Assembly: GCF_003362805.1 (NCBI RefSeq)
Contig: NZ_QNQT01000001.1
Span: forward strand, 1-64,000
Source: Neobacillus piezotolerans
GTDB lineage: Bacteria; Bacillota; Bacilli; Bacillales; Cytobacillaceae
Direction of reading: 5' to 3'
DNA length: 64,000 bases
In this document: piece by piece, positions 1 to 64,000 of the stretch
How positions within the stretch are numbered: the first letter of the stretch is position 1
How the letters are laid out: each line of letters opens with the position of its first letter
Made by a program: the position numbers and the translations under genes
Notes under the pieces: generated by a model
Databases searched by the model: none
The model's input: only the letters and a program-made list of their open reading frames with translations
Told to the model about the DNA's origin: nothing

Positions 1-103
1 CAGTTTATTCAATAATTAGACAAAGCTTCTTGACGAAGGTGTGACAATGGTCACAAATGGAGCGGAAAAAAACAACACCATGAGGAAAAGCTGAATGCCA
101 AAA

Positions 104-143
104 GGCCGCAACCCTTGATCGGAATTGCGGCCCATTATTTTTT
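104..143. terminator. Hairpin with T-rich flank
   Basis: The arms GGCCGCAA and TTGCGGCC pair around a 13-base loop and are followed on the plus strand by a T-rich stretch. It probably ends a gene left of the window. The rest of 1-514 holds no gene that I can support. Confidence 0.6.
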
Positions 144-150
144 ATAATGA

Positions 151-182
151 AAAAAGCCTCTACCGGCTCGGGTACAGGCTTT
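151..182 (-). terminator. Terminator of the SRPBCC/GNAT pair
   Basis: The inverted repeat AAAGCCTCTACC / GGTACAGGCTTT has one mismatch. Read on the minus strand it is followed by TTTTTT, so it fits the end of the minus-strand transcript carrying the GNAT gene that stops at 515. Confidence 0.6.
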
Positions 183-514
183 CTCCATTCCCTTAATAGG
201 GGAATTTGAGGAGTAAGACTTGCCCTATTCAGCAGTCAAACCCTGCCCCAATTTAGCAGCAACTGCTAAATATCCATTGGCGAACACTTGCAATCGCCCG
301 AGAAAGCAAACCTTTCTCCAAAGTAGGCGTACACAACAACAGCATGATAACCGATCCACATTAACACATTGTTAATGTACTGCTACCAACAACCTTAACA
401 CTTCCCGGTTATCTCTGTTCTGTGCCGCTACATTATTACTCTACCCGGAGGCAAATCCTTGTAAACCTAGTTTTTCAAAAAATTAAGAAAATTTTAGAAA
501 GCGGAGGTTCAAGT

Positions 515-1021
515 TTAAAGTTTGTCCCAGGCATATGTCAGGAGGTTCGCTTTTCCGCCCGCGACCTCAATTATATGTTCATCGATGCGTCTGGCCCCCA
601 GGGTTTCGTAAAACCTGCATGCCGCATTATCTTCCAGCACCTTCACAATTGCATTCGTGAAACCTTGCTGCCTGAACCCGTCAAGGAGACGGTTCAGGAG
701 CTGCTTTCCAAAACTTTTACCCTGATGTTCTTCATAGAAGTAAATCGACGTGATATCGCCGCCGTAACCGGGGTACTCGCCTTCCTTTACAGGCGAACCA
801 TCCGCGAAGCCGACAATTTCGCCATCCAATTCTGCGACCAGGACGATACTTTCTTCGCGCGGAATGTTGTTCAGCCACAATTCCTTCCGCTTTTCCACAC
901 TCAGCTTTTGTAAAAATCCTTCGTCCATAATGCCCTTATAGGTTGTTTGCCAGCTCGCGACATGAACCTTGGCGATAGCTTCGGCATCCTCGAGAGTCGC
1001 TTTTCGAATAGTGATTTTCAT
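515..1021 (-). CDS. GNAT family N-acetyltransferase
   Basis: Predicted cytosolic acetyl-CoA-dependent N-acetyltransferase of 168 residues. It opens with the GNAT-typical ITIRKATLEDAEAIAKVH and has a beta4-alpha3 region (GDITSIYFYEEHQGKSFGKQ) where the acetyl-CoA pyrophosphate-binding loop is expected. FYETLGA near the C terminus is the usual GNAT ending. I chose the ATG at 1021 because GGAGGTG lies just upstream of it; the ATG at 1033 is part of that ribosome-binding site. It follows the SRPBCC gene on the same strand, 64 bases downstream. The acyl acceptor is unknown. Confidence 0.85.
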   Translation of the reverse strand: MKITIRKATLEDAEAIAKVHVASWQTTYKGIMDEGFLQKLSVEKRKELWLNNIPREESIVLVAELDGEIVGFADGSPVKEGEYPGYGGDITSIYFYEEHQGKSFGKQLLNRLLDGFRQQGFTNAIVKVLEDNAACRFYETLGARRIDEHIIEVAGGKANLLTYAWDKL

Positions 1022-1085
1022 GTGCACCTCCATGAATGCCTGGTTTTGTTTGCTTGCTAAGCCATGCTGAAAATTTTATAGGTCG

Positions 1086-1532
1086 TTATTCTGGCTGGCA
1101 GCAGAGAGCGCCTTTGCCGGTTTCGATTGCGGATTTAAGGCTGCCAAGCACGCCAGACCAGGCCATCTTATGCCACTCAAGCGCTTCAGCCCATTGTGCC
1201 TCCGCCTTGAAGCCGATATGTTCGACCGTTATTTTCGTTGTTTCCGGTCCGATTTCTTCCAGACTTACTTTCACAACGGTTAAATTATCCTCATTGTTCA
1301 TAATGGCGGCGAATTGATCGGGACCTTTCCATGTAAAGTGAAGTTCATTCTTGTCTACAAGCTTGGTAATCTTGCAGCCTTTCGTATTCATGGCTTCTCT
1401 ATTGCCCGGAATGAAATAAAGTTCATACGCGCCTCCCGTCCTCGGTTCAATCACCGTTTCTGCTGCAAACCAGGCCGATACCCTGTCAGGAAGGGTCCAC
1501 GCGTACCATACGAGATCAAGCGATGCATTCAC
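1086..1532 (-). CDS. SRPBCC (AHSA1-like) protein, probable N-terminal frameshift
   Basis: START/Bet v1-fold protein of the AHSA1-type SRPBCC group, a family with a hydrophobic ligand cavity and usually unknown ligand. The segment NASLDLVWYAWTLPDRVSAW is the typical helix after strand 1, and GGAYELYF, FTWKGPDQ and TKITVEHIGF follow in family order. The open frame begins at a GTG with AGAGG upstream, but this start omits beta strand 1. A TTG at 1576 behind GGAGGG begins a peptide (LKTASDNLVVLK) in another frame that would supply that strand. A one-base change in TTTTAAAG would join the two. The protein is either N-terminally short or frameshifted. Confidence 0.75.
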   Translation of the reverse strand: MNASLDLVWYAWTLPDRVSAWFAAETVIEPRTGGAYELYFIPGNREAMNTKGCKITKLVDKNELHFTWKGPDQFAAIMNNEDNLTVVKVSLEEIGPETTKITVEHIGFKAEAQWAEALEWHKMAWSGVLGSLKSAIETGKGALCCQPE

Positions 1533-1753
1533 CGTTACCTCTTTAAAACAACTAAATTGTCAGAAGCTGTTTTCAACACAATCCCTCCAAGTTTATAATT
1601 CCTTTTATAAATAGTAACATGGCAGTTATATACATTTAAAGAAAATTTAGACTACTAGGGTTAGGAATACTTTATAATAGGCTGAAAGGAAACATGAGTT
1701 AAAAGATTGTTAGGTGACAGTACACGATAAGAAGCATTTAGGCGGTGAGAATT

Positions 1754-2272
1754 TTGCAGGCAAGTGCTGTGAAAAGGATTCGGATTATCGGCTCTGTTGG
1801 AAGCGGGAAAACGACGTTGGCACGCAGTCTTTCCGAGGAGTGGGGTATTCCTTATTATGAACTGGACAATGTCGTATGGGAAAGGAACCCGGCTGGGGAC
1901 AGAAGAAGGACAGAGGAAGAGCGGACGGAACTGCTGGATACTCTTATAAAGTCAGAGGCCTGGGTTATTGAGGGAGTACATAATGAAGAATGGGCAGCCG
2001 GGAGCTTCCGGGAGGCGGATGTCATCGTTTTTCTGGATCCCGCTTACTCTGTCAGGACTTACCGAATTATCAAGCGTTTCATATTGCAAAAGCTCGGCCG
2101 CGAAACGGCGCACTATGAAGTTACATACCGAATTTTCCTCAAGATGTTTAAATGGAACAAGTATTTTGAGCAAAACGGGAAACCGAATTTTTTTAAAAAC
2201 TACGCTCTCTATACGGATAAAATCATAGTATTGAAAAATAAAAGCCAGCTGAAACAGTTTTTATATCAATGA
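1754..2272 (+). CDS. P-loop kinase, FlaR/adenylate kinase-like
   Basis: Predicted cytosolic nucleoside or small-molecule kinase of the adenylate-kinase-like P-loop group; homologues are often labelled DNA topology modulation protein FlaR. The Walker A motif is IGSVGSGKTTLA near the N terminus. LDNVVWERN and WVIEGVHNEEW match the group's substrate-side motifs, and VIVFLDPA is the Walker B-like strand. The frame is open from a GTG at 1745. I prefer the TTG at 1754 because GGCGGTGA sits about six bases upstream; a GTG at 1769 is also possible. The substrate is unknown. Confidence 0.75.
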   Translation: MQASAVKRIRIIGSVGSGKTTLARSLSEEWGIPYYELDNVVWERNPAGDRRRTEEERTELLDTLIKSEAWVIEGVHNEEWAAGSFREADVIVFLDPAYSVRTYRIIKRFILQKLGRETAHYEVTYRIFLKMFKWNKYFEQNGKPNFFKNYALYTDKIIVLKNKSQLKQFLYQ

Positions 2273-2311
2273 AGACAGTTTTGGACCAGATGTCCAAGCG
2301 AAACTGTCTTC
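2271..2311. terminator. Bidirectional terminator
   Basis: GAAGACAGTTT pairs with AAACTGTCTTC between two converging genes, with A/T-rich flanks on both sides. Confidence 0.75.
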
Positions 2312-2321
2312 AATTAAAAAA

Positions 2322-2864
2322 CTACCCCATCGTTTCGAGAAGCAGGTCCCTATGAACGCACGACAATTTCAGCAATGGGAAGTCGCCATTGGCGAGCAGC
2401 CGTTTAAGTTTTTCAGCTTCCGTCCATGCAAGATTGTATTGGTCTGTATTAATAAGCCCTATAGAGAGGGCTTCATCAAGCTCATCGGCATCCTTCAGAA
2501 TCACTTCCCCAGATGGAAACACGACGAGATCCAAGTAGAGGTCATCGTAGAAGGGCACTCCGTTTTCGGCCGAATTTTGAATGCAGATGTCAATGTACCA
2601 CTGGACAACTTCACCGGAGCAATCGAACATCGTTGTAACGGAATGGTTCTGCCCCTCGGGAAACTGCTGAAGCCAGAAGTAGCCGCTGTCCACGATGCAA
2701 ATCCGCCCTGTTTTATACTCGACGAAAAGCGGGGAGGCCACCTCGACTGTGTGGAGAAGGGAGATATAGCCTTTAAACTCCTGAGTGACCAAGTATGATT
2801 GAGAATATCTCCTTTTAGTGATCCGTTTCCATCCCGGCCGGTTTCCGAACACTCGCTTATGCAT
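2322..2864 (-). CDS. DUF402 domain-containing protein
   Basis: A 180-residue protein of the DUF402 family, whose characterised members (Ntdp/FomD type) hydrolyse nucleoside di- and triphosphates or related phosphoanhydrides. The family's acidic metal-binding stretch is visible as CSGEVVQWYIDIC followed by YDDLYLDLVVFPSGEVILKD. The C-terminal part (DELDEALSIGLI..YNLAWTEAEKL) matches the conserved helices. The start is the ATG at 2864; GAGGAAAAG lies upstream. The exact substrate is inference. Confidence 0.75.
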   Translation of the reverse strand: MHKRVFGNRPGWKRITKRRYSQSYLVTQEFKGYISLLHTVEVASPLFVEYKTGRICIVDSGYFWLQQFPEGQNHSVTTMFDCSGEVVQWYIDICIQNSAENGVPFYDDLYLDLVVFPSGEVILKDADELDEALSIGLINTDQYNLAWTEAEKLKRLLANGDFPLLKLSCVHRDLLLETMG

Positions 2865-2982
2865 CTTTTCCTCCTGAAAAGTTTTACCTAATTATAGCAT
2901 TGCAATGGTAATGTTATAGATATATTTTCCAATTCGTAAAGTTCAAATTTAGGAGCTTCTAATCAAAGGGGTGGGGCAATAG

Positions 2983-3462
2983 ATGGAAATCCGAAATATG
3001 AATACGGATGATATAAAACAGGTCCAGCATGTAGCCAAAACAAGCTGGAATTCGACTTATGAACGAATAATTCCACGCGAGATTCGGGAACGATTTTTAA
3101 ATTCGGCATACAATGACGATAGGATGAAGCAGCGGATGGAGCGTTCTTTGATGCTGGTTGCCGATGAGGATGACAGAGTTACGGGTTTTGCGAATTTTTC
3201 ACCTGTAAGGGATGGAGGAAAGGTAGAACTTTATGCGATCTACCTTTTGCCCGAGATCCAGGGAAAGGGAATTGGGACGGCGCTTTTGAATGAAGGAATC
3301 TTACGGTTGGATGGAGTTAAGGAAATATACATAAGTGTCGAACGTGACAATGCGATCGGCAAGGCATTTTATGAGGCGAAGGGCTTTAAAGCAGTACAGG
3401 AATTGGAAGAAGATTTCGAAGGTCATATTTTGAAGACGATTCGGATGGTACTGGAAGTTTAA
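2983..3462 (+). CDS. GNAT family N-acetyltransferase
   Basis: A 159-residue acetyl-CoA-dependent acetyltransferase. It shows the N-terminal MEIRNMNTDDIKQVQHVAK, the strand VELYAIYLLPEIQGKGIGTA carrying the Q/R-x-x-G-x-G/A acetyl-CoA loop (QGKGIG), and the C-terminal NAIGKAFYEAKGFK. The start is preceded by GGGGTGGGG. The next gene begins 12 bases after its stop, so the two are probably co-transcribed. The acceptor is unknown. Confidence 0.85.
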   Translation: MEIRNMNTDDIKQVQHVAKTSWNSTYERIIPREIRERFLNSAYNDDRMKQRMERSLMLVADEDDRVTGFANFSPVRDGGKVELYAIYLLPEIQGKGIGTALLNEGILRLDGVKEIYISVERDNAIGKAFYEAKGFKAVQELEEDFEGHILKTIRMVLEV

Positions 3463-3474
3463 TGGGAGGAAGAC

Positions 3475-4503
3475 ATGCTTTTAAAAAATGTAGAAATTAA
3501 GAGTGAGACGTTAAGCTATTGGATGGAACATAATTTTCCGAAAAGTGACTTGTTTTTCTTCACGAAAGAAGATGAATCAATTATCGAAGGGCTGGGCCCG
3601 AATGTGATGGCTATCCCGGTAAAAGAATTTCTTTCGGATTCGTTCTTCAACGATTTTAATACATTGAACATATATCAGTTGTGGCAAGTCAACAGGCAGG
3701 AAGCGGCGTTCGCATGTGTTGCGCATCCGGGGGCAATCGCCTTGGTCGACTCCTCTCTTAGGAAAAGAATATTTCAAATCCAGAAAAAGCTGAACAGGGG
3801 GCTGCTTTTTGAATGGAAGATAATTGAGCCATTTTTGGATGGAAACGGAATGGAATCGCTGCTTGAAATGCTTGCGCCATATGTATTTGAATATGAGTCG
3901 GTGCAATACCTCGCCCTGCAGGCAGATCTATGGGCGGAGTTACCTTTGGAATTTAAGCAGGCGTTTCTTGTGAGGATGGCAGGACAATTCATCGATGATG
4001 TTGACATTAGCGAAACTCAGTTAAACGAGTTTCGAATGGCATACCCGCATCTATCGCCGTACATTAATACGTTTTCGGCTGCCAACGGGCCTAACTGCCT
4101 CGCCGCTGTCCTTGCGGCGGTAGCGGGGGAGTCGGCCGAAACGGAATGGTTGATTTCAAAGTGGGCTGGCGGGTATGTTTTTGAAAATGCCCTGAAAGCA
4201 AACGGGTATTTCAATGTTGAAGGAGGCAGTGAAAATCTGCTTCCGGGAGACGTTTTTGTTTGGAAGGATTCTAACGGTATCCAGCATGCCGCCTACCATT
4301 TAAGGAATGGATTTTTCTTCAACAAACACGGCCAAATGTTCATAAATCCGTGGCAAATCATCACGAAGGAAAAGCTAATTGATGTCTGGGGCGAAGACGG
4401 ATTATATGTATACAGGCAGGAGCTTCTTCATAAAAACAAATCGGAAAAGGGCATTAGGATAAATGAAGACGAGCAAATTCGCGAAACTGTTCAAGAAGTA
4501 TGA
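3475..4503 (+). CDS. Uncharacterised protein, possible C-terminal Cys/His hydrolase fold
   Basis: I do not recognise this 342-residue protein. It has no signal peptide or clear membrane segment. The C-terminal third holds NGPNCLAAVLAA (Cys about residue 209) and, some 60 residues on, LPGDVFVWKD..GIQHAAYHLRNGFFFNKHGQ. A Cys at a helix start followed by a GD-hydrophobic strand and a His-containing strand recalls the NlpC/P60 papain-like order. The N-terminal two thirds are unassigned. It is preceded by GGGAGGAAG and lies directly behind a GNAT gene. The papain-like idea is inference. Confidence 0.7.
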   Translation: MLLKNVEIKSETLSYWMEHNFPKSDLFFFTKEDESIIEGLGPNVMAIPVKEFLSDSFFNDFNTLNIYQLWQVNRQEAAFACVAHPGAIALVDSSLRKRIFQIQKKLNRGLLFEWKIIEPFLDGNGMESLLEMLAPYVFEYESVQYLALQADLWAELPLEFKQAFLVRMAGQFIDDVDISETQLNEFRMAYPHLSPYINTFSAANGPNCLAAVLAAVAGESAETEWLISKWAGGYVFENALKANGYFNVEGGSENLLPGDVFVWKDSNGIQHAAYHLRNGFFFNKHGQMFINPWQIITKEKLIDVWGEDGLYVYRQELLHKNKSEKGIRINEDEQIRETVQEV

Positions 4504-4564
4504 ACTTTTATTAAAAAAGATTTTGGAGATGTTTTTTACAAGGCGGTAAGGGGGGAAAACCGTG

Positions 4565-5284
4565 ATGAAACGAAATCCGATTGAAGATGCTTTGAAGATC
4601 ATAAACGCCAAGTTTCCTAATTGCCAGGCTGCATTGCTTGCCGGCAGCGTGGTACGCGGGGAGGCAACCGATAGGTCTGACCTTGATATGGTCATATTTG
4701 ATGGCAATCTCTTCGCTCCCTACAGGGAATCTTTGATAGACAACGGCTGGCCGATTGAAGCGTTTGTCCATAACCTCACTTCGTATAGGGACTTTTTTAA
4801 GTCAGACATAGAGAGGGGAGTGCCTTCGCTCGTAAGGATGGTTTCTGAAGGCGTCGTCCTAAAGGGGGAGGACATTATCCGCCCCATAAAAGAAGAAGCG
4901 AAAAAACTTATGGAAAAAGGGCCGGAAGAATGGTCGGATGATTTGATCGTAACAAAACGTTACTTCCTAACGGATGCATTGGATGATTTCATTGGCTGCA
5001 CAAACAGGCCGGAAGCCATTTTCATCGCATTGACCCTGGCAAATTTAGCGAGCGAATTCGTTTTGCGGGTCAACGGGAAATGGATAGGCAAATCAAAATG
5101 GATTTTCCGTTCCCTTAAGGAATACGATGAAAAATTTGCGGAGCGCTTCACCGTGGCCTTTGACTGTTTTTACAAAACCAATAAGAAGGATAAGGTCATC
5201 GAACTTGTTGACGGCATCATGGAGCCGTATGGCGGCCGGTTATTTGAAGGCTTTAGCCTTGGAAAAATTCCAGGCCTTATGTAG
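4565..5284 (+). CDS. Nucleotidyltransferase-domain protein
   Basis: Predicted nucleotidyltransferase of the MNT/KNT superfamily. The signature is LLAGSVVRGEATDRSDLDMV, that is G-S followed by the metal-binding D-x-D. The C-terminal region (FFLTDALDDFIGCTNRPEA-like) is helical, as in aminoglycoside nucleotidyltransferase-like proteins. The start could be the ATG at 4565 or the adjoining GTG at 4562, both behind AAGGGGGG. It is followed 15 bases later by a methyltransferase gene. The acceptor is unknown and resistance function cannot be claimed. Confidence 0.8.
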   Translation: MKRNPIEDALKIINAKFPNCQAALLAGSVVRGEATDRSDLDMVIFDGNLFAPYRESLIDNGWPIEAFVHNLTSYRDFFKSDIERGVPSLVRMVSEGVVLKGEDIIRPIKEEAKKLMEKGPEEWSDDLIVTKRYFLTDALDDFIGCTNRPEAIFIALTLANLASEFVLRVNGKWIGKSKWIFRSLKEYDEKFAERFTVAFDCFYKTNKKDKVIELVDGIMEPYGGRLFEGFSLGKIPGLM

Positions 5285-5299
5285 AGGGAGCGTTGTGGT

Positions 5300-6004
5300 T
5301 TGAGCAATATTGAACTAATACGTAAAGAAGAGAAACTTTATCACGACTTTTGCTATGAAAATTATAGACTATTCGAGCAGGGTTCCTGGCTGCATAAGCC
5401 GGTTCAGACGGTAATGGATTTGCTTCCATTCTTGAAAGGGAAACTGAATTGCCGGGTTCTTGATCTAGGGTGCGGAGTGGGAAGGAATAGTATTCCGATA
5501 GCCGAGGAAATTAAAGGATCTAATGGCAAGGTCATCTGTGTCGACCTATTGCCATCCGCAATAGAGAAATTAGATGAGTACCGAAAAGAGTTCAATGTCG
5601 AGGATGTTATTGAACTTGAGCAGGCGGATATTGCCGATTACCAAATAAAAACGGGTGGCTATGACTTAATCATAGCTGTCTCAAGCCTTGAGCATGTCTC
5701 ATCCGAGGGAAAACTCGATCAAGTATTGAAAAACATGTCCGCTGGAACAAAAAGCGGTGGGATTAATTGTATTATCTTAAACTCGCAGGTGAGGGAAACC
5801 GATTTGAAAACCGGCGAGGAACTGGAAGCCATGATGGAAGTCAACGTCAGCACCGAGATAATGGAGAGAAAACTGTTTTTGAATTATGTGGGCTGGGATG
5901 TTTTAAAGCACCTTGTAAAACCGCTTGAGTACACCATCGTTCGTGGTGATAGGGAAGTACTATTGACTACCAACGCGGTGACGTATGTTGTAAGAAAAAA
6001 ATAA
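5300..6004 (+). CDS. Class I SAM-dependent methyltransferase
   Basis: A 234-residue methyltransferase with motif I VLDLGCGVGRNS at about residues 53-64, acidic motif II in VICVDLLPSA, and the post-motif segment DLIIAVSSLEHVS. The start is a TTG at 5300 with GAGGGAG about nine bases upstream. It lies 15 bases behind the nucleotidyltransferase gene and probably shares its transcript. The substrate is unknown. Confidence 0.85.
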   Translation: MSNIELIRKEEKLYHDFCYENYRLFEQGSWLHKPVQTVMDLLPFLKGKLNCRVLDLGCGVGRNSIPIAEEIKGSNGKVICVDLLPSAIEKLDEYRKEFNVEDVIELEQADIADYQIKTGGYDLIIAVSSLEHVSSEGKLDQVLKNMSAGTKSGGINCIILNSQVRETDLKTGEELEAMMEVNVSTEIMERKLFLNYVGWDVLKHLVKPLEYTIVRGDREVLLTTNAVTYVVRKK

Positions 6005-6027
6005 CAAAGCATTTTTCTTTTAACAAA

Positions 6028-6047
6028 AAAGATGCCTTTAGCATCCA
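6028..6047. terminator. Weak hairpin between convergent genes
   Basis: A short stem GATGC/GCATC around CTTTA is bordered by A-rich sequence on both sides, between the methyltransferase and the converging RidA pseudogene. Confidence 0.4.
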
Positions 6048-6057
6048 AAAAATTCGT

Positions 6058-6443
6058 TTATTTCGCTGCCCAGGCTTCAATTTCGACCTTGATTTCTGGC
6101 CGGGCCAAGGCTGATACATACGCGAGGGTCGTGGCGGGCGGCGATTGATTGTGGAAGGCGCTCCATTTTTCAAATAAAACTCTCGGTCGATTTTCTCGGT
6201 TAGCCAAAAGTTGATTTTGAAAACATTGCTGAGTTCAACGCCTTCGCTCTTTAAAATGGTTTTAATATTCTCCAATGTTTTCGCGAATTGGCTCTCAATG
6301 TCGTCGGGTAAAGTGCCTTCCTTATCATTGCCAATTTGGCCGGACAAAACTACCAGTTCGGCATCCCGGGGAATGACCGTTACATGGTGGTATGCGGCGA
6401 TTGGCGGCGCAACGTTTTCGGGATTAGATTTTTTGATTTCCAT
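6058..6443 (-). pseudogene. RidA family protein, frameshifted
   Basis: RidA (YjgF/UK114) proteins deaminate reactive enamine/imine intermediates as trimers. Translation from the ATG at 6443 (behind AGGAGG) gives a normal RidA N-terminal part, with LVVLSGQIGN and FAKTLENIKTIL, up to IDREFY at about 6175. After that the frame loses the family. The remaining RidA sequence continues in another frame as WSAFHNQSPPATTLAYVSAL and ends EAWAAK at 6058. One T is missing from a T-run near 6172 compared with a continuous frame. It could be real inactivation or a sequencing error. Confidence 0.8.
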
Positions 6444-6524
6444 GCCCTGCCTCCTGTAAAAGGGATTTAACCTAAGTACTTGCAAAAAGACGGCTATTTT
6501 GGCTGAAAAGGCAGCGAATGAAAA

Positions 6525-6546
6525 GGGGCATCCAACCGGATGCCCC
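6525..6546 (-). terminator. Terminator of the thioesterase gene
   Basis: GGGGCATCC and GGATGCCCC form a perfect 9-bp stem, followed by TTTT on the minus strand just after the thioesterase stop codon. Confidence 0.75.
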
Positions 6547-6565
6547 TAACTCATTATCTTTAGAT

Positions 6566-7051
6566 TTACTTTTCGGTTTTTCTGGCCTGCTTTGCCAATA
6601 GCCTGCGCTGACGGCGTTCCAGTGACTGTTTGTATAATTCCTTTTCCTCATCAGTTTCAGGGATCACTCCGGGAACCGGCGTTGGCTTGCCCGCGCTGTC
6701 AACGGCAACCATTGTCAGGAAGGAGTCTGTGGTCAGCCTGCGCTGTCCGGTATCGGGGTGCTCGCACACCACTTTCACATACACTTCCATCGAAGTCCTT
6801 CCCGTTGAAATCACGAATCCTTCAAACGTGAGGATGTCTCCTACTTTTACAGTGGACAGGAAATTGACTTTGTCAATCGAGGCAGTCACTACTTCTGATT
6901 TGCTGTGCCTCATAGCTGCAATTCCCGCGATTTCATCGATCATGGCGAGGATTTTCCCACCAAAAATCGTTCCCATATGATTCGTATCCGGTGGAAGGAC
7001 AAGCTTCGTTTGAATTGTCCTGGAAACATTGGTGGATAGGCGTTGTTCCAT
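6566..7051 (-). CDS. Acyl-CoA thioesterase, hotdog fold (YkhA-like)
   Basis: A 161-residue acyl-CoA hydrolase of the YciA/YkhA/BACH type, predicted to split acyl-CoA into free acid and CoA in the cytosol. The hotdog helix motif is NHMGTIFGGKILAMIDEIAG, with Asn and Asp at catalytic positions. VDKVNFLSTVKVGDIL-like and GRTSMEVYVKV follow in normal order. The lysine/arginine-rich tail (QRRLLAKQARK) is usual in Bacillus members. It is a single-gene unit. Confidence 0.9.
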   Translation of the reverse strand: MEQRLSTNVSRTIQTKLVLPPDTNHMGTIFGGKILAMIDEIAGIAAMRHSKSEVVTASIDKVNFLSTVKVGDILTFEGFVISTGRTSMEVYVKVVCEHPDTGQRRLTTDSFLTMVAVDSAGKPTPVPGVIPETDEEKELYKQSLERRQRRLLAKQARKTEK

Positions 7052-7235
7052 TGCATCGTCCTTCTTTCTTTTTGAAAATGTAAAAAGCCATCAGTTTGCT
7101 ATGATGGACCGGTTAATCCCTATCTAGTTTTACTATAGTAATAACCCATAACTCGGCGTATATGTTTAATTTAGTATACAATTTCTAGTATGCCAACTTT
7201 ATGATTTTTTTACCACAAATGGGCTTGCTATCCTG

Positions 7236-7376
7236 TTTGGATTGATGTGCTTGGAATGGCCGGATTTCAGGGGAAAGGGAGGAACTGTATTGCCCCGAAC
7301 GGCTGCTGGCGTATTATAAACGATTCGGCTTCTCGACGGAGGTAAACGGCAGTACGTTAATGAGGCTGAACAGGTA
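7236..7376 (+). pseudogene. Remnant of a GNAT acetyltransferase C terminus
   Basis: Between 7052 and 7403 there is no intact gene. On the plus strand one frame reads MAGFQGKG (an acetyl-CoA-loop-like motif) and a second frame reads ERLLAYYKRFGFSTEV followed by NGSTLMRLNR and a stop at 7376. This matches the end of a GNAT domain. The 5' part is missing and the two pieces are out of frame. Confidence 0.45.
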
Positions 7377-7398
7377 AAGGAGCGGGAGCTGCTCCTTT
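7376..7398. terminator. Bidirectional terminator
   Basis: AAAGGAGC and GCTCCTTT pair around a 7-base loop, between the GNAT remnant and the convergent Nudix gene. Confidence 0.65.
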
Positions 7399-7403
7399 TA
7401 TCA

Positions 7404-7877
7404 TCACGTTTTCCTTATTGTAACCTTGCCTTCTTTATCAAGTTCATTGTCCCATTCGACCTGTATCTCGAACGTCCCTTCTTCAAAAAAGTAAGGAAAC
7501 CTTCTTTTAATAGAAGTCTGCATTGGAAGGTTGTACGCTTCCGCTATGGGCACCCAGACAGGTTTTCCTTCTAGAGAAACATCCAAAAGGGAACCTGTGA
7601 AGTCTTTCGTCAAATAGTTGAAAATTATGTAGCGGTCATTTTTCGCGGGATTCACATATTCATAGAGTCCTTTGAAGATTAGATTGCTCACCGTGAGCCC
7701 CGTTTCTTCCTTGACCTCCCTGATCGCCGCCTCTACAAAACTCTCCGGAAACTCTACCTTTCCTCCGGGCGGTATAAACCCTTTAAAAGAATCATGCTGC
7801 CGGTCAAGCAGGAGAATGGAATCCCCATCCTGCACCATGCACACTGTCCAGAATTTATAATTTACCGTTTCGCTCAC
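7404..7877 (-). CDS. Nudix hydrolase (MutT/8-oxo-dGTPase type)
   Basis: A 157-residue Nudix hydrolase. The Nudix box is complete: GGKVEFPESFVEAA then IREVKEETGL (G-x5-E-x7-R-E-x2-E-E-x-G-hydrophobic). PPGGK precedes it and an N-terminal strand reads FWTVCMVQDGDSILLLD. The start is a GTG at 7877 with AAGGGGG upstream. Relatives clean up oxidised or non-canonical nucleotides; the exact substrate is not predictable. Confidence 0.85.
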   Translation of the reverse strand: MSETVNYKFWTVCMVQDGDSILLLDRQHDSFKGFIPPGGKVEFPESFVEAAIREVKEETGLTVSNLIFKGLYEYVNPAKNDRYIIFNYLTKDFTGSLLDVSLEGKPVWVPIAEAYNLPMQTSIKRRFPYFFEEGTFEIQVEWDNELDKEGKVTIRKT

Positions 7878-8032
7878 GGATGATCCCCCTTGGAAAATAG
7901 ACCTTTAAAGACAGTTTAGCTTATTACAATGTTTCGTGACAGAGGTTAAATCAGGGCCTCTAGGCTAATTGGTCAATCGAATTGGATGATTATGGTATAA
8001 TGATAAAAAGCTGCAGGCGGGGGGGAAAACAA

Positions 8033-8188
8033 ATGTATGCGATTGTGGACTTTTTTAAAAACCTCTTTTTAGATGTTTGGGCAATGGTAAAAGGCTTCAT
8101 TTATGGCTTTTTATTGTTTTCCGTCCTGATTTTTCTGGGCGGCGCCTTGCTGTATGGCTTTCTGTATCTGAAAAACGTGGTGTTTTAA
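8033..8188 (+). CDS. Small membrane protein
   Basis: A 51-residue protein with an amphipathic start (MYAIVDFFKNLFLDVW) and one strong transmembrane helix, FLLFSVLIFLGGALLYGF. The ATG at 8033 is behind a GGGGGG run. I do not recognise a family. It stands alone; 8189-8389 after it holds no gene. Confidence 0.55.
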   Translation: MYAIVDFFKNLFLDVWAMVKGFIYGFLLFSVLIFLGGALLYGFLYLKNVVF

Positions 8189-8389
8189 AGAATAGCTCGT
8201 AGTTTGTTCACTTCGAAGGGATTTGATTTTTCCCGAAAGAATAAATGAAGATAGGTTCGGAGCGGCCGGACGGGTGAAAGTGTCTTCATCGGGGTTCTAA
8301 AAACCGTTCGGTATGGTGATTTTCTTGAAATGGTCTTGAGGATATTAGAATGAACCCCAAACTTAATTGAGAGGCAAAAGGTACCATAC

Positions 8390-8983
8390 ATGACAACAGA
8401 AATCATAAGAATTTTTGATGGCGATATGAATTGCATTGGTGAAAAGGCAAGGGAAGAAGTCCATAGGACAGGGGACTGGCATGAAACCTTCCATTGCTGG
8501 TTCTCACTTGGAGAGGATATCCTCGTCCAGAAACGGTCAAAGACGAAAAAAGATTACCCCGGCCTCTTCGATATCACCTCCGCCGGCCATTTAATGGCGG
8601 ATGAAACGATTCAGGATGGGGTCAGGGAGTTAGAGGAAGAACTTGGGGTAAAACTCCAATATAATGACCTGATTTCCCTGGGAATTATAAAAGAAGAGAT
8701 TAAGCTCGAGACAATATACGACCGTGAATTTTGCCATGTCTTTCTCTATGAGTGCGGTGAAATGCCGACATTTACACTGCAAGAGGAAGAAGTGGAAAGC
8801 ATCCATAAAATAAGGCTTGAAGACGCGCTGAATCTTTTCAACGGCGTTTCGCAAACGATTGAAGTAACCCCGGTTGACGGCGGAGCAAGCCAAAACGTTT
8901 CAAAGGACAGCTTTGTCGGCCACGATGGCTACTATATTGAAGTTTTTAAAAGGATAAAGGAACTTAGGAAAAAACCACTATAA
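8390..8983 (+). CDS. Nudix hydrolase, IDI/YfcD-like
   Basis: A 197-residue Nudix protein of the group related to isopentenyl-diphosphate isomerase (YfcD-like). HETFHCWFSLGEDILVQKRS is the typical N-terminal region, and GLFDITSAGHLMADETIQDG with VRELEEELGV forms the Nudix box. The start is the ATG at 8390 with only a weak ribosome-binding site. No neighbour points to the isoprenoid pathway, so a general diphosphate hydrolase role is more likely than isomerase. Confidence 0.85.
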   Translation: MTTEIIRIFDGDMNCIGEKAREEVHRTGDWHETFHCWFSLGEDILVQKRSKTKKDYPGLFDITSAGHLMADETIQDGVRELEEELGVKLQYNDLISLGIIKEEIKLETIYDREFCHVFLYECGEMPTFTLQEEEVESIHKIRLEDALNLFNGVSQTIEVTPVDGGASQNVSKDSFVGHDGYYIEVFKRIKELRKKPL

Positions 8984-8985
8984 AA

Positions 8986-9010
8986 AGGGACCGGAATTTT
9001 TCGGTCCCTA
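8986..9010. terminator. Bidirectional terminator
   Basis: GGGACCG and CGGTCCC pair around an 8-base loop, between two converging genes and with A/T tracts on each side. Confidence 0.75.
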
Positions 9011-9568
9011 TAAATTAAACTTATCTTTAATTAAACGGGCGGCATCCACCGCACTTATATTTGTATTGTTCAACCGGAAATAATTCTCCCTGGTAATTTC
9101 CCCATCATGTGAATTCAATCGGTATTTTTCCAATGAATCAATCAAATTCGTTTCGGACCAGGCTAGGTTCCTTTTGCTCGGTTTTTGCTCTAGCCGGTAC
9201 GGCGTTTTATTACGATGGATCCTTTCTTCAAGGTCGGCCTCCAATTCTACAATATAAACAGTACCGCCCCTCGATTCGAAAAGGGAGCAGATCCGTTCGA
9301 CATAATCCCAATCCGCCTGGAGGTTGAATGCCCACACGTAGGTAAAAATCAGCCCGTCCAAATCGCTCTTTGACACTTCTTCAAAAATTTCCTGTCGGAA
9401 AAGGCTCACCAATCTTTTCCCTTCAGGGGTGCTGTAATCAAAAAATTGATTGACCAGGTCAATCGTCATGTGATTATGGAAAAGCTTCAATTCAGTTAGT
9501 TTAGAAAGTTCGTAGCCAACAGTCATTTTACCGACAGCCTGGGGTCCGATGATCAAGACGAATTTCAT
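9008..9568 (-). CDS. P-loop NTPase / shikimate-kinase-like protein
   Basis: A 186-residue P-loop phosphotransferase. Walker A is IGPQAVGKMTVG at residues 7-18, with Met where Thr/Ser is more common after GK. GTVYIVELEADLEER resembles the strand and LID start of small-molecule kinases. The start is the ATG at 9568 with GGAGGA upstream. Close relatives are annotated only as AAA family ATPase; the substrate is unknown. Confidence 0.75.
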   Translation of the reverse strand: MKFVLIIGPQAVGKMTVGYELSKLTELKLFHNHMTIDLVNQFFDYSTPEGKRLVSLFRQEIFEEVSKSDLDGLIFTYVWAFNLQADWDYVERICSLFESRGGTVYIVELEADLEERIHRNKTPYRLEQKPSKRNLAWSETNLIDSLEKYRLNSHDGEITRENYFRLNNTNISAVDAARLIKDKFNL

Positions 9569-9681
9569 AAATCCTCCTTTTTATTACGAAAAAGCACTAT
9601 AGTTCTCGTAAAATATTTCCTTTTTCATATCATTATAGTAAATCCTTTACTCAAAAGCTTCATTTTTTAAAGGGGGCCGTC

Positions 9682-10110
9682 ATGGAGCCAAAATCAGTGG
9701 TTGAACTCATCACATCTAGTGTTTTTGTCATTGTCCTTTTTGCTTGTGTATTTCTTTTGCCGCCTAGACGGAGGAAAGTTGGAATGGGGACTGCCTTGTT
9801 CCTAACGGCGGCAATCATAGTTTTTTTCGCTGTACGCCCCTTTTGGTACGACTTTCAATATGTTAAAAAGAAAGAAGTTCTTAATTCATACCTTGAAAGC
9901 CACTATCCAGGCGAGGAATGGTATATCACCAGGCCCACCGGCAGGCATGAAAATCAGAACATATTGAAGGTTACCTTCAATAACGAAACGGACTGGATGT
10001 ATATGTATTTTGTCGGTAAGAATAATAAAATTTGCCAAACTGGCTGGACCCCGCCGGAGGGAAAACTTCCGGGGGATGGAGACCATTATGAAAAAGGGCC
10101 CTGCAAATAA
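9682..10110 (+). CDS. Hypothetical membrane-anchored protein
   Basis: A 142-residue protein with two N-terminal transmembrane helices (about residues 8-27 and 36-53) separated by the basic loop PPRRRK, then a soluble domain of about 85 residues. It contains VLNSYLESHYPGEEW and two Cys (in ICQTG and GPCK). AAGGGGG precedes the ATG at 9682. No family recognised; the domain's Y-P-G-x-x-W pattern recalls small secreted DUF3139-like proteins, which I cannot confirm. Confidence 0.65.
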   Translation: MEPKSVVELITSSVFVIVLFACVFLLPPRRRKVGMGTALFLTAAIIVFFAVRPFWYDFQYVKKKEVLNSYLESHYPGEEWYITRPTGRHENQNILKVTFNNETDWMYMYFVGKNNKICQTGWTPPEGKLPGDGDHYEKGPCK

Positions 10111-10118
10111 GGGCCCTT
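10094..10118. terminator. Bidirectional terminator
   Basis: AAGGGCCC and GGGCCCTT are perfectly complementary around a 9-base loop; the left arm overlaps the end of the upstream coding region. Confidence 0.65.
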
Positions 10119-10151
10119 ACTGGTTAAGATAGTTATTACCACCAGAAAAGC

Positions 10152-10601
10152 TTAGTGAATGAAGCTTGCCGGGTTCCCCATGCCTTCCCAAATTTCAGCA
10201 CGCTCAAAAACCCCATGTTTTTCAAAATCGCTGACGATCCCCGGAGCCAGGAGCGCTTTTACTTCATCCTTGCCTGCCCAGCAGAAATCAGCGTGTTCCG
10301 CTGAAAGCCGGACATCATCGCTTTCGGCCTGGCATAGATAAGTAAGGATGGCGACCTGCCTGACGGGGCTCGTAAGAATGGATGTTGCGAAAAGCAGTTG
10401 CCCGGCCACAACTTCAAGCCCGGTTTCTTCAGCAATTTCCCGAACCAACGCGGTTTCGAGCGTTTCCCCGAAATCCAGCTTTCCGCCTGGGCATTCCCAA
10501 GTGCCGCCGCCCGTCTCGTCATCCGCGGACCGTTTTACAATCAGCATCCTGCCATCTTTGACGACAACGCCTTTTACGGCTAAAACAAACGTTTTTTCCA
10601 C
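10152..10601 (-). CDS. Nudix hydrolase
   Basis: Nudix hydrolase with a full box: GGKLDFGETLETALVREI then AEETGL, preceded by TWECPGGK. The N-terminal strand AVKGVVVKDGRMLIVKRS is typical of MutT-like enzymes. The frame is open to an ATG at 10616, but that ATG is inside the sequence ATGAGGTG that serves as ribosome-binding site. Translation more likely starts at GTG 10601 or 10604. This is the third Nudix gene within 3.3 kb, although the three are dissimilar. Confidence 0.85.
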   Translation of the reverse strand: MEKTFVLAVKGVVVKDGRMLIVKRSADDETGGGTWECPGGKLDFGETLETALVREIAEETGLEVVAGQLLFATSILTSPVRQVAILTYLCQAESDDVRLSAEHADFCWAGKDEVKALLAPGIVSDFEKHGVFERAEIWEGMGNPASFIH

Positions 10602-10629
10602 CACAAAACACCTCATTTAAAAAACAGAA

Positions 10630-12438
10630 TCATTCCTTAATCACTCTAAGGGCTTTTACTAAATCCTCATCAATTTGATTCCTGACACCTTCGTATGTCC
10701 TTGTAACAGGTACATCGGGTTCGATGGCGGTATGATAAGTCTCATTTCCATCCAGTCCAAGTGTTTTGGTGCCAGTCAAAGCTCCCCGAATATACGGGAC
10801 AGCCTGATAGGTTTGCGTTTTCCCGTAGCTTCCACCGGTAAGCCGGCCGACAATCGTCCCAAGCTTATGATCCTTTATATAACGAAGGAAGTATTCCGGC
10901 GCGCCAACCGTTCCGGCGTTTGCCAAAAAAATAATTTTTCCCTTGAATTTGGGGTCGGCCGGGTCAATTGCGTCCTGCTTTTCTGAAAAAGTCGCATTTT
11001 CTTTATGGGGGTAGATAACTTGCATGACCTGCTCGGCTGGTCCAGCCACTGTTCGATCGGTTAAATGCCCGATTATTTCCCTGTATAATAAATCGTCGGA
11101 TTTCATTGTGCGCATATCAAAAATAATGCCTTTTGCCTTATCAAGAACGTGAAGATACAAATTCCATGTCTCTTTTATGTCCATGGAGAGATTGAAATAA
11201 TAAATGCCGTCTTCAATTTCCCAGAAATGGTCAATCCGATTGAACTCATCTACAGATGCATGTTCCCAGCCTGAAAGGATTACCCTTTTCTCCTCTCCAT
11301 CCCGGGTATAGACAATTTCAGCACGATCGGAATCAAGGATTGAATCAATTGCCATCCGCGTTCTGAATTGCGGGGATCCAGGCAGGCTTTGGGACAGGCG
11401 TTCCACATACCCCCGTGCCTCAACGCCATTAATTGATTCAATAATATCGCCAGCCTGGAAATTCATAGAATCGTTGGAACCGGTCACGACGACCTTGCCC
11501 TCCACGACATCCATCATGATTGGAAGCCGCCTGCTGCTTTTCATAGATTCACTGAAGGGCAGGGCTGTCTGCCCGTCATCGGTTTTTTTCATTAAAGAAG
11601 TAAGTGTCTGGAAATAGTCCTCAGGCTTTTTATCATCCGCCGCATCTTCTAGCGCGAGACGCATTTCCTGGTTAGGGTTGATGGAGAAGCTAATAGCGGA
11701 AGGATGAAAGTGGACAAGGACATTCCAACCCGAAATGATGCCGGCATACCGGTAATTCTCATTCCCGGGATTCAACTCTTCGTTCATTTGCTCAAGTTTG
11801 GATTTAAGTTTTTCAAAGCTTTCCCAGCTTTTTTTCGTGGTGCCGAGCGTTTTGCCATTATCCACAAAGAGGGTGAGAGGGAACTTAAAGTTTAAGGAAT
11901 CGGCCAACGCGCCTTCGTACCATTCAACAACTTTGGGGTAGTTGGGAAACAGGTGCCCTTCTTCAAATGTCAAGTTGCCGTCCGCAATGGTGGCCCCGAC
12001 ACGCTTGCTTTTATAAAAAGAACTTTGAAGGCCTGGAGGGCCGAAGTGCTGCCAGGAGACGACCTTTCCGGTAGGAGTTACTTTTTTCTGTGTTGGCGGT
12101 TTTTCCTCTTTTAAAAATAATGAGAGGGTGGGGGCAATCGGCAGGAACAGTTCCTCTAGCGCAGACTTCAATTCCTTGTCATTTTTTGCATCCTTAACTT
12201 TGCCAGCCCCATAAATCCCGAAACGGGTCCAATCAAGCTCGGCCGCTTCATCACTAGGATGAAAATAGCGGATATACCCATAGAGCTTTCCGAACGCCTC
12301 CAAATTGGTATAGAGGCGTTCCGGAGTTTGCTTTTTCACCTTGACGGAAGCCTGTTCCTCGGGAAAGAAATTCAACCCGGCGAACGCAATACAGGCAATG
12401 ATAACCAAACCAATGATCCGCAGCTTTGACCTCTCCAT
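10630..12438 (-). CDS. S41-like (tail-specific protease family) protein, paralogue 1
   Basis: A 602-residue membrane-anchored or secreted protein with an N-terminal hydrophobic segment (IIGLVIIACIAFAGLNFF). It has a PDZ-like stretch (MNFQAGDIIESINGVEA) and a C-terminal S41 peptidase fold (GKIIFLANAGTVGAPEYFLR, then GTIVGRLTGG). Where S41 enzymes carry the nucleophilic Ser in a T-x-S-A-A-E-like motif, this protein reads T-V-G-A-P-E, so it is probably not a peptidase, by my alignment by eye. It lies 20 bases after its paralogue and is likely translated from the same mRNA. Function unknown. Confidence 0.8.
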   Translation of the reverse strand: MERSKLRIIGLVIIACIAFAGLNFFPEEQASVKVKKQTPERLYTNLEAFGKLYGYIRYFHPSDEAAELDWTRFGIYGAGKVKDAKNDKELKSALEELFLPIAPTLSLFLKEEKPPTQKKVTPTGKVVSWQHFGPPGLQSSFYKSKRVGATIADGNLTFEEGHLFPNYPKVVEWYEGALADSLNFKFPLTLFVDNGKTLGTTKKSWESFEKLKSKLEQMNEELNPGNENYRYAGIISGWNVLVHFHPSAISFSINPNQEMRLALEDAADDKKPEDYFQTLTSLMKKTDDGQTALPFSESMKSSRRLPIMMDVVEGKVVVTGSNDSMNFQAGDIIESINGVEARGYVERLSQSLPGSPQFRTRMAIDSILDSDRAEIVYTRDGEEKRVILSGWEHASVDEFNRIDHFWEIEDGIYYFNLSMDIKETWNLYLHVLDKAKGIIFDMRTMKSDDLLYREIIGHLTDRTVAGPAEQVMQVIYPHKENATFSEKQDAIDPADPKFKGKIIFLANAGTVGAPEYFLRYIKDHKLGTIVGRLTGGSYGKTQTYQAVPYIRGALTGTKTLGLDGNETYHTAIEPDVPVTRTYEGVRNQIDEDLVKALRVIKE

Positions 12439-12458
12439 CGCAGCCTCCTATGAAATGC

Positions 12459-14270
12459 TTAATTTCCCTCAATTACTTCAATTGCTTTCTCAACATACTC
12501 GTCAACGCCTTTTAGGACGCCATCCATTGTCCGGAAAACGAAAACATCAGGTTTAATCCCAAACTTAAAAGTGGATTTACCCTCGGCATTGAACGTCTCT
12601 GTGCCTGTCATTACGCCCCTCAGGTTCCCGTTGATTGGGTACATTTGCAAATATCCGTGCGCGCCCGCTGTATCTTGGCCAACAATCGTCCCAAGCCCGT
12701 TATCTTTTATATAGCCAATAAGGGTTTCAGCCATGGCTTTTGTACCGCTGTACGCAAGAAATACTGCCTTCCCATTGAAGGACGGCTCTTGTGGCGTGAG
12801 TTCATCCTGGATTCCGATGTATGTTGATTTCCACTGATAAGGGTAGATTGTTTGCATTATTTTTAGAACTGGCCCCTTAACCGGCTTATCCAGCAGCTGC
12901 CCGATAAGTTTTTCGAAAAACTCTGCATCGTATTGTGGATTCCGTAGGTCAACAACAATCCCTTTCGCCTGGATGAGTACTTCCGCATTTGCTTCAACCG
13001 CTCTCCGGGCGTCATCCGTCATATTTATATAATAGATTCCTTCCCCGAGTTCTTTAAAGGTAACGGTACGGTTGAATTCATCAAAAAGCCCGTAGCGGCT
13101 CCTATCCACCGTGACGTCAAAGACAAGGCCTTCCCGCCTGATCCCCAGCTTTACTTCATCCATTTCAGTGATTTTATCGATTGCCCGCCAGCCCTTGTAC
13201 TGAGATGAACCTGGAATCTTACTCGCTTGCTTGTCCAAGTATTCAACCCAGCCGGCTCCGTTTACCTTTTCAACGATGTCGCCAACTTTCACATTGGCCA
13301 TTCGGTCCGCGGCTGTGACGATTAGCTTGCCCTCCACAATATCAAGCGCGAATGGCAGGCGCTCCCATCTGGAGTGAGCGCTGATAAATGTATTCTCCGC
13401 CATGCCGTCCCCTGTTTTTTCTAAAAGAAGGGCGATAGTTTCGATATATTCTTCCCGTGTGCTGTCATCGGCAGCGTCCTTCAGCACGGCGGCGAGGCTC
13501 CCTCTTATTTTACGGGCTGTAGTCGGGTCGGAAGGCTGGAAGTGGGCAAGGAGGTTCCAGGTGGTAATCACCCCAGCAAACCGGACATCCTCATCTTCGC
13601 TCGTCAGATTCGGGTCCATGCCAGCGAGCGCCTCTTTTAGCTTTTCAAACTTGTTCCAGCTTTTTTCCGTAGTGCCGAGTGTTTTGCCGTTCTCGACATA
13701 CAGGATGAGCGGCATGGAAATGCGAAGTGACTCATTTAAAGTAAAGTTGTATTTTTCTTCAAGCTTTGGATAGTTTGGAAATAACATTCCATCATCAAAT
13801 GAATACGCACCATCAATAAGGTAAGCGTGGACCCTGCTGCTTTTAAAAAAGTGAGTATCTGTCCCAGGCGGCCCATAGTGCTGCCAGGCGATTACTTCCG
13901 CACTTTTTTGTGGTTCCCGTGGTTTCGCGGCCTTTTTTCCTTTTTCGGTAATCACCAATGAAGGCGCGATTGGCAAAAATAATTCCTCTAGCGCTTTCTT
14001 TAATTCTTCGTCATCCGCGGCATCCTTCACCCGGCCTGCTCCGTACACCGCAAACCGGTCCCAGTTAAGCCCGGCCGATTCATCGCTCGGGTGGAAATAA
14101 CGCACATATCCGTACATACGCCCAAAGGCATCCAGGTTGGCAACACGGCGTTCAATGTTTTGTTTTTTCACAGTTGTGGCAGCTTCGTCGTCGGGCACGA
14201 AATTTAAGCCAACGATGGCCAAACCAACAATCAAGATCAATCCAAAGATGCGTAATTTCTTCCTGTCCAT
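12459..14270 (-). CDS. S41-like (tail-specific protease family) protein, paralogue 2
   Basis: A 603-residue paralogue of the next gene, collinear over its whole length. Both share the N-terminal anchor, the region around YGY(V/I)RYFHPSDE, a PDZ-like segment (ANVKVGDIVEKVNGAG) and the C-terminal S41 domain. Here the nucleophile position reads T-K-A-M-A-E in AVFLAYSGTKAMAETLIG, Ala instead of Ser. The start ATG at 14270 follows an A-rich leader with GGGGG 10 bases upstream. The pair arose by tandem duplication and has diverged strongly. Confidence 0.8.
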   Translation of the reverse strand: MDRKKLRIFGLILIVGLAIVGLNFVPDDEAATTVKKQNIERRVANLDAFGRMYGYVRYFHPSDESAGLNWDRFAVYGAGRVKDAADDEELKKALEELFLPIAPSLVITEKGKKAAKPREPQKSAEVIAWQHYGPPGTDTHFFKSSRVHAYLIDGAYSFDDGMLFPNYPKLEEKYNFTLNESLRISMPLILYVENGKTLGTTEKSWNKFEKLKEALAGMDPNLTSEDEDVRFAGVITTWNLLAHFQPSDPTTARKIRGSLAAVLKDAADDSTREEYIETIALLLEKTGDGMAENTFISAHSRWERLPFALDIVEGKLIVTAADRMANVKVGDIVEKVNGAGWVEYLDKQASKIPGSSQYKGWRAIDKITEMDEVKLGIRREGLVFDVTVDRSRYGLFDEFNRTVTFKELGEGIYYINMTDDARRAVEANAEVLIQAKGIVVDLRNPQYDAEFFEKLIGQLLDKPVKGPVLKIMQTIYPYQWKSTYIGIQDELTPQEPSFNGKAVFLAYSGTKAMAETLIGYIKDNGLGTIVGQDTAGAHGYLQMYPINGNLRGVMTGTETFNAEGKSTFKFGIKPDVFVFRTMDGVLKGVDEYVEKAIEVIEGN

Positions 14271-14506
14271 TTTTTAAAAAAATCCCCCTGGTTGAAAATT
14301 TCCTTATCTTCCATTATAGACCAGTAATAGGAGTGCGAGATAGATTTACAGAGAAATTAATAGGAAAAAAGTGCAGAAACAAGCATAAAATTAAGAGGCT
14401 AAAACCGTATGTTTTTCTGCCTATTGCTTTTTTAAAAAACGGCCTACGACCTTGAATCGATAGATTGCGAGTGGTAAAATCAACTTTCTGAGAGAGGAGA
14501 ATTCAC

Positions 14507-15667
14507 TTGAACAATAAAGATGTCAGCACGGTTCGGAAACAATTCAAAATAGACAATGAACGCTTGAATATCACGGAAATTTTCAATGTTTATGTAAAAA
14601 AGGAAACATCGGAAATCTATCATATGGAAAGCCATCCATTCGGGATGCTGGAGCAATTCCAGCAGGAGCTTTTCATGGAAAACTTTAAGAAGGTTGTGGC
14701 GGGGCAGCTGGATTCCAAGCTGTTTGATTTAAAATTCAGGCGCGGGGAGGAAGGCAGTACCCAGACCATTCTGTTTGAAAGCCTGCATTACGCCGACACC
14801 GCGGCCTGGCAGGAAGGTATGCTCGCGATTGTAGCAAAATTGTTCGACGGGCTTTTTTATGAAATGGATACGGTTGTCACGTTCATCCGCGGCGAATTCA
14901 GAATCCAAACGAGAATGAGGAGTACGGATTCCGAAGAGGGGGGCGATGATGAAGTATTTGCCCATAAATTCATCCTTTGCAGCCTGAACCGGACCGACCA
15001 ACCAAAGTCCGCGCTCATCTTCGATTACATCGAGAAGGCGTTCAAGGCGAGCAGCGCCGTCGACCCGATCATCAATCTGTCGGCGCCAATGTTCGGATTC
15101 CTTTTCCCGACATTCAACCAGGGGGCGGCGGATGTGAACCATATCCTTTATTCCGCCGGAAAGCCGAACCAGCCTTCGCCGCATTTCGTTGAACACGTCC
15201 TCTCATGCGAGCCAATAAACACGGCAAAAGAAGAAAAGGACAATTTCGAACAGGTCCTGCAGACGCTGATTGGAGAAAAGGTCGAGACGGAAGTGCTCTC
15301 AAACATCTACAGTGAAATCAACAAGGTCGTTAAGGAAGCAGCGGAGGCCGAAGAGATTGAGGCACCGATGCTTGATTACCATGATGTCGAACGGATTTTG
15401 GCAGACAGCGGCGTCAAGGACATCACATCCGAAAAAGTTGAATTTGCATTTAAAAACGTCCTCGACAATGAGAAAAAAGAAATCAAGGCAAGCAGCCTCG
15501 TCCCGAAAACAGTCAAAATCAATACCAAGGTCGCAACCGTGACAATCAGTCCCGAGGACTTGAAAAATGTCCGGTACGTGACTATCAACGGAAAACGCTG
15601 CCTCCTGCTTGAAGTCGAGGAAGACGCGGTGGTTGAAGGATTCCAGTTGGAAAATGTATCTTTGTAG
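14507..15667 (+). CDS. DUF4317 domain-containing protein
   Basis: A 386-residue cytosolic protein of the Firmicutes DUF4317 family, function unknown. It begins with the family's characteristic NNKDVSTVRKQFKIDNERLN and continues through NVYVKKETSEIYHMES. No membrane segment or known catalytic motif is visible. Translation starts at a TTG at 14507 with AGAGAGGAG upstream. A promoter-like AT-rich stretch lies between 14330 and 14480. Monocistronic, with a clear terminator. Confidence 0.85.
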   Translation: MNNKDVSTVRKQFKIDNERLNITEIFNVYVKKETSEIYHMESHPFGMLEQFQQELFMENFKKVVAGQLDSKLFDLKFRRGEEGSTQTILFESLHYADTAAWQEGMLAIVAKLFDGLFYEMDTVVTFIRGEFRIQTRMRSTDSEEGGDDEVFAHKFILCSLNRTDQPKSALIFDYIEKAFKASSAVDPIINLSAPMFGFLFPTFNQGAADVNHILYSAGKPNQPSPHFVEHVLSCEPINTAKEEKDNFEQVLQTLIGEKVETEVLSNIYSEINKVVKEAAEAEEIEAPMLDYHDVERILADSGVKDITSEKVEFAFKNVLDNEKKEIKASSLVPKTVKINTKVATVTISPEDLKNVRYVTINGKRCLLLEVEEDAVVEGFQLENVSL

Positions 15668-15681
15668 TTTGGAATAATAAC

Positions 15682-15725
15682 AAAAAGCATGCCTCTTATT
15701 TGAAGAAAGGAGCATGCTTTTTCTA
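15682..15725 (+). terminator. Terminator of the DUF4317 gene
   Basis: AAAAAGCATGC pairs with GCATGCTTTTT around a 19-base loop and is followed by more T residues. Confidence 0.75.
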
Positions 15726-15818
15726 TATAGCAGTGATTCTTGAGGGAGGTTCTTAAGAGCAACCGTAACGAAGAAAGCCTCTCCACGCAGAAAGCCTAGC
15801 CAATCCCTCAAGGTTTCT

Positions 15819-16637
15819 TTAAAAATTGATTAACAAATCTTTCCCCTCAACGAATGGAGGATAAATGCCAGGATGCAGAATGTGGGCGATTTGCGCAAGG
15901 CCGTTCAGCAATAGGGGCGACGGCCTGCAATAAAGCGGTTCATCTAGTATGTGCAGCTGGTTGTTTTTGATTGCCGAGATTTCTTCCCAGCCTGGGCGTT
16001 TCAAAATGACCTTTGGGTTGACCTTCTTTTTGTGCACGCCTACCCATACAATACAAATTACGTCCGGATTCCGTTCCTTTACGTCGTCCCAATCGGTTTG
16101 CACGCTTGCTTCTGGCCGGTCTTCAAAAACATTCCGGCCGCCGGCGAGGCTGCTGATTTCAGTGAGCCAGTTCGCAGCGCCTGGGGTGAAAATCGGCTTT
16201 GCCCACCACTCCCAGTATACGTTTTTAGGCGCTTCTACCTTGAGGCTTAAAATTTCATAGAAAGTGAGAATGCGATTGAATTTTTCAAAAAGCTGGCCAG
16301 CCTTTTCGGACGTATTTGTAGCTTGGCCGACAAACAGGATGCAGTCGCCGACTTCCTTCAATGTTTTTGGATTCGGAACAATAACATACGGGATGTCCCT
16401 TTTCTCAAGTTCCTTTATGTTTCGCTCCATTCCCGGGACGGACAGCGAGGCTAAAACCAGGTCAGGCCGGAGTGACTCAACCTTATCCATGTCAATGTTC
16501 AAATCTGGTCCAAGGCGGGACAAATCTTTAATTTCCTCTGGCCAGTCGGAGAAATCATCCACCCCAATAAGCGACGGCGCCAACCCCAAATAAGCCGCCA
16601 GCTCGGTATTGCTCGGACAAATTGAAATTAGTTTCAA
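15819..16637 (-). CDS. Cobalamin/iron-type binding protein without signal peptide (BtuF-like)
   Basis: A 273-residue protein of the helical-backbone-type periplasmic-binding superfamily (BtuF/TroA-like). ISICPSNTELAAYLGLAPSL and PDLVLASLSVPGMERN match the vitamin B12-binding protein pattern. There is no signal peptide or lipobox, so it should be cytosolic, as are several Bacillus members labelled cobalamin-binding protein. I chose the TTG at 16637 because AGGGGGGTGG is 5-6 bases upstream; the open frame extends to 16697. No permease or ATPase lies next to it. Confidence 0.7.
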   Translation of the reverse strand: MKLISICPSNTELAAYLGLAPSLIGVDDFSDWPEEIKDLSRLGPDLNIDMDKVESLRPDLVLASLSVPGMERNIKELEKRDIPYVIVPNPKTLKEVGDCILFVGQATNTSEKAGQLFEKFNRILTFYEILSLKVEAPKNVYWEWWAKPIFTPGAANWLTEISSLAGGRNVFEDRPEASVQTDWDDVKERNPDVICIVWVGVHKKKVNPKVILKRPGWEEISAIKNNQLHILDEPLYCRPSPLLLNGLAQIAHILHPGIYPPFVEGKDLLINF

Positions 16638-16856
16638 GGCAACCACCCCCCTCATAAGTTCTTCTCTACACCCACCATTATAGTAAAAGCGGTTCATGAA
16701 GCGAAACCGTTATTCATTTTAAAGGAAAAACACACAGTGAAGTCGAAAATAGTCCACCAGGTAAAAACTGCTATCCATCTGATTCAAATGAGCACGAATG
16801 AACAGGAGGAGCGGGTTCGATGCTGGTAGACTGGGTTTAAGAGGAGAGGGTTGTTT

Positions 16857-17717
16857 ATGGAGGGTCTTCAAAGGATGCTGGACAGCATCGAGTATATGGA
16901 ACAGAATCTGGACAATGAGCTTTCGATTGATGGCATCGCAGCGGTCGCCTGTATGTCCAAGTTTCACTTTCAACGGATGTTCAGTATGCTGACTGGATAT
17001 ACCGTAAGTGAATATATCCGCAATCGCAGGCTCACATTGGCCGCGCAGGAGCTAGTGAACCAGAAAACCAGGGTAATCGATGTGTCCATGAAATACGGAT
17101 ATGAAAGTCCTGAATCGTTTGCGAAAGCATTTCGGCGCATCCATGGAATCAGCCCGTCGGATGCAAAGAAAAGCAGCCAATCCTTGAAGGCGTACCCAAG
17201 GCTCTCTTTTCAAATTCAGTTGAAGGGTGATGTGGAAATGGATTACAGGATTATTGAAAAAGAAGCGTTTACGATAGTGGGGAAAAGTATCCGGACTTCT
17301 ACCATTGGAGGGGAGAACAACCGGAACATAGCGGCTTACTGGGTTGAATCGAACGAGAATGGATTGTCCAAGGAGCTTGTGAAAAACTGCGGCCAGCTCG
17401 GGTTAATAGGGGCTTGCGTTGAGTTTGATAAAGATCAGGAAAACTTAACCTACATGATTGGTGCGGAGAAAAATATCAGCGTTCTCCCGGAGGACTGGGA
17501 GGAGAGGGAGATACCATCTGCGACGTGGGCTGTTTTTCCTGTTCACGGCGCCATGCCTGACGCAATACAAAAGGTTTGGGGCAGGATTTTTTCCGAATGG
17601 TTCCCGGCAACGGGGTATGAGCATGACGACGGACCTGAATTGGAAGTATACTGCAGTCCGGCCGACCCTTACTCCGAGGATTATTATAGCGAAATCTGGA
17701 TTCCGATTAAAAAATAG
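16857..17717 (+). CDS. AraC-type regulator with GyrI-like effector domain
   Basis: A 286-residue transcription factor. Residues about 5-105 form the AraC double helix-turn-helix (SKFHFQRMFSMLTGYTVSEY and YGYESPESFAKAFRRIHG). Residues about 125-286 form a GyrI-like/effector-binding domain (DYRIIEKEAFTIVGKSIR to YSEIWIPIKK), a fold that binds hydrophobic cations and drugs in Rob/BmrR-type regulators. The ATG at 16857 has GAGGAGAGGG at correct spacing; a TTG at 16851 is too close. No obvious target gene adjoins it. Confidence 0.85.
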   Translation: MEGLQRMLDSIEYMEQNLDNELSIDGIAAVACMSKFHFQRMFSMLTGYTVSEYIRNRRLTLAAQELVNQKTRVIDVSMKYGYESPESFAKAFRRIHGISPSDAKKSSQSLKAYPRLSFQIQLKGDVEMDYRIIEKEAFTIVGKSIRTSTIGGENNRNIAAYWVESNENGLSKELVKNCGQLGLIGACVEFDKDQENLTYMIGAEKNISVLPEDWEEREIPSATWAVFPVHGAMPDAIQKVWGRIFSEWFPATGYEHDDGPELEVYCSPADPYSEDYYSEIWIPIKK

Positions 17718-17725
17718 CATGAAAA

Positions 17726-17765
17726 AAAAGCCCATTAGGATTATGTATGCCTAACGGGCTTTTTA
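17726..17765 (+). terminator. Terminator of the AraC-type gene
   Basis: AAAAGCCCATTAGG pairs with CCTAACGGGCTTTT with one mismatch, followed by T residues. Confidence 0.8.
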
Positions 17766-17818
17766 GCGGGAATATGGTTTAACCAATGACTTATTATAAA
17801 AGATTTTATATGCCGAAA

Positions 17819-17977
17819 TTATTTAATTGCTGCAAATTGCCTTTCATCTGCAGCTGCCTTCTCTTTTTCGAGCATTTCCACCAGGGACTCAACCGTTTTC
17901 ATGATTGATTCATGCGTCACATCGCGGCCCAATATTGCACTGGCCCTCTTGACTAATTCTTCTTTATTAACTTTCAT
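17819..17977 (-). CDS. Small conserved hypothetical protein
   Basis: A predicted 52-residue, mostly helical, charged protein (KVNKEELVKRASAILGRD, then VESLVEMLEKEKAAADER). The ATG at 17977 is behind GGGAAGG. I do not recognise it. The frame extends upstream to 18040 but without a better start. The stretch 17978-18187 holds no gene. Confidence 0.5.
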   Translation of the reverse strand: MKVNKEELVKRASAILGRDVTHESIMKTVESLVEMLEKEKAAADERQFAAIK

Positions 17978-18187
17978 ACTTTCTACCTTCCCATTCATGT
18001 GAAATAACCATGACTGCCTACACAATATTTCTTTTGACAAAACAACTGGATGAATGCAGGAGTCTCCTGCATTTTTTTAAAAAACAATTCCCTGTCAGTA
18101 TTATTTATGATTGTTAAAATTAAATCAAGGTTATTTTCGACTATTTTCGTCTTTTTTCCGCAAAAAATAAAGTTTCGGAGCCGCTTT

Positions 18188-18451
18188 TCAGTCATACATG
18201 GACAGGATTTTTTTAAAATCAGCGGCCAATTTTAGCAATTCCTCCCGGGTTAGCCGAATAGGCATTTGATCATTCAACGTAATAATTTGCCCGTCATCAT
18301 CGTTCTCATGTTTTTTTAAATAGTTGTAAATTGCCGTTAATTGGTTTTCCTTCAGGACCGATTGGGTGTTCAAATTTTTCACCTTGTGCAAAGAAAATTC
18401 ATTCATTGATGGATCGAATTCACCCGAAATGATGCTACCCTCTATTATCAT
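18188..18451 (-). CDS. Hypothetical protein
   Basis: An 87-residue soluble protein with an N-terminal strand-rich part (MIIEGSIISGEFDPS) and a helical C-terminal half that ends with LTREELLKLAADFKKILS. The start ATG at 18451 has AAAGGGG upstream. It is divergent from the DsbA-like gene across about 145 bases. No family recognised. Confidence 0.55.
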   Translation of the reverse strand: MIIEGSIISGEFDPSMNEFSLHKVKNLNTQSVLKENQLTAIYNYLKKHENDDDGQIITLNDQMPIRLTREELLKLAADFKKILSMYD

Positions 18452-18595
18452 CGTTTCGCCCCTTTTTCAGTTTGGGTTAGTTTTACCCTTTGGGAAAAGA
18501 ACAATCCCAAGATCCATCTGGGTTCGTACCAAGCATTTTTGGTGTAAAATCCATGCCTTGCCCCTATACTAAAAAGAAAGACTGGAGGGATTCAT

Positions 18596-19294
18596 GTGCA
18601 GATTGAAATGTGGACAGATTTTGCTTGACCATTCTGCTATATTGGCAAAAGGCGTCTGGAGGACGCTATTCAGAAGATTGGTCAACCAATAGAAGTAACA
18701 TATCGGTGCTTTGAACTGGACCCGAATGCGGGCCGTGATATTAAAGAGAATATGTATGAAATGTTGGCGAGAAAATACGGGATGAGCATTGCTCAGGCCA
18801 AAGCAAACACTGAAAATGTGGTGAGAATGGCGAAGGAAGTTGGACTTGAGTACAATATGGATACAATGATTTTGACCAACACCTTTGACGCCCACCGTTT
18901 GACGATGTTTGCAAAAACGAAAGGTTTAATGAAAGAAATGACAGAAAGGATTCTCCGCGCCTATTTCACGGAATCCAAACATATTGGCGACCATGAAACA
19001 TTGACGGACCTAGCGGTGGAAGTCGGACTTGACCGGGAAGAAGTATCCAACATGTTGGCTAGTGGCGGGATGGCAGAGGAAGTACGTGCCGATGAACAAA
19101 CTGCGCGTCAGTATGGCATTTCCGGTGTCCCATTCTTTCTCATAAATAAAAAGTACGCTCTTTCCGGTGCCCAGCCAGCAGAAGTGTTTGTCCAGGCATT
19201 GGAAAAAGTACTTGCTGAGGATAAAATCGTCGTCTTAAATAACATGGGTGGAGACATGTGTGACGACGATGGCTGCGAAATCCCGAAGAAGTAG
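18596..19294 (+). CDS. FrnE/DsbA-family oxidoreductase with in-frame TGA at active-site Cys
   Basis: A 232-codon thioredoxin-fold oxidoreductase of the FrnE/DsbA group. The GTG at 18596 follows GGAGGG at good spacing and reads VQIEMWTDFA, then TGA (18626-18628), then PFCYIGKRRLEDA. Family members have DFACPFCYIGKRR here, so the stop replaces the first, nucleophilic Cys of C-P-F-C. The frame is then open to 19294, with the normal cis-Pro region GISGVPFFLI and a Cys-containing tail. The TGA may encode selenocysteine, or be a point nonsense mutation or sequence error; in the last case only an ATG at 18752 would allow a truncated product. Confidence 0.75.
18651..18667 (+). other. Hairpin downstream of the in-frame TGA (candidate SECIS)
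   Basis: GCGTC (18652-18656) and GACGC (18662-18666) pair perfectly around the loop TGGAG; a G-T wobble can extend the stem. The loop starts 28 bases after the TGA and has G as its second base. Bacterial SECIS elements lie inside the coding region shortly after UGA with a G near the loop start. The sequence also encodes conserved residues RRLEDA, so the pairing may be chance. Confidence 0.35.
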
Positions 19295-19360
19295 GCATGC
19301 CTCTTTTCTGGACGGCTCAACATTTTTCTTATATAGTAATGGTGACAATTGAAGCTCGGA

Positions 19361-19453
19361 AATGTAGGGGAGCCGGTGGTGCCGGCTGAGATAGTATCCA
19401 AAGATGCTGACCCTTTTACCTGATCTGGATAGTACCAGCGTAGGGAACATCTT
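19361..19453 (+). promoter_or_regulatory. TPP riboswitch (THI element)
   Basis: The conserved thi-box blocks appear in order: AGGGGAGCC, GGCTGAGA, GACCC, ACCTGATCTGGAT and CAGCGTAGGGAA. It binds thiamine diphosphate and here precedes a transcription terminator and the thiamine-precursor ABC operon, so it should switch the operon off when TPP is plentiful. Confidence 0.95.
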
Positions 19454-19489
19454 CTAGTAGACGTTTATTCGCCTATTATGAATTTTTTT

Positions 19490-19522
19490 ATGCGCTCGGG
19501 ATAACCCGTGCGCTTTTTTAAT
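19490..19522 (+). terminator. Riboswitch-controlled terminator
   Basis: GCGCTCGGG and CCCGTGCGC form a stem with one T-T mismatch, followed by TTTTTT. Lying 40 bases after the aptamer and before thiY, it is the likely expression platform. Confidence 0.8.
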
Positions 19523-19631
19523 TGGCTTGCTAGCAAAAATATAAATCCAACTAGCCTACATGTACATACATTTCTTAACCCGACCATCTTTTCCGCTTCA
19601 TTGTCAAAAAAACAGATGAGAGGGGAAAATC

Positions 19632-20624
19632 ATGAGAAAGCTGCTTATTGCATTATCCACAGTATTACTGGCACTGGGCCTTGCCGCCTGTTCAGCGGAC
19701 AAAAAGGAGCCAGGCACCGCAGAATCGTTGAAGAAGGTCAAGATTGTCCTTGATTGGGCGCCGAACACGAACCATACAGGGATTTATGTCGCAAAAGAGA
19801 AGGGTTATTTTAAAAAACATGGGCTTGATGTCGACATTATCCTTCCTGGCGAGGCGGGCGCCGACCAGCTGGTTGCGTCCGGTAAATCGGAATTCGGGGT
19901 TAGCTACCAGGAATCGATTACCCAGGCCAGAATTCAGGGCGTTCCGCTTGTGTCGGTTGCGGCTGTTATCCAGCACAACACGTCCGGATTCGCTTCACCA
20001 AAAGCGAAAAACATAACATCTCCTAAGGACTTTGAAGGCAAAACGTACGGCGGCTGGGGATCGCCAGTCGAAAAAGCGGTTTTGAGCCTGTTGATGAAGC
20101 AGGAAAATGCAGACGTGGACAAAGTGAAAATCGTCAACATGGGCGATTCCGACTTCTTCACGGCTGTAAAGCGGGACATAGATTTCGCATGGATTTACTA
20201 TGCATGGACTGGGATTGAGGCGGAGCTGCGGAACGAACCAATCAACATGGTTTACTTGACCGACCATTCCGAGAAGCTCGACTATTACACGCCTGTCATC
20301 GCCACAAATGAAAAAATGATTAAGAACGACCCTGAGACAGTGGAGGCATTCGTCGCCGCGGTTTCCGAGGGTTACCAATTTGCAATTAAGAATCCATCCG
20401 AGAGTGCTGATATTTTACTGAAAGCGGTTCCTGACCTTGATTCTGAACTTGTGAAAAAAAGCCAGGAATGGCTCGCGCCAAAGTATCAGGACGATGCAAA
20501 GCGGTGGGGCGAACAGAAGCTTGAAATATGGGAAAATTATAGCCAATGGATGTTCGAAAACGGCCTTCTAGAAAAGGAACTCGAAGCCGAAAAAGCTTTT
20601 ACAAACGAATTTTTACCTGAATAA
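19632..20624 (+). CDS. thiY: Thiamine-precursor ABC transporter, substrate-binding lipoprotein
   Basis: A 330-residue lipoprotein. The lipobox is LGLAACS with Cys about residue 20. The body is the NMT1/THI5-like fold: VLDWAPNTNHTGIYVAKEKG, then PGEAGADQLVASGKSEFG. ThiY proteins deliver N-formyl-4-amino-5-aminomethyl-2-methylpyrimidine, a thiamine salvage intermediate, to the ThiXZ transporter; the substrate here is inferred from family and riboswitch context. GAGGGGAAAA precedes the ATG. First gene of the operon. Confidence 0.9.
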   Translation: MRKLLIALSTVLLALGLAACSADKKEPGTAESLKKVKIVLDWAPNTNHTGIYVAKEKGYFKKHGLDVDIILPGEAGADQLVASGKSEFGVSYQESITQARIQGVPLVSVAAVIQHNTSGFASPKAKNITSPKDFEGKTYGGWGSPVEKAVLSLLMKQENADVDKVKIVNMGDSDFFTAVKRDIDFAWIYYAWTGIEAELRNEPINMVYLTDHSEKLDYYTPVIATNEKMIKNDPETVEAFVAAVSEGYQFAIKNPSESADILLKAVPDLDSELVKKSQEWLAPKYQDDAKRWGEQKLEIWENYSQWMFENGLLEKELEAEKAFTNEFLPE

Positions 20625-20634
20625 GGAGGAGTAA

Positions 20635-20931
20635 ATGATGGCGAATGCGCTTGTGAGCATCCAAATTATACCGAAAACTGGGACGATAGAGGAGACGATA
20701 AAATTAGTCGATGCCGCAATTGAGGTAATTGACCAATCAGGAGTGAAGTACGAGGTCCACCCGTTGGAAACAACGATGGAAGGCGAACTTAGCCAGCTGC
20801 TAGGCGTGATTGAAAAGATGAATGTAAGAATGATTGAACTTGGAACGCCGAATGTCATTTCTCAGGTAAAAATCCTCTACCAGCCGGATGGCATTACGAT
20901 GGACCGGTTAACGGAGAAGTACCGCGGATGA
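20635..20931 (+). CDS. Thiamine-binding protein, MTH1187/YkoF-like
   Basis: A 98-residue ferredoxin-like protein of the MTH1187/YqgV group, which shares its fold with the thiamine-binding domain of YkoF. ALVSIQIIPKTGTIEETIKL and VKYEVHPLETTMEGEL are typical. The gene has AAGGAGGAG upstream, starts 10 bases after thiY, and its ATGA overlaps the next start. Its position between binding protein and permease suggests a role in sensing or handing over the pyrimidine or thiamine. Confidence 0.8.
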   Translation: MMANALVSIQIIPKTGTIEETIKLVDAAIEVIDQSGVKYEVHPLETTMEGELSQLLGVIEKMNVRMIELGTPNVISQVKILYQPDGITMDRLTEKYRG

Positions 20932-21689
20932 AAAGGTTTGGGAACATAGGGTGGAGCCCGATTGCGGTGCTCCTCCTTTTCTTCATGGTTTGGGAAGGGC
21001 TGGCTTCCCTTTTTGAAATTCCGGCTTGGCTTCTGCCAGCACCGACGGCTATTTTTAAAGAAGCATTCACGAATTACCAGCTATTTTTGCCGGATGTAGG
21101 TTCAACGGTGATGCTTGCTGCTTCAGGGCTTCTGCTTGGGGCATCGATCGGTTTTATCATCGCGACAGTGCTGCACCTCGTACCGCCATTACGGATGGCG
21201 CTGTATCCCTTTTTAATCATCTCGCAAAATGTCCCAATCATCGTCCTTGCGCCGCTGTTAGTCATCTGGTTTGGCTTCGGCTACCTGCCTAAGCTGATCA
21301 TCATAACGCTCGTTTGCTTCTTCCCAATAACAATCGCACTTTTGGACGGATTCAGGAATGCGCCAAGAGAGCTCGTCCATTACATGAAAATGTCCGGTGC
21401 GACGTCTTTCCAGTTGTTTTCGAAAGTCCAGTTTCCAAACGCATTGCCGCCGCTATTCTCGGGCTTGAAAATATCGGCAACGTACAGTGTGATGGGTGCT
21501 GTCATTTCCGAGTGGCTCGGCGCGGAAAAGGGAATCGGCGTATTTATGACCCTTTCGTCCTCGGCGTTCCGTACCGATCGTGTTTTTATTGCCATTTTCA
21601 TTATTGTAATCTTGAGTATGCTGTTATACAGCCTCATTACTCTGCTTGAAAAAACAGTCATCAAATGGGCACGGGAGGGAGATCAGTGA
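20928..21689 (+). CDS. thiX: Thiamine-precursor ABC transporter, permease
   Basis: A 253-residue inner-membrane permease of the SsuC/TauC/ThiX type, with about six transmembrane segments. The EAA loop reads ELVHYMKMSGATSFQLFSKV and is followed by QFPNALPPLFSGLK. It overlaps the upstream stop by four bases and the downstream start by one. It partners with ThiY and ThiZ. Confidence 0.9.
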   Translation: MKRFGNIGWSPIAVLLLFFMVWEGLASLFEIPAWLLPAPTAIFKEAFTNYQLFLPDVGSTVMLAASGLLLGASIGFIIATVLHLVPPLRMALYPFLIISQNVPIIVLAPLLVIWFGFGYLPKLIIITLVCFFPITIALLDGFRNAPRELVHYMKMSGATSFQLFSKVQFPNALPPLFSGLKISATYSVMGAVISEWLGAEKGIGVFMTLSSSAFRTDRVFIAIFIIVILSMLLYSLITLLEKTVIKWAREGDQ

Positions 21690-22447
21690 TGGAAGCGAAA
21701 ATCAGGCTTGAAAATATTACCCATTCATTTAAAGAAACGGGCCTTGTCCTGAATGGAATTTCGCTTCATGTAAACGATGGTGAATTTGTTTCAATCATCG
21801 GCCCGTCGGGAAGCGGGAAAAGCACTATTTTTCAAACGATTGGCGGTTTGCTGAAGCCGGAAGGGGGAGACATTTTTCTGGAGGGGAGGAGGATTAACGG
21901 GGAAACCGGAAACATTTCCTATATGCCACAGCAGGCCTCTCTGCTTCCGTGGCGGACTGTTTTAAATAATGTCCTCCTCGCCCAGGAACTTGCCGGCAGG
22001 ACGGATGAATCAGAAGTGCGAACATGGCTTGCCAAAGTTGGACTATCAGGCTATGAAAATGCCTACCCGCACCAGCTCTCTGGAGGAATGAAGCAGCGGG
22101 TCGCGTTCATTCGTGCGCTCCTTTCTCCGCAGCCAATCATGCTGCTCGATGAACCGTTTTCCGCGCTCGACGAATTTACACGGTTCGATATGCAAAAATG
22201 GCTCCTGGCCATCTGGGAAGAAAAACGGAAGTCTGTCCTGTTCATCACCCACAATATTGAAGAGGCGCTGTTTTTATCAGATAGGATTGTGCTTTTGTCA
22301 CCGCGTCCAGCGAAAGTCATAAAAGAATTTAAGGTACCGCTCAATCGGCCAAGGACCGACCGGCTTCTGCTGGATGATTCCTTTTTACAGCTAAAACGCG
22401 AGATTTACGGTGCCATGAAAGAAGGAGAAACGCATGAAAGCCATTGA
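21689..22447 (+). CDS. thiZ: Thiamine-precursor ABC transporter, ATP-binding protein
   Basis: A 252-residue ABC ATPase. Walker A is IGPSGSGKS, the signature LSGGMKQRVAF, Walker B PIMLLDEPFSALDE, and the switch His is in FITHNIEEAL. The Q-loop region is YMPQQASLLPWRTV, close to the nitrate/taurine-type NPLLPW pattern. The start is ATG 21689 within TGATG, with GGGAGGGA upstream. Confidence 0.92.
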   Translation: MEAKIRLENITHSFKETGLVLNGISLHVNDGEFVSIIGPSGSGKSTIFQTIGGLLKPEGGDIFLEGRRINGETGNISYMPQQASLLPWRTVLNNVLLAQELAGRTDESEVRTWLAKVGLSGYENAYPHQLSGGMKQRVAFIRALLSPQPIMLLDEPFSALDEFTRFDMQKWLLAIWEEKRKSVLFITHNIEEALFLSDRIVLLSPRPAKVIKEFKVPLNRPRTDRLLLDDSFLQLKREIYGAMKEGETHESH

Positions 22448-23222
22448 TGCGCATATCCATTTGGACAAATATCCAAAGGACGAACGAGAGCGGATCATCA
22501 ATAGCTTAGGGGAAAATCAGGTTGAGGCTTTGATTTCCGTTTCGATGGACCTGGCTTCCTGCACGGAAAACCTGAGGCTCTTTGAGAACTGCCCGCGGAT
22601 TCTTCCGGCATTCGGCTACCACCCGGAGCAGCAGCTTCCTTCCGATTCAGAGCTCGATAAGCTGTTCACATGGATCGGTGGCAATAAAGAAAAAATGGCT
22701 GCGATTGGCGAGGTCGGCCTGCCGTATTATTTGCGTGCCGAGGACAAGACGGGCGCTTTTTCGTATGAAAGATATGTAGAATTGCTTGAGCAGTTCATCC
22801 TATTTGCAAATAAGTTTAACAAGCCAGTCATCCTGCACGCCGTTTACGATGACGCACCAATTGCCTGCGGGCTCTTGGAAAAGCATAACATCGAGAAAGC
22901 GCATTTCCATTGGTTTAAAGGTGACAAGAAAACAGTTGAGCGGATGATTGCGAATGGGTATCATGTTTCGTTCACTCCTGATGTTTTATATGAAAAAGAA
23001 ACGAGGGAGGTTGCCGATCAGTATCCTTTGCAGTTAATGATGGCGGAAACGGACGGACCTTGGCCGTTTGAAGGAAGGTTTTCCGGAAAAATGACTCATC
23101 CCGCTATGATCCTTGATGTTGTGAAAGAGCTGGCGTTCATAAAGGGAATTCCTGTTGAACAAGCGAGCTCCATCCTTCATGCGAATACAAAACGTTTTTA
23201 CAAGCTTAAGGATATCTTTTGA
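22434..23222 (+). CDS. TatD family metal-dependent hydrolase
   Basis: A 262-residue TIM-barrel amidohydrolase-like protein. The metal-binding HxH is in AIDAHIHLDKYP; the Glu of AAIGEVGLPY and the Asp of AETDGPWP are further ligand positions, and PVILHA supplies a His. It overlaps thiZ by 14 bases, so it is part of the riboswitch operon. TatD relatives are DNases, but a phosphatase or deformylase-like role on the imported pyrimidine is a reasonable alternative given the context. Confidence 0.85.
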   Translation: MKAIDAHIHLDKYPKDERERIINSLGENQVEALISVSMDLASCTENLRLFENCPRILPAFGYHPEQQLPSDSELDKLFTWIGGNKEKMAAIGEVGLPYYLRAEDKTGAFSYERYVELLEQFILFANKFNKPVILHAVYDDAPIACGLLEKHNIEKAHFHWFKGDKKTVERMIANGYHVSFTPDVLYEKETREVADQYPLQLMMAETDGPWPFEGRFSGKMTHPAMILDVVKELAFIKGIPVEQASSILHANTKRFYKLKDIF

Positions 23223-23231
23223 AAACTAAAA

Positions 23232-23265
23232 AAGAGACACCGATTCAAATTAATCAGTGTCTCTT
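23232..23265. terminator. Bidirectional terminator of the thi operon
   Basis: AAGAGACACCGATT pairs with AATCAGTGTCTCTT (one mismatch) between converging genes. Confidence 0.8.
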
Positions 23266-23277
23266 ATATGTTTACTG

Positions 23278-23691
23278 TTATAGTTGTGGCGGATTAACAC
23301 CAAGCTGTTGGAACATGTCTACTGTATTGAAAACAACCCGGTTCATTTTAATCTTTCCTTGATCTAGTTCAAATAGGGAAATGCCTTGTATCTCGACATA
23401 TTTATTCGTTGGCGGCATTCCCATCAATGAAGCTGTATTATTTCCGCTTCCTTTCCAATAAAGATAAACCACATCCCCTTCCTCCGCCATATGCAAGGTT
23501 TCAAATGTCAGGTCAGGAAAACCATCTTGAAAAACACTCATATACTTTCGAAACGACTCCATTCCTTCTGACGCAGGGCTGTTGTTTGAGCAAAAAACAA
23601 ATTGAGGTGAAACAAACTCACTGGTATTCTCATACTTTCTTTCGTTTAACACCTCGTCATGAAAACGCTGAACAATTTCTTTATAGGACAT
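23278..23691 (-). CDS. SnoaL-like ester cyclase family protein
   Basis: A 137-residue NTF2-like protein of the SnoaL/ester cyclase group. It starts SYKEIVQRFHDEVLNERKY and has FPDLTFETLHMAEEGDVVYL and the strand VEIQGISLFELDQGKI, as in SnoaL-like proteins. Most Bacillus members have no known substrate. GGGGAG is upstream of the ATG at 23691. Confidence 0.8.
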   Translation of the reverse strand: MSYKEIVQRFHDEVLNERKYENTSEFVSPQFVFCSNNSPASEGMESFRKYMSVFQDGFPDLTFETLHMAEEGDVVYLYWKGSGNNTASLMGMPPTNKYVEIQGISLFELDQGKIKMNRVVFNTVDMFQQLGVNPPQL

Positions 23692-23884
23692 AGTATCTCC
23701 CCTTTCAATTTATGATATATGCGATTAAATACCTTTTATGAAAAGATGATGAATCTATTTTTAAAAGAAAGAAAACAATCCGAGATGAATCTCCGAACTT
23801 TGGTCCTCACAAGTAAATCATTTAAAAAAACTGAAGGTTTCGGCTAAAATAGAGGGAGATAAACAGAGAACGGAGCGCGCCGCC

Positions 23885-24340
23885 ATGATTGTGCCAATGG
23901 CCATCACACATATACCGAAAATCCTCCAGGCCCAAAAAGAGCTTTATAGCATGAACTTCAGGAACATGGTGTTCAACAAGGAGTTCTACGACATGATCCT
24001 TTCCTGGTATCATGAGGCGCTCGAAAACCCTGAATGGAAAGCCTTTGTCCTCCTGGAAAATGAAGAGGTTTCCGGTTTCTACCTGGCCCAGTACAAGGAA
24101 GGATCCGGCTATTTGTCGCAGATGTTCGTTTCGGGTAAGCTAAGGGGAAAAGGGTACGGCAAACTGCTCCTCGACCATTTTGAAAAAGGAGTAAAGGACC
24201 CGGGCTATTGCATCCTTCAGGCAAGTGGCATGAATGTATCCGCAGTCGCCTTCTACGAGCGGAACGGCTACGAAATCCTCAGACCGTACGAGGATGAGAA
24301 CGGCGACCCAAGGTATTTAATGATTAAATATAATTTTTAA
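23885..24340 (+). CDS. GNAT family N-acetyltransferase
   Basis: A 151-residue GNAT enzyme. The acetyl-CoA loop is SGKLRGKGYGKLLLDHF, and MNVSAVAFYERNGYEILR is the C-terminal strand-helix. The start ATG at 23885 has only GGAG about 11 bases upstream. The acceptor is unknown. Confidence 0.85.
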   Translation: MIVPMAITHIPKILQAQKELYSMNFRNMVFNKEFYDMILSWYHEALENPEWKAFVLLENEEVSGFYLAQYKEGSGYLSQMFVSGKLRGKGYGKLLLDHFEKGVKDPGYCILQASGMNVSAVAFYERNGYEILRPYEDENGDPRYLMIKYNF

Positions 24341-24367
24341 CCCTTTTCCAGCGGAGGAGGGTTTTTT
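24339..24367 (+). terminator. Terminator of the GNAT gene
   Basis: AACCCTTTTCC pairs imperfectly with GGAGGAGGGTT and is followed by seven Ts. A similar hairpin recurs at 25938-25965. Confidence 0.6.
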
Positions 24368-24467
24368 TATGGTTTCGGCCCTTACTAAGTTAACGAATTA
24401 ATCGATATAATTTCAAAAAACCAATCTGTCATGCTCGCTGTTATTGTTAATTTTTTAATAAAAAAGT

Positions 24468-24530
24468 TTGACAATTTCTTGTACATCAACATAAAATTAA
24501 TATTACTTAAAAAAGTTATCCTGAGGAAAC
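24468..24530 (+). promoter_or_regulatory. mntH promoter with candidate MntR operator
   Basis: TTGACA at 24468 and TAAAAT at 24492 (18-base spacer) make a sigma-A promoter. Just downstream, GTTATCCTGAGGAAAC (24515-24530) resembles the interrupted palindrome bound by MntR in Bacillus (core CCTTAAGG-like, ending GGAAAC). Manganese-bound MntR at this site would block transcription start or early elongation. Confidence 0.6.
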
Positions 24531-24568
24531 ATTCTGTCAAACAGTAAAGAAAGTGAGATGGGATAAAA

Positions 24569-25861
24569 ATGGGTGTGCATCAGGAGAGTACCGCAAGAAA
24601 GTGGAATCATGGCCTGGAAATCAGTGCGGCCAAGTCACTGTCGGGAAACGCCAATGGATTAAGGGGGCTGCTGCCGTTCCTTGGTCCTGCTTTCATCGCG
24701 GCGGTCGCCTATATCGACCCGGGAAACTATGCCACGAACATCGCGGCCGGCTCGCAATATGGCTATAAATTGCTCTGGGTTATCCTCGCTTCAAATTTAA
24801 TGGCGGTGCTGATCCAGGTTATGTCGGCGAAACTCGGCATCGCAACAGGAAAAAACCTTCCGGAAGTATGCCGGGACCAATTTTCCAAGCGAACGTCCAT
24901 CCTGCTTTGGATTCAGGCGGAACTTGTTGTCATGGCGACCGACCTGGCGGAATTTATCGGGGCCGCATTGGGATTGTATTTGCTCTTCGATATTCCGATG
25001 ATCATGGCTGCGCTCCTTGCGGCTGTTGGGTCATTCGCAATCCTTGAACTGCAAAGGCGGGGGGTCCGTCCGCTTGAAGCGATCATAACCGGAATGATTT
25101 TCGTCGTGGTCATCGCATTTGGCATCCAGGTTTTCGACGCCAAGCCGGAAGCGGCGCCACTTATGGCGGGACTGTTCGTGCCGAAGTTCGAGGGGGTCGA
25201 TAGTATCCTTCTCGCGGCCGGGATGCTTGGGGCGACCGTCATGCCGCATGCGATTTACCTGCATTCTGCCTTAACCCAGAAACGGATTGTGGGAAAAAAT
25301 GAGCGTGAGAAGAAACGGATCTTCAAGTTTGAAACAATCGATGTTATTATCGCCATGGTTGTTGCCGGCGGGATTAACGCGAGCATGCTGATTGTCGCGG
25401 CCGCGCTTTTCCATAAAACGGGCCTGAAGGTTGAGGATTTGGATGTAGCCTATAACCAATTTGGCCATTTGCTTGGCCAGCATTCCGCCATCTGTTTCGG
25501 CATAGGGCTCTTGCTCGCCGGCCTTTCGAGCTCCTCGGTTGGGACGATGTCCGGAGATGTCATCATGCAGGGGTTCATCAGGCGGAGAATTCCGGTTTAC
25601 TTAAGGCGCTTCATCACAATGCTGCCGCCGCTAACCATCATTGTCCTTGGCATCAATCCGACAAAGGCGCTCGTCTTCAGCCAAGTCGTCCTGTCGTTCG
25701 GGATCGCGTTCGCGTTAATTCCGCTGGTCATGTTCACAAGCAGCAAAAAGATCATGGGAGGACTCGTCAACAAGAAAATCACCACCATTACAGCCTGGGT
25801 CATCGCTGCCGTCATCATCGCCCTAAACTTATTCCTTCTCGGGGAAACGTTTTTGGGTTAA
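24569..25861 (+). CDS. mntH: Nramp family divalent metal transporter MntH
   Basis: A 430-residue proton-coupled Mn2+ (and Fe2+) importer with about 11 transmembrane helices. The two metal-site motifs are intact: DPGNYATN in helix 1 and MPHAIYLHSA in helix 6. GLSSSSVGTMSGDVIMQGF is another conserved family block. The ATG at 24569 is used, after an N-terminal cytosolic tail of about 35 residues. Single-gene unit with its own promoter and terminator. Confidence 0.93.
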   Translation: MGVHQESTARKWNHGLEISAAKSLSGNANGLRGLLPFLGPAFIAAVAYIDPGNYATNIAAGSQYGYKLLWVILASNLMAVLIQVMSAKLGIATGKNLPEVCRDQFSKRTSILLWIQAELVVMATDLAEFIGAALGLYLLFDIPMIMAALLAAVGSFAILELQRRGVRPLEAIITGMIFVVVIAFGIQVFDAKPEAAPLMAGLFVPKFEGVDSILLAAGMLGATVMPHAIYLHSALTQKRIVGKNEREKKRIFKFETIDVIIAMVVAGGINASMLIVAAALFHKTGLKVEDLDVAYNQFGHLLGQHSAICFGIGLLLAGLSSSSVGTMSGDVIMQGFIRRRIPVYLRRFITMLPPLTIIVLGINPTKALVFSQVVLSFGIAFALIPLVMFTSSKKIMGGLVNKKITTITAWVIAAVIIALNLFLLGETFLG

Positions 25862-25872
25862 ACCAATAAAAG

Positions 25873-25922
25873 AAAAAGCAGAAGGTATTGGAAGGAAGAC
25901 ATTCCAAGACTTGCTGCTTTTT
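25873..25922 (+). terminator. Terminator of mntH
   Basis: AAAAAGCAG and CTGCTTTTT enclose a second internal pairing of TTGGAA with TTCCAA. Confidence 0.75.
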
Positions 25923-25975
25923 CTGAATTAATAACTAGCCCTTTTCCAAGCTGAGGAGGGTTTTTGTTGTACAAT

Positions 25976-26230
25976 CTACCAATTTAGCGGGACATCAATA
26001 TTGTTCTCTAACCGCTTGGTTTGTTGAATAAAATAATCCATATTTTCATGAATTGTTATGTTCATACCAAGCCCGGCATCCCGGAGTTTGGCCCTTAATT
26101 TTTCGAAGTTTTGTTTGTCTTCTTCGGTTACCTCAGAAAAAGCATATAATTTGTCATGTGGATATTGGGCCAATTTAATAGAGAGTTTTTAAAGAATTTC
26201 CCGTTCAGTTTGTGAAAATTGTTCCTGCAT
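25976..26230 (-). pseudogene. Small hypothetical gene with an in-frame TAA
   Basis: From an ATG at 26230 that overlaps the end of the upstream gene, the frame reads MQEQFSQTEREIL, then TAA (26191-26189), then KLSIKLAQYPHDKLYAF and on to 25976. The helical, charged pattern runs through the stop without change, which suggests a sense codon (such as CAA) mutated to TAA. Without readthrough only a 65-residue open frame beginning at a non-ATG codon is left, with no ribosome-binding site. Function unknown. Confidence 0.5.
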
Positions 26231-26498
26231 ATTCGCCAATTGTAACGCCAATCGCTAGCCCATCCAATACATCTCCCAATTCTGTTGTAACAAGATTCGG
26301 ATCCGGCCAACCTTTCTCCATTTGATAGGCGATTATCCCTTCCAATTCCACTAAATCATTCTGCACACCCATTATGGAAATCTGATCAATGGCAAAATTC
26401 ATTATAATATGATTCCAAGTTAGCAAGGCGGCAAGTATGACGTTTAAGCAAATTGAAAGTCGAAAAAGCCACTTTCTTCTATTACCCAGATTTCCCAA
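26205..26498 (-). CDS. Hypothetical protein with one membrane segment
   Basis: A 97-residue protein with basic N terminus (NRRKWLFRLS) and a transmembrane helix, LSICLNVILAALLTWNHII, followed by an acidic soluble tail. It overlaps the next minus-strand gene by about 26 bases, suggesting translational coupling. No family recognised. Confidence 0.5.
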   Translation of the reverse strand: MGNLGNRRKWLFRLSICLNVILAALLTWNHIIMNFAIDQISIMGVQNDLVELEGIIAYQMEKGWPDPNLVTTELGDVLDGLAIGVTIGEYAGTIFTN

Positions 26499-26692
26499 CT
26501 CCCTTTTTACCTCGAACCATTTTTTTTATTTCATTCTGTAATACAATTATTTCGGCATTTTGTTTATTATTCTTTTTAAGCTGTCCTTCGATTGATAGCA
26601 GAGTTATTAAAATCAGAAGTAAACCAGCTATCTCCTACATATTGACAATCCTCCTTATTCAATAGTGATGAAAAACGTTCCTTGTCTATAAC

Positions 26693-27139
26693 TCACCCCT
26701 GTTTTTTAGCCGTTTTATTTCTCAATATGGCCCTGAAGATAAACAGGATAATAACTAAAATTGAAAAAATGAAATAAAAGTTAGTGAGTATATTCATTAT
26801 GTGAAAAGGTGCTTTATGAGCATAAACCGCCTTTACCCAACGGTTATCTTCTCTTACAGCAATTGCAACGGAAGGGGATGTCCCTTTTATTTCATAATAT
26901 TTTGTGCCTACTGGGTAATAATTTGAAGCATTTCCGTAATGGCTGCCCGTCATATCATCTGGTTTGGTCTTAACTTTTCCTATGGTTTTACCAATCTTAT
27001 TTTTTTCTATGAGTTCTTCTCGTTTGACCTCATAAACCTTTCCTTCCCAAACAACAAAAGGGTAAGCCCAAGATAATGCTTGAACTGAGGTGGAAATCAT
27101 AAATAAAAGTAAAAGAAATAACAAGGCAATTCTTCTCAT
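26693..27139 (-). CDS. Exported membrane-anchored hypothetical protein
   Basis: A 148-residue protein with a signal peptide (RRIALLFLLLLFMISTSVQA), an extracellular domain of about 75 residues containing two similar lysine-rich strands, and a C-terminal transmembrane helix (FYFIFSILVIILFIFRAIL) followed by a basic tail. The ATG at 27139 has GGAGG at good spacing. Topology is therefore outside-domain, C-in. I do not recognise the domain. Confidence 0.65.
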   Translation of the reverse strand: MRRIALLFLLLLFMISTSVQALSWAYPFVVWEGKVYEVKREELIEKNKIGKTIGKVKTKPDDMTGSHYGNASNYYPVGTKYYEIKGTSPSVAIAVREDNRWVKAVYAHKAPFHIMNILTNFYFIFSILVIILFIFRAILRNKTAKKQG

Positions 27140-27485
27140 AAGAACCTCCAGTAAGTAAATTTCATTACTAATCTTGCATGTTAATGTACAACGCATGTAT
27201 CTCCGAAGACTCCAGTTTTGTTAAACTGGTTAGCGAGAACCCTTTCAGAAAAAGGCGTGTGATGATTTTCATGCCGTAATAAATCGATAACCACTGAGGA
27301 AAGCCTCTCGAGCCCTAAAAACATAGTCGGTCTTGAAGTGAGCTGTACAGTGCCGCTGAAAAGAATCCTCCTTTTGTAAATATTTAACACCATTACTCGA
27401 AAATCCTTTAATTTCTACGAAATGGACAGTTCCGTAAAAATCTTTTATTCTGGACTAAATACAATTTGAACGGAGGAAGAATGCC

Positions 27486-27926
27486 ATGACTACCGAAATC
27501 ACCTCGAAAATGAACATACATAAGCCCGCCAACGAAGTGTATGAAGCGATTGCCAATCCTGAAAAAATGGCCAATTACTGGTTCTCATCGGGAACCGCGA
27601 GAATTGAAACGGGGAGGACAATCACCTGGAGATACGATGAGTACAACGCCGAAGGAAATATTAAGGTGATTGAAACAGAGGAAAACCGGAAAATCGTCTT
27701 TTCCTGGGGCGGGGAAGGGGAAGAAACACTTGTCACCATCCAACTGAATCAGCAAGAGGCCGGAAATACAATAGTTGAAGTAACTGAATCCGGCTTTAAG
27801 GAAGATGACCCTCATCTTATTAACAAACTGCTTGGCCAGCAGCAGGGCTGGATCTACATGCTGACATGCTTGAAAGCCTATCTTGAAAATGGAATTAACA
27901 CTTTAAGGGCATCTTTGGTTCATTAA
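27486..27926 (+). CDS. SRPBCC (AHSA1-like) protein
   Basis: A 146-residue SRPBCC-fold protein. ITSKMNIHKPANEVYEAIAN covers strand 1 and the first helix; YNAEGNIKVIETEENRKIVF and GWIYMLTCLKAYLENG (C-terminal helix) follow in family order. GGAGGAAG precedes the ATG. Unlike the copy at 1.1-1.5 kb, this one has an intact N terminus. The ligand is unknown. Confidence 0.85.
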   Translation: MTTEITSKMNIHKPANEVYEAIANPEKMANYWFSSGTARIETGRTITWRYDEYNAEGNIKVIETEENRKIVFSWGGEGEETLVTIQLNQQEAGNTIVEVTESGFKEDDPHLINKLLGQQQGWIYMLTCLKAYLENGINTLRASLVH

Positions 27927-27951
27927 GCTACTATAAATCATTAGTCGATAC

Positions 27952-27989
27952 AAAAAGAGCAGTCACTTATTAAGCGGCTGCTCTTTTTT
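27952..27989 (+). terminator. Terminator of the SRPBCC gene
   Basis: AAAAAGAGCAG pairs with CTGCTCTTTTTT around a 15-base loop. Confidence 0.8.
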
Positions 27990-28099
27990 ATGTCTGGAAA
28001 CTGGGAGCCGGAGGGAGGAAATAGCCTTTGCAAGCTGAATATGTATTAAGGAGAAAACAGAACTAAACGGGAGCGGGTCTCCTTTGCTGGAGGAAGAGG

Positions 28100-28780
28100 A
28101 TGATAAGTAAAGTTGTGTCTGGGCTAATGGGGATTCTTTTTTATCGTGCGCAAGTGTTCTATTTTTCCGAGGAAGAGCGCAGGGAATTTGAAAAAATGTA
28201 CTTGATTGCCGCTACGGAAAATACCGAAGTCAACTATACCAGCAAGTACCCGAAACACCGCTTTATCCAATACATCGCGGCAACGAAGCCGGTCATTCTT
28301 CATGGTTCGAATAACAGTGAAATCAGTGAATTTGAAGCGCGGAGGCAGACGCTGTACAACGGACAAATCGTCAACGCGGTTTTCGGAACAAAAGATGGCA
28401 TCTGGCCATTGTTCTATGCCGTCCTTGATAAAAAAAAGGTCAAAGGAGGGATTCGCAACGCGTGTTTAAAAGTGGAAGGCGGCAGTCCCCATTACTTTTT
28501 CTCGTTGAACAAGGAAACACTGGATGCCGGTCCATGGACAACCGGGATGATTTACTTCCTGCCCGGCGAAACCTTTAAGCGCGCGGGCAATGGGCTCGTT
28601 TCATTTGACGAATGGGTCAGCGAAACGCCGGTCAAACCAATTGCTAAGGTCCTTGTCGAACCTTACGACTTTCTTTTTTTGAACAGTGTTTCCTGCCACA
28701 AAGATACCGAATCGATCGTTAAATCATGGTTGCTCTACAGGCTAAGGACAAAGGGGAAAAACAGGAAGATTCGGTCGTGA
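28100..28780 (+). CDS. Conserved hypothetical protein
   Basis: A 226-residue soluble protein; I do not recognise the family with confidence. Visible segments are KHRFIQYIAATKPVILHGS, a core around NAVFGTKDGIWPLFYAVLD, and FSFDEWVSE-like and PYDFLFLNSV near the end. The N terminus is hydrophobic but not a clear signal. GGAGGAAGAGG lies just before the ATG at 28100. Confidence 0.65.
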   Translation: MISKVVSGLMGILFYRAQVFYFSEEERREFEKMYLIAATENTEVNYTSKYPKHRFIQYIAATKPVILHGSNNSEISEFEARRQTLYNGQIVNAVFGTKDGIWPLFYAVLDKKKVKGGIRNACLKVEGGSPHYFFSLNKETLDAGPWTTGMIYFLPGETFKRAGNGLVSFDEWVSETPVKPIAKVLVEPYDFLFLNSVSCHKDTESIVKSWLLYRLRTKGKNRKIRS

Positions 28781-28819
28781 AGTTGCCACAATATGGCGAC
28801 TCAATTTAAAAGGAGGAAG

Positions 28820-29084
28820 ATGATAGTGATTCTGGCTGACTTGCTCATAAGAATGCTCGATACAACGTTCGACAAGGATAGTTGGTATGCGCCTTTCAAC
28901 CGGCAATAGAAGGACTCACCGCCGAACAGACTAGGTGGAGACCAGCAGGAGAGGAACCAAAACAATTTGGGAAAATGTTAATCATCTTATTTACTATAAA
29001 GAGAGACTTGCAGCAACACTAGAAGGCCGTGAATGGACACATCATCTTGATGGTAAAACAATGTCAAAACGTAGCTATAAATAA
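28820..29084 (+). pseudogene. DinB-family remnant, frameshifted twice and truncated
   Basis: Behind AGGAGGAAG the ATG at 28820 reads MIVILADLLIRMLDTTFDKD and SWYAPF, then hits a stop. The DinB-like sequence continues in a second frame as AIEGLTAEQTRWRPAGEEP and in a third as IWENVNHLIYYKERLAATLE before ending at 29084. Two single-base indels, each next to short homopolymers, are needed to rebuild it, and the C-terminal half of a DinB protein is missing. This is a decayed gene. Confidence 0.75.
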
Positions 29085-29140
29085 AAGGGTTTAACATATT
29101 TTTGAAGAATAGATAAAGAAACGTGCGGAGAGGTGATGGC

Positions 29141-29638
29141 ATGACCATAGGTACAGAGTATTTAAAAACAGTTACCCAAGAATTTAAGGAAGCAAAGGTA
29201 GCAGCAGAGAGAGCTATGGATCAATTAACTGAAAGCGAATTATTTTGGTTTCCAAATGAAGAGTCAAATAGTGTAGCCGTAATTGTGAAACACATGAGCG
29301 GCAATATGGTATCCCGCTGGACGGATTTCTTAACAACGGATGGGGAAAAACCGAATCGAGACCGTGATGGTGAATTTGTTGTCGGAGATATCCAAACGAA
29401 AGAACAGGTAATGGAAATATGGGAACACGGATGGGAAATCTTTTTAGCTGCATTGGAAGATATAAATGAGGACCACCTTTTAAAAACAATCACCATCCGT
29501 AATGAACCCCATACAGTTTTAGGAGCCATTGAACGCCAAATGTACCATTATTCTAATCATGTTGGGCAAATCATTTATATAGCAAAAATTTTAAAATCAA
29601 ATGATTGGAAGACACTGACCATTCCCCGTAAAAAATGA
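29141..29638 (+). CDS. DinB-like DUF1572 protein
   Basis: A 165-residue four-helix-bundle protein of the DUF1572 branch of the DinB/YfiT metal-dependent superfamily. The metal His residues expected in this fold are visible in VKHMSGNMVSRW and in MYHYSNHVGQIIYIAK. The ATG at 29141 lies behind AGAGGTGA. Possible roles include thiol transfer or damage response; nothing nearby decides this. Confidence 0.85.
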   Translation: MTIGTEYLKTVTQEFKEAKVAAERAMDQLTESELFWFPNEESNSVAVIVKHMSGNMVSRWTDFLTTDGEKPNRDRDGEFVVGDIQTKEQVMEIWEHGWEIFLAALEDINEDHLLKTITIRNEPHTVLGAIERQMYHYSNHVGQIIYIAKILKSNDWKTLTIPRKK

Positions 29639-29770
29639 ACCTAAATTTAAATCATCATTGGGTTCGCAAATGCGGTACAGATGAAAAAAGAATTTAAAAA
29701 AGGATTCCGTGCCGAAGCTTCGGGAATTCCAGACGTGACCCGTACTAAAGGTTTCTATTGGAATTATATA

Positions 29771-29810
29771 AACACTCACTTTAATTCTTATTAAAGGTGG
29801 GTGTTTTTTT
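29771..29810 (+). terminator. Terminator of the DUF1572 gene
   Basis: AACACTCACTTTAA pairs with TTAAAGGTGGGTGTT, followed by seven Ts. Confidence 0.75.
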
Positions 29811-29890
29811 AATTGTTCCCGCCATCAAAAGTCTCCCTTCTGATATAATGTGGCTAATAATGGAAATCTAGTTTAGGAAGGAGATAAATA

Positions 29891-30136
29891 GTGGAGAAAG
29901 AGTGTAAGATAGCACATCGATTTAGCAGCCATCATCGAGAGGAACTAGTAAAGGACAAAAAATGCGGATGCTTTTATTGTTTGAAAATCTTTAATCCATC
30001 TGAAATTTCTGCTTGGACTGATAATGAAAATACAGCAATATGTCCTTATTGTGGAATCGATTCTATTATTGGTGAGAGTTTAGGATTTCCAATCACTGAA
30101 CTATTTTTAAAAGAGATGCATAAGTATTGGTTTTAG
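29891..30136 (+). CDS. Small zinc-ribbon-like protein
   Basis: An 81-residue protein with four Cys spaced as two knuckles: CGCFYCLKIF and ICPYCGID. This is expected to bind one zinc ion. The rest is helical (HHREELVKDK, LFLKEMHKYW). Translation starts at GTG 29891 with AAGGAGA upstream. Similar Bacillus proteins are labelled cytoplasmic protein; no function is known. Confidence 0.75.
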   Translation: MEKECKIAHRFSSHHREELVKDKKCGCFYCLKIFNPSEISAWTDNENTAICPYCGIDSIIGESLGFPITELFLKEMHKYWF

Positions 30137-30295
30137 CTGTTTGGAGGCATGATGGGCTGATTTCATTTTTAGGTTTACCGGGGCACGGAACCATCCTTGT
30201 TATCGAACTGCCGTCTCTCGATTAAAGTTATTCCCCATAAATTCCTTCCTCTATTGTTAAAGATGCCATCGAAATTAATAATTTTTTTAAAACTG

Positions 30296-30322
30296 TGTCG
30301 ATTTTGACGTGCGCCATTCGTC
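30296..30322 (+). promoter_or_regulatory. Candidate ECF42-type promoter
   Basis: TGTCGA (30296-30301) and CGTC (30319-30322) are separated by 17 bases. As I recall, this -35/-10 pair matches the promoter motif described for ECF42 sigma factors, which usually lies before the partner DGPF gene, as here. The leader to the YciI-like gene would be about 80 bases. Confidence 0.5.
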
Positions 30323-30408
30323 GCCTTATATAGGGGGCATTGATCCACTACGTCGTATAGGGGATTTGAAAAGCTCTTAATCTAGTAAATGCTTAGGAGG
30401 AGTTACAA

Positions 30409-30771
30409 ATGAGATTCATGATGATTGTGAAGGCTTCGAAGGATTCAGAAGAAGGTACGATGCCAAAAGAGCAGATGGAGCAGATGTTTGCCTGCATGAA
30501 GAAATACAATGAGGAACTGAAGAAAGCCGGCGTCCTGGTGGCAGTCGGCGGACTCCATCCAAGCTCCAACGGCATTCGTATTTCGTTCCCTGTGCCAGGA
30601 GAACGGCCAGTCGTTACAGATGGCCCTTTCACTGAAGTCAAGGAACTGATTGCAGGATACTGGTTCATAGATGTGAAGTCGCGCGAGGAAGCCATCGAGT
30701 GGGCGATGCGTGCACCAGATCCGCATGGCCTTGGAGAAGGACAGATTGAGCTTCGCCAAGTATTCGAATAA
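30409..30771 (+). CDS. YciI/DGPF-domain protein
   Basis: A 120-residue YCII-related protein (ferredoxin-like fold). The name-giving DGPF motif is present in VVTDGPFTEVKELIAGYWF. Proteins of this type are the regular neighbours of ECF42 sigma factors and may be their main target; their biochemical role is not settled. TAGGAGGAG precedes the ATG. The sigma factor gene starts 47 bases after the stop. Confidence 0.9.
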   Translation: MRFMMIVKASKDSEEGTMPKEQMEQMFACMKKYNEELKKAGVLVAVGGLHPSSNGIRISFPVPGERPVVTDGPFTEVKELIAGYWFIDVKSREEAIEWAMRAPDPHGLGEGQIELRQVFE

Positions 30772-30818
30772 ACAAAAGAAGTTGAACTTCGCAAAAAAGT
30801 TGAACGGGGGAAGAAATC

Positions 30819-32090
30819 GTGACAGAAGCAGATGCCCATCGTACAATCGAAGCCATTTGGCGGATTGAGTCGGCGAGGCTGATTGCAGGGCTCACCCGGC
30901 TTGTTCGCGATGTGGGACTGGCGGAAGATCTTGCCCACGATGCCCTCATCATTGCAATGGAACGATGGCCAGAGTCCGGCATACCCGACAATCCTGGTGC
31001 CTGGCTCATGACGACAGCCAAGCGTCGAGCTTTTGACATGTTGCGCCGCAATCAGTTACACAAACGAAAGTATTCAGAGTTGATCCGGGAGATGGACGGC
31101 TATTATCAACCGGATTTCGATGCCAACCTCGGATCAGAAGTTGAAGACGATCTTCTGCGCCTCATTTTTATGACCTGTCACCCAATCCTTTCCCGCGAAG
31201 CACGCATTGCACTTGCGCTTCGCCTCTGGGGTGGCTTGACAACGCTGGAAATTGCGCGTGCATTTTTGATATCAGAGTCGACTGTCGCCCAGCGCATCGT
31301 AAGAGCCAAGCGAACCTTGAGGGCGGCGCAGGTTCCCTTTGACTTGCCGGAAGGGAGAGATTTAGAAGCGCGTCTTGCATCGGTGCTTGAAGTGCTGTAT
31401 CTAATTTTCAATGAGGGCTATTCCGCGACATCAGGCGAGGATTGGATAAGGCCTGTGCTCTGCGAAGAGGCGCTTCGGCTTGGCCGAATATTGGCAGAAC
31501 TGGTTCCTAAAGATGCTGAAGTCCACGGACTCGTTTCGCTCATGGAGATTCAATCATCGCGATTCAGGGCTCGTATCGGTGAATCCGGCGAGCCCATCTT
31601 GCTTGAAGATCAAAACAGGGTACAATGGGATCAACTTCTTATCAGGCGAGGGCTGGATGCACTTGAACGCGCGGAGAGCCTAGGTGGCGTGTTCGGACCA
31701 TACAGGATCCAGGCCGAAATTGCTGCTTGCCATGCAAAGTCGAAAACAGCATCGGAGACAGACTGGCTGCGCATCGCCGCATTGTATGATGCTCTTGGGC
31801 AAATATCCCCGTCACCAATAGTGGAACTGAATCGTGCAGTGGCATTGTCGAGGGCGTTCGGTCCGGAAATAGCGCTTGAGTTCATCGAGCCGTTGATGAA
31901 TGATGCGGTGCTGAAAGACTCACACCAGTTGCCCAGTGTCCGGGGTGATTTGCTCGCGAAGCTCGGGCGAAATGCTGAAGCCTTCGCTGAGTTCACTCGA
32001 GCGGCTTCGCTAACACGAAACGAACGGGAACGCGAACTCCTCCTTAAACGTGCGTCCAATCTTCCGGGGACATCCAATTCGGCCAAATAG
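30819..32090 (+). CDS. ECF42-type RNA polymerase sigma factor with TPR-like C-terminal extension
   Basis: A 423-residue ECF sigma factor. Sigma2 spans about residues 10-75 (LVRDVGLAEDLAHDALIIA, then GAWLMTTAKRRAFDMLRR), and sigma4 about 115-170 (LGLTTLEIARAFLISESTVA-like). The C-terminal 240 residues carry the DUF6596/TPR-like extension (IFNEGYSATSG, LGQISPSPIVELNRAVALSR) that marks ECF42. No anti-sigma factor gene is present, as usual for this group. Starts at GTG 30819 behind GGGGGAAG. Its trigger is unknown. Confidence 0.92.
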   Translation: MTEADAHRTIEAIWRIESARLIAGLTRLVRDVGLAEDLAHDALIIAMERWPESGIPDNPGAWLMTTAKRRAFDMLRRNQLHKRKYSELIREMDGYYQPDFDANLGSEVEDDLLRLIFMTCHPILSREARIALALRLWGGLTTLEIARAFLISESTVAQRIVRAKRTLRAAQVPFDLPEGRDLEARLASVLEVLYLIFNEGYSATSGEDWIRPVLCEEALRLGRILAELVPKDAEVHGLVSLMEIQSSRFRARIGESGEPILLEDQNRVQWDQLLIRRGLDALERAESLGGVFGPYRIQAEIAACHAKSKTASETDWLRIAALYDALGQISPSPIVELNRAVALSRAFGPEIALEFIEPLMNDAVLKDSHQLPSVRGDLLAKLGRNAEAFAEFTRAASLTRNERERELLLKRASNLPGTSNSAK

Positions 32091-32187
32091 TTAACGGGGG
32101 TAGTAAATACTCAAAGAATACTTTTCACCGCAGAGAATATATACAGGATAGGAACTTAGATATTTACTCTGGTGAAGGGGGAATTTG

Positions 32188-32700
32188 ATGAAAAATTTAG
32201 TAAGTGACCAATTGTATGAAACGAGAAGCAACTTAATACATGAGATTACCTCATTAAGTAATACTCAATTCAATGACAGGCTTGGTATGGATATGTGGAG
32301 CATAGCACAAGTTTGCCATCACTTGGTTTTAGTGGAACAGGCAACGATAAAGGCAATTGCATGGGGATTAAAACAGGTTGATAATACTCAAACAGAACGT
32401 AAAAACGTTCATCTTATGCTGGACCGCACGAAAAAATTTAAAGCCCCACAATTGGTTGAACCATCTGCAGATCCATTTGCAGTTCAAACAATGATTGATT
32501 TGTTAAACGAATCCAGAGAAAATTTGCTGACTTTCCTTAGTAAAATAGAAGATCAATCGATATTGGAGGAAAAATCTTTTAAGCATCCTGCCTTAGGCGA
32601 CTTACCGCTTGATCAATGGATAGACCAGATCTATTTGCATGAACAACGGCACACAGAACAGATAAAAGAGATGAAATTACTCCTAGAAGCGGCGCACTAA
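32188..32700 (+). CDS. DinB family protein
   Basis: A 170-residue DinB/YfiT-like four-helix bundle. DMWSIAQVCHHLVLVEQATI carries the first metal-binding His and WIDQIYLHEQRHTEQIKEMK the C-terminal His pair, so the metal site seems intact. The ATG at 32188 follows GAAGGGGG. It lies 97 bases after the sigma factor gene and may be in its regulon, which is inference. Confidence 0.85.
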   Translation: MKNLVSDQLYETRSNLIHEITSLSNTQFNDRLGMDMWSIAQVCHHLVLVEQATIKAIAWGLKQVDNTQTERKNVHLMLDRTKKFKAPQLVEPSADPFAVQTMIDLLNESRENLLTFLSKIEDQSILEEKSFKHPALGDLPLDQWIDQIYLHEQRHTEQIKEMKLLLEAAH

Positions 32701-33043
32701 ACTTTATTATCCATAGACTCCTGTGTGAGCAATAAGGAAACGAAATTAACTCCTTCTACAACGTTCTTTGTTTATTAAAAGTGAGTAAATGATTCGAAGC
32801 ATTCGATGCGACAACGCAGCGAGTGCTTTTTTCTTTCCACGACCTGTTGCAATAACTTCCCTCTTAATTTCCTTCCAAAAATATGCTTTATCACGCTGAA
32901 TTTGTATCCTTTTACCTATATATAAATACCTAAAATATTATATAATATCTAAATGATGGAAATCTACCATGAAAAAAGAACTAATTGAATTTTCTGTATT
33001 TTATTACAAGGATTAAAATGGTTCGTTTATAAGGAGTACGAAG
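32701..33043 (+). other. AT-rich intergenic region
   Basis: No gene is visible. The stretch around 32920-32960 is A/T-rich and could hold the promoter of the beta-helix gene. I see no hairpin with a clear T-run after the DinB gene. Confidence 0.5.
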
Positions 33044-34498
33044 ATGCAGCAACAAAAAGTTTATTTTCTAAGTATGGTTATCATTGTCCTGCTTTTTTTC
33101 TTGTATGTTCCCACTGTATTGGCAGGGACTAGTAATCTGATTTTAGACAAAAATAATAATGGCATAGATGATCTTTGGGAAAAGAAAATACCTAATCTTG
33201 ATAAAACCAAAATTATAAATGTTGTGGTTGATAAAAATTTGGCCAAAAATGAAGCTGGCATGACAAAAGAGTTACAAAAAGCTTTAAATCTTGGAGCTGG
33301 AAAAGTTATCGTTTTGCCTAATGGCAGCTCATTTAAAATCAGCGGCTTAGTCGTACCCGACAATACCACGATAGTTGGGTATGGATCAAAACTATTCAAC
33401 GATAAAAAACATCAAACTCTTATGACAATTGGCAATGGGGTAAAGTTATACGGGATTGAGCTCCAGGGTGCGGGCAATAAAAAAGCAGATTCAAAGGGAG
33501 TCGGAATAAGGATTCGGGGGGCAAATGCATCTAATTATGTCCGAAACATTGTTATAGAAGATTGTTTTATTCATGATGTTGGTTTTTATGGTATTAATGC
33601 TGAATTTGCAGACAATGTAAGGATTTCAAATACGGTTATCCGTGATATTGGTTTTGCTGGAGTGGGCGGATTGTCTGTTCGTAATATGCATATTAACAAG
33701 AGCCATATAAAATCAATCTCGCCAGGAAACAAAGGAAATGCTTACGGAGTCTTTTTTTCGCGAAAAGGTGCCGAGAGCAACTTAAAGGCACACCCCAAGA
33801 GCACAAATAGTTCGGTGACTGACAGCATCATTGAGGACATTCCGTTATGGGAGGCACTTGATACTCATGGCGGGGAAAATATTGTGTTTAACAATAATAC
33901 GATACGAAATACAAAGGTTGGCATTGCATTTGTAAACGCAACAGGAAAAGGTGGGAAGGAGCTATTTGGTTCCCAAAAGTGTACGGCAAAAGGCAATCAG
34001 ATTGAAGGAATCGGCAAGGGATATGGAATCGTTGTTGCTGGAACGCCATCTGATTATAGCAGAGGCTGTACCATTGAAGGAAACCATTTATTGGAGGCGG
34101 GCCAGCAGGGGAATAGTATCTCTGGTGCAATCCAGGCTTCCTATACGAAGGGTTTGGTTATAAAAAAGAATACATTGGTAAATTCGTACGCAAATGGTCT
34201 CCACCTTTATACTCATAATCAGCAGTTTTCAGTTACTGAAAACAGGGTGGAGGATGTACAGGATTCTTTGTATAAGACGCCTTCTGCCATTGCCTTTCGT
34301 TCCGGCAATAATGCCGGTACGATAGCTGGGAACAAACTTATCAAGAAAAACGGAAAATTAAACTCCTATGTATCTGTTCGCGGAATCAATATATCCACAA
34401 AAACCAATATGAAACTGGTCATTGGTAAGAATACGAATAACTATGTTCTTCCTATAGCAGGAGGAACAGGCAGCCATGTAAAGTTTATTTTAAATTAA
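33044..34498 (+). CDS. Secreted right-handed beta-helix protein
   Basis: A 484-residue secreted protein. The signal peptide is about residues 1-27 (VIIVLLFFLYVPTVLAG). After a linker that includes NNNGIDDLWE, a pectate-lyase-like opening (KALNLGAGKVIVLPNGSSFK, then VVPDNTTIVGYGS) leads into repeated beta-helix coils (ENIVFNNNTIRNTKVGIAF, GCTIEGNHLLEAG). It probably binds or cleaves polysaccharide at or outside the cell surface; no catalytic residues can be assigned by eye. Codon use is more AT-rich than in neighbouring housekeeping genes. Confidence 0.8.
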   Translation: MQQQKVYFLSMVIIVLLFFLYVPTVLAGTSNLILDKNNNGIDDLWEKKIPNLDKTKIINVVVDKNLAKNEAGMTKELQKALNLGAGKVIVLPNGSSFKISGLVVPDNTTIVGYGSKLFNDKKHQTLMTIGNGVKLYGIELQGAGNKKADSKGVGIRIRGANASNYVRNIVIEDCFIHDVGFYGINAEFADNVRISNTVIRDIGFAGVGGLSVRNMHINKSHIKSISPGNKGNAYGVFFSRKGAESNLKAHPKSTNSSVTDSIIEDIPLWEALDTHGGENIVFNNNTIRNTKVGIAFVNATGKGGKELFGSQKCTAKGNQIEGIGKGYGIVVAGTPSDYSRGCTIEGNHLLEAGQQGNSISGAIQASYTKGLVIKKNTLVNSYANGLHLYTHNQQFSVTENRVEDVQDSLYKTPSAIAFRSGNNAGTIAGNKLIKKNGKLNSYVSVRGINISTKTNMKLVIGKNTNNYVLPIAGGTGSHVKFILN

Positions 34499-34604
34499 AT
34501 TGTGTACCAGGTGACGCCCGAGCTTTATAGGAATCTCTAAACACATTATCAGGAGAGTAACGGATTCGGTTTTCAAGAACAAGAACTTAATTAGCAGGCA
34601 GATT

Positions 34605-34648
34605 AGCAGTCCAATTCACACAACTAAATTGGACTGCTTCTTTTTTGT
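34605..34648 (+). terminator. Terminator of the beta-helix gene
   Basis: AGCAGTCCAATT pairs perfectly with AATTGGACTGCT, followed by TTCTTTTTT. Confidence 0.85.
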
Positions 34649-34776
34649 TTAAACATTGGAGATCTTATTCAACATAAGGGGTGGTTTGTTAAAAGAAAAG
34701 AAGGTTTTTAACATTTAAATGGAAAATTTGTGGTAAAATACGGTTTGAGGAACACAAATCTGGAGAGGTGGAGAAT

Positions 34777-35106
34777 ATGTATTGGGAGACACTTCCTAGT
34801 TGGGTCTGGGTAATTTATTTTTTATTTTTATTTATAACATTAGGAACTGGAATTTTGAATGTTATTCGAAAAAGAATGTTAGGTCTGTCGATTCTTGCAA
34901 TTGTTCTAACTATTACTGTTCCTATTATTAGTATGTTTAATAGTATTGGAAGAGCAGAGGGTATGAATGAATTTGAACACTTAATTACTCAGTTACAACA
35001 GGGTGCAATTTGGTCTATTTATTCAATTATAGGTTTTCTATACCTGTTTGCATATTGGACAGTATTTTTCCTTAAAAATAAGATAAATACCGAAGTTTCT
35101 AATTGA
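34777..35106 (+). CDS. Hypothetical membrane protein
   Basis: A 109-residue protein with three transmembrane helices (about 8-25, 35-54 and 80-98). The ATG at 34777 has GGAGAGG at proper spacing; a GTG at 34768 lies inside that signal. AT-rich codon use. No family recognised. Confidence 0.6.
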   Translation: MYWETLPSWVWVIYFLFLFITLGTGILNVIRKRMLGLSILAIVLTITVPIISMFNSIGRAEGMNEFEHLITQLQQGAIWSIYSIIGFLYLFAYWTVFFLKNKINTEVSN

Positions 35107-35108
35107 GC

Positions 35109-35170
35109 CAAGGGTGCGATGTTCCAGAAAGGATATCCGCCCTTTTTTATTGAATACCTTATTAATCAAA
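35109..35170 (+). repeat. Dispersed hairpin repeat, copy A
   Basis: This copy and the one at 35598-35657 share GGGTGCGAT, GGATAT, CGCCCTTTT, TTATTGAAT and CTTATT in the same order. AAGGGTG pairs with CGCCCTT before a T-run, so the element can also act as a terminator. Confidence 0.65.
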
Positions 35171-35211
35171 AGGTGCATTTAAAGCAAGTTTACAATCAAG
35201 GGGGGAATACT

Positions 35212-35571
35212 TTGAAGAAGAAGAGATTTTTTTTAATCGTTATGGCTGGGCTTATATTAGTTGCAGTGATTGGGATTTTTATGAGTAAACCAAATGAAAT
35301 TGATTTTGTTCAATGGTTTGAAAAAGAATATGATGTAAATTGCCTCGATACTGATTTTGATTGTTCTTCTTTAGAAATAGGAGGTAAGACGTATAATCAC
35401 ACAGATGGGTACTATGATTCTTCAACAGGATTTTTGGCTATGGGAATGCAAATCAAAAGGCTATACAGAAATGCTAATGATCCCCATGAGTTTTTTTCAA
35501 TTGAAGCAAAAGGATTTATCGGAGACTTTAAAGAGATAGAGTTCATACAGAATAAAGTGGATATCAGATAA
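35212..35571 (+). CDS. Hypothetical exported or membrane-anchored protein
   Basis: A 119-residue protein with basic start (KKKRFF) and one hydrophobic segment (LIVMAGLILVAVIGIFMS), then an extracellular domain of about 85 residues holding a Cys pair (NCLDTDFDCSS) and FFSIEAKGFIGDFKEIEF. The TTG at 35212 has AAGGGGGG upstream; the frame is open further upstream, through repeat copy A, without a good start. No family recognised. Confidence 0.55.
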   Translation: MKKKRFFLIVMAGLILVAVIGIFMSKPNEIDFVQWFEKEYDVNCLDTDFDCSSLEIGGKTYNHTDGYYDSSTGFLAMGMQIKRLYRNANDPHEFFSIEAKGFIGDFKEIEFIQNKVDIR

Positions 35572-35597
35572 CTATACCTTAATTGGCTTTTTAAAAA

Positions 35598-35657
35598 TCG
35601 GGTGCGATGATTTAGGAATGGATATACGCCCTTTTATTGAATCCCTTATTGAGCAAA
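35598..35657 (+). repeat. Dispersed hairpin repeat, copy B
   Basis: Second copy of the element at 35109-35170, about 80% identical by eye, immediately downstream of the small exported-protein gene. The two copies bracket that gene in direct orientation. Confidence 0.65.
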
Positions 35658-35717
35658 CGCGGCAGTTTCCTTAAAGAAGAAATAATAAATGTACAATTAG
35701 CTGAGGAGATTTATCTG

Positions 35718-36161
35718 ATGGATGTGATTACTTTTGGACGTAAAGAAGAGGGTAACGAATACCTAAATAGACCTGCTGTTTATTGTTTGATGTTTGATAG
35801 TGGAAGGAAGAAAATAGCCATTATTCAAACAGGTGATGGTAAGTATTTTCTTCCTGGCGGAGGAATTGAAAACAATGAAACTCACGAAGAGTGTTTAAAA
35901 AGGGAAGCTCTAGAAGAGATGGGAATGGATATTGAAATTGGACCTTTTTTAGGGTGTGCTCGAAGGTATTTTTATTCGACTAATGAATACAAATATTACC
36001 TTAGCGAAGGTTATTTTTATTTGTGTGAAACAGGTAGGCAGATAAGTAAACCAACAGAAGAAGATAATGTCCTTATATGGATTGAGCCGATTAAAGCCAT
36101 AGAAAATCTGTTCCATGAGCATCAAAGTTGGGCAGTTAATGAGGCATTAAATCGGCTATAA
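35718..36161 (+). CDS. Nudix hydrolase
   Basis: A 147-residue Nudix hydrolase. The box is GGGIENNETHEECLKREA then LEEMGMDIEIG, preceded by YFLPGGG. The Nudix pattern shows E-M in place of E-T before the Gly, which is tolerated. The ATG at 35718 has GAGGAG upstream; the longer frame from 35637 would read through repeat copy B. AT-rich codon use sets it apart from the Nudix genes at 7-11 kb. Confidence 0.8.
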   Translation: MDVITFGRKEEGNEYLNRPAVYCLMFDSGRKKIAIIQTGDGKYFLPGGGIENNETHEECLKREALEEMGMDIEIGPFLGCARRYFYSTNEYKYYLSEGYFYLCETGRQISKPTEEDNVLIWIEPIKAIENLFHEHQSWAVNEALNRL

Positions 36162-36317
36162 GTTTACAGATGCTTTTCCAGAGGGGTTAATGCCTTTGCT
36201 TTTGTCCGTCTTTTGCTAACGGGGCTGAATCGTTAAATAAGTATATTAAAATCATAGGGAAATGAGGAAAACCGAAGTATTATAATAAAAAATCCTGTTG
36301 TAAAGGATGTTGATTTT

Positions 36318-36569
36318 ATGAGAGTATTACTCTGTTTTCTTCAATTTATATTTCCGATTTTAGCAATCCTTTGTTTAACAACTGGCTTCTTTGGTTCCTA
36401 CACTGTCCAGTTCTCACTTGGTTTTTTATTAATTGGTTTTTGCTTTTCAATTTTCTTAATAACTTCAAAGAAAATAATCTTATGGGGTTTGATTAATTTA
36501 TTTCTATCCATTTTTATTATTGTTGGAGGAGTAATTATCTTTTTTGCTTTGATTTCATCAGGTGTTTAA
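36318..36569 (+). CDS. Hypothetical membrane protein
   Basis: An 83-residue, very hydrophobic protein with three predicted transmembrane helices and hardly any loops. AAAGGATG precedes the ATG at 36318. No family recognised. Confidence 0.5.
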   Translation: MRVLLCFLQFIFPILAILCLTTGFFGSYTVQFSLGFLLIGFCFSIFLITSKKIILWGLINLFLSIFIIVGGVIIFFALISSGV

Positions 36570-36720
36570 AGTTAAATATAATAATTAAGTTAATAAAACC
36601 CTACTTTTTTTCAACTATGGGTGATTTTTTAAATACAAACTTCCCATTGTTCGCACAAGAAAGATTGTGAAATATTGCGCTTAAACGAATGGGTGCTAAC
36701 CCTTTAAAAAACGAACTAAA

Positions 36721-36747
36721 AAAGAGCGGGACCAAATCCCGCTCTTT
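36721..36747 (-). terminator. Terminator of the redox gene cluster
   Basis: AAAGAGCGGGA pairs perfectly with TCCCGCTCTTT and is followed by T residues on the minus strand. Confidence 0.85.
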
Positions 36748-36760
36748 GTCTATCAAACTA

Positions 36761-37309
36761 TTATCGAACTGTTTTAAGAGCGCCGCTCCAAGATACAACT
36801 TCATCAAGCATGGCGTTGACGTTTGTAAGGTGAAGCTCATGTGGCTTGAACTCTGATCCGTTTTCAAAATCAGTGAACAGGGACAGAGTTGGATGCGTGC
36901 GAACGTCGGCAATTTTCAGCTCGCCGCAAATGCCGCGCAAATGCTCGGCAGCACGCGCACCGCCGGTTGAACCGTAGCTCACGATGCCTGCCGCTTTATT
37001 GTTCCATGCTTCACGCGCGAAATCGAGGGCATTTTTTAATGCGCCGGTAATGCTGTGGTTGTATTCTTGAACGACGAACACGAATCCATCTAGGTTAGCA
37101 AGCTTTTCGTTCCAAGCCGCGATTCCTGGCTCTGTTCCGTCAGTTGTTCCAAGGAACGGCAGGTTGAAGTCCGCGATATCCACGATTTCATAGTTCGCGT
37201 CGCCGCGCTTGTCAGCGATTGACTTTACCCATTCGCCTACCTGTGGGCTTACTCGGCCTTGACGTGTACTTCCCAAAATAATACCAATGTTTAATTTTTC
37301 AGTTGTCAT
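36761..37309 (-). CDS. NADPH-dependent FMN reductase / quinone reductase-like
   Basis: A flavodoxin-fold NAD(P)H-dependent oxidoreductase. LNIGIILGSTRQGRVSPQVG is the FMN phosphate-binding loop, and FVVQEYNHSITGALKNALD with VSYGSTGGARAAEHLR are the family's conserved blocks. I chose the ATG at 37309 behind AGGAGG (183 aa). An ATG at 37357 behind AGGCGGTG would add the short extension MGFFTKLFGTSKEEV. It is the last gene of a redox cluster, consistent with a role against quinones or azo compounds. Confidence 0.85.
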   Translation of the reverse strand: MTTEKLNIGIILGSTRQGRVSPQVGEWVKSIADKRGDANYEIVDIADFNLPFLGTTDGTEPGIAAWNEKLANLDGFVFVVQEYNHSITGALKNALDFAREAWNNKAAGIVSYGSTGGARAAEHLRGICGELKIADVRTHPTLSLFTDFENGSEFKPHELHLTNVNAMLDEVVSWSGALKTVR

Positions 37310-37393
37310 TGCAACTTCCTCCTTTGATGTACCAAACAATTTAGTGAAAAAACCCATTTTCTGCACCGCCTTAATGATGTCAAGTAGTAATTC

Positions 37394-38443
37394 CTAGTTG
37401 CTTTCCTTAGCCGTTTCCCTCCGGACAATCGGAGCGACCTGCGTAGCTAACAGCTCGATACCCTCCGCGACCTTTTTGAACGGCAAACCGCCGATATCGA
37501 TCTGAGCTAAAAAGCGGGTATGTCCAAACAATTCGTACTGATAAAGAATCTTTTCGACAATTTGCTGGGGACTGCCCACGAACAAAGCCGTATCAGGGCC
37601 AGCCATTCGGTCGAAGTCCGATCTTCCAATGGTTCCGCCCATGCCGCGCTGGCGATTTACATAAGACCAGTAATTGGAGTAATAAGGAAAATATTCATCC
37701 ATTGCTTGCTGGGTCGTTTTCGCAATGTACCCATGGCCGGTGATTCCAACGTTCAGGTGATCGGCAGGGTGCCCGTATTCGATTCCGGTTTTGCGGTATA
37801 GGTCTACCAGCGGTTGGAACCGTTCAGGCTTTCCTCCAAGGATTGCTATCGCCATGCCCACTCCCAGCCTGCCGGCGCGTGCTGCGCTTTCAGGCGAGCC
37901 GCCTACGCCAACCCAGATAGGAATTTCCTTTTGGACCGGTCGGGGAGCAATTTCCGCATTCCGCAATGGAGCGCGAAATTGGCCATTCCACGTAATACGT
38001 TCGTTCTTATTAAGCTTTAAGAACAGCTCCATATGTTCTGTGAACAAGGCATCATAATCATCTGTGTTAAACCCGAACAGAGGGAAGGACTCGATAAACG
38101 CTCCCCGGCCAGCAATGATTTCGGCGCGGCCATTGGAAACAAGGTCGAGTGTTGCGAAATCCTCGAATAAACGGACCGGGTCGACCGTGCTCAAAACGGT
38201 CGTCGCGCTCGTCAGCTTGATTCGGCTCGTGACCTGGGCAATCGCAGCTAGCACAACCGGAATGGAAGAAACAGCATAGTCAAGGCGGTGATGCTCACCA
38301 ACCCCGAATAGATCAAGACCCGCTTCCTCCGCTAGTTTCGCGGCTTCGATAATGTCCTTAATTCTTTGATGGGCGCTTATGGTTGAACCGCTAAAAGGCT
38401 CGGGGCCGATGTCTCCCAAAGTATAAAGGCCAATTTCCATCAT
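37394..38443 (-). CDS. LLM class flavin-dependent oxidoreductase
   Basis: A 349-residue luciferase-like monooxygenase-family protein (TIM barrel, FMN/F420 type). LAEEAGLDLFGVGEHHRLDY and LTSATTVLSTVDPVRLFEDF are hallmark blocks; IWVGVGGSPESAARAGRLG forms the flavin phosphate region. It lies between the FMN reductase gene and the VOC dioxygenase gene on the same strand, so the reductase could feed it reduced flavin. The substrate is unknown. Confidence 0.9.
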   Translation of the reverse strand: MMEIGLYTLGDIGPEPFSGSTISAHQRIKDIIEAAKLAEEAGLDLFGVGEHHRLDYAVSSIPVVLAAIAQVTSRIKLTSATTVLSTVDPVRLFEDFATLDLVSNGRAEIIAGRGAFIESFPLFGFNTDDYDALFTEHMELFLKLNKNERITWNGQFRAPLRNAEIAPRPVQKEIPIWVGVGGSPESAARAGRLGVGMAIAILGGKPERFQPLVDLYRKTGIEYGHPADHLNVGITGHGYIAKTTQQAMDEYFPYYSNYWSYVNRQRGMGGTIGRSDFDRMAGPDTALFVGSPQQIVEKILYQYELFGHTRFLAQIDIGGLPFKKVAEGIELLATQVAPIVRRETAKESN

Positions 38444-38478
38444 TGCTGTTTCCTTCTTCCATTTGAACTGTTTCTGTA

Positions 38479-39324
38479 TTAAACCACCAGGATAATCCGG
38501 TTTCCGGACGGATCCTCGGTCGCGTATGTTCCATTTTCTTCAGTGACATCCGCGCCAATTGCCTTCAAATTCCCCACAACGGCTGTCCTTGACTCCTCGG
38601 TAGGAAGAACCAGCGTATAGGACTTGAGCCCAGGGCTGTTTCTATCAGGCCTTGGAGCCCCTACGCCATTCCACGTATTCAATCCAATATGGTGATGGTA
38701 TTTCGCTGTGGAAATAAAGAGCGCCTGGCTTCCGAAACGGTTCACAACCTCAAACCCAAGTCCCTTTGTATAAAATTCCTCCACTTTACGCAGCTCGGCT
38801 ACATGCAAATGGATATGGCCCATCACAGTTTCGGCAGGGAGTCCTTCCCACGGTGCAACTCCACCAGATAGGAGGTCTGCGAAGTCCAGTGGGTCAACAG
38901 TCATTGCAACTTCAGCGCCGGACCAGGTCCATTCGGAAGGGTCGCGGTCGATATAGATCTCGATACCGTTTCCATCCGGATCCGATAAATAAAGGGCTTC
39001 GCTGACTAGATGATCGGATGAGCCAATCCGCTGGCCGATTTTCATAAAATGGCCAACGATGCTTGCCAGGTCGGAGCGATTTGGCAGCAACAGGGCAAAG
39101 TGGTAAAGCCCGGTCGTGCGAGGCTGCTTCGGTCCGGCAGCTTCCGGCTGCTCTATCGTTAATAGAACTGTCTTTCCATCAGCAGTCAGGCTCGCTTTTC
39201 GTTCAGACTGATTCAAAACGGTAAAGCCAATCACTTCTTTATAAAAAGAAATGGACCGTTCCAAATCCTGTACTTTCAAATTTACCTGCCCAACAAATGT
39301 TGCTGGTTCACGGTGAAAATTCAT
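38479..39324 (-). CDS. VOC family protein, CatE-like extradiol dioxygenase
   Basis: A 281-residue protein with two glyoxalase/VOC modules. The first has GQVNLKVQDLERSISFYKEV; the second has GHIHLHVAELRKVEEFYTKG. Candidate metal ligands are His and Glu in IHLHVA, YHHHIGLNTW and the C-terminal modules. It resembles B. subtilis CatE (catechol 2,3-dioxygenase). The ATG at 39324 has GGAGG at good spacing. First gene of the minus-strand redox cluster, divergent from an HxlR regulator. Confidence 0.85.
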   Translation of the reverse strand: MNFHREPATFVGQVNLKVQDLERSISFYKEVIGFTVLNQSERKASLTADGKTVLLTIEQPEAAGPKQPRTTGLYHFALLLPNRSDLASIVGHFMKIGQRIGSSDHLVSEALYLSDPDGNGIEIYIDRDPSEWTWSGAEVAMTVDPLDFADLLSGGVAPWEGLPAETVMGHIHLHVAELRKVEEFYTKGLGFEVVNRFGSQALFISTAKYHHHIGLNTWNGVGAPRPDRNSPGLKSYTLVLPTEESRTAVVGNLKAIGADVTEENGTYATEDPSGNRIILVV

Positions 39325-39357
39325 GTTTGACACCTCCTTGTTTGTTTTGTTAGTTGG

Positions 39358-39370
39358 TTACTTTATGTAA
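39358..39370. promoter_or_regulatory. Candidate HxlR-family operator
   Basis: TTACTTTATGTAA is a perfect 4-bp inverted repeat with a 5-base centre, lying in the 150-base divergent region between the dioxygenase and HxlR genes. DUF24/HxlR regulators (YodB, CatR, HypR) bind similar TTAC/GTAA repeats. Assignment is inference. Confidence 0.45.
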
Positions 39371-39476
39371 GCTATTATATTTTTAAAATTTAATTACGTC
39401 AAGTGTGTTTAATTGTAAAAAGTAATTTAATTTTTTTTTAAAACGGGTATAATGGAGAATAAAGGAGCTGATCAAG

Positions 39477-39788
39477 TTGGATAAATCTATTTGCCCCAAA
39501 TTCGAAAAAGCAATGGGCCTGCTGAGCCAGCGATGGACAGGATTGATCATTTACCAGCTCCTGTCGGGGCCGCAGCGCTTTTGTACCATAGAATCTTCCA
39601 TCGGCGTCAGCGGGAGAGTGCTCTCCGAAAGGCTGAAGGATTTGGAGAATGAAGGAATCGTCAACCGCCAGGTCTATCCAGAAACCCCTGTCCGCATCGA
39701 ATACTCGCTGACCGACAAGGGCAAGGCGTTGGAACCTTTGATGAAAGACATCGAACACTGGTCTGAAAACTGGTTGAGAACAGAATAA
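39477..39788 (+). CDS. HxlR (DUF24) family transcriptional regulator
   Basis: A 103-residue winged-helix regulator. The redox-sensing Cys is at residue 5 (MDKSICPKFEKAM), as in YodB, CatR and HxlR relatives, which respond to quinones, diamide or aldehydes. GRVLSERLKDLENEGIVNRQ is the wing region. Starts at TTG 39477 with AAGGAG upstream. Being divergent from the dioxygenase-LLM-reductase cluster, it probably represses that cluster. Confidence 0.9.
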   Translation: MDKSICPKFEKAMGLLSQRWTGLIIYQLLSGPQRFCTIESSIGVSGRVLSERLKDLENEGIVNRQVYPETPVRIEYSLTDKGKALEPLMKDIEHWSENWLRTE

Positions 39789-39807
39789 CCACACAATTAA
39801 TTTAAAA

Positions 39808-39860
39808 GGATACAAACTGGGGCGGCAGCTTGCCACAGTTTGTATCCTATTTATTTTTTT
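39808..39860 (+). terminator. Terminator of the HxlR gene
   Basis: GGATACAAACT pairs perfectly with AGTTTGTATCC, with an inner GGC/GCC pairing, followed by a T-rich tract. Confidence 0.85.
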
Positions 39861-39902
39861 TAGTATGCCCCTGAATGAGAATTTTTTTCCGTATACTGCC
39901 TA

Positions 39903-40070
39903 AACTTTGTCGCTCAACCAGATTTAAGTGACATCCTTTCCGGAATTTGCCCGAACAAGGTAACTCAACGGGATTTTAGTGACACCTTTTTAGGATTTGG
40001 CCGAATCTTTGTCGCTCAAACGGATTTGCTTGACACCTTTTCCGAATTTGCCCCAAACTTTGTCACTCAA
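39903..40070. repeat. 51-bp tandem repeat, about 3.3 copies
   Basis: The landmark GCTCAA/ACTCAA occurs at 39912, 39963, 40014 and 40065, exactly 51 bases apart. Each unit also contains a TGACA box and a GAATTTGCCC-like block. Copies differ at roughly a quarter of positions. No gene covers it. On the minus strand each unit reads as a 17-residue segment of the form LSDKVWGKFGKGVKQIR, interrupted by stops. Confidence 0.8.
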
Positions 40071-40105
40071 AAGTACTTCAATACAAATCATCCTTGGCAA
40101 TAAAA

Positions 40106-40129
40106 AAGTACATCCGCGGGAATGTACTT
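40106..40129 (-). terminator. Terminator of the rsbR remnant
   Basis: AAGTACAT pairs with ATGTACTT and is followed on the minus strand by TTTTTTATT. Confidence 0.65.
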
Positions 40130-40137
40130 GGGAAAAA

Positions 40138-40425
40138 TTATATTTTTGCTTGAAGGTAATTAATGGCATTATGTAGGCTTGCAAATGTGGCAACATTGGT
40201 TGATTTAATACCGAGACTAATCATCGTCTAGGCGATTTCGGGGCGGGCGCCCGTTAAAATGGACTGGATGCCGATTAACTCCGGCGCATCTACCACATTA
40301 AAGATGTGGTTCGCCACCATTGTATCAATAATCGGGACGCCCGATAAATCAAAGATAACATAGCTAAGCCCCAGCTCCGACCCCTGATTCAGAGCTTTTT
40401 CCATCGGTTCCTGCGACCGTTTCGT
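40138..40425 (-). pseudogene. RsbR-type STAS domain remnant
   Basis: The minus strand encodes the C-terminal STAS domain of an RsbR-type stressosome protein: LSYVIFDLSGVPIIDTMVAN, with the phosphorylatable Thr, and GIQSILTGARPEIA. The reading stops at an amber TAG (40230-40228), where relatives have Gln, then continues TMISLGIKSTNVATFASL to a TAA at 40138. The 5' half is cut off at 40425, exactly where the TnpB element's right end begins. The missing N-terminal half is not found on the other side of the element. Confidence 0.75.
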
Positions 40426-40650
40426 TTGAACCTCCCTCGACTAAAGCCGAAGGATTCTATTTCCCTAGTGGGAACAAAATCCTTACTGACCTAAAGCAAG
40501 TCGCTGGATTCCTGCTTCATCGGGAACTGCGTTCATTTGGTGAACGTCTTACATTCCCTCCATTGTCCTTCGGATGAAGGACAAACAACACCTGTAGTGT
40601 TGACAGGCACACCCCGTTGTTCCAACGGTAAAAGGTTATTCTTTTGCTAT
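40426..40650 (-). ncRNA. Probable omegaRNA (reRNA) of TnpB
   Basis: The region from the end of tnpB to the right end contains several hairpins, such as GTCCTTCGGATGAAGGAC and GTTCATTTGGTGAAC (plus-strand view), and ends on the minus strand with CTTTAGTCGAGGGAGGTTCAA. TnpB guide RNAs overlap this region and use the flanking DNA as guide. The guide here would be the first 16-20 bases after the end, plus-strand coordinates 40406-40425, within the rsbR remnant. Confidence 0.55.
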
Positions 40651-41876
40651 GCTGAAAGAGGAAGGGAATGCAGGATTCTCATTCCTTCTTCTTTGATATT
40701 TTTGGATGCGTTGATGTCACGGTCATGTTTTGTCCCACAGGACGGGCATATCCACTCTCTGTCTGAAAGGGACAGCATGATGTTTTTCGTATGGCAGCCG
40801 TTGCACAATTTCGATGATGCAAAAAATCGGTTGACGAACACCACGGTTTTGTTTGCCCATGATGCTTTGTAGGTGATGAAGGTTTTAAATAGGCCCCACC
40901 CTGCATCAGCGATGCTGCGTGCCAACTTTTTGTTACGAATCATGCCCTTTACATGAAGATCCTCTAAGATTATGACTTGGTTTTCGTCCACAACCTTACG
41001 GGATTCTATATGCAAAAAGTCTTTTCGTTGGTTGGCAATATGAAGGTGGAGTTTACTAATCTTTTTCTGCAATTTCTTGTAGTTGTGGCTTCCGATGCTT
41101 TTGTTTTTTAATTGGCGTTGAAGCAACGCTAACTTATGAAGGCTTTTTTTGAGGTAGTGGGGGTTCTCCACTTTCTTTCCGTTTGAGTCAATATAGAAAT
41201 GTGTCAATCCTAAATCCAAGCCAATGAAGGATTCATCAGGAATCTTCGATGCATCGACAGGCTCTTTTAAATGGGTGACTTCTTCCATTTTAAATGATAC
41301 ATCATATTGACCACTGCTATGGTAGGTAACGGTTGCCGATTTAATCGCTCCTTTTAGTCCGGTTTCTTTAAGCATCATTCGATGGTTTTTAGATAAACGT
41401 ACTTTTATTTCCCCTAATTTAGGAAGTTGAATGGTTTGCTTTTCTATATTTAATTTAATGTTTCCGTTGGTTTCTTTCGTAGAATAAGACTGTTTCGATT
41501 TATGTTTCCTTTTAAACTTTGGAAACTTGTTTTGACCGCTGAAGAAGCGTTCAAACGCATCATCCACGTGCTCCATGGCAGTTTCCAAAGCAAACTTATC
41601 CGAAGCCTTCAACCACGAATAGTAGGGATGGTCTTTTAAGCGATTGAATGCTTTTTTAAATTCTCCGTAAGTTAAGGTATCGCCTGTTAATTGATAGACT
41701 TCCTTTTTCTTGGAAAGATAAAAATTATAGGTGAAACGGGCATTCCCGATGGTTTGATGAATTTGTTTTTCTTGTATTGGATTTGGCTCCATGCGTAGTT
41801 TAAGTCCATAATGACGTAATTGTTTGCCATCAGGAGCCAATTCTTCATTTCGTTGTTTCGTTGTTTTTCGTGCCAT
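40647..41876 (-). CDS. tnpB: TnpB RNA-guided endonuclease (IS605 OrfB family)
   Basis: A 409-residue TnpB. The RuvC triad seems intact: Asp in FIGLDLGLTHFYID, Glu in QVIILEDLHV, and Asp in GTKHDRDINASKN. The zinc finger is CNGCH and CPSC. The N terminus has the usual OrfB helix-turn-helix-like start (LKLRMEPNPIQEKQIHQTI). I used the ATG at 41876 behind AGGAAGTG; the frame extends to a GTG at 41885. TnpB cuts DNA next to a transposon-associated motif under omegaRNA guidance and helps keep the element at its site. Confidence 0.9.
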   Translation of the reverse strand: MARKTTKQRNEELAPDGKQLRHYGLKLRMEPNPIQEKQIHQTIGNARFTYNFYLSKKKEVYQLTGDTLTYGEFKKAFNRLKDHPYYSWLKASDKFALETAMEHVDDAFERFFSGQNKFPKFKRKHKSKQSYSTKETNGNIKLNIEKQTIQLPKLGEIKVRLSKNHRMMLKETGLKGAIKSATVTYHSSGQYDVSFKMEEVTHLKEPVDASKIPDESFIGLDLGLTHFYIDSNGKKVENPHYLKKSLHKLALLQRQLKNKSIGSHNYKKLQKKISKLHLHIANQRKDFLHIESRKVVDENQVIILEDLHVKGMIRNKKLARSIADAGWGLFKTFITYKASWANKTVVFVNRFFASSKLCNGCHTKNIMLSLSDREWICPSCGTKHDRDINASKNIKEEGMRILHSLPLSA

Positions 41877-41964
41877 TCGTTTCACTTCCTAGGAAGTTTT
41901 TCCACCTTCACTATTATAACACAAAAATCGAACATATGTACTAAAATGTGTAGAACATAGCTTA

Positions 41965-42015
41965 AAAACCACCGCCCTAAATCAATACTAATGTAACCAG
42001 TGTGCGGGCGGTTTT
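41965..42015 (-). terminator. Hairpin upstream of the VanW gene
   Basis: AAAACCACCGCCC and GGGCGGTTTT pair with one bulge. It can terminate in either direction but has no obvious gene ending just before it; it may belong to the gene lost at the TnpB insertion. Confidence 0.45.
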
Positions 42016-42190
42016 AAATCAAAAATATACGTTTCTTTTAATACACAAAGTTATCACATTTCATGAAAATTTGGTAAAATTTGCTTTTACCAAAAAATTG
42101 AAGGTATCCCTATAATAGATAATGAATATAATAGTGAAGTGCGTTTTTTTGAAGTGGCAATCAAATTTCCGGGTTGGGGGAAGTTGTTTT

Positions 42191-43192
42191 ATGCGGACAA
42201 AGAGAGTAACAGTCTTGTTGATCAGCAGTTTAATAGGCTTAGGCGGGTGTTCGGTGCAGGAGGCTATTGTTAAAAAGTCGGAGCCAGGTAAGGTTATAGT
42301 CACCGATTCGCCGGAAACGCCAAAAGCTGAAGAGCCTGTGAGAAAACCTGCGGAAAAGCCTGTCGCCGCGGTCGTTTATATAAAGGATCCAACAGTAAGC
42401 AATGCCATCTATGCTTTTATTCCAAAGGATTTGGGGTATGGTACGGATAACGAGCAATATAAAAAGGAAATTGAGAAATGGGCGCGTGAACTCGCGGCCG
42501 GGAAGGATGGCCAGCCTGGGTATGACCGGCGCGGCTCACTGGATAGGATAGGCGCAAACGGGAACATCATTAAAGGGGAACCGCGGGTCATTCTTGAAGA
42601 GGCCGAACTCGTGGAAAAGGTTTTGCAAGTTTCCGACAAGGGCGGGGATGTTGTGCTGCCTGTCTATACAACGGAAAATACTTATGACCCCGCGGATGCT
42701 GTGCATTTATCCGAGGAACTTTTAGCTTCGTATACGACCAAATTTGATAGTAAAGTAGCCGGCCGGGCGAAAAATATAGAATTGTCAGCCATGGCGATTA
42801 ACAACGTCATTGTCGGGGAAGAAGACATTTTTTCGTTTAACACGATGGTCGGCCCGAGTGACGAGGCGCATGGTTACCAACCCGCCAAGGAAATCGTCAA
42901 TAAAAAGCTCGTCATGGGTATCGGCGGGGGCATTTGCCAAACATCCTCGACTCTCTTCAACGCTGTCGACCAACTTGGAGTCGAGTACGTGGAGAAGCAC
43001 AACCATTCATTAAGCGTTGGATATGTCCCGGCCGGAAGGGATGCGACTGTCTCATACGGGGGACCTGACTTCCGTTTTAAAAACACAAGCGGCGCCCCGT
43101 TCCTCATCAAGGCCATTTACGGAAAAGGCGTGCTGACGGTCGAAATCCGGACCGCCGGCAAATTCAAGGGAACAATTAAAAAAAGAGTGTAG
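42191..43192 (+). CDS. VanW family lipoprotein (YoaR-like)
   Basis: A 333-residue lipoprotein. The lipobox is LIGLGGCS with Cys at residue 18. A proline/lysine-rich linker leads to the C-terminal VanW domain (about 190-310): EEDIFSFNTMVGPSDEAHGY, then GIGGGICQTSSTLFNAV and VGYVPAGRDATVSYGG. VanW proteins occur in some vancomycin resistance clusters, but the common YoaR-type members are house-keeping envelope proteins of unknown function. The ATG at 42191 is chosen because it gives the lipoprotein signal. Confidence 0.88.
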   Translation: MRTKRVTVLLISSLIGLGGCSVQEAIVKKSEPGKVIVTDSPETPKAEEPVRKPAEKPVAAVVYIKDPTVSNAIYAFIPKDLGYGTDNEQYKKEIEKWARELAAGKDGQPGYDRRGSLDRIGANGNIIKGEPRVILEEAELVEKVLQVSDKGGDVVLPVYTTENTYDPADAVHLSEELLASYTTKFDSKVAGRAKNIELSAMAINNVIVGEEDIFSFNTMVGPSDEAHGYQPAKEIVNKKLVMGIGGGICQTSSTLFNAVDQLGVEYVEKHNHSLSVGYVPAGRDATVSYGGPDFRFKNTSGAPFLIKAIYGKGVLTVEIRTAGKFKGTIKKRV

Positions 43193-43201
43193 TCTTATGA
43201 A

Positions 43202-43234
43202 AAATCCGCTTTCCTTCTCGGGAAGCGGATTTCC
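43202..43234. terminator. Terminator between vanW and sufu genes
   Basis: AAATCCGCTTTCC pairs with GGGAAGCGGATTT between two converging genes. Confidence 0.65.
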
Positions 43235-43264
43235 TGTACGATTTTTAAAAAAAGATCCAGTGGG

Positions 43265-43984
43265 CTACCGGCAAGTATTCACCCGCCGCAAATCGTATAA
43301 ATCATTAACCCCGAAACGATCGAATTTCTCGGTAAGTTCGTCGATGCCATGATCCATCTTAAATTGCATCTCCTCAAGATAGAGAGGAAACACATTGTAA
43401 ACGTTTATCAGTTTGTCATCCCTAACTTTCAGCCGGAAAAATTCACTGTCCACAATCGTTGGCGGTATCAGCAGGGAAGCGCAGAGCTTCGTGCCCTCGA
43501 TAAACGGCTCGATTGGGTTGCCGTTTTGCAAAGTATGGCCATAAGCAAGCCATGTCTTGTACTCATGAGGAAAGCGGGCCAGGAACTTCAAATTCCTGAT
43601 TGGCCAATAATTCCGTTCATTTTTGAATCCCTCTTCTGTAATATCGAACTCCTCCGGCAAAAAGCAAACAAGCTCCGCATATTTCCAGGCCTCCGCTCCT
43701 TCCGGGACAGTCATCGGGAGGTCGCTCATTCCATGTGTGATCATCGTATGGAAGGGCCGTTCTTTTGTAGGGGCCACATGGTACACATCTACATGGACGA
43801 TATTCGAAACTATCTCATGAAACACCTTATTGATTTTCCCGACATATTTTTCAATATGCTCCTCAAACATCTCCTTCGCCTCAGCGTCAAAATCCCTTAC
43901 TCCTTCGAACTTCGTCTTTACTGAATCGTACTGGTACACTGGCGCCCCCGACTTCGAAACCTTTTGCTTCCTCTTAAACCACAC
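43265..43984 (-). CDS. Suppressor-of-fused (SUFU) domain protein
   Basis: A 239-residue protein whose central region matches the bacterial SUFU domain: HVDVYHVAPTKERPFHTMIT, GMSDLPMTVPEGAEAWKYAE and LVCFLPEEFDI. Bacterial SUFU proteins are often immunity proteins of polymorphic toxin systems or stand-alone proteins; no toxin gene is visible here. The start is GTG 43984 with AAGGAGG upstream. Confidence 0.85.
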   Translation of the reverse strand: MWFKRKQKVSKSGAPVYQYDSVKTKFEGVRDFDAEAKEMFEEHIEKYVGKINKVFHEIVSNIVHVDVYHVAPTKERPFHTMITHGMSDLPMTVPEGAEAWKYAELVCFLPEEFDITEEGFKNERNYWPIRNLKFLARFPHEYKTWLAYGHTLQNGNPIEPFIEGTKLCASLLIPPTIVDSEFFRLKVRDDKLINVYNVFPLYLEEMQFKMDHGIDELTEKFDRFGVNDLYDLRRVNTCR

Positions 43985-44136
43985 TCACATTGCCTCCTTA
44001 AATGCAATTAACATTATTTGTATATAAGATAATTCTCCGGCCTTTTCCTAAATCCTGCAAAAGTAGGCGAGTATGAAAGGGTTATTTTTAATTTTTAATG
44101 CCATTTAACTGAACAAATGAAATTTTCATATAATTC

Positions 44137-44165
44137 TTGCTTTTTCAAAACCAGTTGATTATAAT
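44137..44165 (+). promoter_or_regulatory. Candidate promoter of the lrp-dpp region
   Basis: TTGCTT and TATAAT are separated by 17 bases in an otherwise gene-free AT-rich stretch (43985-44295), about 130 bases before the Lrp-type gene. Confidence 0.45.
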
Positions 44166-44295
44166 TCTCTTTAATTCCTAAAAACGTACCAAAAAAAGGA
44201 GTTAAGTACTCAATCTGATATTCCGAGAAAAATTAAATACTGAATTTGGAGATAAAAATAGGAAAAAAGTATGGAAGCTGAAATGAGGAGTAGGT

Positions 44296-44742
44296 ATGAA
44301 GTATCAGGTTGATGAGCTGGATAGGGGCATCATCAAGCAATTGGCCAGAGATGGGCGGATGTCGTTCACGGAAATCGCGGCGGCTCTGAATGTGACCGAA
44401 AAGACTGTACGCCTGCGGTATAAAAATCTCTTGGATAACGGGATTATGGGCGTTTTCGGGGTCGTCAACCCAGTTGCGATCGGCGTGAAGGCCGGAGCAA
44501 TCATCCAATTAAAAGTAATGCCTCAACGAGTGAAAGAGGCAGTGGAGGAACTCAAGAAGTTTCGGGAAATCCGTTACATAACCATGACTTCCGGACCATA
44601 CTCGCTTTTGGTGCAAATCGCGGTCCCGACACAGGATGACATAACGGAGACCCTATTAAAAATAAACCAACTGACATGCATTACCGAGATGAATTCGATC
44701 ATTCAGCTCGAAGTTTACAAGAATTCATACGAATACTATTAG
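44296..44742 (+). CDS. Lrp/AsnC family transcriptional regulator
   Basis: A 148-residue Lrp/AsnC regulator. The N-terminal winged helix is DELDRGIIKQLARDGRMSFT then EIAAALNVTEKTVRLRYKNL; the C-terminal RAM domain (about 70-140) reads GAIIQLKVMPQRVKEAVEEL. Such regulators sense amino acids. It is 12 bases before an M42 peptidase gene, so it probably controls this peptide-use cluster. Confidence 0.9.
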   Translation: MKYQVDELDRGIIKQLARDGRMSFTEIAAALNVTEKTVRLRYKNLLDNGIMGVFGVVNPVAIGVKAGAIIQLKVMPQRVKEAVEELKKFREIRYITMTSGPYSLLVQIAVPTQDDITETLLKINQLTCITEMNSIIQLEVYKNSYEYY

Positions 44743-44754
44743 GGGGCAAAGGCG

Positions 44755-45816
44755 TTGATAGAACAGTTAAAAACTTTGACAAGCTTGTCGGGGCCATGCG
44801 GATATGAGCATTCAGTATCCTATTTTTTAAAAGAGTACCTAAGCGGCAGAGTTGATGATGTTCAAATTGATCCAATCGGAAACGTAATTGCCAGGAAAAA
44901 AGGCACCGGCCCCGGGCCCACGGTAATATTGACCGCCCACATTGATGAAATCGGCTTTATCGTCAAAAAAATCGAACAGAACGGATTATTGCGATTCGAG
45001 AAGCTCGGCGGAAATGATGACCGAATCCTGTTGGCCCAGCCAGTAACTGTAATGGGGAATGAGGGATTGCTCTCCGGAGTCATTGGGACGATGTCGGCGC
45101 ATTACGTGAAGTTCGATGATCCCTCAAAAGTGAGAAGGCACAGCCAGCTATACATAGATATCGGTGCTTCTTCAAAAGAGGAAGCGGAGCAAATGGGCGT
45201 TGAAGTCGGAACGCCAATTACCTGGGGTACGGACTTTGTCGTTTTCGGGCCGAAGCAAGCGCCGAAAATTCGCGCCAAATCCCTTGACGACCGGGCTGGA
45301 TGCGCGGTCCTCCTGCAGGCGCTTGAGGAAGTCCGGCAAGAGGAGTTTGCGGGCGAGCTGATTTTCCTTTTTGCCGTCCAGGAAGAAGTTGGCTTAAGAG
45401 GGGCAAAAACAGCATCGGAACATCTCCGCGCCGATGCGGCGATCGCCGTCGATACAACCGCGGTCAGCGATACGCCGGAAGAAACGATGGACCAGAGTCT
45501 CGGACTCGGCCGGGGGACCGGAATCAAAGTGATGGACTTCAGCCTCATCGTCCATAAGACGATGAAAGATACACTTGTAAAACTGGCGAAAGAACAGGGC
45601 ATCCCTTACCAGCTTGAAGTGTTCCCGGGAATCGGAACCGATGGCGGCGCCGTCAACTATGCCAACAAGGGAATTCCGACCGGCGTCCTTTCCATCCCGT
45701 CACGATACGCACACTCGCCGGTAGAAGTGATAGATCTGAAAGACCTCGAAGCCACAAAGGATTTGTTAAAAGCATTCATCCTCAACCTCAAGGAAAATCA
45801 GAGATTTGAATTTTAG
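44755..45816 (+). CDS. M42 family metallo-aminopeptidase
   Basis: A 353-residue cytosolic aminopeptidase of the M42 (glutamyl aminopeptidase/endoglucanase-like) family, with two metal ions. Motifs: ILTAHIDEIGFIVKKI (His and Asp), SLDDRAGCAVLLQALEEV (bridging Asp), FLFAVQEEVGLRGAKTAS (catalytic Glu pair) and RYAHSPVEVI (C-terminal His). Starts at TTG 44755 with GGGGGC upstream. It would degrade peptides imported by the Dpp system encoded downstream. Confidence 0.92.
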   Translation: MIEQLKTLTSLSGPCGYEHSVSYFLKEYLSGRVDDVQIDPIGNVIARKKGTGPGPTVILTAHIDEIGFIVKKIEQNGLLRFEKLGGNDDRILLAQPVTVMGNEGLLSGVIGTMSAHYVKFDDPSKVRRHSQLYIDIGASSKEEAEQMGVEVGTPITWGTDFVVFGPKQAPKIRAKSLDDRAGCAVLLQALEEVRQEEFAGELIFLFAVQEEVGLRGAKTASEHLRADAAIAVDTTAVSDTPEETMDQSLGLGRGTGIKVMDFSLIVHKTMKDTLVKLAKEQGIPYQLEVFPGIGTDGGAVNYANKGIPTGVLSIPSRYAHSPVEVIDLKDLEATKDLLKAFILNLKENQRFEF

Positions 45817-45888
45817 TAGTAAAGGAGAACGGCGCAAGCCCTCTCTTTATCATAAAAAATCAAAATTTCGAATTATGGGGGAAAAACT

Positions 45889-46740
45889 ATGAAAATCTTT
45901 ATCTCTGCAGACATGGAAGGCATTTCCGGGGTCGCGACAAACCAGCAGCTAAAAACGCCATCGGAATACCAGCGCTTCCGCAAACTGATGACAGCCGATG
46001 TAAATGCCGCGATCGAAGGGGCGTTCAACGGGGGAGCGACCGAAGTCGTTGTCGCGGACGGCCATGGCAACATGTCGAACATCATCATCGAAGAGCTCGA
46101 CCCGAGGGCCCGCCTCGTTTCAGGAAACAACAGGGTGATGTGCCAGTTGGAGGGCCTTGATGAATCATTCGAAGGTATCATGTTCGTCGGCCACCACGGG
46201 CGGGAAGGCGGATCCGATGTTACCGTCATCAGCCATACGCTCGCCGGGATTTGCGTAGAAGAGATGAAAATAAACGGTAAAGTCGTCGGCGAAACAGAAA
46301 TGAATTCCTACGTTGCGGGTGCAATGGGAGTTCCTCCATTGTTCATCAGCGGCGATGACGCCTATGTGAAGGAAGTCCAGGAAACCCTGCCTGAAGTAGA
46401 AGGAGCCGTCACCAAAAGGGCGGTTGACCGTTTCGCGGCTGAGCTTCTCCATCCGGAAGTCGCCCGCAAGGAAATCCGGGAAAAAGCCGAAGCGGCTGTT
46501 AAAAAAGCGAAACAGGCAAAGCCGCTTGTAATTGGCGAAGGCCCTGTCACATTCGACCTGAAATTCAAAGGGCCGCAGCAGGCAAAAATGACAACGACCT
46601 TGCCAACCGTCGAACTCACCGGTCCGAAGAGCATCCGCTTCACGTGTGACAACATGGTCACAGCCTACAAACACATGTGGGGATGCGTTATCATCGCCAT
46701 GACAGCGACAAACGGCGTCCTTGGATCGGTGAATGCTTAG
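45889..46740 (+). CDS. dppA: M55 family D-aminopeptidase (DppA-like)
   Basis: A 283-residue M55 metallopeptidase similar to B. subtilis DppA, a zinc D-aminopeptidase acting on D-Ala peptides. The N-terminal metal motif is KIFISADMEGISGV (Asp and Glu), VVADGHGNMSNI and MFVGHHGREG carry His ligands, and GETEMNSYVAGAMGVP is a conserved block. The linked transporter suggests recycling of cell-wall peptides containing D-alanine. GGGGGAA precedes the ATG. Confidence 0.92.
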   Translation: MKIFISADMEGISGVATNQQLKTPSEYQRFRKLMTADVNAAIEGAFNGGATEVVVADGHGNMSNIIIEELDPRARLVSGNNRVMCQLEGLDESFEGIMFVGHHGREGGSDVTVISHTLAGICVEEMKINGKVVGETEMNSYVAGAMGVPPLFISGDDAYVKEVQETLPEVEGAVTKRAVDRFAAELLHPEVARKEIREKAEAAVKKAKQAKPLVIGEGPVTFDLKFKGPQQAKMTTTLPTVELTGPKSIRFTCDNMVTAYKHMWGCVIIAMTATNGVLGSVNA

Positions 46741-46777
46741 GAATTAGTGGACTAAATAGGTTGAAAAACATTATACA

Positions 46778-46800
46778 CTTCGTTTGAATTGCGAAGTGCC
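46778..46800. repeat. Inverted repeat before dppB
   Basis: CACTTCG and CGAAGTG flank a 9-base loop in the 180-base gap between the M55 and permease genes. No T-run follows, so it may be a processing site, an operator or a weak hairpin that lowers read-through. Confidence 0.4.
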
Positions 46801-46920
46801 TGGAGCGGAAATCAACCGAGAGGTTCTTATAGATTATGAAATCATTGAACTACCTTCTAGAAACTATGACTGAATAGGAGTTCGTTCCACCAACAAATGA
46901 ATGCAGCGAGGTGAATGGAA

Positions 46921-47847
46921 ATGTACATTGTCAAAAGGCTGTTAACGATGCTCTTGACGCTTTGGGTCATTATTACGTTAACCTTTGTCATCATGAAATT
47001 CATACCGGGAGATCCATTCGCATCGGATGCAGATGCCCTGCCGGAGGAAGTATTGCAAAACATCCGGGCGAAATACAATTTGGACAAGCCTCTGCCGGTC
47101 CAGTACGCCCTTTATATGAAAAACCTTGTGATGATGGACCTCGGCCCTTCCATAAAATCGGAGACCCGGACGGTCAACAGCATCATTGCGGACGGCATCC
47201 CTGCATCGGCAACGCTCGGGATTCAGGCACTGGTCATTGCATTGTTCTTTGGCCTGCTTCTTGGGATCATGGCGGCGCTGAACCATAATAAACCAATCGA
47301 CTTCCTGGCGATGATGATCGCGATTCTCGGGATTTCGGTGCCAAGCTTTATTTTGGCGCCGCTCTTAATCAAGTATTTCGCGGTCGAATGGCGGCTTTTG
47401 CCCGTTGCTTCATGGGGAAGCTTCCAGCACAGCATCTTGCCTTCACTCGCGCTTGCGGCCTCGCCAATGGCCGTTATCGCACGCTTTATGCGGTCGAGCA
47501 TGATTGACGTCATGAACCAGAATTACATCAAGACAGCCAATGCGAAAGGCCTTTCAACACCACGGCTTGTCATCAAGCACGGAATACGGAACGCAATCCT
47601 GCCCGTCATTACCTTTATCGGCCCGCTGGCTGTCGCACTCATTACCGGTACATTCGTTATCGAAAAGATTTTCGCGATTCCGGGCCTTGGAAAGTATTTC
47701 GTGGACAGCATCTTCAACCGTGATTATCCAGTCATCCTTGGGACGACTATCTTTTTCAGTACGATTCTTGTCGTCATCCTGTTCCTGATCGACATTTCTT
47801 ACAGGCTGATCGACCCAAGGATCAAACTTTCGAGCGGAGGGAAGTAA
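46921..47847 (+). CDS. dppB: Dipeptide ABC transporter permease
   Basis: A 308-residue DppB/OppB-type permease with six transmembrane helices. It begins MYIVKRLLTMLLTLWVIITL and has the EAA loop DVMNQNYIKTANAKGLSTPR. I chose the ATG at 46921 (GAGGTG seven bases upstream); the ATG at 46915 is too near. Forms the membrane channel with DppC. Confidence 0.92.
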   Translation: MYIVKRLLTMLLTLWVIITLTFVIMKFIPGDPFASDADALPEEVLQNIRAKYNLDKPLPVQYALYMKNLVMMDLGPSIKSETRTVNSIIADGIPASATLGIQALVIALFFGLLLGIMAALNHNKPIDFLAMMIAILGISVPSFILAPLLIKYFAVEWRLLPVASWGSFQHSILPSLALAASPMAVIARFMRSSMIDVMNQNYIKTANAKGLSTPRLVIKHGIRNAILPVITFIGPLAVALITGTFVIEKIFAIPGLGKYFVDSIFNRDYPVILGTTIFFSTILVVILFLIDISYRLIDPRIKLSSGGK

Positions 47848-47848
47848 A

Positions 47849-48790
47849 ATGGAGGCGAAAAAACTGGAAGGCTCACTGTTTGTCCCTGTCTCCGCGGAAA
47901 AAAGGATCGTTGACCCAATCCAGCGGCCGTCCCTGAGTGTTTGGAAAGAAACGCTGATGAATATCATGAAAAACAAATTGGCCGTCCTCGGCATGTCGAT
48001 ACTGGTAATCATCTTGTTTTTTGCCATATTCGGGCCGAAAATGGTTCCCTACAGCGCTTCTGGCCAGGATTTGACAAATGGGAACTTGGCGCCCGGAAAG
48101 CACTGGTTCGGTACCGATGACCTCGGCCGGGATATGTGGGCGCGCACATGGTACGGGGCACGGGTCTCACTGACAATCGGTTTTGTGGCCGCATTAATTG
48201 ACCTCGTTCTCGGAGTCACAATTGGTGGGATAGCCGGCTACATGGCCGGCCGGAGCAAGAAGGGCGATCGCGTCGATAATATCATCATGAGGATTATCGA
48301 AATACTTTATGGAATTCCTTACCTTTTGATTGTTATTTTGCTGATGGTAATCATGGAGCCTGGCGTCACATCCATAATCATCGCCCTGACCGTTACTGGC
48401 TGGGTCAGCATGGCAAGGATCACAAGGGGCCAAATACTCCAATTGAAATCACAGGAATATGTTATGGCAGCGGAAAAGCTCGGGACGTCCCATGCAAAAA
48501 TTGTCCTGAGGCACCTTTTGCCAAATGCGCTTGGCATCATCATCGTCAACCTGACCTTTACAATTCCGCAGGCCATATTCGCGGAATCATTCCTCAGTTT
48601 TCTTGGGCTTGGCGTACAGGCGCCACACGCAAGCTGGGGGACGATGGCGAACGACGCGCTTGGAGTCATTTTGAGCGGTCATTGGTGGAGGCTGTTCTTC
48701 CCTGGGTTCTTAATTTCACTGACAATGTTTGCATTCAATGCATTCGGGGACGGGCTCCAGGACGCCTTGGACCCTAGAAACCGGAAATAG
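47849..48790 (+). CDS. dppC: Dipeptide ABC transporter permease
   Basis: A 313-residue DppC/OppC-type permease. An N-terminal cytosolic tail leads into the first helix (AVLGMSILVIILFFAIFGP). HWFGTDDLGRDMWARTWYGA is the family hallmark and the EAA loop is QEYVMAAEKLGTSHAKIVLR. It starts one base after the dppB stop. Confidence 0.93.
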   Translation: MEAKKLEGSLFVPVSAEKRIVDPIQRPSLSVWKETLMNIMKNKLAVLGMSILVIILFFAIFGPKMVPYSASGQDLTNGNLAPGKHWFGTDDLGRDMWARTWYGARVSLTIGFVAALIDLVLGVTIGGIAGYMAGRSKKGDRVDNIIMRIIEILYGIPYLLIVILLMVIMEPGVTSIIIALTVTGWVSMARITRGQILQLKSQEYVMAAEKLGTSHAKIVLRHLLPNALGIIIVNLTFTIPQAIFAESFLSFLGLGVQAPHASWGTMANDALGVILSGHWWRLFFPGFLISLTMFAFNAFGDGLQDALDPRNRK

Positions 48791-48802
48791 GAGGGAGCAA
48801 TT

Positions 48803-49819
48803 GTGAGCCATTTACTCGAAGTAAAAAACCTCGAAGTGAATTTTAAAACTTACGGCGGCGAGGTAAAGGCAGTCCGCAATGTTTCCTTCCATATTGATAA
48901 AGGCGAAATCGTCGCCATTGTGGGGGAAAGCGGAAGCGGAAAGAGCGTCACGGTCCAGACGGTCATGGGGCTCATCCCGACACCGCCCGGGATTATCAAA
49001 AATGGGGAAGTCCTTTTTGAAGGAAAAAATCTTCTGAAGCTTTCAAAACGTGAAATGCAAAAAGTAAAAGGGTCAAAAATCAGTATGATCTTCCAGGACC
49101 CGATGACGTCGCTTAATCCAACGATGAAAATAGGCAAGCAAATTGAGGAAGGGTTGATTGTCCATCAAAAGCTCGGGAATACGGAAGCGAAGAAGCGCGC
49201 AATCGACATGATTCGCCTTGTCGGCATTCCGAACCCTGAAGAGCGATACAATCAATACCCTCACGAATTCAGTGGCGGAATGAGGCAAAGGGCGATGATT
49301 GCCATCGCGCTTGCCTGCAACCCTGAACTCCTGATTGCCGATGAGCCGACAACCGCGCTTGATGTGACCATTCAAGCCCAGGTTCTTGATTTAATGAGGG
49401 ATTTAAAAGAAAAAACCGATACTGCAATCATCCTTATCACGCATGATCTTGGGGTAGTGGCGGAAACAGCGGAACGGGTTATCGTCATGTATGCCGGAAT
49501 GATGGTGGAGAGCGGCACAGTCCGCGAACTTTTTGAAAATCCCCGCCATCCGTACACATGGGGGCTGATGGAATCCATACCCGACCATACAAGCGCGGAA
49601 AAAGAGCGGCTAGTTCCCATTGAAGGAACCCCCCCGGATCTTTTTTCACCTCCGGCGGGCTGCCCATTCGCCCCTAGGTGTAAATACGCGATGGAAGTCT
49701 GCCTTTCTGAAATGCCGCCGGCTTTCGAAATAGAAACCGGACATTACTCTAGGTGCTGGCTAAACGACCCAAGGGCTCCAAAGGCTGAAGACCTTGTGGC
49801 AGCAGGGAGGGAAAACTGA
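48803..49819 (+). CDS. dppD: Dipeptide ABC transporter ATP-binding protein
   Basis: A 338-residue ABC ATPase of the DppD/OppD type. Walker A is [10 protein letters not shown], the signature [12 protein letters not shown], Walker [15 protein letters not shown], and the switch His [10 protein letters not shown]. The C-terminal extension has the family's cluster-binding Cys motif ([15 protein letters not shown]). Starts at GTG 48803 behind GGAGGGAG and overlaps the next gene at TGATG. Confidence 0.93.
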
Positions 49820-50829
49820 TGGCCAAATTGCTAGTGGAGGCCGCGGAAAAACAGTCCGCCTCATCCGATACGCTTCTTAAAGTAGAGAATCTGAAGAAAT
49901 ATTTTACGATCAAAAACAACCAGACCGTTAAGTCGGTCGACGATATCTCGATTGAAATCAAACGCGGGGAAACCTTTGGCCTTGTCGGCGAATCAGGGAG
50001 CGGCAAGTCAACGCTAGGCAAAACGATTGTCGGCCTGCAGGATCCGACCGAAGGCAGAATGTTTTACAACGGAGCTGACCTAAGCACCCTTGGAAGAAAG
50101 GAAAAGGCGATCGCCAACCGGGAAATGCAGATTATTTTCCAAGATCCGCACGCGTCCCTGAACCCAAGGATGCGCGTTGGGGACATCATCGCTGAAGGCA
50201 TCGACGCCCACGGCCTGGCAAAGGGAAAAGAAAGGCAGGAGCGCGTCTACGATTTGCTTGAAAGGGTCGGCCTCCGCCCCGAGCATGCGCGAAGATATCC
50301 GCATGAATTCAGCGGCGGGCAGCGGCAGAGGATCGGGATTGCGAGGGCGCTTGCGGTTAATCCAAAGTTCATCGTCGCTGATGAACCGATTTCCGCGCTT
50401 GATGTTTCCATTCAGGCACAGGTCATCAATCTGCTTGAAGACCTGAGGGAACAGGAAGGGCTAACCTATTTGTTCATCGCGCATGACCTTGGGATGGTCA
50501 AGCACATCAGCGACCGGATCGGCGTCATGTACTTAGGAAAGATGATGGAACTCGCAACCAGTGATGATCTTTTCGCAGAGCCTCTCCACCCGTACACAAC
50601 GGCATTAATGTCCGCGATTCCAGTCGCTAAACCCGGGGCCGCGAAAAGGGAAAGAATCGTGCTTAAGGGGGATCCCCCAAGTCCGGTCAATCCGCCGAGC
50701 GGCTGCAGATTCCGTACGAGATGCCCGCATGCCATGTCCATTTGTGCCGAAGCGATCCCTGCTTTCAGGGAAGTCCAGCCGGAGCATTGGGTGGCGTGCC
50801 ATCTATATAACGAAAGAAATTACACCTAA
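49819..50829 (+). CDS. dppF: Dipeptide ABC transporter ATP-binding protein (DppF/OppF)
   Basis: A 336-residue ABC ATPase, the second ATPase of the heteromeric importer. Walker [13 protein letters not shown], signature [15 protein letters not shown], Walker [15 protein letters not shown]. The C-terminal Cys motif is [15 protein letters not shown]. Its ATG shares a base with the dppD stop. Confidence 0.93.
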
Positions 50830-50841
50830 GGAGGAAGGGAA

Positions 50842-52476
50842 ATGAAGAAATGGGTTTGGATGTTAGCTGCCCTTATGGTACTCAGCTCAGTTTTAACCGG
50901 CTGTTACGGCGGCGGAAATCAAAAATCATCGGCTACCGGGTCGAAGGATAGCACGAAAGGAATTAAGCAGGAACTTGTCCTCAATGCAATTAATGAGCCG
51001 CCTTCATTGGATCCGGCTATGGCTACGGATACAACCTCCGCATGGATTTTGGATCACACGTTTGAAGGCTTGTATGTAAAAAACAAGGATGACAAGCCGG
51101 TTCTTGGAACAGCGAAGGATGTAAAGGTTTCCGATGATGGCAAAACGTATACGTTCACAATCCGTGACGATGCCAAATGGTCCGACGGCTCACCGGTGAC
51201 AGCTCATGATTTTGAGTACAGCTGGAAACGCACAATGAACCCTGATACAGGGGCGCAATTTGCATTTTATATGTATTACATCAAAGGCGCTGAAGAGTTT
51301 AACAAAGGGAAAGGAACAATTGAAGATGTCGGGGTAAAAGCAACGGATGATCATACCCTCGTCGTCGAACTGAACAATCCTCTTGGCTATTTCGAGGAAC
51401 TTTTGACTTTGAGGACATTCTATCCGGTCAAAAAGGACCTAGTTGAACAGAATAAGGACTGGGCCGCCGGAGCAGACGTCTATATCAGCAACGGGCCGTT
51501 CAAAATGACGGAATGGAAGCATGACAGCCAGGTTGTCGCGGAAAAGAACGAGAACTATTATGACAGCAAAAACATCGCACTCGAAAAGATTACCTGGAAA
51601 GTCGTGAACGACGCGACAACATACTACCAGATGTACAAAACTGGGGAGCTTGACCTGATCCAGACGCTTCCGACAGATGTTGTAGAACAAGAAAAGAGCA
51701 ACAAAGAGTACAAAAACGTTCCTTACTTTGGAACCTACATGTACATGTTCAACGTAACCAAAGAACCATTTACGAATGCGAAAGTACGCCGCGCGTTCGC
51801 ATTGGCCATCAACCGGGAACCGATAACAAAGAATATTACAAAAGCGGGCGAAACCCCGGCATATGCATTCGTTCCTCAAGGAGTGGAAACATCCAAAGGG
51901 GATTTCCGTGAAGTTGGCGGCGACTACTTTAAAGAAGACAGTGAACAAGCGAAGAAACTTTTGCAAGAGGGAATGGCGGAAGAAGGCTGGAGTACGCTGC
52001 CTCCTGTTACAATAATTTACAACACGTCCGAAAACAATAAGAAAATCACTGAAGCGGTCCAGGAAATGTTGAAGAAAAACCTTGGTGTGGACGTCAAACT
52101 GGCGAACCAGGAATGGAAAACCTATCTTGATACAACCCATCAAGGCAACTTCCAGATGGCGCGCATGGGATGGATTGGATCACTGCTGGATCCGGTAGTA
52201 ATCCTCGATTACTACCTTGGCGACAGCCCGAACAACCGCTCCCGCTGGGTAAATGAGGAATACGACAAATTGATGGCCCAGGCAAAGGCTGAACAGGATA
52301 AGGACAAGCATTTTGAACTCCTTCACCAGGCAGAGGATATCCTGATGGAAGAGCTTCCGTTCTTTCCGGTTTACCATTATACCAACACATACCTGACATC
52401 ACCAAAGTTCAAAGATATTATTTATCCTTTCAACCGCTATCCAAATGTGAAGTGGGCGAAAAAGGTTTCTGAATAA
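50842..52476 (+). CDS. dppE: Peptide-binding lipoprotein of the Dpp/Opp transporter
   Basis: A 544-residue extracytoplasmic lipoprotein. The lipobox is SSVLTGCY with Cys about residue 22. SBP_bac_5 features follow: NAINEPPSLDPAMATDTTSA, DGSPVTAHDFEYSWKRTMNP and AKVRRAFALAINREPI. It matches the OppA/DppE oligopeptide-binding type. Placed last in the operon behind AAGGAGGAAG. Together with DppBCDF it imports peptides that the M42 and M55 enzymes can hydrolyse. Confidence 0.93.
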   Translation: MKKWVWMLAALMVLSSVLTGCYGGGNQKSSATGSKDSTKGIKQELVLNAINEPPSLDPAMATDTTSAWILDHTFEGLYVKNKDDKPVLGTAKDVKVSDDGKTYTFTIRDDAKWSDGSPVTAHDFEYSWKRTMNPDTGAQFAFYMYYIKGAEEFNKGKGTIEDVGVKATDDHTLVVELNNPLGYFEELLTLRTFYPVKKDLVEQNKDWAAGADVYISNGPFKMTEWKHDSQVVAEKNENYYDSKNIALEKITWKVVNDATTYYQMYKTGELDLIQTLPTDVVEQEKSNKEYKNVPYFGTYMYMFNVTKEPFTNAKVRRAFALAINREPITKNITKAGETPAYAFVPQGVETSKGDFREVGGDYFKEDSEQAKKLLQEGMAEEGWSTLPPVTIIYNTSENNKKITEAVQEMLKKNLGVDVKLANQEWKTYLDTTHQGNFQMARMGWIGSLLDPVVILDYYLGDSPNNRSRWVNEEYDKLMAQAKAEQDKDKHFELLHQAEDILMEELPFFPVYHYTNTYLTSPKFKDIIYPFNRYPNVKWAKKVSE

Positions 52477-52551
52477 GTAGGGTTTGTTTTTAAAAAAGCA
52501 GGAAAGAGTGCACTAGTCGCTTTTTCCTGCATGTTGGTTAAGGGAGGAAGT

Positions 52552-52926
52552 ATGATGGCCAAAAAGAGTGCAGGTTTTATACTATTCATTATTATGTGGC
52601 TGATTGCGAAATTCGTCTTGTCTATGTCATGGATAGAATTTATTAATCATTCTTTTTTGGCAGGCATCAGCTTCCTCATGGCCAGCGCCATCTTTTTGAT
52701 TTTAAAAACAGGATTCCTTACCTTGTTTATGGAAGGCTTCAATAAAGTGGGTTCATTCATCTCTCCAAAGTCCAGGGCAATGGAGCGGGAAGACGAGCGG
52801 GCCAAGGAGGATGAAAGCCTTGCGGAATTTAAAGGCAGCCTGCTTCGCCATCTGATCACCTACACATCTTTAATCGGCTTCAGTTCCGTCAGCGTTTCTT
52901 TGCTTGGATTGATTATTTACTATTAA
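52552..52926 (+). CDS. DUF3899 domain-containing membrane protein
   Basis: A 124-residue membrane protein of the Bacillus DUF3899 family, with about three transmembrane helices (near 7-25, 32-54 and 103-123) and a charged cytosolic loop (MEREDERAKEDESLAEFK). The ATG at 52552 follows GGGAGGAAG; a second ATG comes right after. Function unknown. Confidence 0.75.
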   Translation: MMAKKSAGFILFIIMWLIAKFVLSMSWIEFINHSFLAGISFLMASAIFLILKTGFLTLFMEGFNKVGSFISPKSRAMEREDERAKEDESLAEFKGSLLRHLITYTSLIGFSSVSVSLLGLIIYY

Positions 52927-52973
52927 AAACCGGCCCATTCAGGTGCAGTTCAGCCTGAGGAGCCGGTTTTTTT
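52927..52973 (+). terminator. Terminator of the DUF3899 gene
   Basis: ACCGGC pairs with GCCGGT and an inner TTCAGG pairs with CCTGA, followed by seven Ts. Confidence 0.8.
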
Positions 52974-53104
52974 GTACTCAGATTCCATTAAGTAAAACGG
53001 TTCAGGATTAAGAAGATCAGCTTGAAAGATTGGGTACAAACTTTTTAATCGCGGCGGAAAATGGTATAACCAAATATAGAGCCCGATTAAAGGAGATTAC
53101 TGAG

Positions 53105-53673
53105 ATGCTGAAGACGAACATGGAGAAATTGTTGAAGAAAAATGAATCCTTATTTGCCGAAGAGATAAAATACGCGGAAAAACTAGGCTTGATTGAAGAA
53201 GGGGCACTAAGCGGGAGAGACCCGGCGGAACGCTTTGAGGATGCTTATATTGAACTGACTGACAAGGAAACGGAACAAATGGTTTCAAAAGGCGGAGCGG
53301 AAGTATTGCGGCAGCCAGTTTCTTATTTTAAAAAGAACATGAATCAGTTCTTGTACGTCGAATCGAAATGGTTCGAGCTGGTCGACGCAGACGCGGTCGT
53401 CCTTGAGGTGGACGATGTTTTCCGAAACTATCAGGCGTTGCTCGGATTAAAGCTGCAGAAGAAATTTGGGGAAGCCTTGAACCAGCTTTTACAGGAGAAA
53501 TTCGAATTCCCGAAAAAGGACTACAGCCTCGTATTTGACGGGGGGAGGGAATCTGGAATTTCAATTTGTCGATTGAGGCATTGAAGGACTTCAACGAGGA
53601 ACGTACAGTTGGAGAAACGTTAAACCTTGTGTATGGATTTCTATTTGCCCTGGCACAAGAAGTGGAACTGTAA
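53105..53673 (+). pseudogene. Hypothetical gene with a frameshift in a G-run
   Basis: The ATG at 53105 (AAAGGAG upstream) reads MLKTNMEKLLKKNESLFAEE and continues to YSLVFDGG at about 53543. There the frame runs into an unlikely tail and stops at 53584. Another frame carries on smoothly as GIWNFNLSIEALKDFNEERT, with VGETLNLVYGFLFALAQEVE, to a TAA at 53671. One extra G in the six-G run at 53540-53545 would join the frames into about 189 residues. Function unknown; a sequence error is quite possible. Confidence 0.65.
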
Positions 53674-53736
53674 CCTTTGGATTAAGCAATGTATCTCTCA
53701 TTCGGAGAGTGCATTGTTTTTTATGTGAAAAATAGG

Positions 53737-53825
53737 TTGACATGTTAAAGGTATAGTATTATTATCAAAAGTGATAATAATATTAAATGACTTATTTTTT
53801 GCACTAATATTATCAATTTTGATAA
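53737..53825 (+). promoter_or_regulatory. Promoter with two TTATCA-N4-TGATAA operators
   Basis: TTGACA at 53737 and TATTAT at 53760 (17-base spacer) form a promoter. Operator 1 (53762-53777, TTATCAAAAGTGATAA) overlaps the -10; operator 2 (53810-53825, TTATCAATTTTGATAA) lies 48 bases downstream. Both have identical half-sites. They are probably bound by the regulator encoded immediately downstream. Confidence 0.7.
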
Positions 53826-53851
53826 TGAACATCAGAGGAGTGTTATTCAGA

Positions 53852-54370
53852 ATGGATTTTGATCGTACTAAACTTATTCTTCACCCAGTCCGGATGAAGA
53901 TTCTCCAGTCACTGGTGAACGGTCGGCATCGAACAGCGTTTGAACTCCTGGACCATATCAAGGATGTACCTCAGGCAACATTGTACCGCCATTTGAACAA
54001 ACTGCTGGAAGCAGGATTCATTGAAGTTGTCCAGGAGAACCAGGTCAGGGGAACAGTTGAAAAAGTATATGCCCTAAAACAAACAGCCCGGATACATGTA
54101 GACAGGATAAGCAAAGAGCAGCATTTAGAGTTATTTTTCACCTTTTTGGCGCAATTAATGGGTACGTATGAGCAATATCTATCGACTGATTTCGATTTGC
54201 AAAGGGACGGCGTTACTTACCGCGTGGCCAGAATGCATCTGACCGATGAAGAATTCCTGGAACTTGCCCAAAATATCGGCCGCTTGATTAGTGAGGCGAT
54301 GAAGAATGAGCCATCTTCTGAACGGACGCCGCGAAATCTTGCGACGATTGTCATTCCGGAAAAAAATTAA
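53852..54370 (+). CDS. ArsR-type winged-helix regulator (YdfF-like)
   Basis: A 172-residue regulator. The winged helix spans about residues 5-75: LILHPVRMKILQSLVNGRHR, then PQATLYRHLNKLLEAGFIEV. The C-terminal half is helical and probably dimerises or binds a ligand (EQHLELFFTFLAQLMGTYEQ). I chose the ATG at 53852; an in-frame start further upstream would run through operator 2. It is 27 bases before an alpha/beta hydrolase gene, and likely represses both genes through the two palindromes. Confidence 0.8.
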   Translation: MDFDRTKLILHPVRMKILQSLVNGRHRTAFELLDHIKDVPQATLYRHLNKLLEAGFIEVVQENQVRGTVEKVYALKQTARIHVDRISKEQHLELFFTFLAQLMGTYEQYLSTDFDLQRDGVTYRVARMHLTDEEFLELAQNIGRLISEAMKNEPSSERTPRNLATIVIPEKN

Positions 54371-54397
54371 TGTAGAAAGTTAATGGAGGGGATTGGG

Positions 54398-55363
54398 ATG
54401 GAAAAAGAAGTTGTATTTGGAGAGAAAAATCGGATTTATGGAACATTGTCATTGCCGGCGGGTGAAGGGGTGTACCCTGCCATTCTGCTAATTGCGGGGT
54501 CAGGGCCGCTGGACCGCGATGGAAATGTAGGGAATGGGAAGCTCACGACCAACCTTTATAAGGAACTGGCCGAGTTCTTTACTGGACTTGGTTTTGTTAC
54601 GCTTCGCTATGATAAGCCGGGAACAGGCAAGCGGGAAGGCAACTGGATGGCTGCAGGGATGTGGGATCTCGTGGGAGATGCCCGTACTGCGGTAGAATAC
54701 CTTCAAGCCAACCCGAACGTGGATAAGGAGAGAATCATCGTAGCCGGACATAGTGAAGGAACGATTCTAGCCACTGCTTTGGGTAAATCGATGCCATTGG
54801 GGGGAGTTATCTTCCTTTCAGGCGGGGTCGACAACCTTTTTGAAGCACTGAGTAAGCAGAGGGAACTTGGAAGCAATGAATTGCTTGCAAAGCCTGTTCT
54901 TGGGAAGTTCTTTAAGCTTATAAATGTTGCACAAAAAAGCGAAAATTCGGCAGCAAAGATGATGGAAAAATTCAAACAGTCCAAGGAAGACATTGTTAAA
55001 GTCCAAATTTTCTTTAAACAGCCTGCAAAATGGTACAGAGAACATGGCGCATTTAATACGCGTGAAGCCTTAAAATCGATGAGCTGTCCCGTCCTCGCCG
55101 TAATCGGTGACAAGGATCATCTGGCAGACAAAGAAGTGCTTGCAGAGCTTCCATCCCTCGTCAAAGGGAAGTCCGAATTCGCAATCATAAAGGACATGGA
55201 ACACGGCTTGCGCATTCAAACCGAGGAACTCAGTATTTTAAAATCTGGGAAGAGATTCAAAGAAATCCTAAAACGCCCTCTTCATCCAGAAGCATTGTCC
55301 AAACTCGAAGGCTGGCTGAATGAAAATTACCTGGCTAACAACCATAAAGAGCATGTGGGCTAA
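54398..55363 (+). CDS. Alpha/beta hydrolase
   Basis: A 321-residue alpha/beta hydrolase. The oxyanion-hole region is LIAGSGPLDRDGN; the nucleophile elbow is IVAGHSEGTILATA (Ser about residue 115). The acid is likely the Asp of VIGDKDHLAD and the His that of DMEHGLR. The ATG at 54398 follows GGAGGGG. The enzyme is probably an esterase or peptidase acting on small acyl compounds; it shares a transcript with the ArsR-type regulator. Confidence 0.88.
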   Translation: MEKEVVFGEKNRIYGTLSLPAGEGVYPAILLIAGSGPLDRDGNVGNGKLTTNLYKELAEFFTGLGFVTLRYDKPGTGKREGNWMAAGMWDLVGDARTAVEYLQANPNVDKERIIVAGHSEGTILATALGKSMPLGGVIFLSGGVDNLFEALSKQRELGSNELLAKPVLGKFFKLINVAQKSENSAAKMMEKFKQSKEDIVKVQIFFKQPAKWYREHGAFNTREALKSMSCPVLAVIGDKDHLADKEVLAELPSLVKGKSEFAIIKDMEHGLRIQTEELSILKSGKRFKEILKRPLHPEALSKLEGWLNENYLANNHKEHVG

Positions 55364-55408
55364 ACCAATGTTGGCATAAATAAAGGATAGTGGAGAGATT
55401 GTGCAGCA

Positions 55409-55439
55409 CTGCGGGAGATTTAATTCTCCCGCAGTTTTT
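55409..55439 (+). terminator. Terminator of the hydrolase operon
   Basis: CTGCGGGAGA pairs perfectly with TCTCCCGCAG, followed by TTTTT. Confidence 0.85.
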
Positions 55440-55515
55440 GTGTTGATGAACAAAAAACCTGGTTTTTTCAAAAAAGGCGCAATTATCTGTAAAATTAATT
55501 TGACTTAATGTATAG

Positions 55516-55561
55516 TTTAGTTTACATTAAGTATATAAAACTATACTTTAAGTAAACTAAA
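55516..55561. promoter_or_regulatory. Long inverted-repeat operator
   Basis: TTTAGTTTACATTAAGTATA (55516-55535) and TATACTTTAAGTAAACTAAA (55542-55561) are inverted copies with two mismatches and a 6-base centre. A TTGACT at 55500 would be the -35 of a promoter inside the left arm. This is a likely autoregulatory site for the XRE protein encoded two genes on. Confidence 0.6.
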
Positions 55562-55580
55562 TTAGACAAGAGGTGAATAC

Positions 55581-56027
55581 ATGACGTATCAAGAGAAGAA
55601 AAGCATCGTATCATTGATTAGCACAATCTTCATTTTTGCCGCTTATTGCCTGTACATGTACCCGCGGCATCCAAGCGGGGGACTTGGCTCGACTGAAACA
55701 TTCCAATATTGGGGTTCCTTCGTCCTTATTCTGACTTTGTTTTCAGTCTTCGCACAAATCATAATCAGCATTATTTTTACGATCCTATTTAGAATTACAA
55801 CCAGAGAAAAGGTGCCGTCATTTGAAGATGAGTTGGATAAACTAATTGGTTTGAAGGCATTCCGGAATTCATTTTTTGTGTTTGTCAGTGGATTCCTTTT
55901 CGCAATGGGTTCTCTGGTCTTTTTTCAGCCGTCAGAAATGATGTTCATCATCCTGATAGCATCAGGTTTCCTGGCCGATATCATGGGCTCGATAACTCGG
56001 CTTTATCATTACCGGAAAGGAGTGTAA
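55581..56027 (+). CDS. Membrane protein paired with an XRE regulator
   Basis: A 148-residue membrane protein with four predicted helices (about 8-24, 43-68, 92-113 and 117-135) and a conserved-looking charged loop (FEDELDKLIGLKAFRN). It lies two bases before an XRE-type gene. Such membrane protein/regulator pairs are common in Firmicutes; the membrane partner may bind or modulate the regulator. Function unknown. Confidence 0.7.
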   Translation: MTYQEKKSIVSLISTIFIFAAYCLYMYPRHPSGGLGSTETFQYWGSFVLILTLFSVFAQIIISIIFTILFRITTREKVPSFEDELDKLIGLKAFRNSFFVFVSGFLFAMGSLVFFQPSEMMFIILIASGFLADIMGSITRLYHYRKGV

Positions 56028-56029
56028 CC

Positions 56030-56254
56030 GTGGGTAAAAATCTTGTCGGCAATCATATCCGCAAATTACGATTCAACCATGATGAAATGACTCAGCAGCA
56101 ACTGGCTGACAAGGCTGGCGTAACCCGGCAGACGATCGTGGCACTCGAAAAGGGAAACTACTCCCCATCCTTGGAACTCGCTTTCCGCATCGCCCGCGCC
56201 TTTAACTTGCCGCTGGAAGAAGTATTCTTTTATGGGGAAGATCCTAATCTGTAA
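56030..56254 (+). CDS. XRE family transcriptional regulator
   Basis: A 74-residue stand-alone helix-turn-helix protein. The HTH is QQQLADKAGVTRQTIVALEK followed by GNYSPSLELAFRIARAFNLP, typical of the short YozG/Cro-like group. Starts at GTG 56030. Coupled to the preceding membrane protein gene. Confidence 0.9.
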   Translation: MGKNLVGNHIRKLRFNHDEMTQQQLADKAGVTRQTIVALEKGNYSPSLELAFRIARAFNLPLEEVFFYGEDPNL

Positions 56255-56287
56255 AACCATTTGAATAAATCGAAAGTAGGGGAGCAA

Positions 56288-56968
56288 ATGAGTTCAGACA
56301 AGAAGGCGGCAAAAATTGTTGGATTCCTGTTCATCCTGGCAGCGGTTACGGCGGTAATCGGCCTTAAATTATATGACCCTATCCTGATAGGGCCGGATTA
56401 TCTGGAGAAAGGTTCCGCGAATGGCAGCCGGGTGGTGCTGGGGGCGGTTATGGAGTTACTGCTTGTTGTTTCGGCGATTGGCACCGCAACGACGATGTTC
56501 CCGATTTTAAGGAAATATAACGAAACAATCGCGCTCTGGCATGTTTGCTTCAGGTTCCTTGAAGCGATAGTCATTACGGTTGGCGTTATCAGTGTGCTTT
56601 CCCTGTTGACCTTGAGCCGTGAATATGTAGCAGCAGGGGCTTCAGTGGATCCTGCTTCTTTTCAAGCTTCAGGTACCGTATTAAAAGCAATCCACGACTG
56701 GACGTTTATGCTCGGACCTTTGTTCATGCTTGGCATCAATACGATGATGTACAGCTATATTTTTTACAAAACAAGGCTCGTGCCAAGGTTTCTATCCACA
56801 CTTGGAATTACCGGAGCCGCTTCCGTCTTCATTTGTTCCCTATTGGTCATGTTCGGCATCATCGAACAAATATCAGTTTGGGGCGGCATCTTGGCGGTGC
56901 CCGTAGCAGCCAACGAAATGATCCTCGCAGTCTGGCTCCTAACCAAAGGATTCAACCAACCCATCTGA
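56288..56968 (+). CDS. DUF4386 domain-containing membrane protein
   Basis: A 226-residue membrane protein of the DUF4386 family with about six helices. It begins KKAAKIVGFLFILAAVTAVI, and has ETIALWHVCFRFLEAIVITV and HDWTFMLGPLFMLGINTMMY, the family's most recognisable blocks. The ATG at 56288 has GGGGAG upstream. Function unknown; probably co-transcribed with the membrane protein/XRE pair. Confidence 0.85.
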   Translation: MSSDKKAAKIVGFLFILAAVTAVIGLKLYDPILIGPDYLEKGSANGSRVVLGAVMELLLVVSAIGTATTMFPILRKYNETIALWHVCFRFLEAIVITVGVISVLSLLTLSREYVAAGASVDPASFQASGTVLKAIHDWTFMLGPLFMLGINTMMYSYIFYKTRLVPRFLSTLGITGAASVFICSLLVMFGIIEQISVWGGILAVPVAANEMILAVWLLTKGFNQPI

Positions 56969-56972
56969 AAAG

Positions 56973-57026
56973 GCGAACAGTGCCTGTCACTCCCCGAATT
57001 TTCTTGTTTCACAGAAATGTTTCACA
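56973..57026 (+). repeat. GCGAACAGTGCCTGTC repeat, copy 1
   Basis: Begins GCGAACAGTGCCTGTCACTC and includes the CCCGAATTTTCTTGTTTCAC block that is shared with the copies at 58960 and 59033. All three have the same orientation. Confidence 0.8.
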
Positions 57027-57042
57027 AAAAACCGGAACACTG

Positions 57043-57075
57043 AAAAGCCACTTTCTGCTGAGCAAGTGGCTTTTT
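57043..57075 (+). terminator. Terminator after the DUF4386 gene
   Basis: AAAAGCCACTT pairs with AAGTGGCTTTTT around an 11-base loop. Confidence 0.8.
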
Positions 57076-57134
57076 AAGCTGTTATACAAATTTTTGGAAA
57101 AGTTTTATTTACCTATTTTTCTCAAATTGTAAGT

Positions 57135-57194
57135 TTTACAAACCCTTTACTTAACCTCAACTAAATTTAACATGATCCTAAACTAAATTTAATA
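57135..57194 (+). promoter_or_regulatory. Candidate Pho boxes before the alkaline phosphatase gene
   Basis: TTTACA (57135) and TTTACT (57146) are 11 bases apart, and TTAACA (57167) and TTAATA (57189) are 22 bases apart within a direct repeat of ACTAAATTTAA. B. subtilis PhoP binds TT(A/C/T)ACA-like hexamers with 11-base periodicity, so the gene is probably phosphate-starvation induced. Confidence 0.55.
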
Positions 57195-57246
57195 TACCCC
57201 ATCTATGATAAAGGTGGCTTTACTACTCTTTTCTTAGGGGGATGAT

Positions 57247-58908
57247 TTGAAAATGAATCGAAATTTAAAAAAGAAACTAGCTGGTGTCTCAGTGGCCGCT
57301 GCGGTCGCCGTTTCTTCTTTAGGCTTTGCCGGGTACAACAATTTTACTGAAGCAAAAGACACGAAAAAGCAACCTACCAACGTCATTATGATGGTGATGG
57401 ACGGTACAAGCGCGGGAGCTACTTCTCTCGCAAGATGGTACAAAGGCGGGAACCTGGCATTGGATGAAATCCTTATTGGGGGAGTTCGAACCCATTCTGC
57501 CGAATCCGCGATTACTGATTCTGCCCCAGCTGCAACAGCGCTGGCAACAGGAAATAAGAGCAACGATAAAATTGTTGGACTTCTCCCTCAGGTTGTGAAT
57601 ACTCCTGGTGTGGATTCAGTTGACCCTAAAGATGCATTAAAACCGGTTGCGAACGTTTTAGAAGGCGCGAAACTACAGGGCAAGGCAACTGGAATCATTT
57701 CTACTTCAGAAATCCAGCATGCTACGCCTGCAGGGTTTTCTTCCCATGCGGCACATCGCAGCAATTACCAGGACATTGCCGAGCAGCAAGTTTACCAGGG
57801 AATTGATGTTGTTCTTGGTGGAGGAAAAGAATCACTCGCGCCAGGCACAACAAAAAATGCGCGTGTTGATGGAGAAAATCTTTTAAACGTATTGAATCAA
57901 AATGGATATGATTTTGTAGAGACAAGGGATCAATTATTAAATTCAAAGTCTGAAAAGATTTGGGGTTCATTTGCTCCTTCCGCACTTGCATATGACTTCG
58001 ATCGTAAGAAAGTAAACAATAGCGAACCATCCCTTGCTGAAATGACAAATAAAGCAATCAATACATTATCCAAGGATAAAGACGGCTTCTTCCTATTTGT
58101 AGAAGGAAGTAAAGTGGACTGGGCCGCTCACGCTAATGATACAATTGGCATGCTTAGCGATGTATTGGCTTTTGACGATGCGGTAAAAGAGGCTTTGGAA
58201 TTCGCGAAAAAAGATGGAAACACTATGGTTATCGCTGTGAGTGATCACGGCAACAGCGGTATCACAATGGGTAACCAGAACACCAACTCCAACTACCCTG
58301 AGATTCCAGTTTCAACTTACATTGATCCATTGAAGAAAGCATCGATGACTGTTGAAGGGGCATTGAAGCAGCTAAAAGCCGACCGCTCCAATATGAAAGA
58401 AGTAGCTGAATTATATGGTCTGGATAACCTTTCACAAGAGGAAATTGACGCTTTAAAAGCATCAAAAACCTTGCAAGCGGATATGGTGAAAATGCTGGCT
58501 AACCGTGCGAACATTGGTTTCACGACTGGTGGCCATACCGGTGAAGATGTCTTCCTTTATGCGTACGGCCCATCAAAACCGTACGGACTGATCGACAATA
58601 CCGACATCGCGAAAACAATGGCAAAATTCATGGGCTTCGACCTGAAACAAACATCCAACAAGCTCTTTGTCAATGCAAGGGAATCATTTGAAAATAAAGG
58701 CTACACTACTCGCATTGATGTAACTGATAAACATAACCCTGTATTCATTGCAGAGAAACAAACGATCAAGATTGAAATCCCTGTTAACAAAAATGTTGCC
58801 CACGTCACTCAAAACCAAAAAACGTCCACCAAGACACTTGACGGTGTAACTGTATATAACGGGAAAGACTTCTTTGTATCCCAAAGTGCATTAAATCTGT
58901 CAAAATAA
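57247..58908 (+). CDS. Secreted alkaline phosphatase
   Basis: A 553-residue exported alkaline phosphatase. The signal peptide is about 1-35 (KKKLAGVSVAAAVAVSSLGF). VIMMVMDGTSAG holds the first metal Asp, ITDSAPAATALATG the nucleophilic Ser, FLFVEGSKVDWAAHAND and VIAVSDHGNSGITMG further ligands, and FTTGGHTGEDVFLYAYG the C-terminal His. It releases phosphate from phosphomonoesters outside the cell. TTG start at 57247 behind GGGGG. Confidence 0.93.
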   Translation: MKMNRNLKKKLAGVSVAAAVAVSSLGFAGYNNFTEAKDTKKQPTNVIMMVMDGTSAGATSLARWYKGGNLALDEILIGGVRTHSAESAITDSAPAATALATGNKSNDKIVGLLPQVVNTPGVDSVDPKDALKPVANVLEGAKLQGKATGIISTSEIQHATPAGFSSHAAHRSNYQDIAEQQVYQGIDVVLGGGKESLAPGTTKNARVDGENLLNVLNQNGYDFVETRDQLLNSKSEKIWGSFAPSALAYDFDRKKVNNSEPSLAEMTNKAINTLSKDKDGFFLFVEGSKVDWAAHANDTIGMLSDVLAFDDAVKEALEFAKKDGNTMVIAVSDHGNSGITMGNQNTNSNYPEIPVSTYIDPLKKASMTVEGALKQLKADRSNMKEVAELYGLDNLSQEEIDALKASKTLQADMVKMLANRANIGFTTGGHTGEDVFLYAYGPSKPYGLIDNTDIAKTMAKFMGFDLKQTSNKLFVNARESFENKGYTTRIDVTDKHNPVFIAEKQTIKIEIPVNKNVAHVTQNQKTSTKTLDGVTVYNGKDFFVSQSALNLSK

Positions 58909-58922
58909 TAGCGTAAAAAATT

Positions 58923-58957
58923 GTGCTTCCCCAGATAACCCGGGGAAGCACTTTTTT
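58923..58957 (+). terminator. Terminator of the alkaline phosphatase gene
   Basis: GTGCTTCCCC pairs perfectly with GGGGAAGCAC, followed by TTTTTT. Confidence 0.88.
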
Positions 58958-58959
58958 AT

Positions 58960-59013
58960 GCGAACAGTGCCTGTCCCTCCCCGAATTTTCTTGTTTCACG
59001 GAGTGTTTCACAG
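58960..59013 (+). repeat. GCGAACAGTGCCTGTC repeat, copy 2
   Basis: Same block as copy 1, starting right after the phosphatase terminator and ending with GGAGTGTTTCACAG. Confidence 0.8.
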
Positions 59014-59032
59014 CGGTTTGGCGTAGGAAAAT

Positions 59033-59084
59033 GCGAACAGTGCCTGTCCCTCCCTGTTTTTTTGTTTCACGGAGTGTTTCACAG
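59033..59084 (+). repeat. GCGAACAGTGCCTGTC repeat, copy 3
   Basis: Direct repeat of copy 2 after a 19-base gap. Its downstream flank (ACCGGAACACCGAAATGCCA) resembles the flank of copy 1, so the homologous unit is longer than the core. Confidence 0.8.
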
Positions 59085-59273
59085 TTAACCGGAACACCGA
59101 AATGCCACTGCTGAAACTATCCGCTTATCCTCGAGAGGAAAGTGGATTTTTATGTTTCGCAGTGCTCGTACAACTGAATTTTCTTATCCAATGAGAACAC
59201 CACAGATCGGCATTCTCACCTTGAGTTCTCAAGTCGGTGCTGATTGAAAAAAAGTGATATTTTTTAAGTGCCT

Positions 59274-59451
59274 TTGACAATGAAAATAAAGATAAAAACG
59301 TTTACTTGGAAATAGGCTCTTACATCAGTAACAGCGGCCTAAAATAAATCATACTTTGTTGAGGAGAGTACACGAATTATCTGATGGATGGATATGCCCA
59401 AATTGATTATTAATCCTTTCAGCTCTCACGTCAGGTGTTGGCTTCACCTGA
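59274..59451 (+). promoter_or_regulatory. Leader region of the TOMM cluster
   Basis: 59085-59478 has no gene. A TTGACA at 59274 is a possible -35 without a clear -10. TAAAAACGTTTACT (59293-59306) resembles a CcpA cre site with two mismatches. TCAGGTG and CACCTGA (59431-59451) form a hairpin followed by TAAAAAATA, 30 bases before the precursor start, which could attenuate or protect the leader. Confidence 0.35.
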
Positions 59452-59478
59452 TAAAAAATATACAAAGGAGAGGGAAAA

Positions 59479-59787
59479 ATGCAGAATTTTCAAAATCCAT
59501 TGCAAAGCTTGGAAATTGCCCCATACCAAGCTGGCGAGTTAATTCCTCTGGATCCTTATAGTGAGGATGCACGGTTTGGCCGTTGCGGAGGCTTTGGCCG
59601 TTGCGGAGGCTTTGGCCGCTGTGGAGGATTTGGCCGTTGCGGAGGTTTTGGTTTTGGTCGTTGCGGAGGCTTTTTCCGTTGTGGCGGTTGCGGCGGTTGT
59701 TTTGGTTTTGGTTGCGGTGGTTGTTTCGGTTTTGGTTGCGGTGGTTGTTTCGGTTTTAGTTGTTTCGGCATTGGCTTTTGGATTTAA
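59479..59787 (+). CDS. TOMM precursor peptide, heterocycloanthracin type
   Basis: A 102-residue precursor of a thiazole/oxazole-modified microcin. Residues 1-32 form the leader (with LQSLEIAPYQAGELIPLD, the probable recognition segment). Residues 33-102 form the core: four FGRCGG repeats, FGFGRCGG, FFRCGG, then CGGCFGFG-type repeats and the end SCFGIGFWI. The core has 13 Cys (36, 42, 48, 54, 62, 68, 71, 74, 79, 82, 87, 90, 95), one Ser (94) and no Thr, so at most 13 thiazolines/thiazoles plus one oxazole. AAAGGAGAGG precedes the ATG. Heterocycloanthracin-type precursors of Bacillus have this layout; antibacterial activity is inferred. Confidence 0.92.
   Translation: MQNFQNPLQSLEIAPYQAGELIPLDPYSEDARFGRCGGFGRCGGFGRCGGFGRCGGFGFGRCGGFFRCGGCGGCFGFGCGGCFGFGCGGCFGFSCFGIGFWI
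59575..59646 (+). repeat. 18-bp tandem repeats encoding FGRCGG
   Basis: Four consecutive 18-base units start with TTTGGCCGTTGCGGAGGC and differ only at third codon positions. They can expand or contract by slippage, changing the number of modifiable Cys. Confidence 0.9.
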
Positions 59788-59812
59788 AAAAACTTGTATT
59801 TTACCAAAATGT

Positions 59813-59848
59813 GTGTCCCTGCGAGCTTATGGCAGGGACACTGCTTTT
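59813..59848 (+). terminator. Hairpin between precursor and maturation genes
   Basis: GTGTCCCTGC pairs perfectly with GCAGGGACAC, followed by TGCTTTTGT. The T-run is broken, so it is likely a partial terminator that lets the precursor transcript exceed the enzyme transcripts. Confidence 0.65.
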
Positions 59849-60004
59849 GTAAAAATAGAAAGTATACCTTCTCTTCGAGAATTGTCCAACTCCACAAGAG
59901 TAAGCTTCGAAGGCGCTTTCGCTTTTCATAAATCATATGGGACAAATAAAACTACATAGAATAATAGTGCAGAGTTGTATTGATTAGAATTAAGGAGGAG
60001 CGGA

Positions 60005-61942
60005 ATGACAAAACTTAACTCGTCAACAAGGCTGAAGGTAAAAAGAGATACATTTTATCTGCCAGATCCAGAAGGTGGTGTGTATTTTAGAAATAACGAA
60101 AGCTCTTTCCGAATGAAAGGCAGTACGATTTATCAGTGGATCGAAACGCTGATGCCAATGTTCAACGGGGAGCGAACATTGGGGGAATTAACAGAGGGAC
60201 TAACTGCCCAGTATAGCACAAGGGTATATGAGATTGGAGAAACGTTGTTCAAGAATGGTTTTGTACGAGATATAAGTCAAGAACGACCACATGAATTAAA
60301 CCGTACAGTTCTTGAAAAATATTCTTCGCAAATTGAATTTATCGAGAATTTTGTTGATTCCGGTACGTACCGATTTCAGGAGTTCCGTCAGGCTAAAGTT
60401 CTGGCAGTCGGGGCTGGTCCCATTTTAGTTTCTTTGGTGGGTGCATTGATTGAATCGGGACTTCCTAAATTCAATTTTCTGGCAACTGAATCGATGCCTA
60501 CAAATCGACTGCGGATTGCTGAGCTGGTGCAGAATGCCCGTGAAGTCGACTCCGAGGTGGAGGTTAAGGGAATCCCATTTGAAAAAGGGGAACACAAAGG
60601 TTTTTGGAAACAAGCTGTGAAAGCCTATGATTGGGTTCTATATGTCTCGCAGGATGGGAATGTAAATGAACTTAGGAACCTTAATGCAGTTTGCAAGGAG
60701 GAAGGAAAGGTATTCCTGCCTGCTATATGTTTAGAACAGGTAGGGCTATCTGGGCCTGTCGTTCATCCAGAATCAGAGGAATGCTGGGAGTCTGCTTGGC
60801 GCCGCCTTCATCATTCTGCCGTTGGAGTAGTTAATCAGCAGCCTAACAACTTCTCTTCAACAGCTGGATCCATTTTGGCAAATGTCCTTGTATTTGAATT
60901 TTTCAAGAAGGCTGCAGGCATTGCAGGTTCGACTCAAAGCAATCAAATTTACATGCTTGATCTTGAAACATTGGAAGGCGACTGGTTATCATTCCTTGCA
61001 CACCCTTTGGTTACGTCTACAAATACAACGCCAAGGCTGTTAGAAGACCTTGATTTAAGGATTGAACATGAATCTAACAGAAATTCTCCACCTACTAAAC
61101 TATTGGAATACTTTAGTCTGTTAACTTCTGAAGAGATAGGAATTCTCCATACATGGGAGGAACGGGATTTGACACAGCTGCCTCTGGCGCAGTGTTATGT
61201 TCAGGCAGTTAATCCAGTTTCCGAGGGGCCATCAGAACTTCTTCCCGAAGTAATTTGTGCTGGTTTAACACATGAGGAAGCAAAACGGCATGCCGGGCTG
61301 ACTGGCGTTGAAATGTACGTTTCCCAATTGATCGATAACTCGAGCGCTCAAGAGGGTTTTATGGGTATCGGAGCGGGAGAAACAATCGAAGAGGCCGTTT
61401 GCCGAGGGCTGCAAAGATTTTTGGATGAAGAATTAAATGAAAGAAAGGGAGACCAACAGGGAACGATTATAGATTTGCAGCAAGTATTAATTGAGGATAA
61501 GCATTGCAGATATTATTTAAATGCACTGAACACCTTAAATGGTCCATCGAACATCGAGTTAAGAGACGATATTCTGGGTTTCCCTGTCATACGGGTAAGG
61601 TCGAAAGGCCAATCGTACACAAAGGCAGGTATAAATTTAACACTTGCATTACGAAATGCATTACAACTAGCACTTTTAAATACTCAAAACCAGGTTCATT
61701 CAATGATAAGGCAAAAAAAAGAGCCAGCCGATTTTTTGGAAAAAAGGGGATTCAGACTCAACATTCCTTCTTGTGATGAAATGACTCAATTAGAGCTACT
61801 GCAATCTGCTATTCAAGTCTTAAAAGAAAATAGGAAACACTTGTTTGTTTATGATCTTTCGTTCGAACCTTTTTTAAAAGAGGAACTAACAGGGGTATTT
61901 GGGGTACAGGTTCGGGAGGAGGAATCCTATTGGCAGCATTAA
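60005..61942 (+). CDS. ThiF-like thiazole-containing bacteriocin maturation protein
   Basis: A 645-residue protein of the group known as putative thiazole-containing bacteriocin maturation protein. The N-terminal 110 residues resemble a peptide-binding clamp (FRMKGSTIYQWIETLMPMFN). Residues about 120-260 resemble an E1/ThiF Rossmann core (AKVLAVGAGPILVSLVGALI) without the usual ATP-site Arg or zinc Cys. The C-terminal half is shared with this family only. It is expected to help recruit the leader peptide to the cyclodehydratase. AAGGAGGAG precedes the ATG, and the last 13 bases overlap the YcaO gene. Confidence 0.85.
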   Translation: MTKLNSSTRLKVKRDTFYLPDPEGGVYFRNNESSFRMKGSTIYQWIETLMPMFNGERTLGELTEGLTAQYSTRVYEIGETLFKNGFVRDISQERPHELNRTVLEKYSSQIEFIENFVDSGTYRFQEFRQAKVLAVGAGPILVSLVGALIESGLPKFNFLATESMPTNRLRIAELVQNAREVDSEVEVKGIPFEKGEHKGFWKQAVKAYDWVLYVSQDGNVNELRNLNAVCKEEGKVFLPAICLEQVGLSGPVVHPESEECWESAWRRLHHSAVGVVNQQPNNFSSTAGSILANVLVFEFFKKAAGIAGSTQSNQIYMLDLETLEGDWLSFLAHPLVTSTNTTPRLLEDLDLRIEHESNRNSPPTKLLEYFSLLTSEEIGILHTWEERDLTQLPLAQCYVQAVNPVSEGPSELLPEVICAGLTHEEAKRHAGLTGVEMYVSQLIDNSSAQEGFMGIGAGETIEEAVCRGLQRFLDEELNERKGDQQGTIIDLQQVLIEDKHCRYYLNALNTLNGPSNIELRDDILGFPVIRVRSKGQSYTKAGINLTLALRNALQLALLNTQNQVHSMIRQKKEPADFLEKRGFRLNIPSCDEMTQLELLQSAIQVLKENRKHLFVYDLSFEPFLKEELTGVFGVQVREEESYWQH

Positions 61943-63870
61943 TTCTAATGGATGGAAAGGGATTATTGGCAGATCTTGTCTATAATCAATTGTTTGGAAG
62001 CCATAACATAAAGCGTCAAAGTATAGGAGAAGACGTTCCGGCTGAGACAGGGTTAGCTCTTGTACTCCATGATACTTGGCAACCATTGGTTCATCAAAAA
62101 GCGGAGGAAAGACTTAGGGAAGCAGGCATCCCATGGCTTCGAGGTTTCGTTTCGTTTGGGGAAGGAATCATTGGTCCATTCGTACACCCAGATACACCGG
62201 GATGTTCCTGCTGTGCTGATATCCGGATTTTAATAGCGGGTTCAGATCAACGGGAAATGTTGGCGTTTCGAGGGCAAAGGGCAGCAGGAGAAGGTCCACT
62301 GCGAGATGCCTGGGTATCGCACACGGGATTAGCTCAAATGGCAGATTTGATCAGTAATGAAGTAAGGAGAATTCTTCAAGGAGAGCCCAGCAACTTACAG
62401 GAAAAAGTATTCATTATGAATCTGAAGACGTTATCAACTTCTAGTCACTTTTTCTTGCCTGACCCATCGTGCCCGATGTGCAGTTCATTGGCCATAGACA
62501 CATCTGAATTAGCCCGAATCCGTTTAGAATCAAGTCCTAAAATCAATGGTGGCAGTTATCGCAGTCGTTCGATGGATGAATTAAAAGCTGTGCTAGTTAA
62601 AGATTACCTCGATCCGCGTACCGGAATAATGAATGGGAAAATGCAAGATATCAGGCTGCCGTTTGCTGATGTTTTAGTGATGATGCCTCTGTTTGGGGGA
62701 ATTGAGGGGGTAGCAGGGCGGACTAATTCTTATGAAATAAGTGAGTTGACTGCCATTTTGGAAGGTTTGGAGCGATATTGCGGAATCGAGCCTCGAGGAA
62801 AAAGGACAGTCGTTCGTGATAGTTATCGCCATTTAGAAAATAACGCATTAAATCCTACAAGTGTAGGTGTTCATGAACCCAAAAACTATGAAAAGCCTCA
62901 TTTTCCTTTTAAAAAGTTTGATCCTGATGCCGCAATGGATTGGGTCTGGGGTTACTCATTTTTACAAGAACGCCCGCTTCTGGTTCCAGAGTTACTCGCC
63001 TACTATAGTTTAGGCTGTGGGGAGGGCTTTGTATATGAAACATCAAACGGATGCGCATTAGGGGGGAGTTTAGAGGAAGCCATTTTTCATGGCATCATGG
63101 AGGTAGTCGAACGGGATTCATTCTTATTATCCTGGTATGCCAAGCTCCCCCTTCCACGGCTTGATCTTCGTTCGGCAAACGATACAGAAGTACAGCTGAT
63201 GGTGGACCGTATTCAAGAAGTGGCGGGGTATGACCTTTATCTTTATAATTCAACAATGGAGCATGGTATTCCAAGTGTGTGGGCAGTGGCAAAAAACAGA
63301 AGATCTGAAGGTGTAAACATTATTTGTGCAGCAGGTGCAAACCCTGATCCTATAAAGGCCGTAAAGAGCGCAATATTCGAGCTTGCGGGAATGATGTTTA
63401 GGGATGATGAAAAATTGGAGACAAATAGACAGACATATGAAAGGATGCTGCACGATTCGTTCGAAGTCCGGACTATGGAGGACCATGGTATGTTATACGG
63501 GTTGAAAGAGGCAGAGGAACGTCTGAACTTTTTATTGGAAGATCATGGTCCCTTACGTACGTTTGCTGAGGAATTTAAGGAGCCGCCTGCCTATGCTGAT
63601 TTAAAGGATGATCTTCAAGTTATCCTTCAGAGGTTCCGAAGTTTGAATCTTGATGTGATTGTAGTTGACCAAACCTCGCCTACCATCAAACGGAATGGAT
63701 TGTTCTGTGTAAAAGTAATCATTCCCGGCATGCTGCCCATGACATTTGGGCATCACCTTACTCGCGTGAAAGGTTTGGAACGGGTGCTCAAGATACCCAT
63801 GCAGCTAGGATTTAAGGCGAAACCATTAACGTATGAACAGCTTAATCCATTTCCCCATCCATTCCCATAG
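61930..63870 (+). CDS. Fused TOMM leader-binding/YcaO cyclodehydratase
   Basis: A 646-residue fusion. Residues about 1-200 are the ThiF-like SagC-type part, with zinc-type Cys pairs GCSCCAD and SCPMCSS. Residues about 230-646 are a YcaO domain: SYEISELTAILEGLERYCGI and EEAIFHGIMEVVERDSFLLS carry ATP/Mg ligands, and the protein ends in NPFPHPFP, the proline-rich C terminus typical of azoline-forming YcaO enzymes. It uses ATP to cyclise Cys residues into thiazolines. Starts at TTG 61930 behind GGGAGGAGG, overlapping the ThiF-like gene. Confidence 0.92.
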   Translation: MAALILMDGKGLLADLVYNQLFGSHNIKRQSIGEDVPAETGLALVLHDTWQPLVHQKAEERLREAGIPWLRGFVSFGEGIIGPFVHPDTPGCSCCADIRILIAGSDQREMLAFRGQRAAGEGPLRDAWVSHTGLAQMADLISNEVRRILQGEPSNLQEKVFIMNLKTLSTSSHFFLPDPSCPMCSSLAIDTSELARIRLESSPKINGGSYRSRSMDELKAVLVKDYLDPRTGIMNGKMQDIRLPFADVLVMMPLFGGIEGVAGRTNSYEISELTAILEGLERYCGIEPRGKRTVVRDSYRHLENNALNPTSVGVHEPKNYEKPHFPFKKFDPDAAMDWVWGYSFLQERPLLVPELLAYYSLGCGEGFVYETSNGCALGGSLEEAIFHGIMEVVERDSFLLSWYAKLPLPRLDLRSANDTEVQLMVDRIQEVAGYDLYLYNSTMEHGIPSVWAVAKNRRSEGVNIICAAGANPDPIKAVKSAIFELAGMMFRDDEKLETNRQTYERMLHDSFEVRTMEDHGMLYGLKEAEERLNFLLEDHGPLRTFAEEFKEPPAYADLKDDLQVILQRFRSLNLDVIVVDQTSPTIKRNGLFCVKVIIPGMLPMTFGHHLTRVKGLERVLKIPMQLGFKAKPLTYEQLNPFPHPFP

Positions 63871-63894
63871 TGGAAGAGTAGGAGGACAAAACAT

Positions 63895-64000
63895 TTGGAA
63901 CTGGACACATTTATACACCAACTGCATTTTGACACGGAAAAAATCTTTCCGCCAGATTGGGAAGTGGATTGGGACGACGCGCCACTTCCCTATAAATTGT
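63895..64000 (+). CDS. SagB-type dehydrogenase, 5' end only
   Basis: A gene starting at TTG 63895 (GGAGGAC upstream) runs off the window. The 35 visible residues, including FHQLHFDTEKIFPPDW-like and VDWDDAPLPYKL, match the N terminus of SagB/ThcOx-family proteins of Bacillus TOMM clusters. SagB enzymes use FMN to oxidise thiazolines to thiazoles. The catalytic part, and any transporter or immunity genes, lie beyond 64000. Confidence 0.75.
   Translation, partial: MELDTFIHQLHFDTEKIFPPDWEVDWDDAPLPYKL

Follow-up and report, generated by a model that had tools for sequence, protein, structure and literature searches.

A sporulation-type promoter before heterocycloanthracin precursor genes points to expression in the late mother cell

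When does a cell make a heterocycloanthracin (HCA), and what is the peptide for? The question is raised by the end of the window, the 64,000-nucleotide stretch of Neobacillus piezotolerans DNA that we analyzed. A preliminary description had recognized an HCA-type TOMM cluster there and had taken its product to be an antibacterial peptide. Positions 59479 to 63870, together with a SagB gene that runs on to contig position 65469, form a four-gene HCA cassette in the order A-F-D-B on the forward strand. The precursor gene, A (59479 to 59787), encodes 102 amino acids and matches TIGR03601 at 49.3 bits (cutoff, 35). F (60005 to 61942; TIGR03693, 773 bits) is an ocin-ThiF-like, leader-binding protein. 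D (61930 to 63870; TTG start) overlaps the F reading frame by 13 bases and ends in ...NPFPHPFP; it is a YcaO protein (PF02624, 297 bits), and the presence of TIGR03604 (414 bits) and TIGR03882 (146 bits) in the same protein makes it a fused C-D cyclodehydratase. For HCAs, a C domain shorter by about 100 residues is given as a trait in the available text of Cox 2015. Only the start of B, the SagB dehydrogenase, lies in the window (63895 to 64000; TTG start; TIGR03605, 210.5 bits), and the whole protein has 524 amino acids (L002:6896-8470). A TIGR03601 precursor, an ocin-ThiF-like F protein, a fused YcaO cyclodehydratase, and a SagB dehydrogenase, all traits of an HCA cluster, are therefore present. 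These family matches bear out the cluster type and the earlier recognition of a ThiF-like frame, a YcaO fusion with a PFPHPFP end, and a SagB start. The family has been known since 2009 (Haft 2009; Cox 2015).

The precursor consists of a 32-residue leader (59479 to 59574) and a 70-residue core (59575 to 59784), and the 13 cysteines and two modules described earlier for the core are there, with the cysteines spaced by 6, 6, 6, 8, 6, 3, 3, 5, 3, 5, 3, and 5. Such a core is ordinary for the family: 102 precursors hold both modules, with RCGG first in 51 and CF first in 51, and the order tracks the leader type. The suggestion that the exact core may be new holds only trivially, in that the closest of the precursors compared, from Bacillus sp. 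FJAT-27445 (L157), shares 81% identity with it; cores differ all through the family. It had also been proposed that the Arg-rich module binds anionic membranes while the Phe/Gly/Cys module becomes a rigid polythiazole. The composition of the core is as that proposal describes. However, the order of the modules flips with leader type, so no fixed architecture is conserved, and we regard the mechanism as very improbable. The precursor has no Pfam match up to an E value of 0.01 and in NCBIfam matches TIGR03601 only. Since it matches no known coat family, we did not file it as a known coat protein.

The sequence upstream of A carries traits of the late mother-cell regulon. A sigma-K-like promoter on the forward strand (59330 to 59358) consists of AACA at -35 (59330 to 59333), a 16-nucleotide spacer, and CATACTTTG at -10 (59350 to 59358). 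Upstream of the -35 element there is a GerE-like box, AAATAGGCTCTT (59310 to 59321, forward strand), every letter of which fits RWWTRGGYNNYY, which we take to be the GerE consensus; the box starts 40 nucleotides before the CATA of the -10 element. From the position of this promoter, the predicted 5' untranslated leader spans 59359 to 59478 and contains the ribosome-binding site AAAGGAGAGGG (59464 to 59474). Two other candidates in this region were rejected. A simple scan of 58900 to 60100 for a sigma-A promoter gave two sites, neither on the forward strand, against a shuffle mean of 2.0. The sole Rfam match scored 17.8 bits, below the gathering score of 114, and was discarded.

We asked whether other HCA precursors share this arrangement, using 111 precursors from outside the B. 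cereus group, in which the name HCA originated. The GerE-like box precedes 95 of them (shuffle mean, 6.6; opposite strand, 13), and the strict sigma-K pattern precedes 74 (shuffle mean, 5.9; opposite strand, 8). The relaxed pattern [AG]C-N16-18-CATA was found before 108 of the 111, with a shuffle mean of 27.6. The box followed by a relaxed -35 element and CATA was present in 95, where 0.12 would be expected and the opposite strand gave none. The spacing is narrow as well: the distance from box to CATA is 40 nucleotides in 79 of 94 measured cases and 39 in 13. Upstream of 687 other open reading frames in 80 named loci there were 27 boxes and 36 sigma-K patterns. The composite box-N26-28-CATA was found once among these 687, before a CotD gene, compared with 93 of the 111 precursors. 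The patterns used for other sigma factors matched almost nothing before the 111 (sigma-A, 0; sigma-E, 1; sigma-F/G, 1).

The promoter is also conserved far outside the genus. Among divergent loci, where the leader model finds a precursor in 18 of 20 (the exceptions being L242, in which a Cys-rich frame is present, and L246, where no precursor lies closer than about 5 kb), the sigma-K pattern precedes all 18 (shuffle mean, 1.8), and the strict box precedes only 4. In a class-wide set, a box-like sequence with promoter was found in 13 of 24 loci (shuffle mean, 0.06; opposite strand, 0) and a loose sigma-K pattern in 18 of 24 (shuffle mean, 2.4; opposite strand, 9); this set had 26 loci, of which L404 and L416 were left out because their start codons could not be placed. 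The composite is retained in six of eight precursors unlinked to F or D, a linkage count that leaves out 4 of the 80 loci, each shorter than 9 kb. Among 86 named precursors, which share organisms with the 111 and so are not an independent set, the relaxed promoter is absent from its expected place in 7. Two of these are second genes in tandem (L195 and L196), two are near-misses (L206 and L220), one has a changed -10 element (L216), and two show nothing similar (L165 and L166). As a genome-wide finder the composite letters are not specific (in the genome that contains the window, 14 matches and 21 for the reversed control), and therefore we used only position-anchored tests.

These results bear on the view conveyed by the family name, in which growing or stationary cells make HCA as an ordinary bacteriocin and export it. 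Family annotation and the naming in the literature favor it, and sonorensin, which has been assigned to the HCA family, is reported to be antibacterial (PMC4544038). However, the sigma-A pattern found nowhere before the 111 precursors, the persistence of the sigma-K/GerE-like promoter far outside the genus, and the finding that no exporter, protease, or immunity gene of at least 100 amino acids recurs at a fixed place all argue against it, and we consider it improbable. The earlier antibacterial claim rests on the family name and the sonorensin reports, whereas both the promoter and the set of genes speak for sporulation.

A different objection is that the upstream block is real but belongs to another regulator or to a leader RNA element and is no GerE/sigma-K promoter. 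The conservation does run past the -10 element (TTTGTTGAAGAGAGT), and the GerE consensus is one that we assumed. In addition, two spore coat genes chosen as positive controls do not carry the block: the composite precedes 0 of 30 CotZ genes (box, 2; sigma-K pattern, 6; all 30 fetched loci, with the family-match start as the reference point) and 0 of 20 CotX genes (L332 to L351; the other 10 of the 30 fetched loci are either additional matches within those genomes or weaker ones). However, a similar block, at nearly the same spacing, is found before the CotD genes of this GTDB family. The box precedes 30 of 30 and the composite 29 of 30, always at 39 nucleotides; the strict sigma-K pattern is found in just 3 of 30 (shuffle mean, 1.2). 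The consensus blocks of HCA and cotD promoters resemble each other, and both their shared -10 element and the C of their -35 element are as published for sigma-K promoters (PMC517825). There is no Rfam family that matches here. We therefore think it slightly less probable still than an ordinary bacteriocin that the block serves some other regulator or RNA.

The genome of the window has the regulators that such a promoter would use: a full-length sigK (G000:C16:2577-3248) and a 74-amino-acid protein with a GerE-type helix-turn-helix (L263), which, because of its size and domain, is probably GerE proper. The F protein occurs in 0 of 15 genomes that lack a true sigK, compared with 116 of 397 overall, a co-occurrence that is confounded by phylogeny and in which 24 of the 116 F matches score below the family cutoff. 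Together, these sequence data suggest that sigma-K and GerE act at the precursor promoter in vivo and that the sporulating mother cell probably expresses HCA at a late stage. A study of B. cereus biofilm cells reports that an HCA-family gene and BC1248-50 are up, as well as sporulation genes that are up at 24 and 48 h and falling at 72 h (PMC6962202). HCA papers make no mention of a sporulation-type promoter in PMC2674419 or in the available text of PMC4603692. It is this proposed regulation of HCA that we did not find in print; the cluster type was already known, and the two-module core is ordinary.

Among genes of at least 100 amino acids in the 80 named loci, A, F, D, and B alone recur at fixed places. 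A transporter and immunity genes had been anticipated past position 64000, along with the rest of SagB. The SagB remainder was found there, but no recognizable cassette exporter or immunity gene was among the open reading frames examined, the next of which are nitroreductase-like and HipA-like kinase frames. By eye, we judged one frame on the other strand (L002:12642-13937) to be transporter-like. In a rough later screen of frames of 30 to 99 amino acids in the 80 named loci, the precursors formed the largest clusters (44 loci). Other large clusters lay between A and F (37 loci on the forward strand and 26 on the reverse) and on the minus strand over the 5' leader of the precursor (17 and 13 loci); among the 12 largest clusters, all except those of the precursors were in the A-F gap or in and before the leader region. 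We take these short frames to be conserved noncoding sequence; a small peptide encoded in the A-F gap is possible.

Because the promoter resembles that of a spore coat gene, here and in most relatives examined, the peptide is probably for the spore or its release. We propose, tentatively and at a little short of an even chance, that the whole HCA family consists of azole-modified peptides that the mother cell makes during the final hours of sporulation and lays into the outer layers of the spore, and that they are not primarily bacteriocins. Taken alone, deposition in the spore envelope seems to us about evenly balanced. The variable repeats would then resemble those of other coat and exosporium proteins. 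Starting at the cotD-like promoter, sigma-K RNA polymerase, aided by GerE, would transcribe the cassette in the mother cell. A computed hairpin between A and F (GTGTCCCTGC...GCAGGGACAC; 59813 to 59841, forward strand) is a candidate attenuator that would probably hold the precursor in excess over the enzymes; of the 64 named precursors located 60 to 260 nucleotides before F, 40 have a fold z score below -2 for the first 80 nucleotides after A. F would then bind the leader and present the core to D, which would cyclize core cysteines to thiazolines, and B would oxidize these to as many as 13 thiazoles; the single core serine could add one oxazole. Formation of azolines in vitro, dependent on F, is known for HCA from published work. 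Since no exporter, protease, or immunity gene was recognized in the cassette, the product would remain in the mother cell, with the outer layers of the spore its somewhat likelier fate and release by lysis the other.

The same late expression could instead serve an antibacterial that lysis of the mother cell frees together with the spore and that guards the niche of the spore or the germinating cell. The promoter evidence, from precursors and cotD alike, fits this too, as does the finding that no exporter gene recurs at a fixed place; in B. thuringiensis, lysis takes the place of an exporter for the crystal toxins. Competition would also fit the variable cores, and sonorensin reportedly makes membranes more permeable (PMC4544038). 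However, the sonorensin that was purified may not have been a modified cassette product. A germinating cell would also need immunity, and no immunity gene of at least 100 amino acids recurs, smaller ones having been screened only roughly. We see this as possible but less probable than deposition in the spore.

If expression is late and specific to the mother cell, then sporulating cells and spores, and not just supernatants of growing cultures, are where the product should be looked for. The members described as characterized are sonorensin and the B. thuringiensis Al Hakam HCA, and thiazoline formation in vitro has been reported, with no natural HCA structure given in the available text. HCA clusters are common: 254 were counted in Cox 2015, and TIGR03601 matches occur in 133 of the 193 genomes of this GTDB family. 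Were late, mother-cell-specific expression true, azole chemistry would gain a developmental role, and the function of an orphan family would become directly testable.

Among known systems, thiopeptide clusters with F proteins also combine a fused cyclodehydratase with an ocin-ThiF-like leader-binding protein (PMC4603692, PMC7470986). Their further enzymes are as a rule absent from HCA loci, because only A, F, D, and B recur at fixed places among frames of at least 100 amino acids in the 80 named loci. With the HCA/sonorensin family (TIGR03601), the cassette shares the leader type, the Cys-rich repeat core, and the set of F, fused CD, and B proteins; we found no structural difference, and the core sequence is individual to this locus. 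In regulation, the likeness is to the cotD promoters of the same GTDB family, which have the same AAATAGG[CT]-TTT-AGTA(A)CAA-CATA-TGTT layout with 39 to 40 nucleotides from box to CATA. Most HCA promoters are one nucleotide longer than these between box and CATA, and the HCA product, a modified peptide that has an enzyme set of its own, is no CotD homologue (no Pfam match).

Family matches to A, F, D and B bear out the preliminary description of a heterocycloanthracin (HCA)-type cluster. The precursor A (59479-59787) scored 49.3 bits against TIGR03601 (cut-off, 35) and is followed 3' by F, an ocin-ThiF-like protein (TIGR03693, 773 bits). After F comes D, a fused cyclodehydratase (TIGR03604, 414 bits; TIGR03882, 146 bits) with an F/D overlap of 13 bases, and then B, a SagB dehydrogenase (TIGR03605, 210.5 bits) that crosses the window end and stops at contig position 65469. 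The remainder of SagB was thus found beyond 64,000, where a transporter and immunity had also been sought, but no exporter, protease or immunity gene was recognized adjoining the cassette. An alkaline-phosphatase-like gene (147 bits, under the cut-off of its model) lies 5'; a nitroreductase-like ORF lies 3', as does a HipA-like kinase. A dispersed intergenic repeat (AACAGTGCCTGTCnCTCCC..TTTTCTTGTTTCACGGAGTGTTTCAC; window 56976-56994 and 58963-59082) flanks the cassette on both sides; its first part occurs in three copies in the window, and one further copy was seen by eye 3' of SagB, at about 8500-8547 of L002, a stretch of this contig.

The A-F-D-B cluster itself belongs to an already known family, which was named by Haft 2009 (PMC2674419); passages of Cox 2015 count 254 clusters and describe in vitro reconstitution of F-dependent thiazoline formation (PMC4603692). 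We found TIGR03601 in 133/193 genomes from the window's own GTDB family, Cytobacillaceae (132 above cut-off), in 94/397 genomes of the order sample (81 above) and in 71/398 of the class sample (65 above). F was present in 116/397 genomes of the order sample (92 above cut-off); of the 94 genomes with a precursor there, 93 also carried it. In some genomes (G126, G741 and G751) TIGR03601 matches six or seven times, at dispersed places.

We compared the window precursor with those of 110 loci of its own GTDB family (n = 111). The window core has 13 Cys per 70 residues, a number shared by 24 of the 111 precursors; another 26 have 14. Both the RCGG and CF modules are present in 102, in an order that divides 51 to 51 and tracks leader type. 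By sequence comparison, then, the window core is an unremarkable member of a variable family, and its two modules are general to that family, not special to the window. The suggestion that the exact core may be new holds only in that no identical one was found, the closest among the precursors compared being that of Bacillus sp. FJAT-27445 (81% identity).

We screened all ORFs of 100 aa or longer (n = 1039) in 80 F-bearing loci, the best 80 of 267 relatives (hereafter, named loci). At fixed offsets were F (80/80), D (80/80) and B (79/80), while precursors of at least 100 aa occurred in 27/80. The next most frequent cluster, whose representative looks like an ABC-type ATPase, was found in 21/80 loci at scattered offsets, and each remaining cluster of this size was in 8 or fewer of the 80. 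Among ORFs of 30 to 99 aa, the 12 largest clusters consisted solely of precursors and of frames in the A-F gap or in or before the leader region. The conserved unit is A-F-D-B. The A-F gap (window 59788-60004) is conserved in the named loci, and short frames recur in it on both strands, in 37 and 26 of 80 loci. In 40/64 loci the 80 nt directly 3' of A have a folding z-score below -2, and the hairpin there, between precursor and enzymes, suggests attenuation; the gap is likely an attenuator, and it may encode a small peptide.

Upstream of the precursor, a GerE-like box, AAATAGGCTCTT (59310-59321), lies 40 nt before a -10-like CATACTTTG (59350-59358), with AACA at 59330. We scanned 300 nt upstream of the 111 precursors, with 50 dinucleotide shuffles and the opposite strand as controls. 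The box consensus RWWTRGGYNNYY, which we take to be the GerE site, occurred in 95/111, against an average of 6.6 in shuffles (at most 11) and 13 on the opposite strand; for MACM-N15-17-CATA the count was 74/111, against 5.9 in shuffles (at most 10) and 8 on the opposite strand. The box's first ten letters with a relaxed -35 and CATA were found in 95/111, against 0.12 in shuffles (at most 1) and none on the opposite strand, and relaxed [AG]C-N16-18-CATA was found in 108/111 (shuffle mean, 27.6). Box-to-CATA spacing, measured in 94, was 40 in 79 and 39 in 13. Other sigma patterns were nearly absent from the 111 (sigma-E, 1; sigma-F/G, 1; sigma-A, 0). The C of the -35 is conserved across HCA precursor promoters; passages on sigma-K promoters describe a -10 common to sigma-E and this C as the distinguishing letter (PMC517825).

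The arrangement extends across relatives. At 30 F loci across the order, a Cys-rich ORF lay upstream in 30/30, and the composite (box plus sigma-K-like promoter) was present in 24/30. The 86 precursors located in 79 of the named loci had the box in 65, strict sigma-K in 62, box-N26-28-CATA in 64 and a relaxed promoter at the expected place in 79. All 18 precursors located in 20 divergent loci had the sigma-K pattern (shuffle mean 1.8, maximum 5), but only 4/18 had the strict box. Class-wide, with 24 out of 26 precursors included, the loose sigma-K pattern (18/24; mean 2.4) was noisy because the opposite strand also had 9; AAC-N16-18-CATA was found in 15/24 (1 on the opposite strand; mean 1.3), and a box-like match with promoter in 13/24 (none on the opposite strand; mean 0.06). 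Precursors unlinked to F or D within 10-kb loci had the composite in 6/8 and the relaxed promoter in 7/8, and linked ones had them in 56/68 and 64/68. Two loci with RCGGFCAG-type repeats, from Schinkia azotoformans (L165) and an Alkalihalobacillus macyae MAG (L166), had no sigma-K-like promoter at the expected place, and this branch may be regulated differently.

The window's own genome has a full-length sigK and encodes a GerE-type HTH protein of 74 aa, and the genera among the named relatives are generally known as endospore formers. True sigK was missing in 15/397 genomes (table read by eye; best E about 1e-17 to 1e-19), and none of the 15 carried F or a precursor (hypergeometric P, 0.005); because the genomes are related, this co-occurrence is weak support for a sporulation link. 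Under sigma-K/GerE-type control and with no exporter, the HCA cassette would fill the mother cell, as it dies, with modified peptide, and this peptide would then either coat the spore or be freed together with it. We favor coating, at roughly even chances, given the wide distribution of the cassette and the lack of a recurring immunity gene; release with the spore is a more doubtful outcome. Passages of a study of Bacillus cereus biofilm cells report upregulation of BC1248-50, which are putative bacteriocin genes, and of an HCA-family gene; its authors take this as antimicrobial production, and sporulation genes are reported up at 24 and 48 h and down at 72 h (PMC6962202). Sporulation-type regulation is probably a property of the HCA family, and a link between the two was not found in the passages searched of open-licence literature on heterocycloanthracin, ocin-ThiF or YcaO with sporulation or spore coat, other sources on HCA or sonorensin including PMC4544038, PMC7136475 and PMC7470986.

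Of 687 other ORFs in the named loci, 27 had the box upstream, 36 the sigma-K pattern and 1 box-N26-28-CATA. That lone ORF (13747-14046 of the relative's locus L158) encodes the spore-coat protein CotD (PF11122, 47.4 bits). B. subtilis cotD is a sigma-K/GerE gene; the literature passages note cotD only for SpoIIID sites. Coat genes served as controls. CotZ and CotX had the composite in 0/30 and 0/20, so the box/CATA layout marks a cotD-like subset, not all coat genes; the CotZ-type gene of the window's own genome has a box 38 nt ahead of a CATA (count by eye). Among 30 CotD genes from the window's GTDB family (L302-L331), a 59-nt promoter block reaching past the -10 is strongly conserved in 30/30. 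These genes had the box in 30/30 and box-N22-32-CATA in 29/30, all at 39 nt (shuffle mean, 0.07), with the strict sigma-K pattern in just 3/30. The HCA and CotD consensus blocks have in common AAATAGG[CT], TTT, AGTA(A)CAA and CATA...TGTT, and they differ in that box to CATA is 39 nt in the cotD promoters of this family and mostly 40 in HCA promoters.
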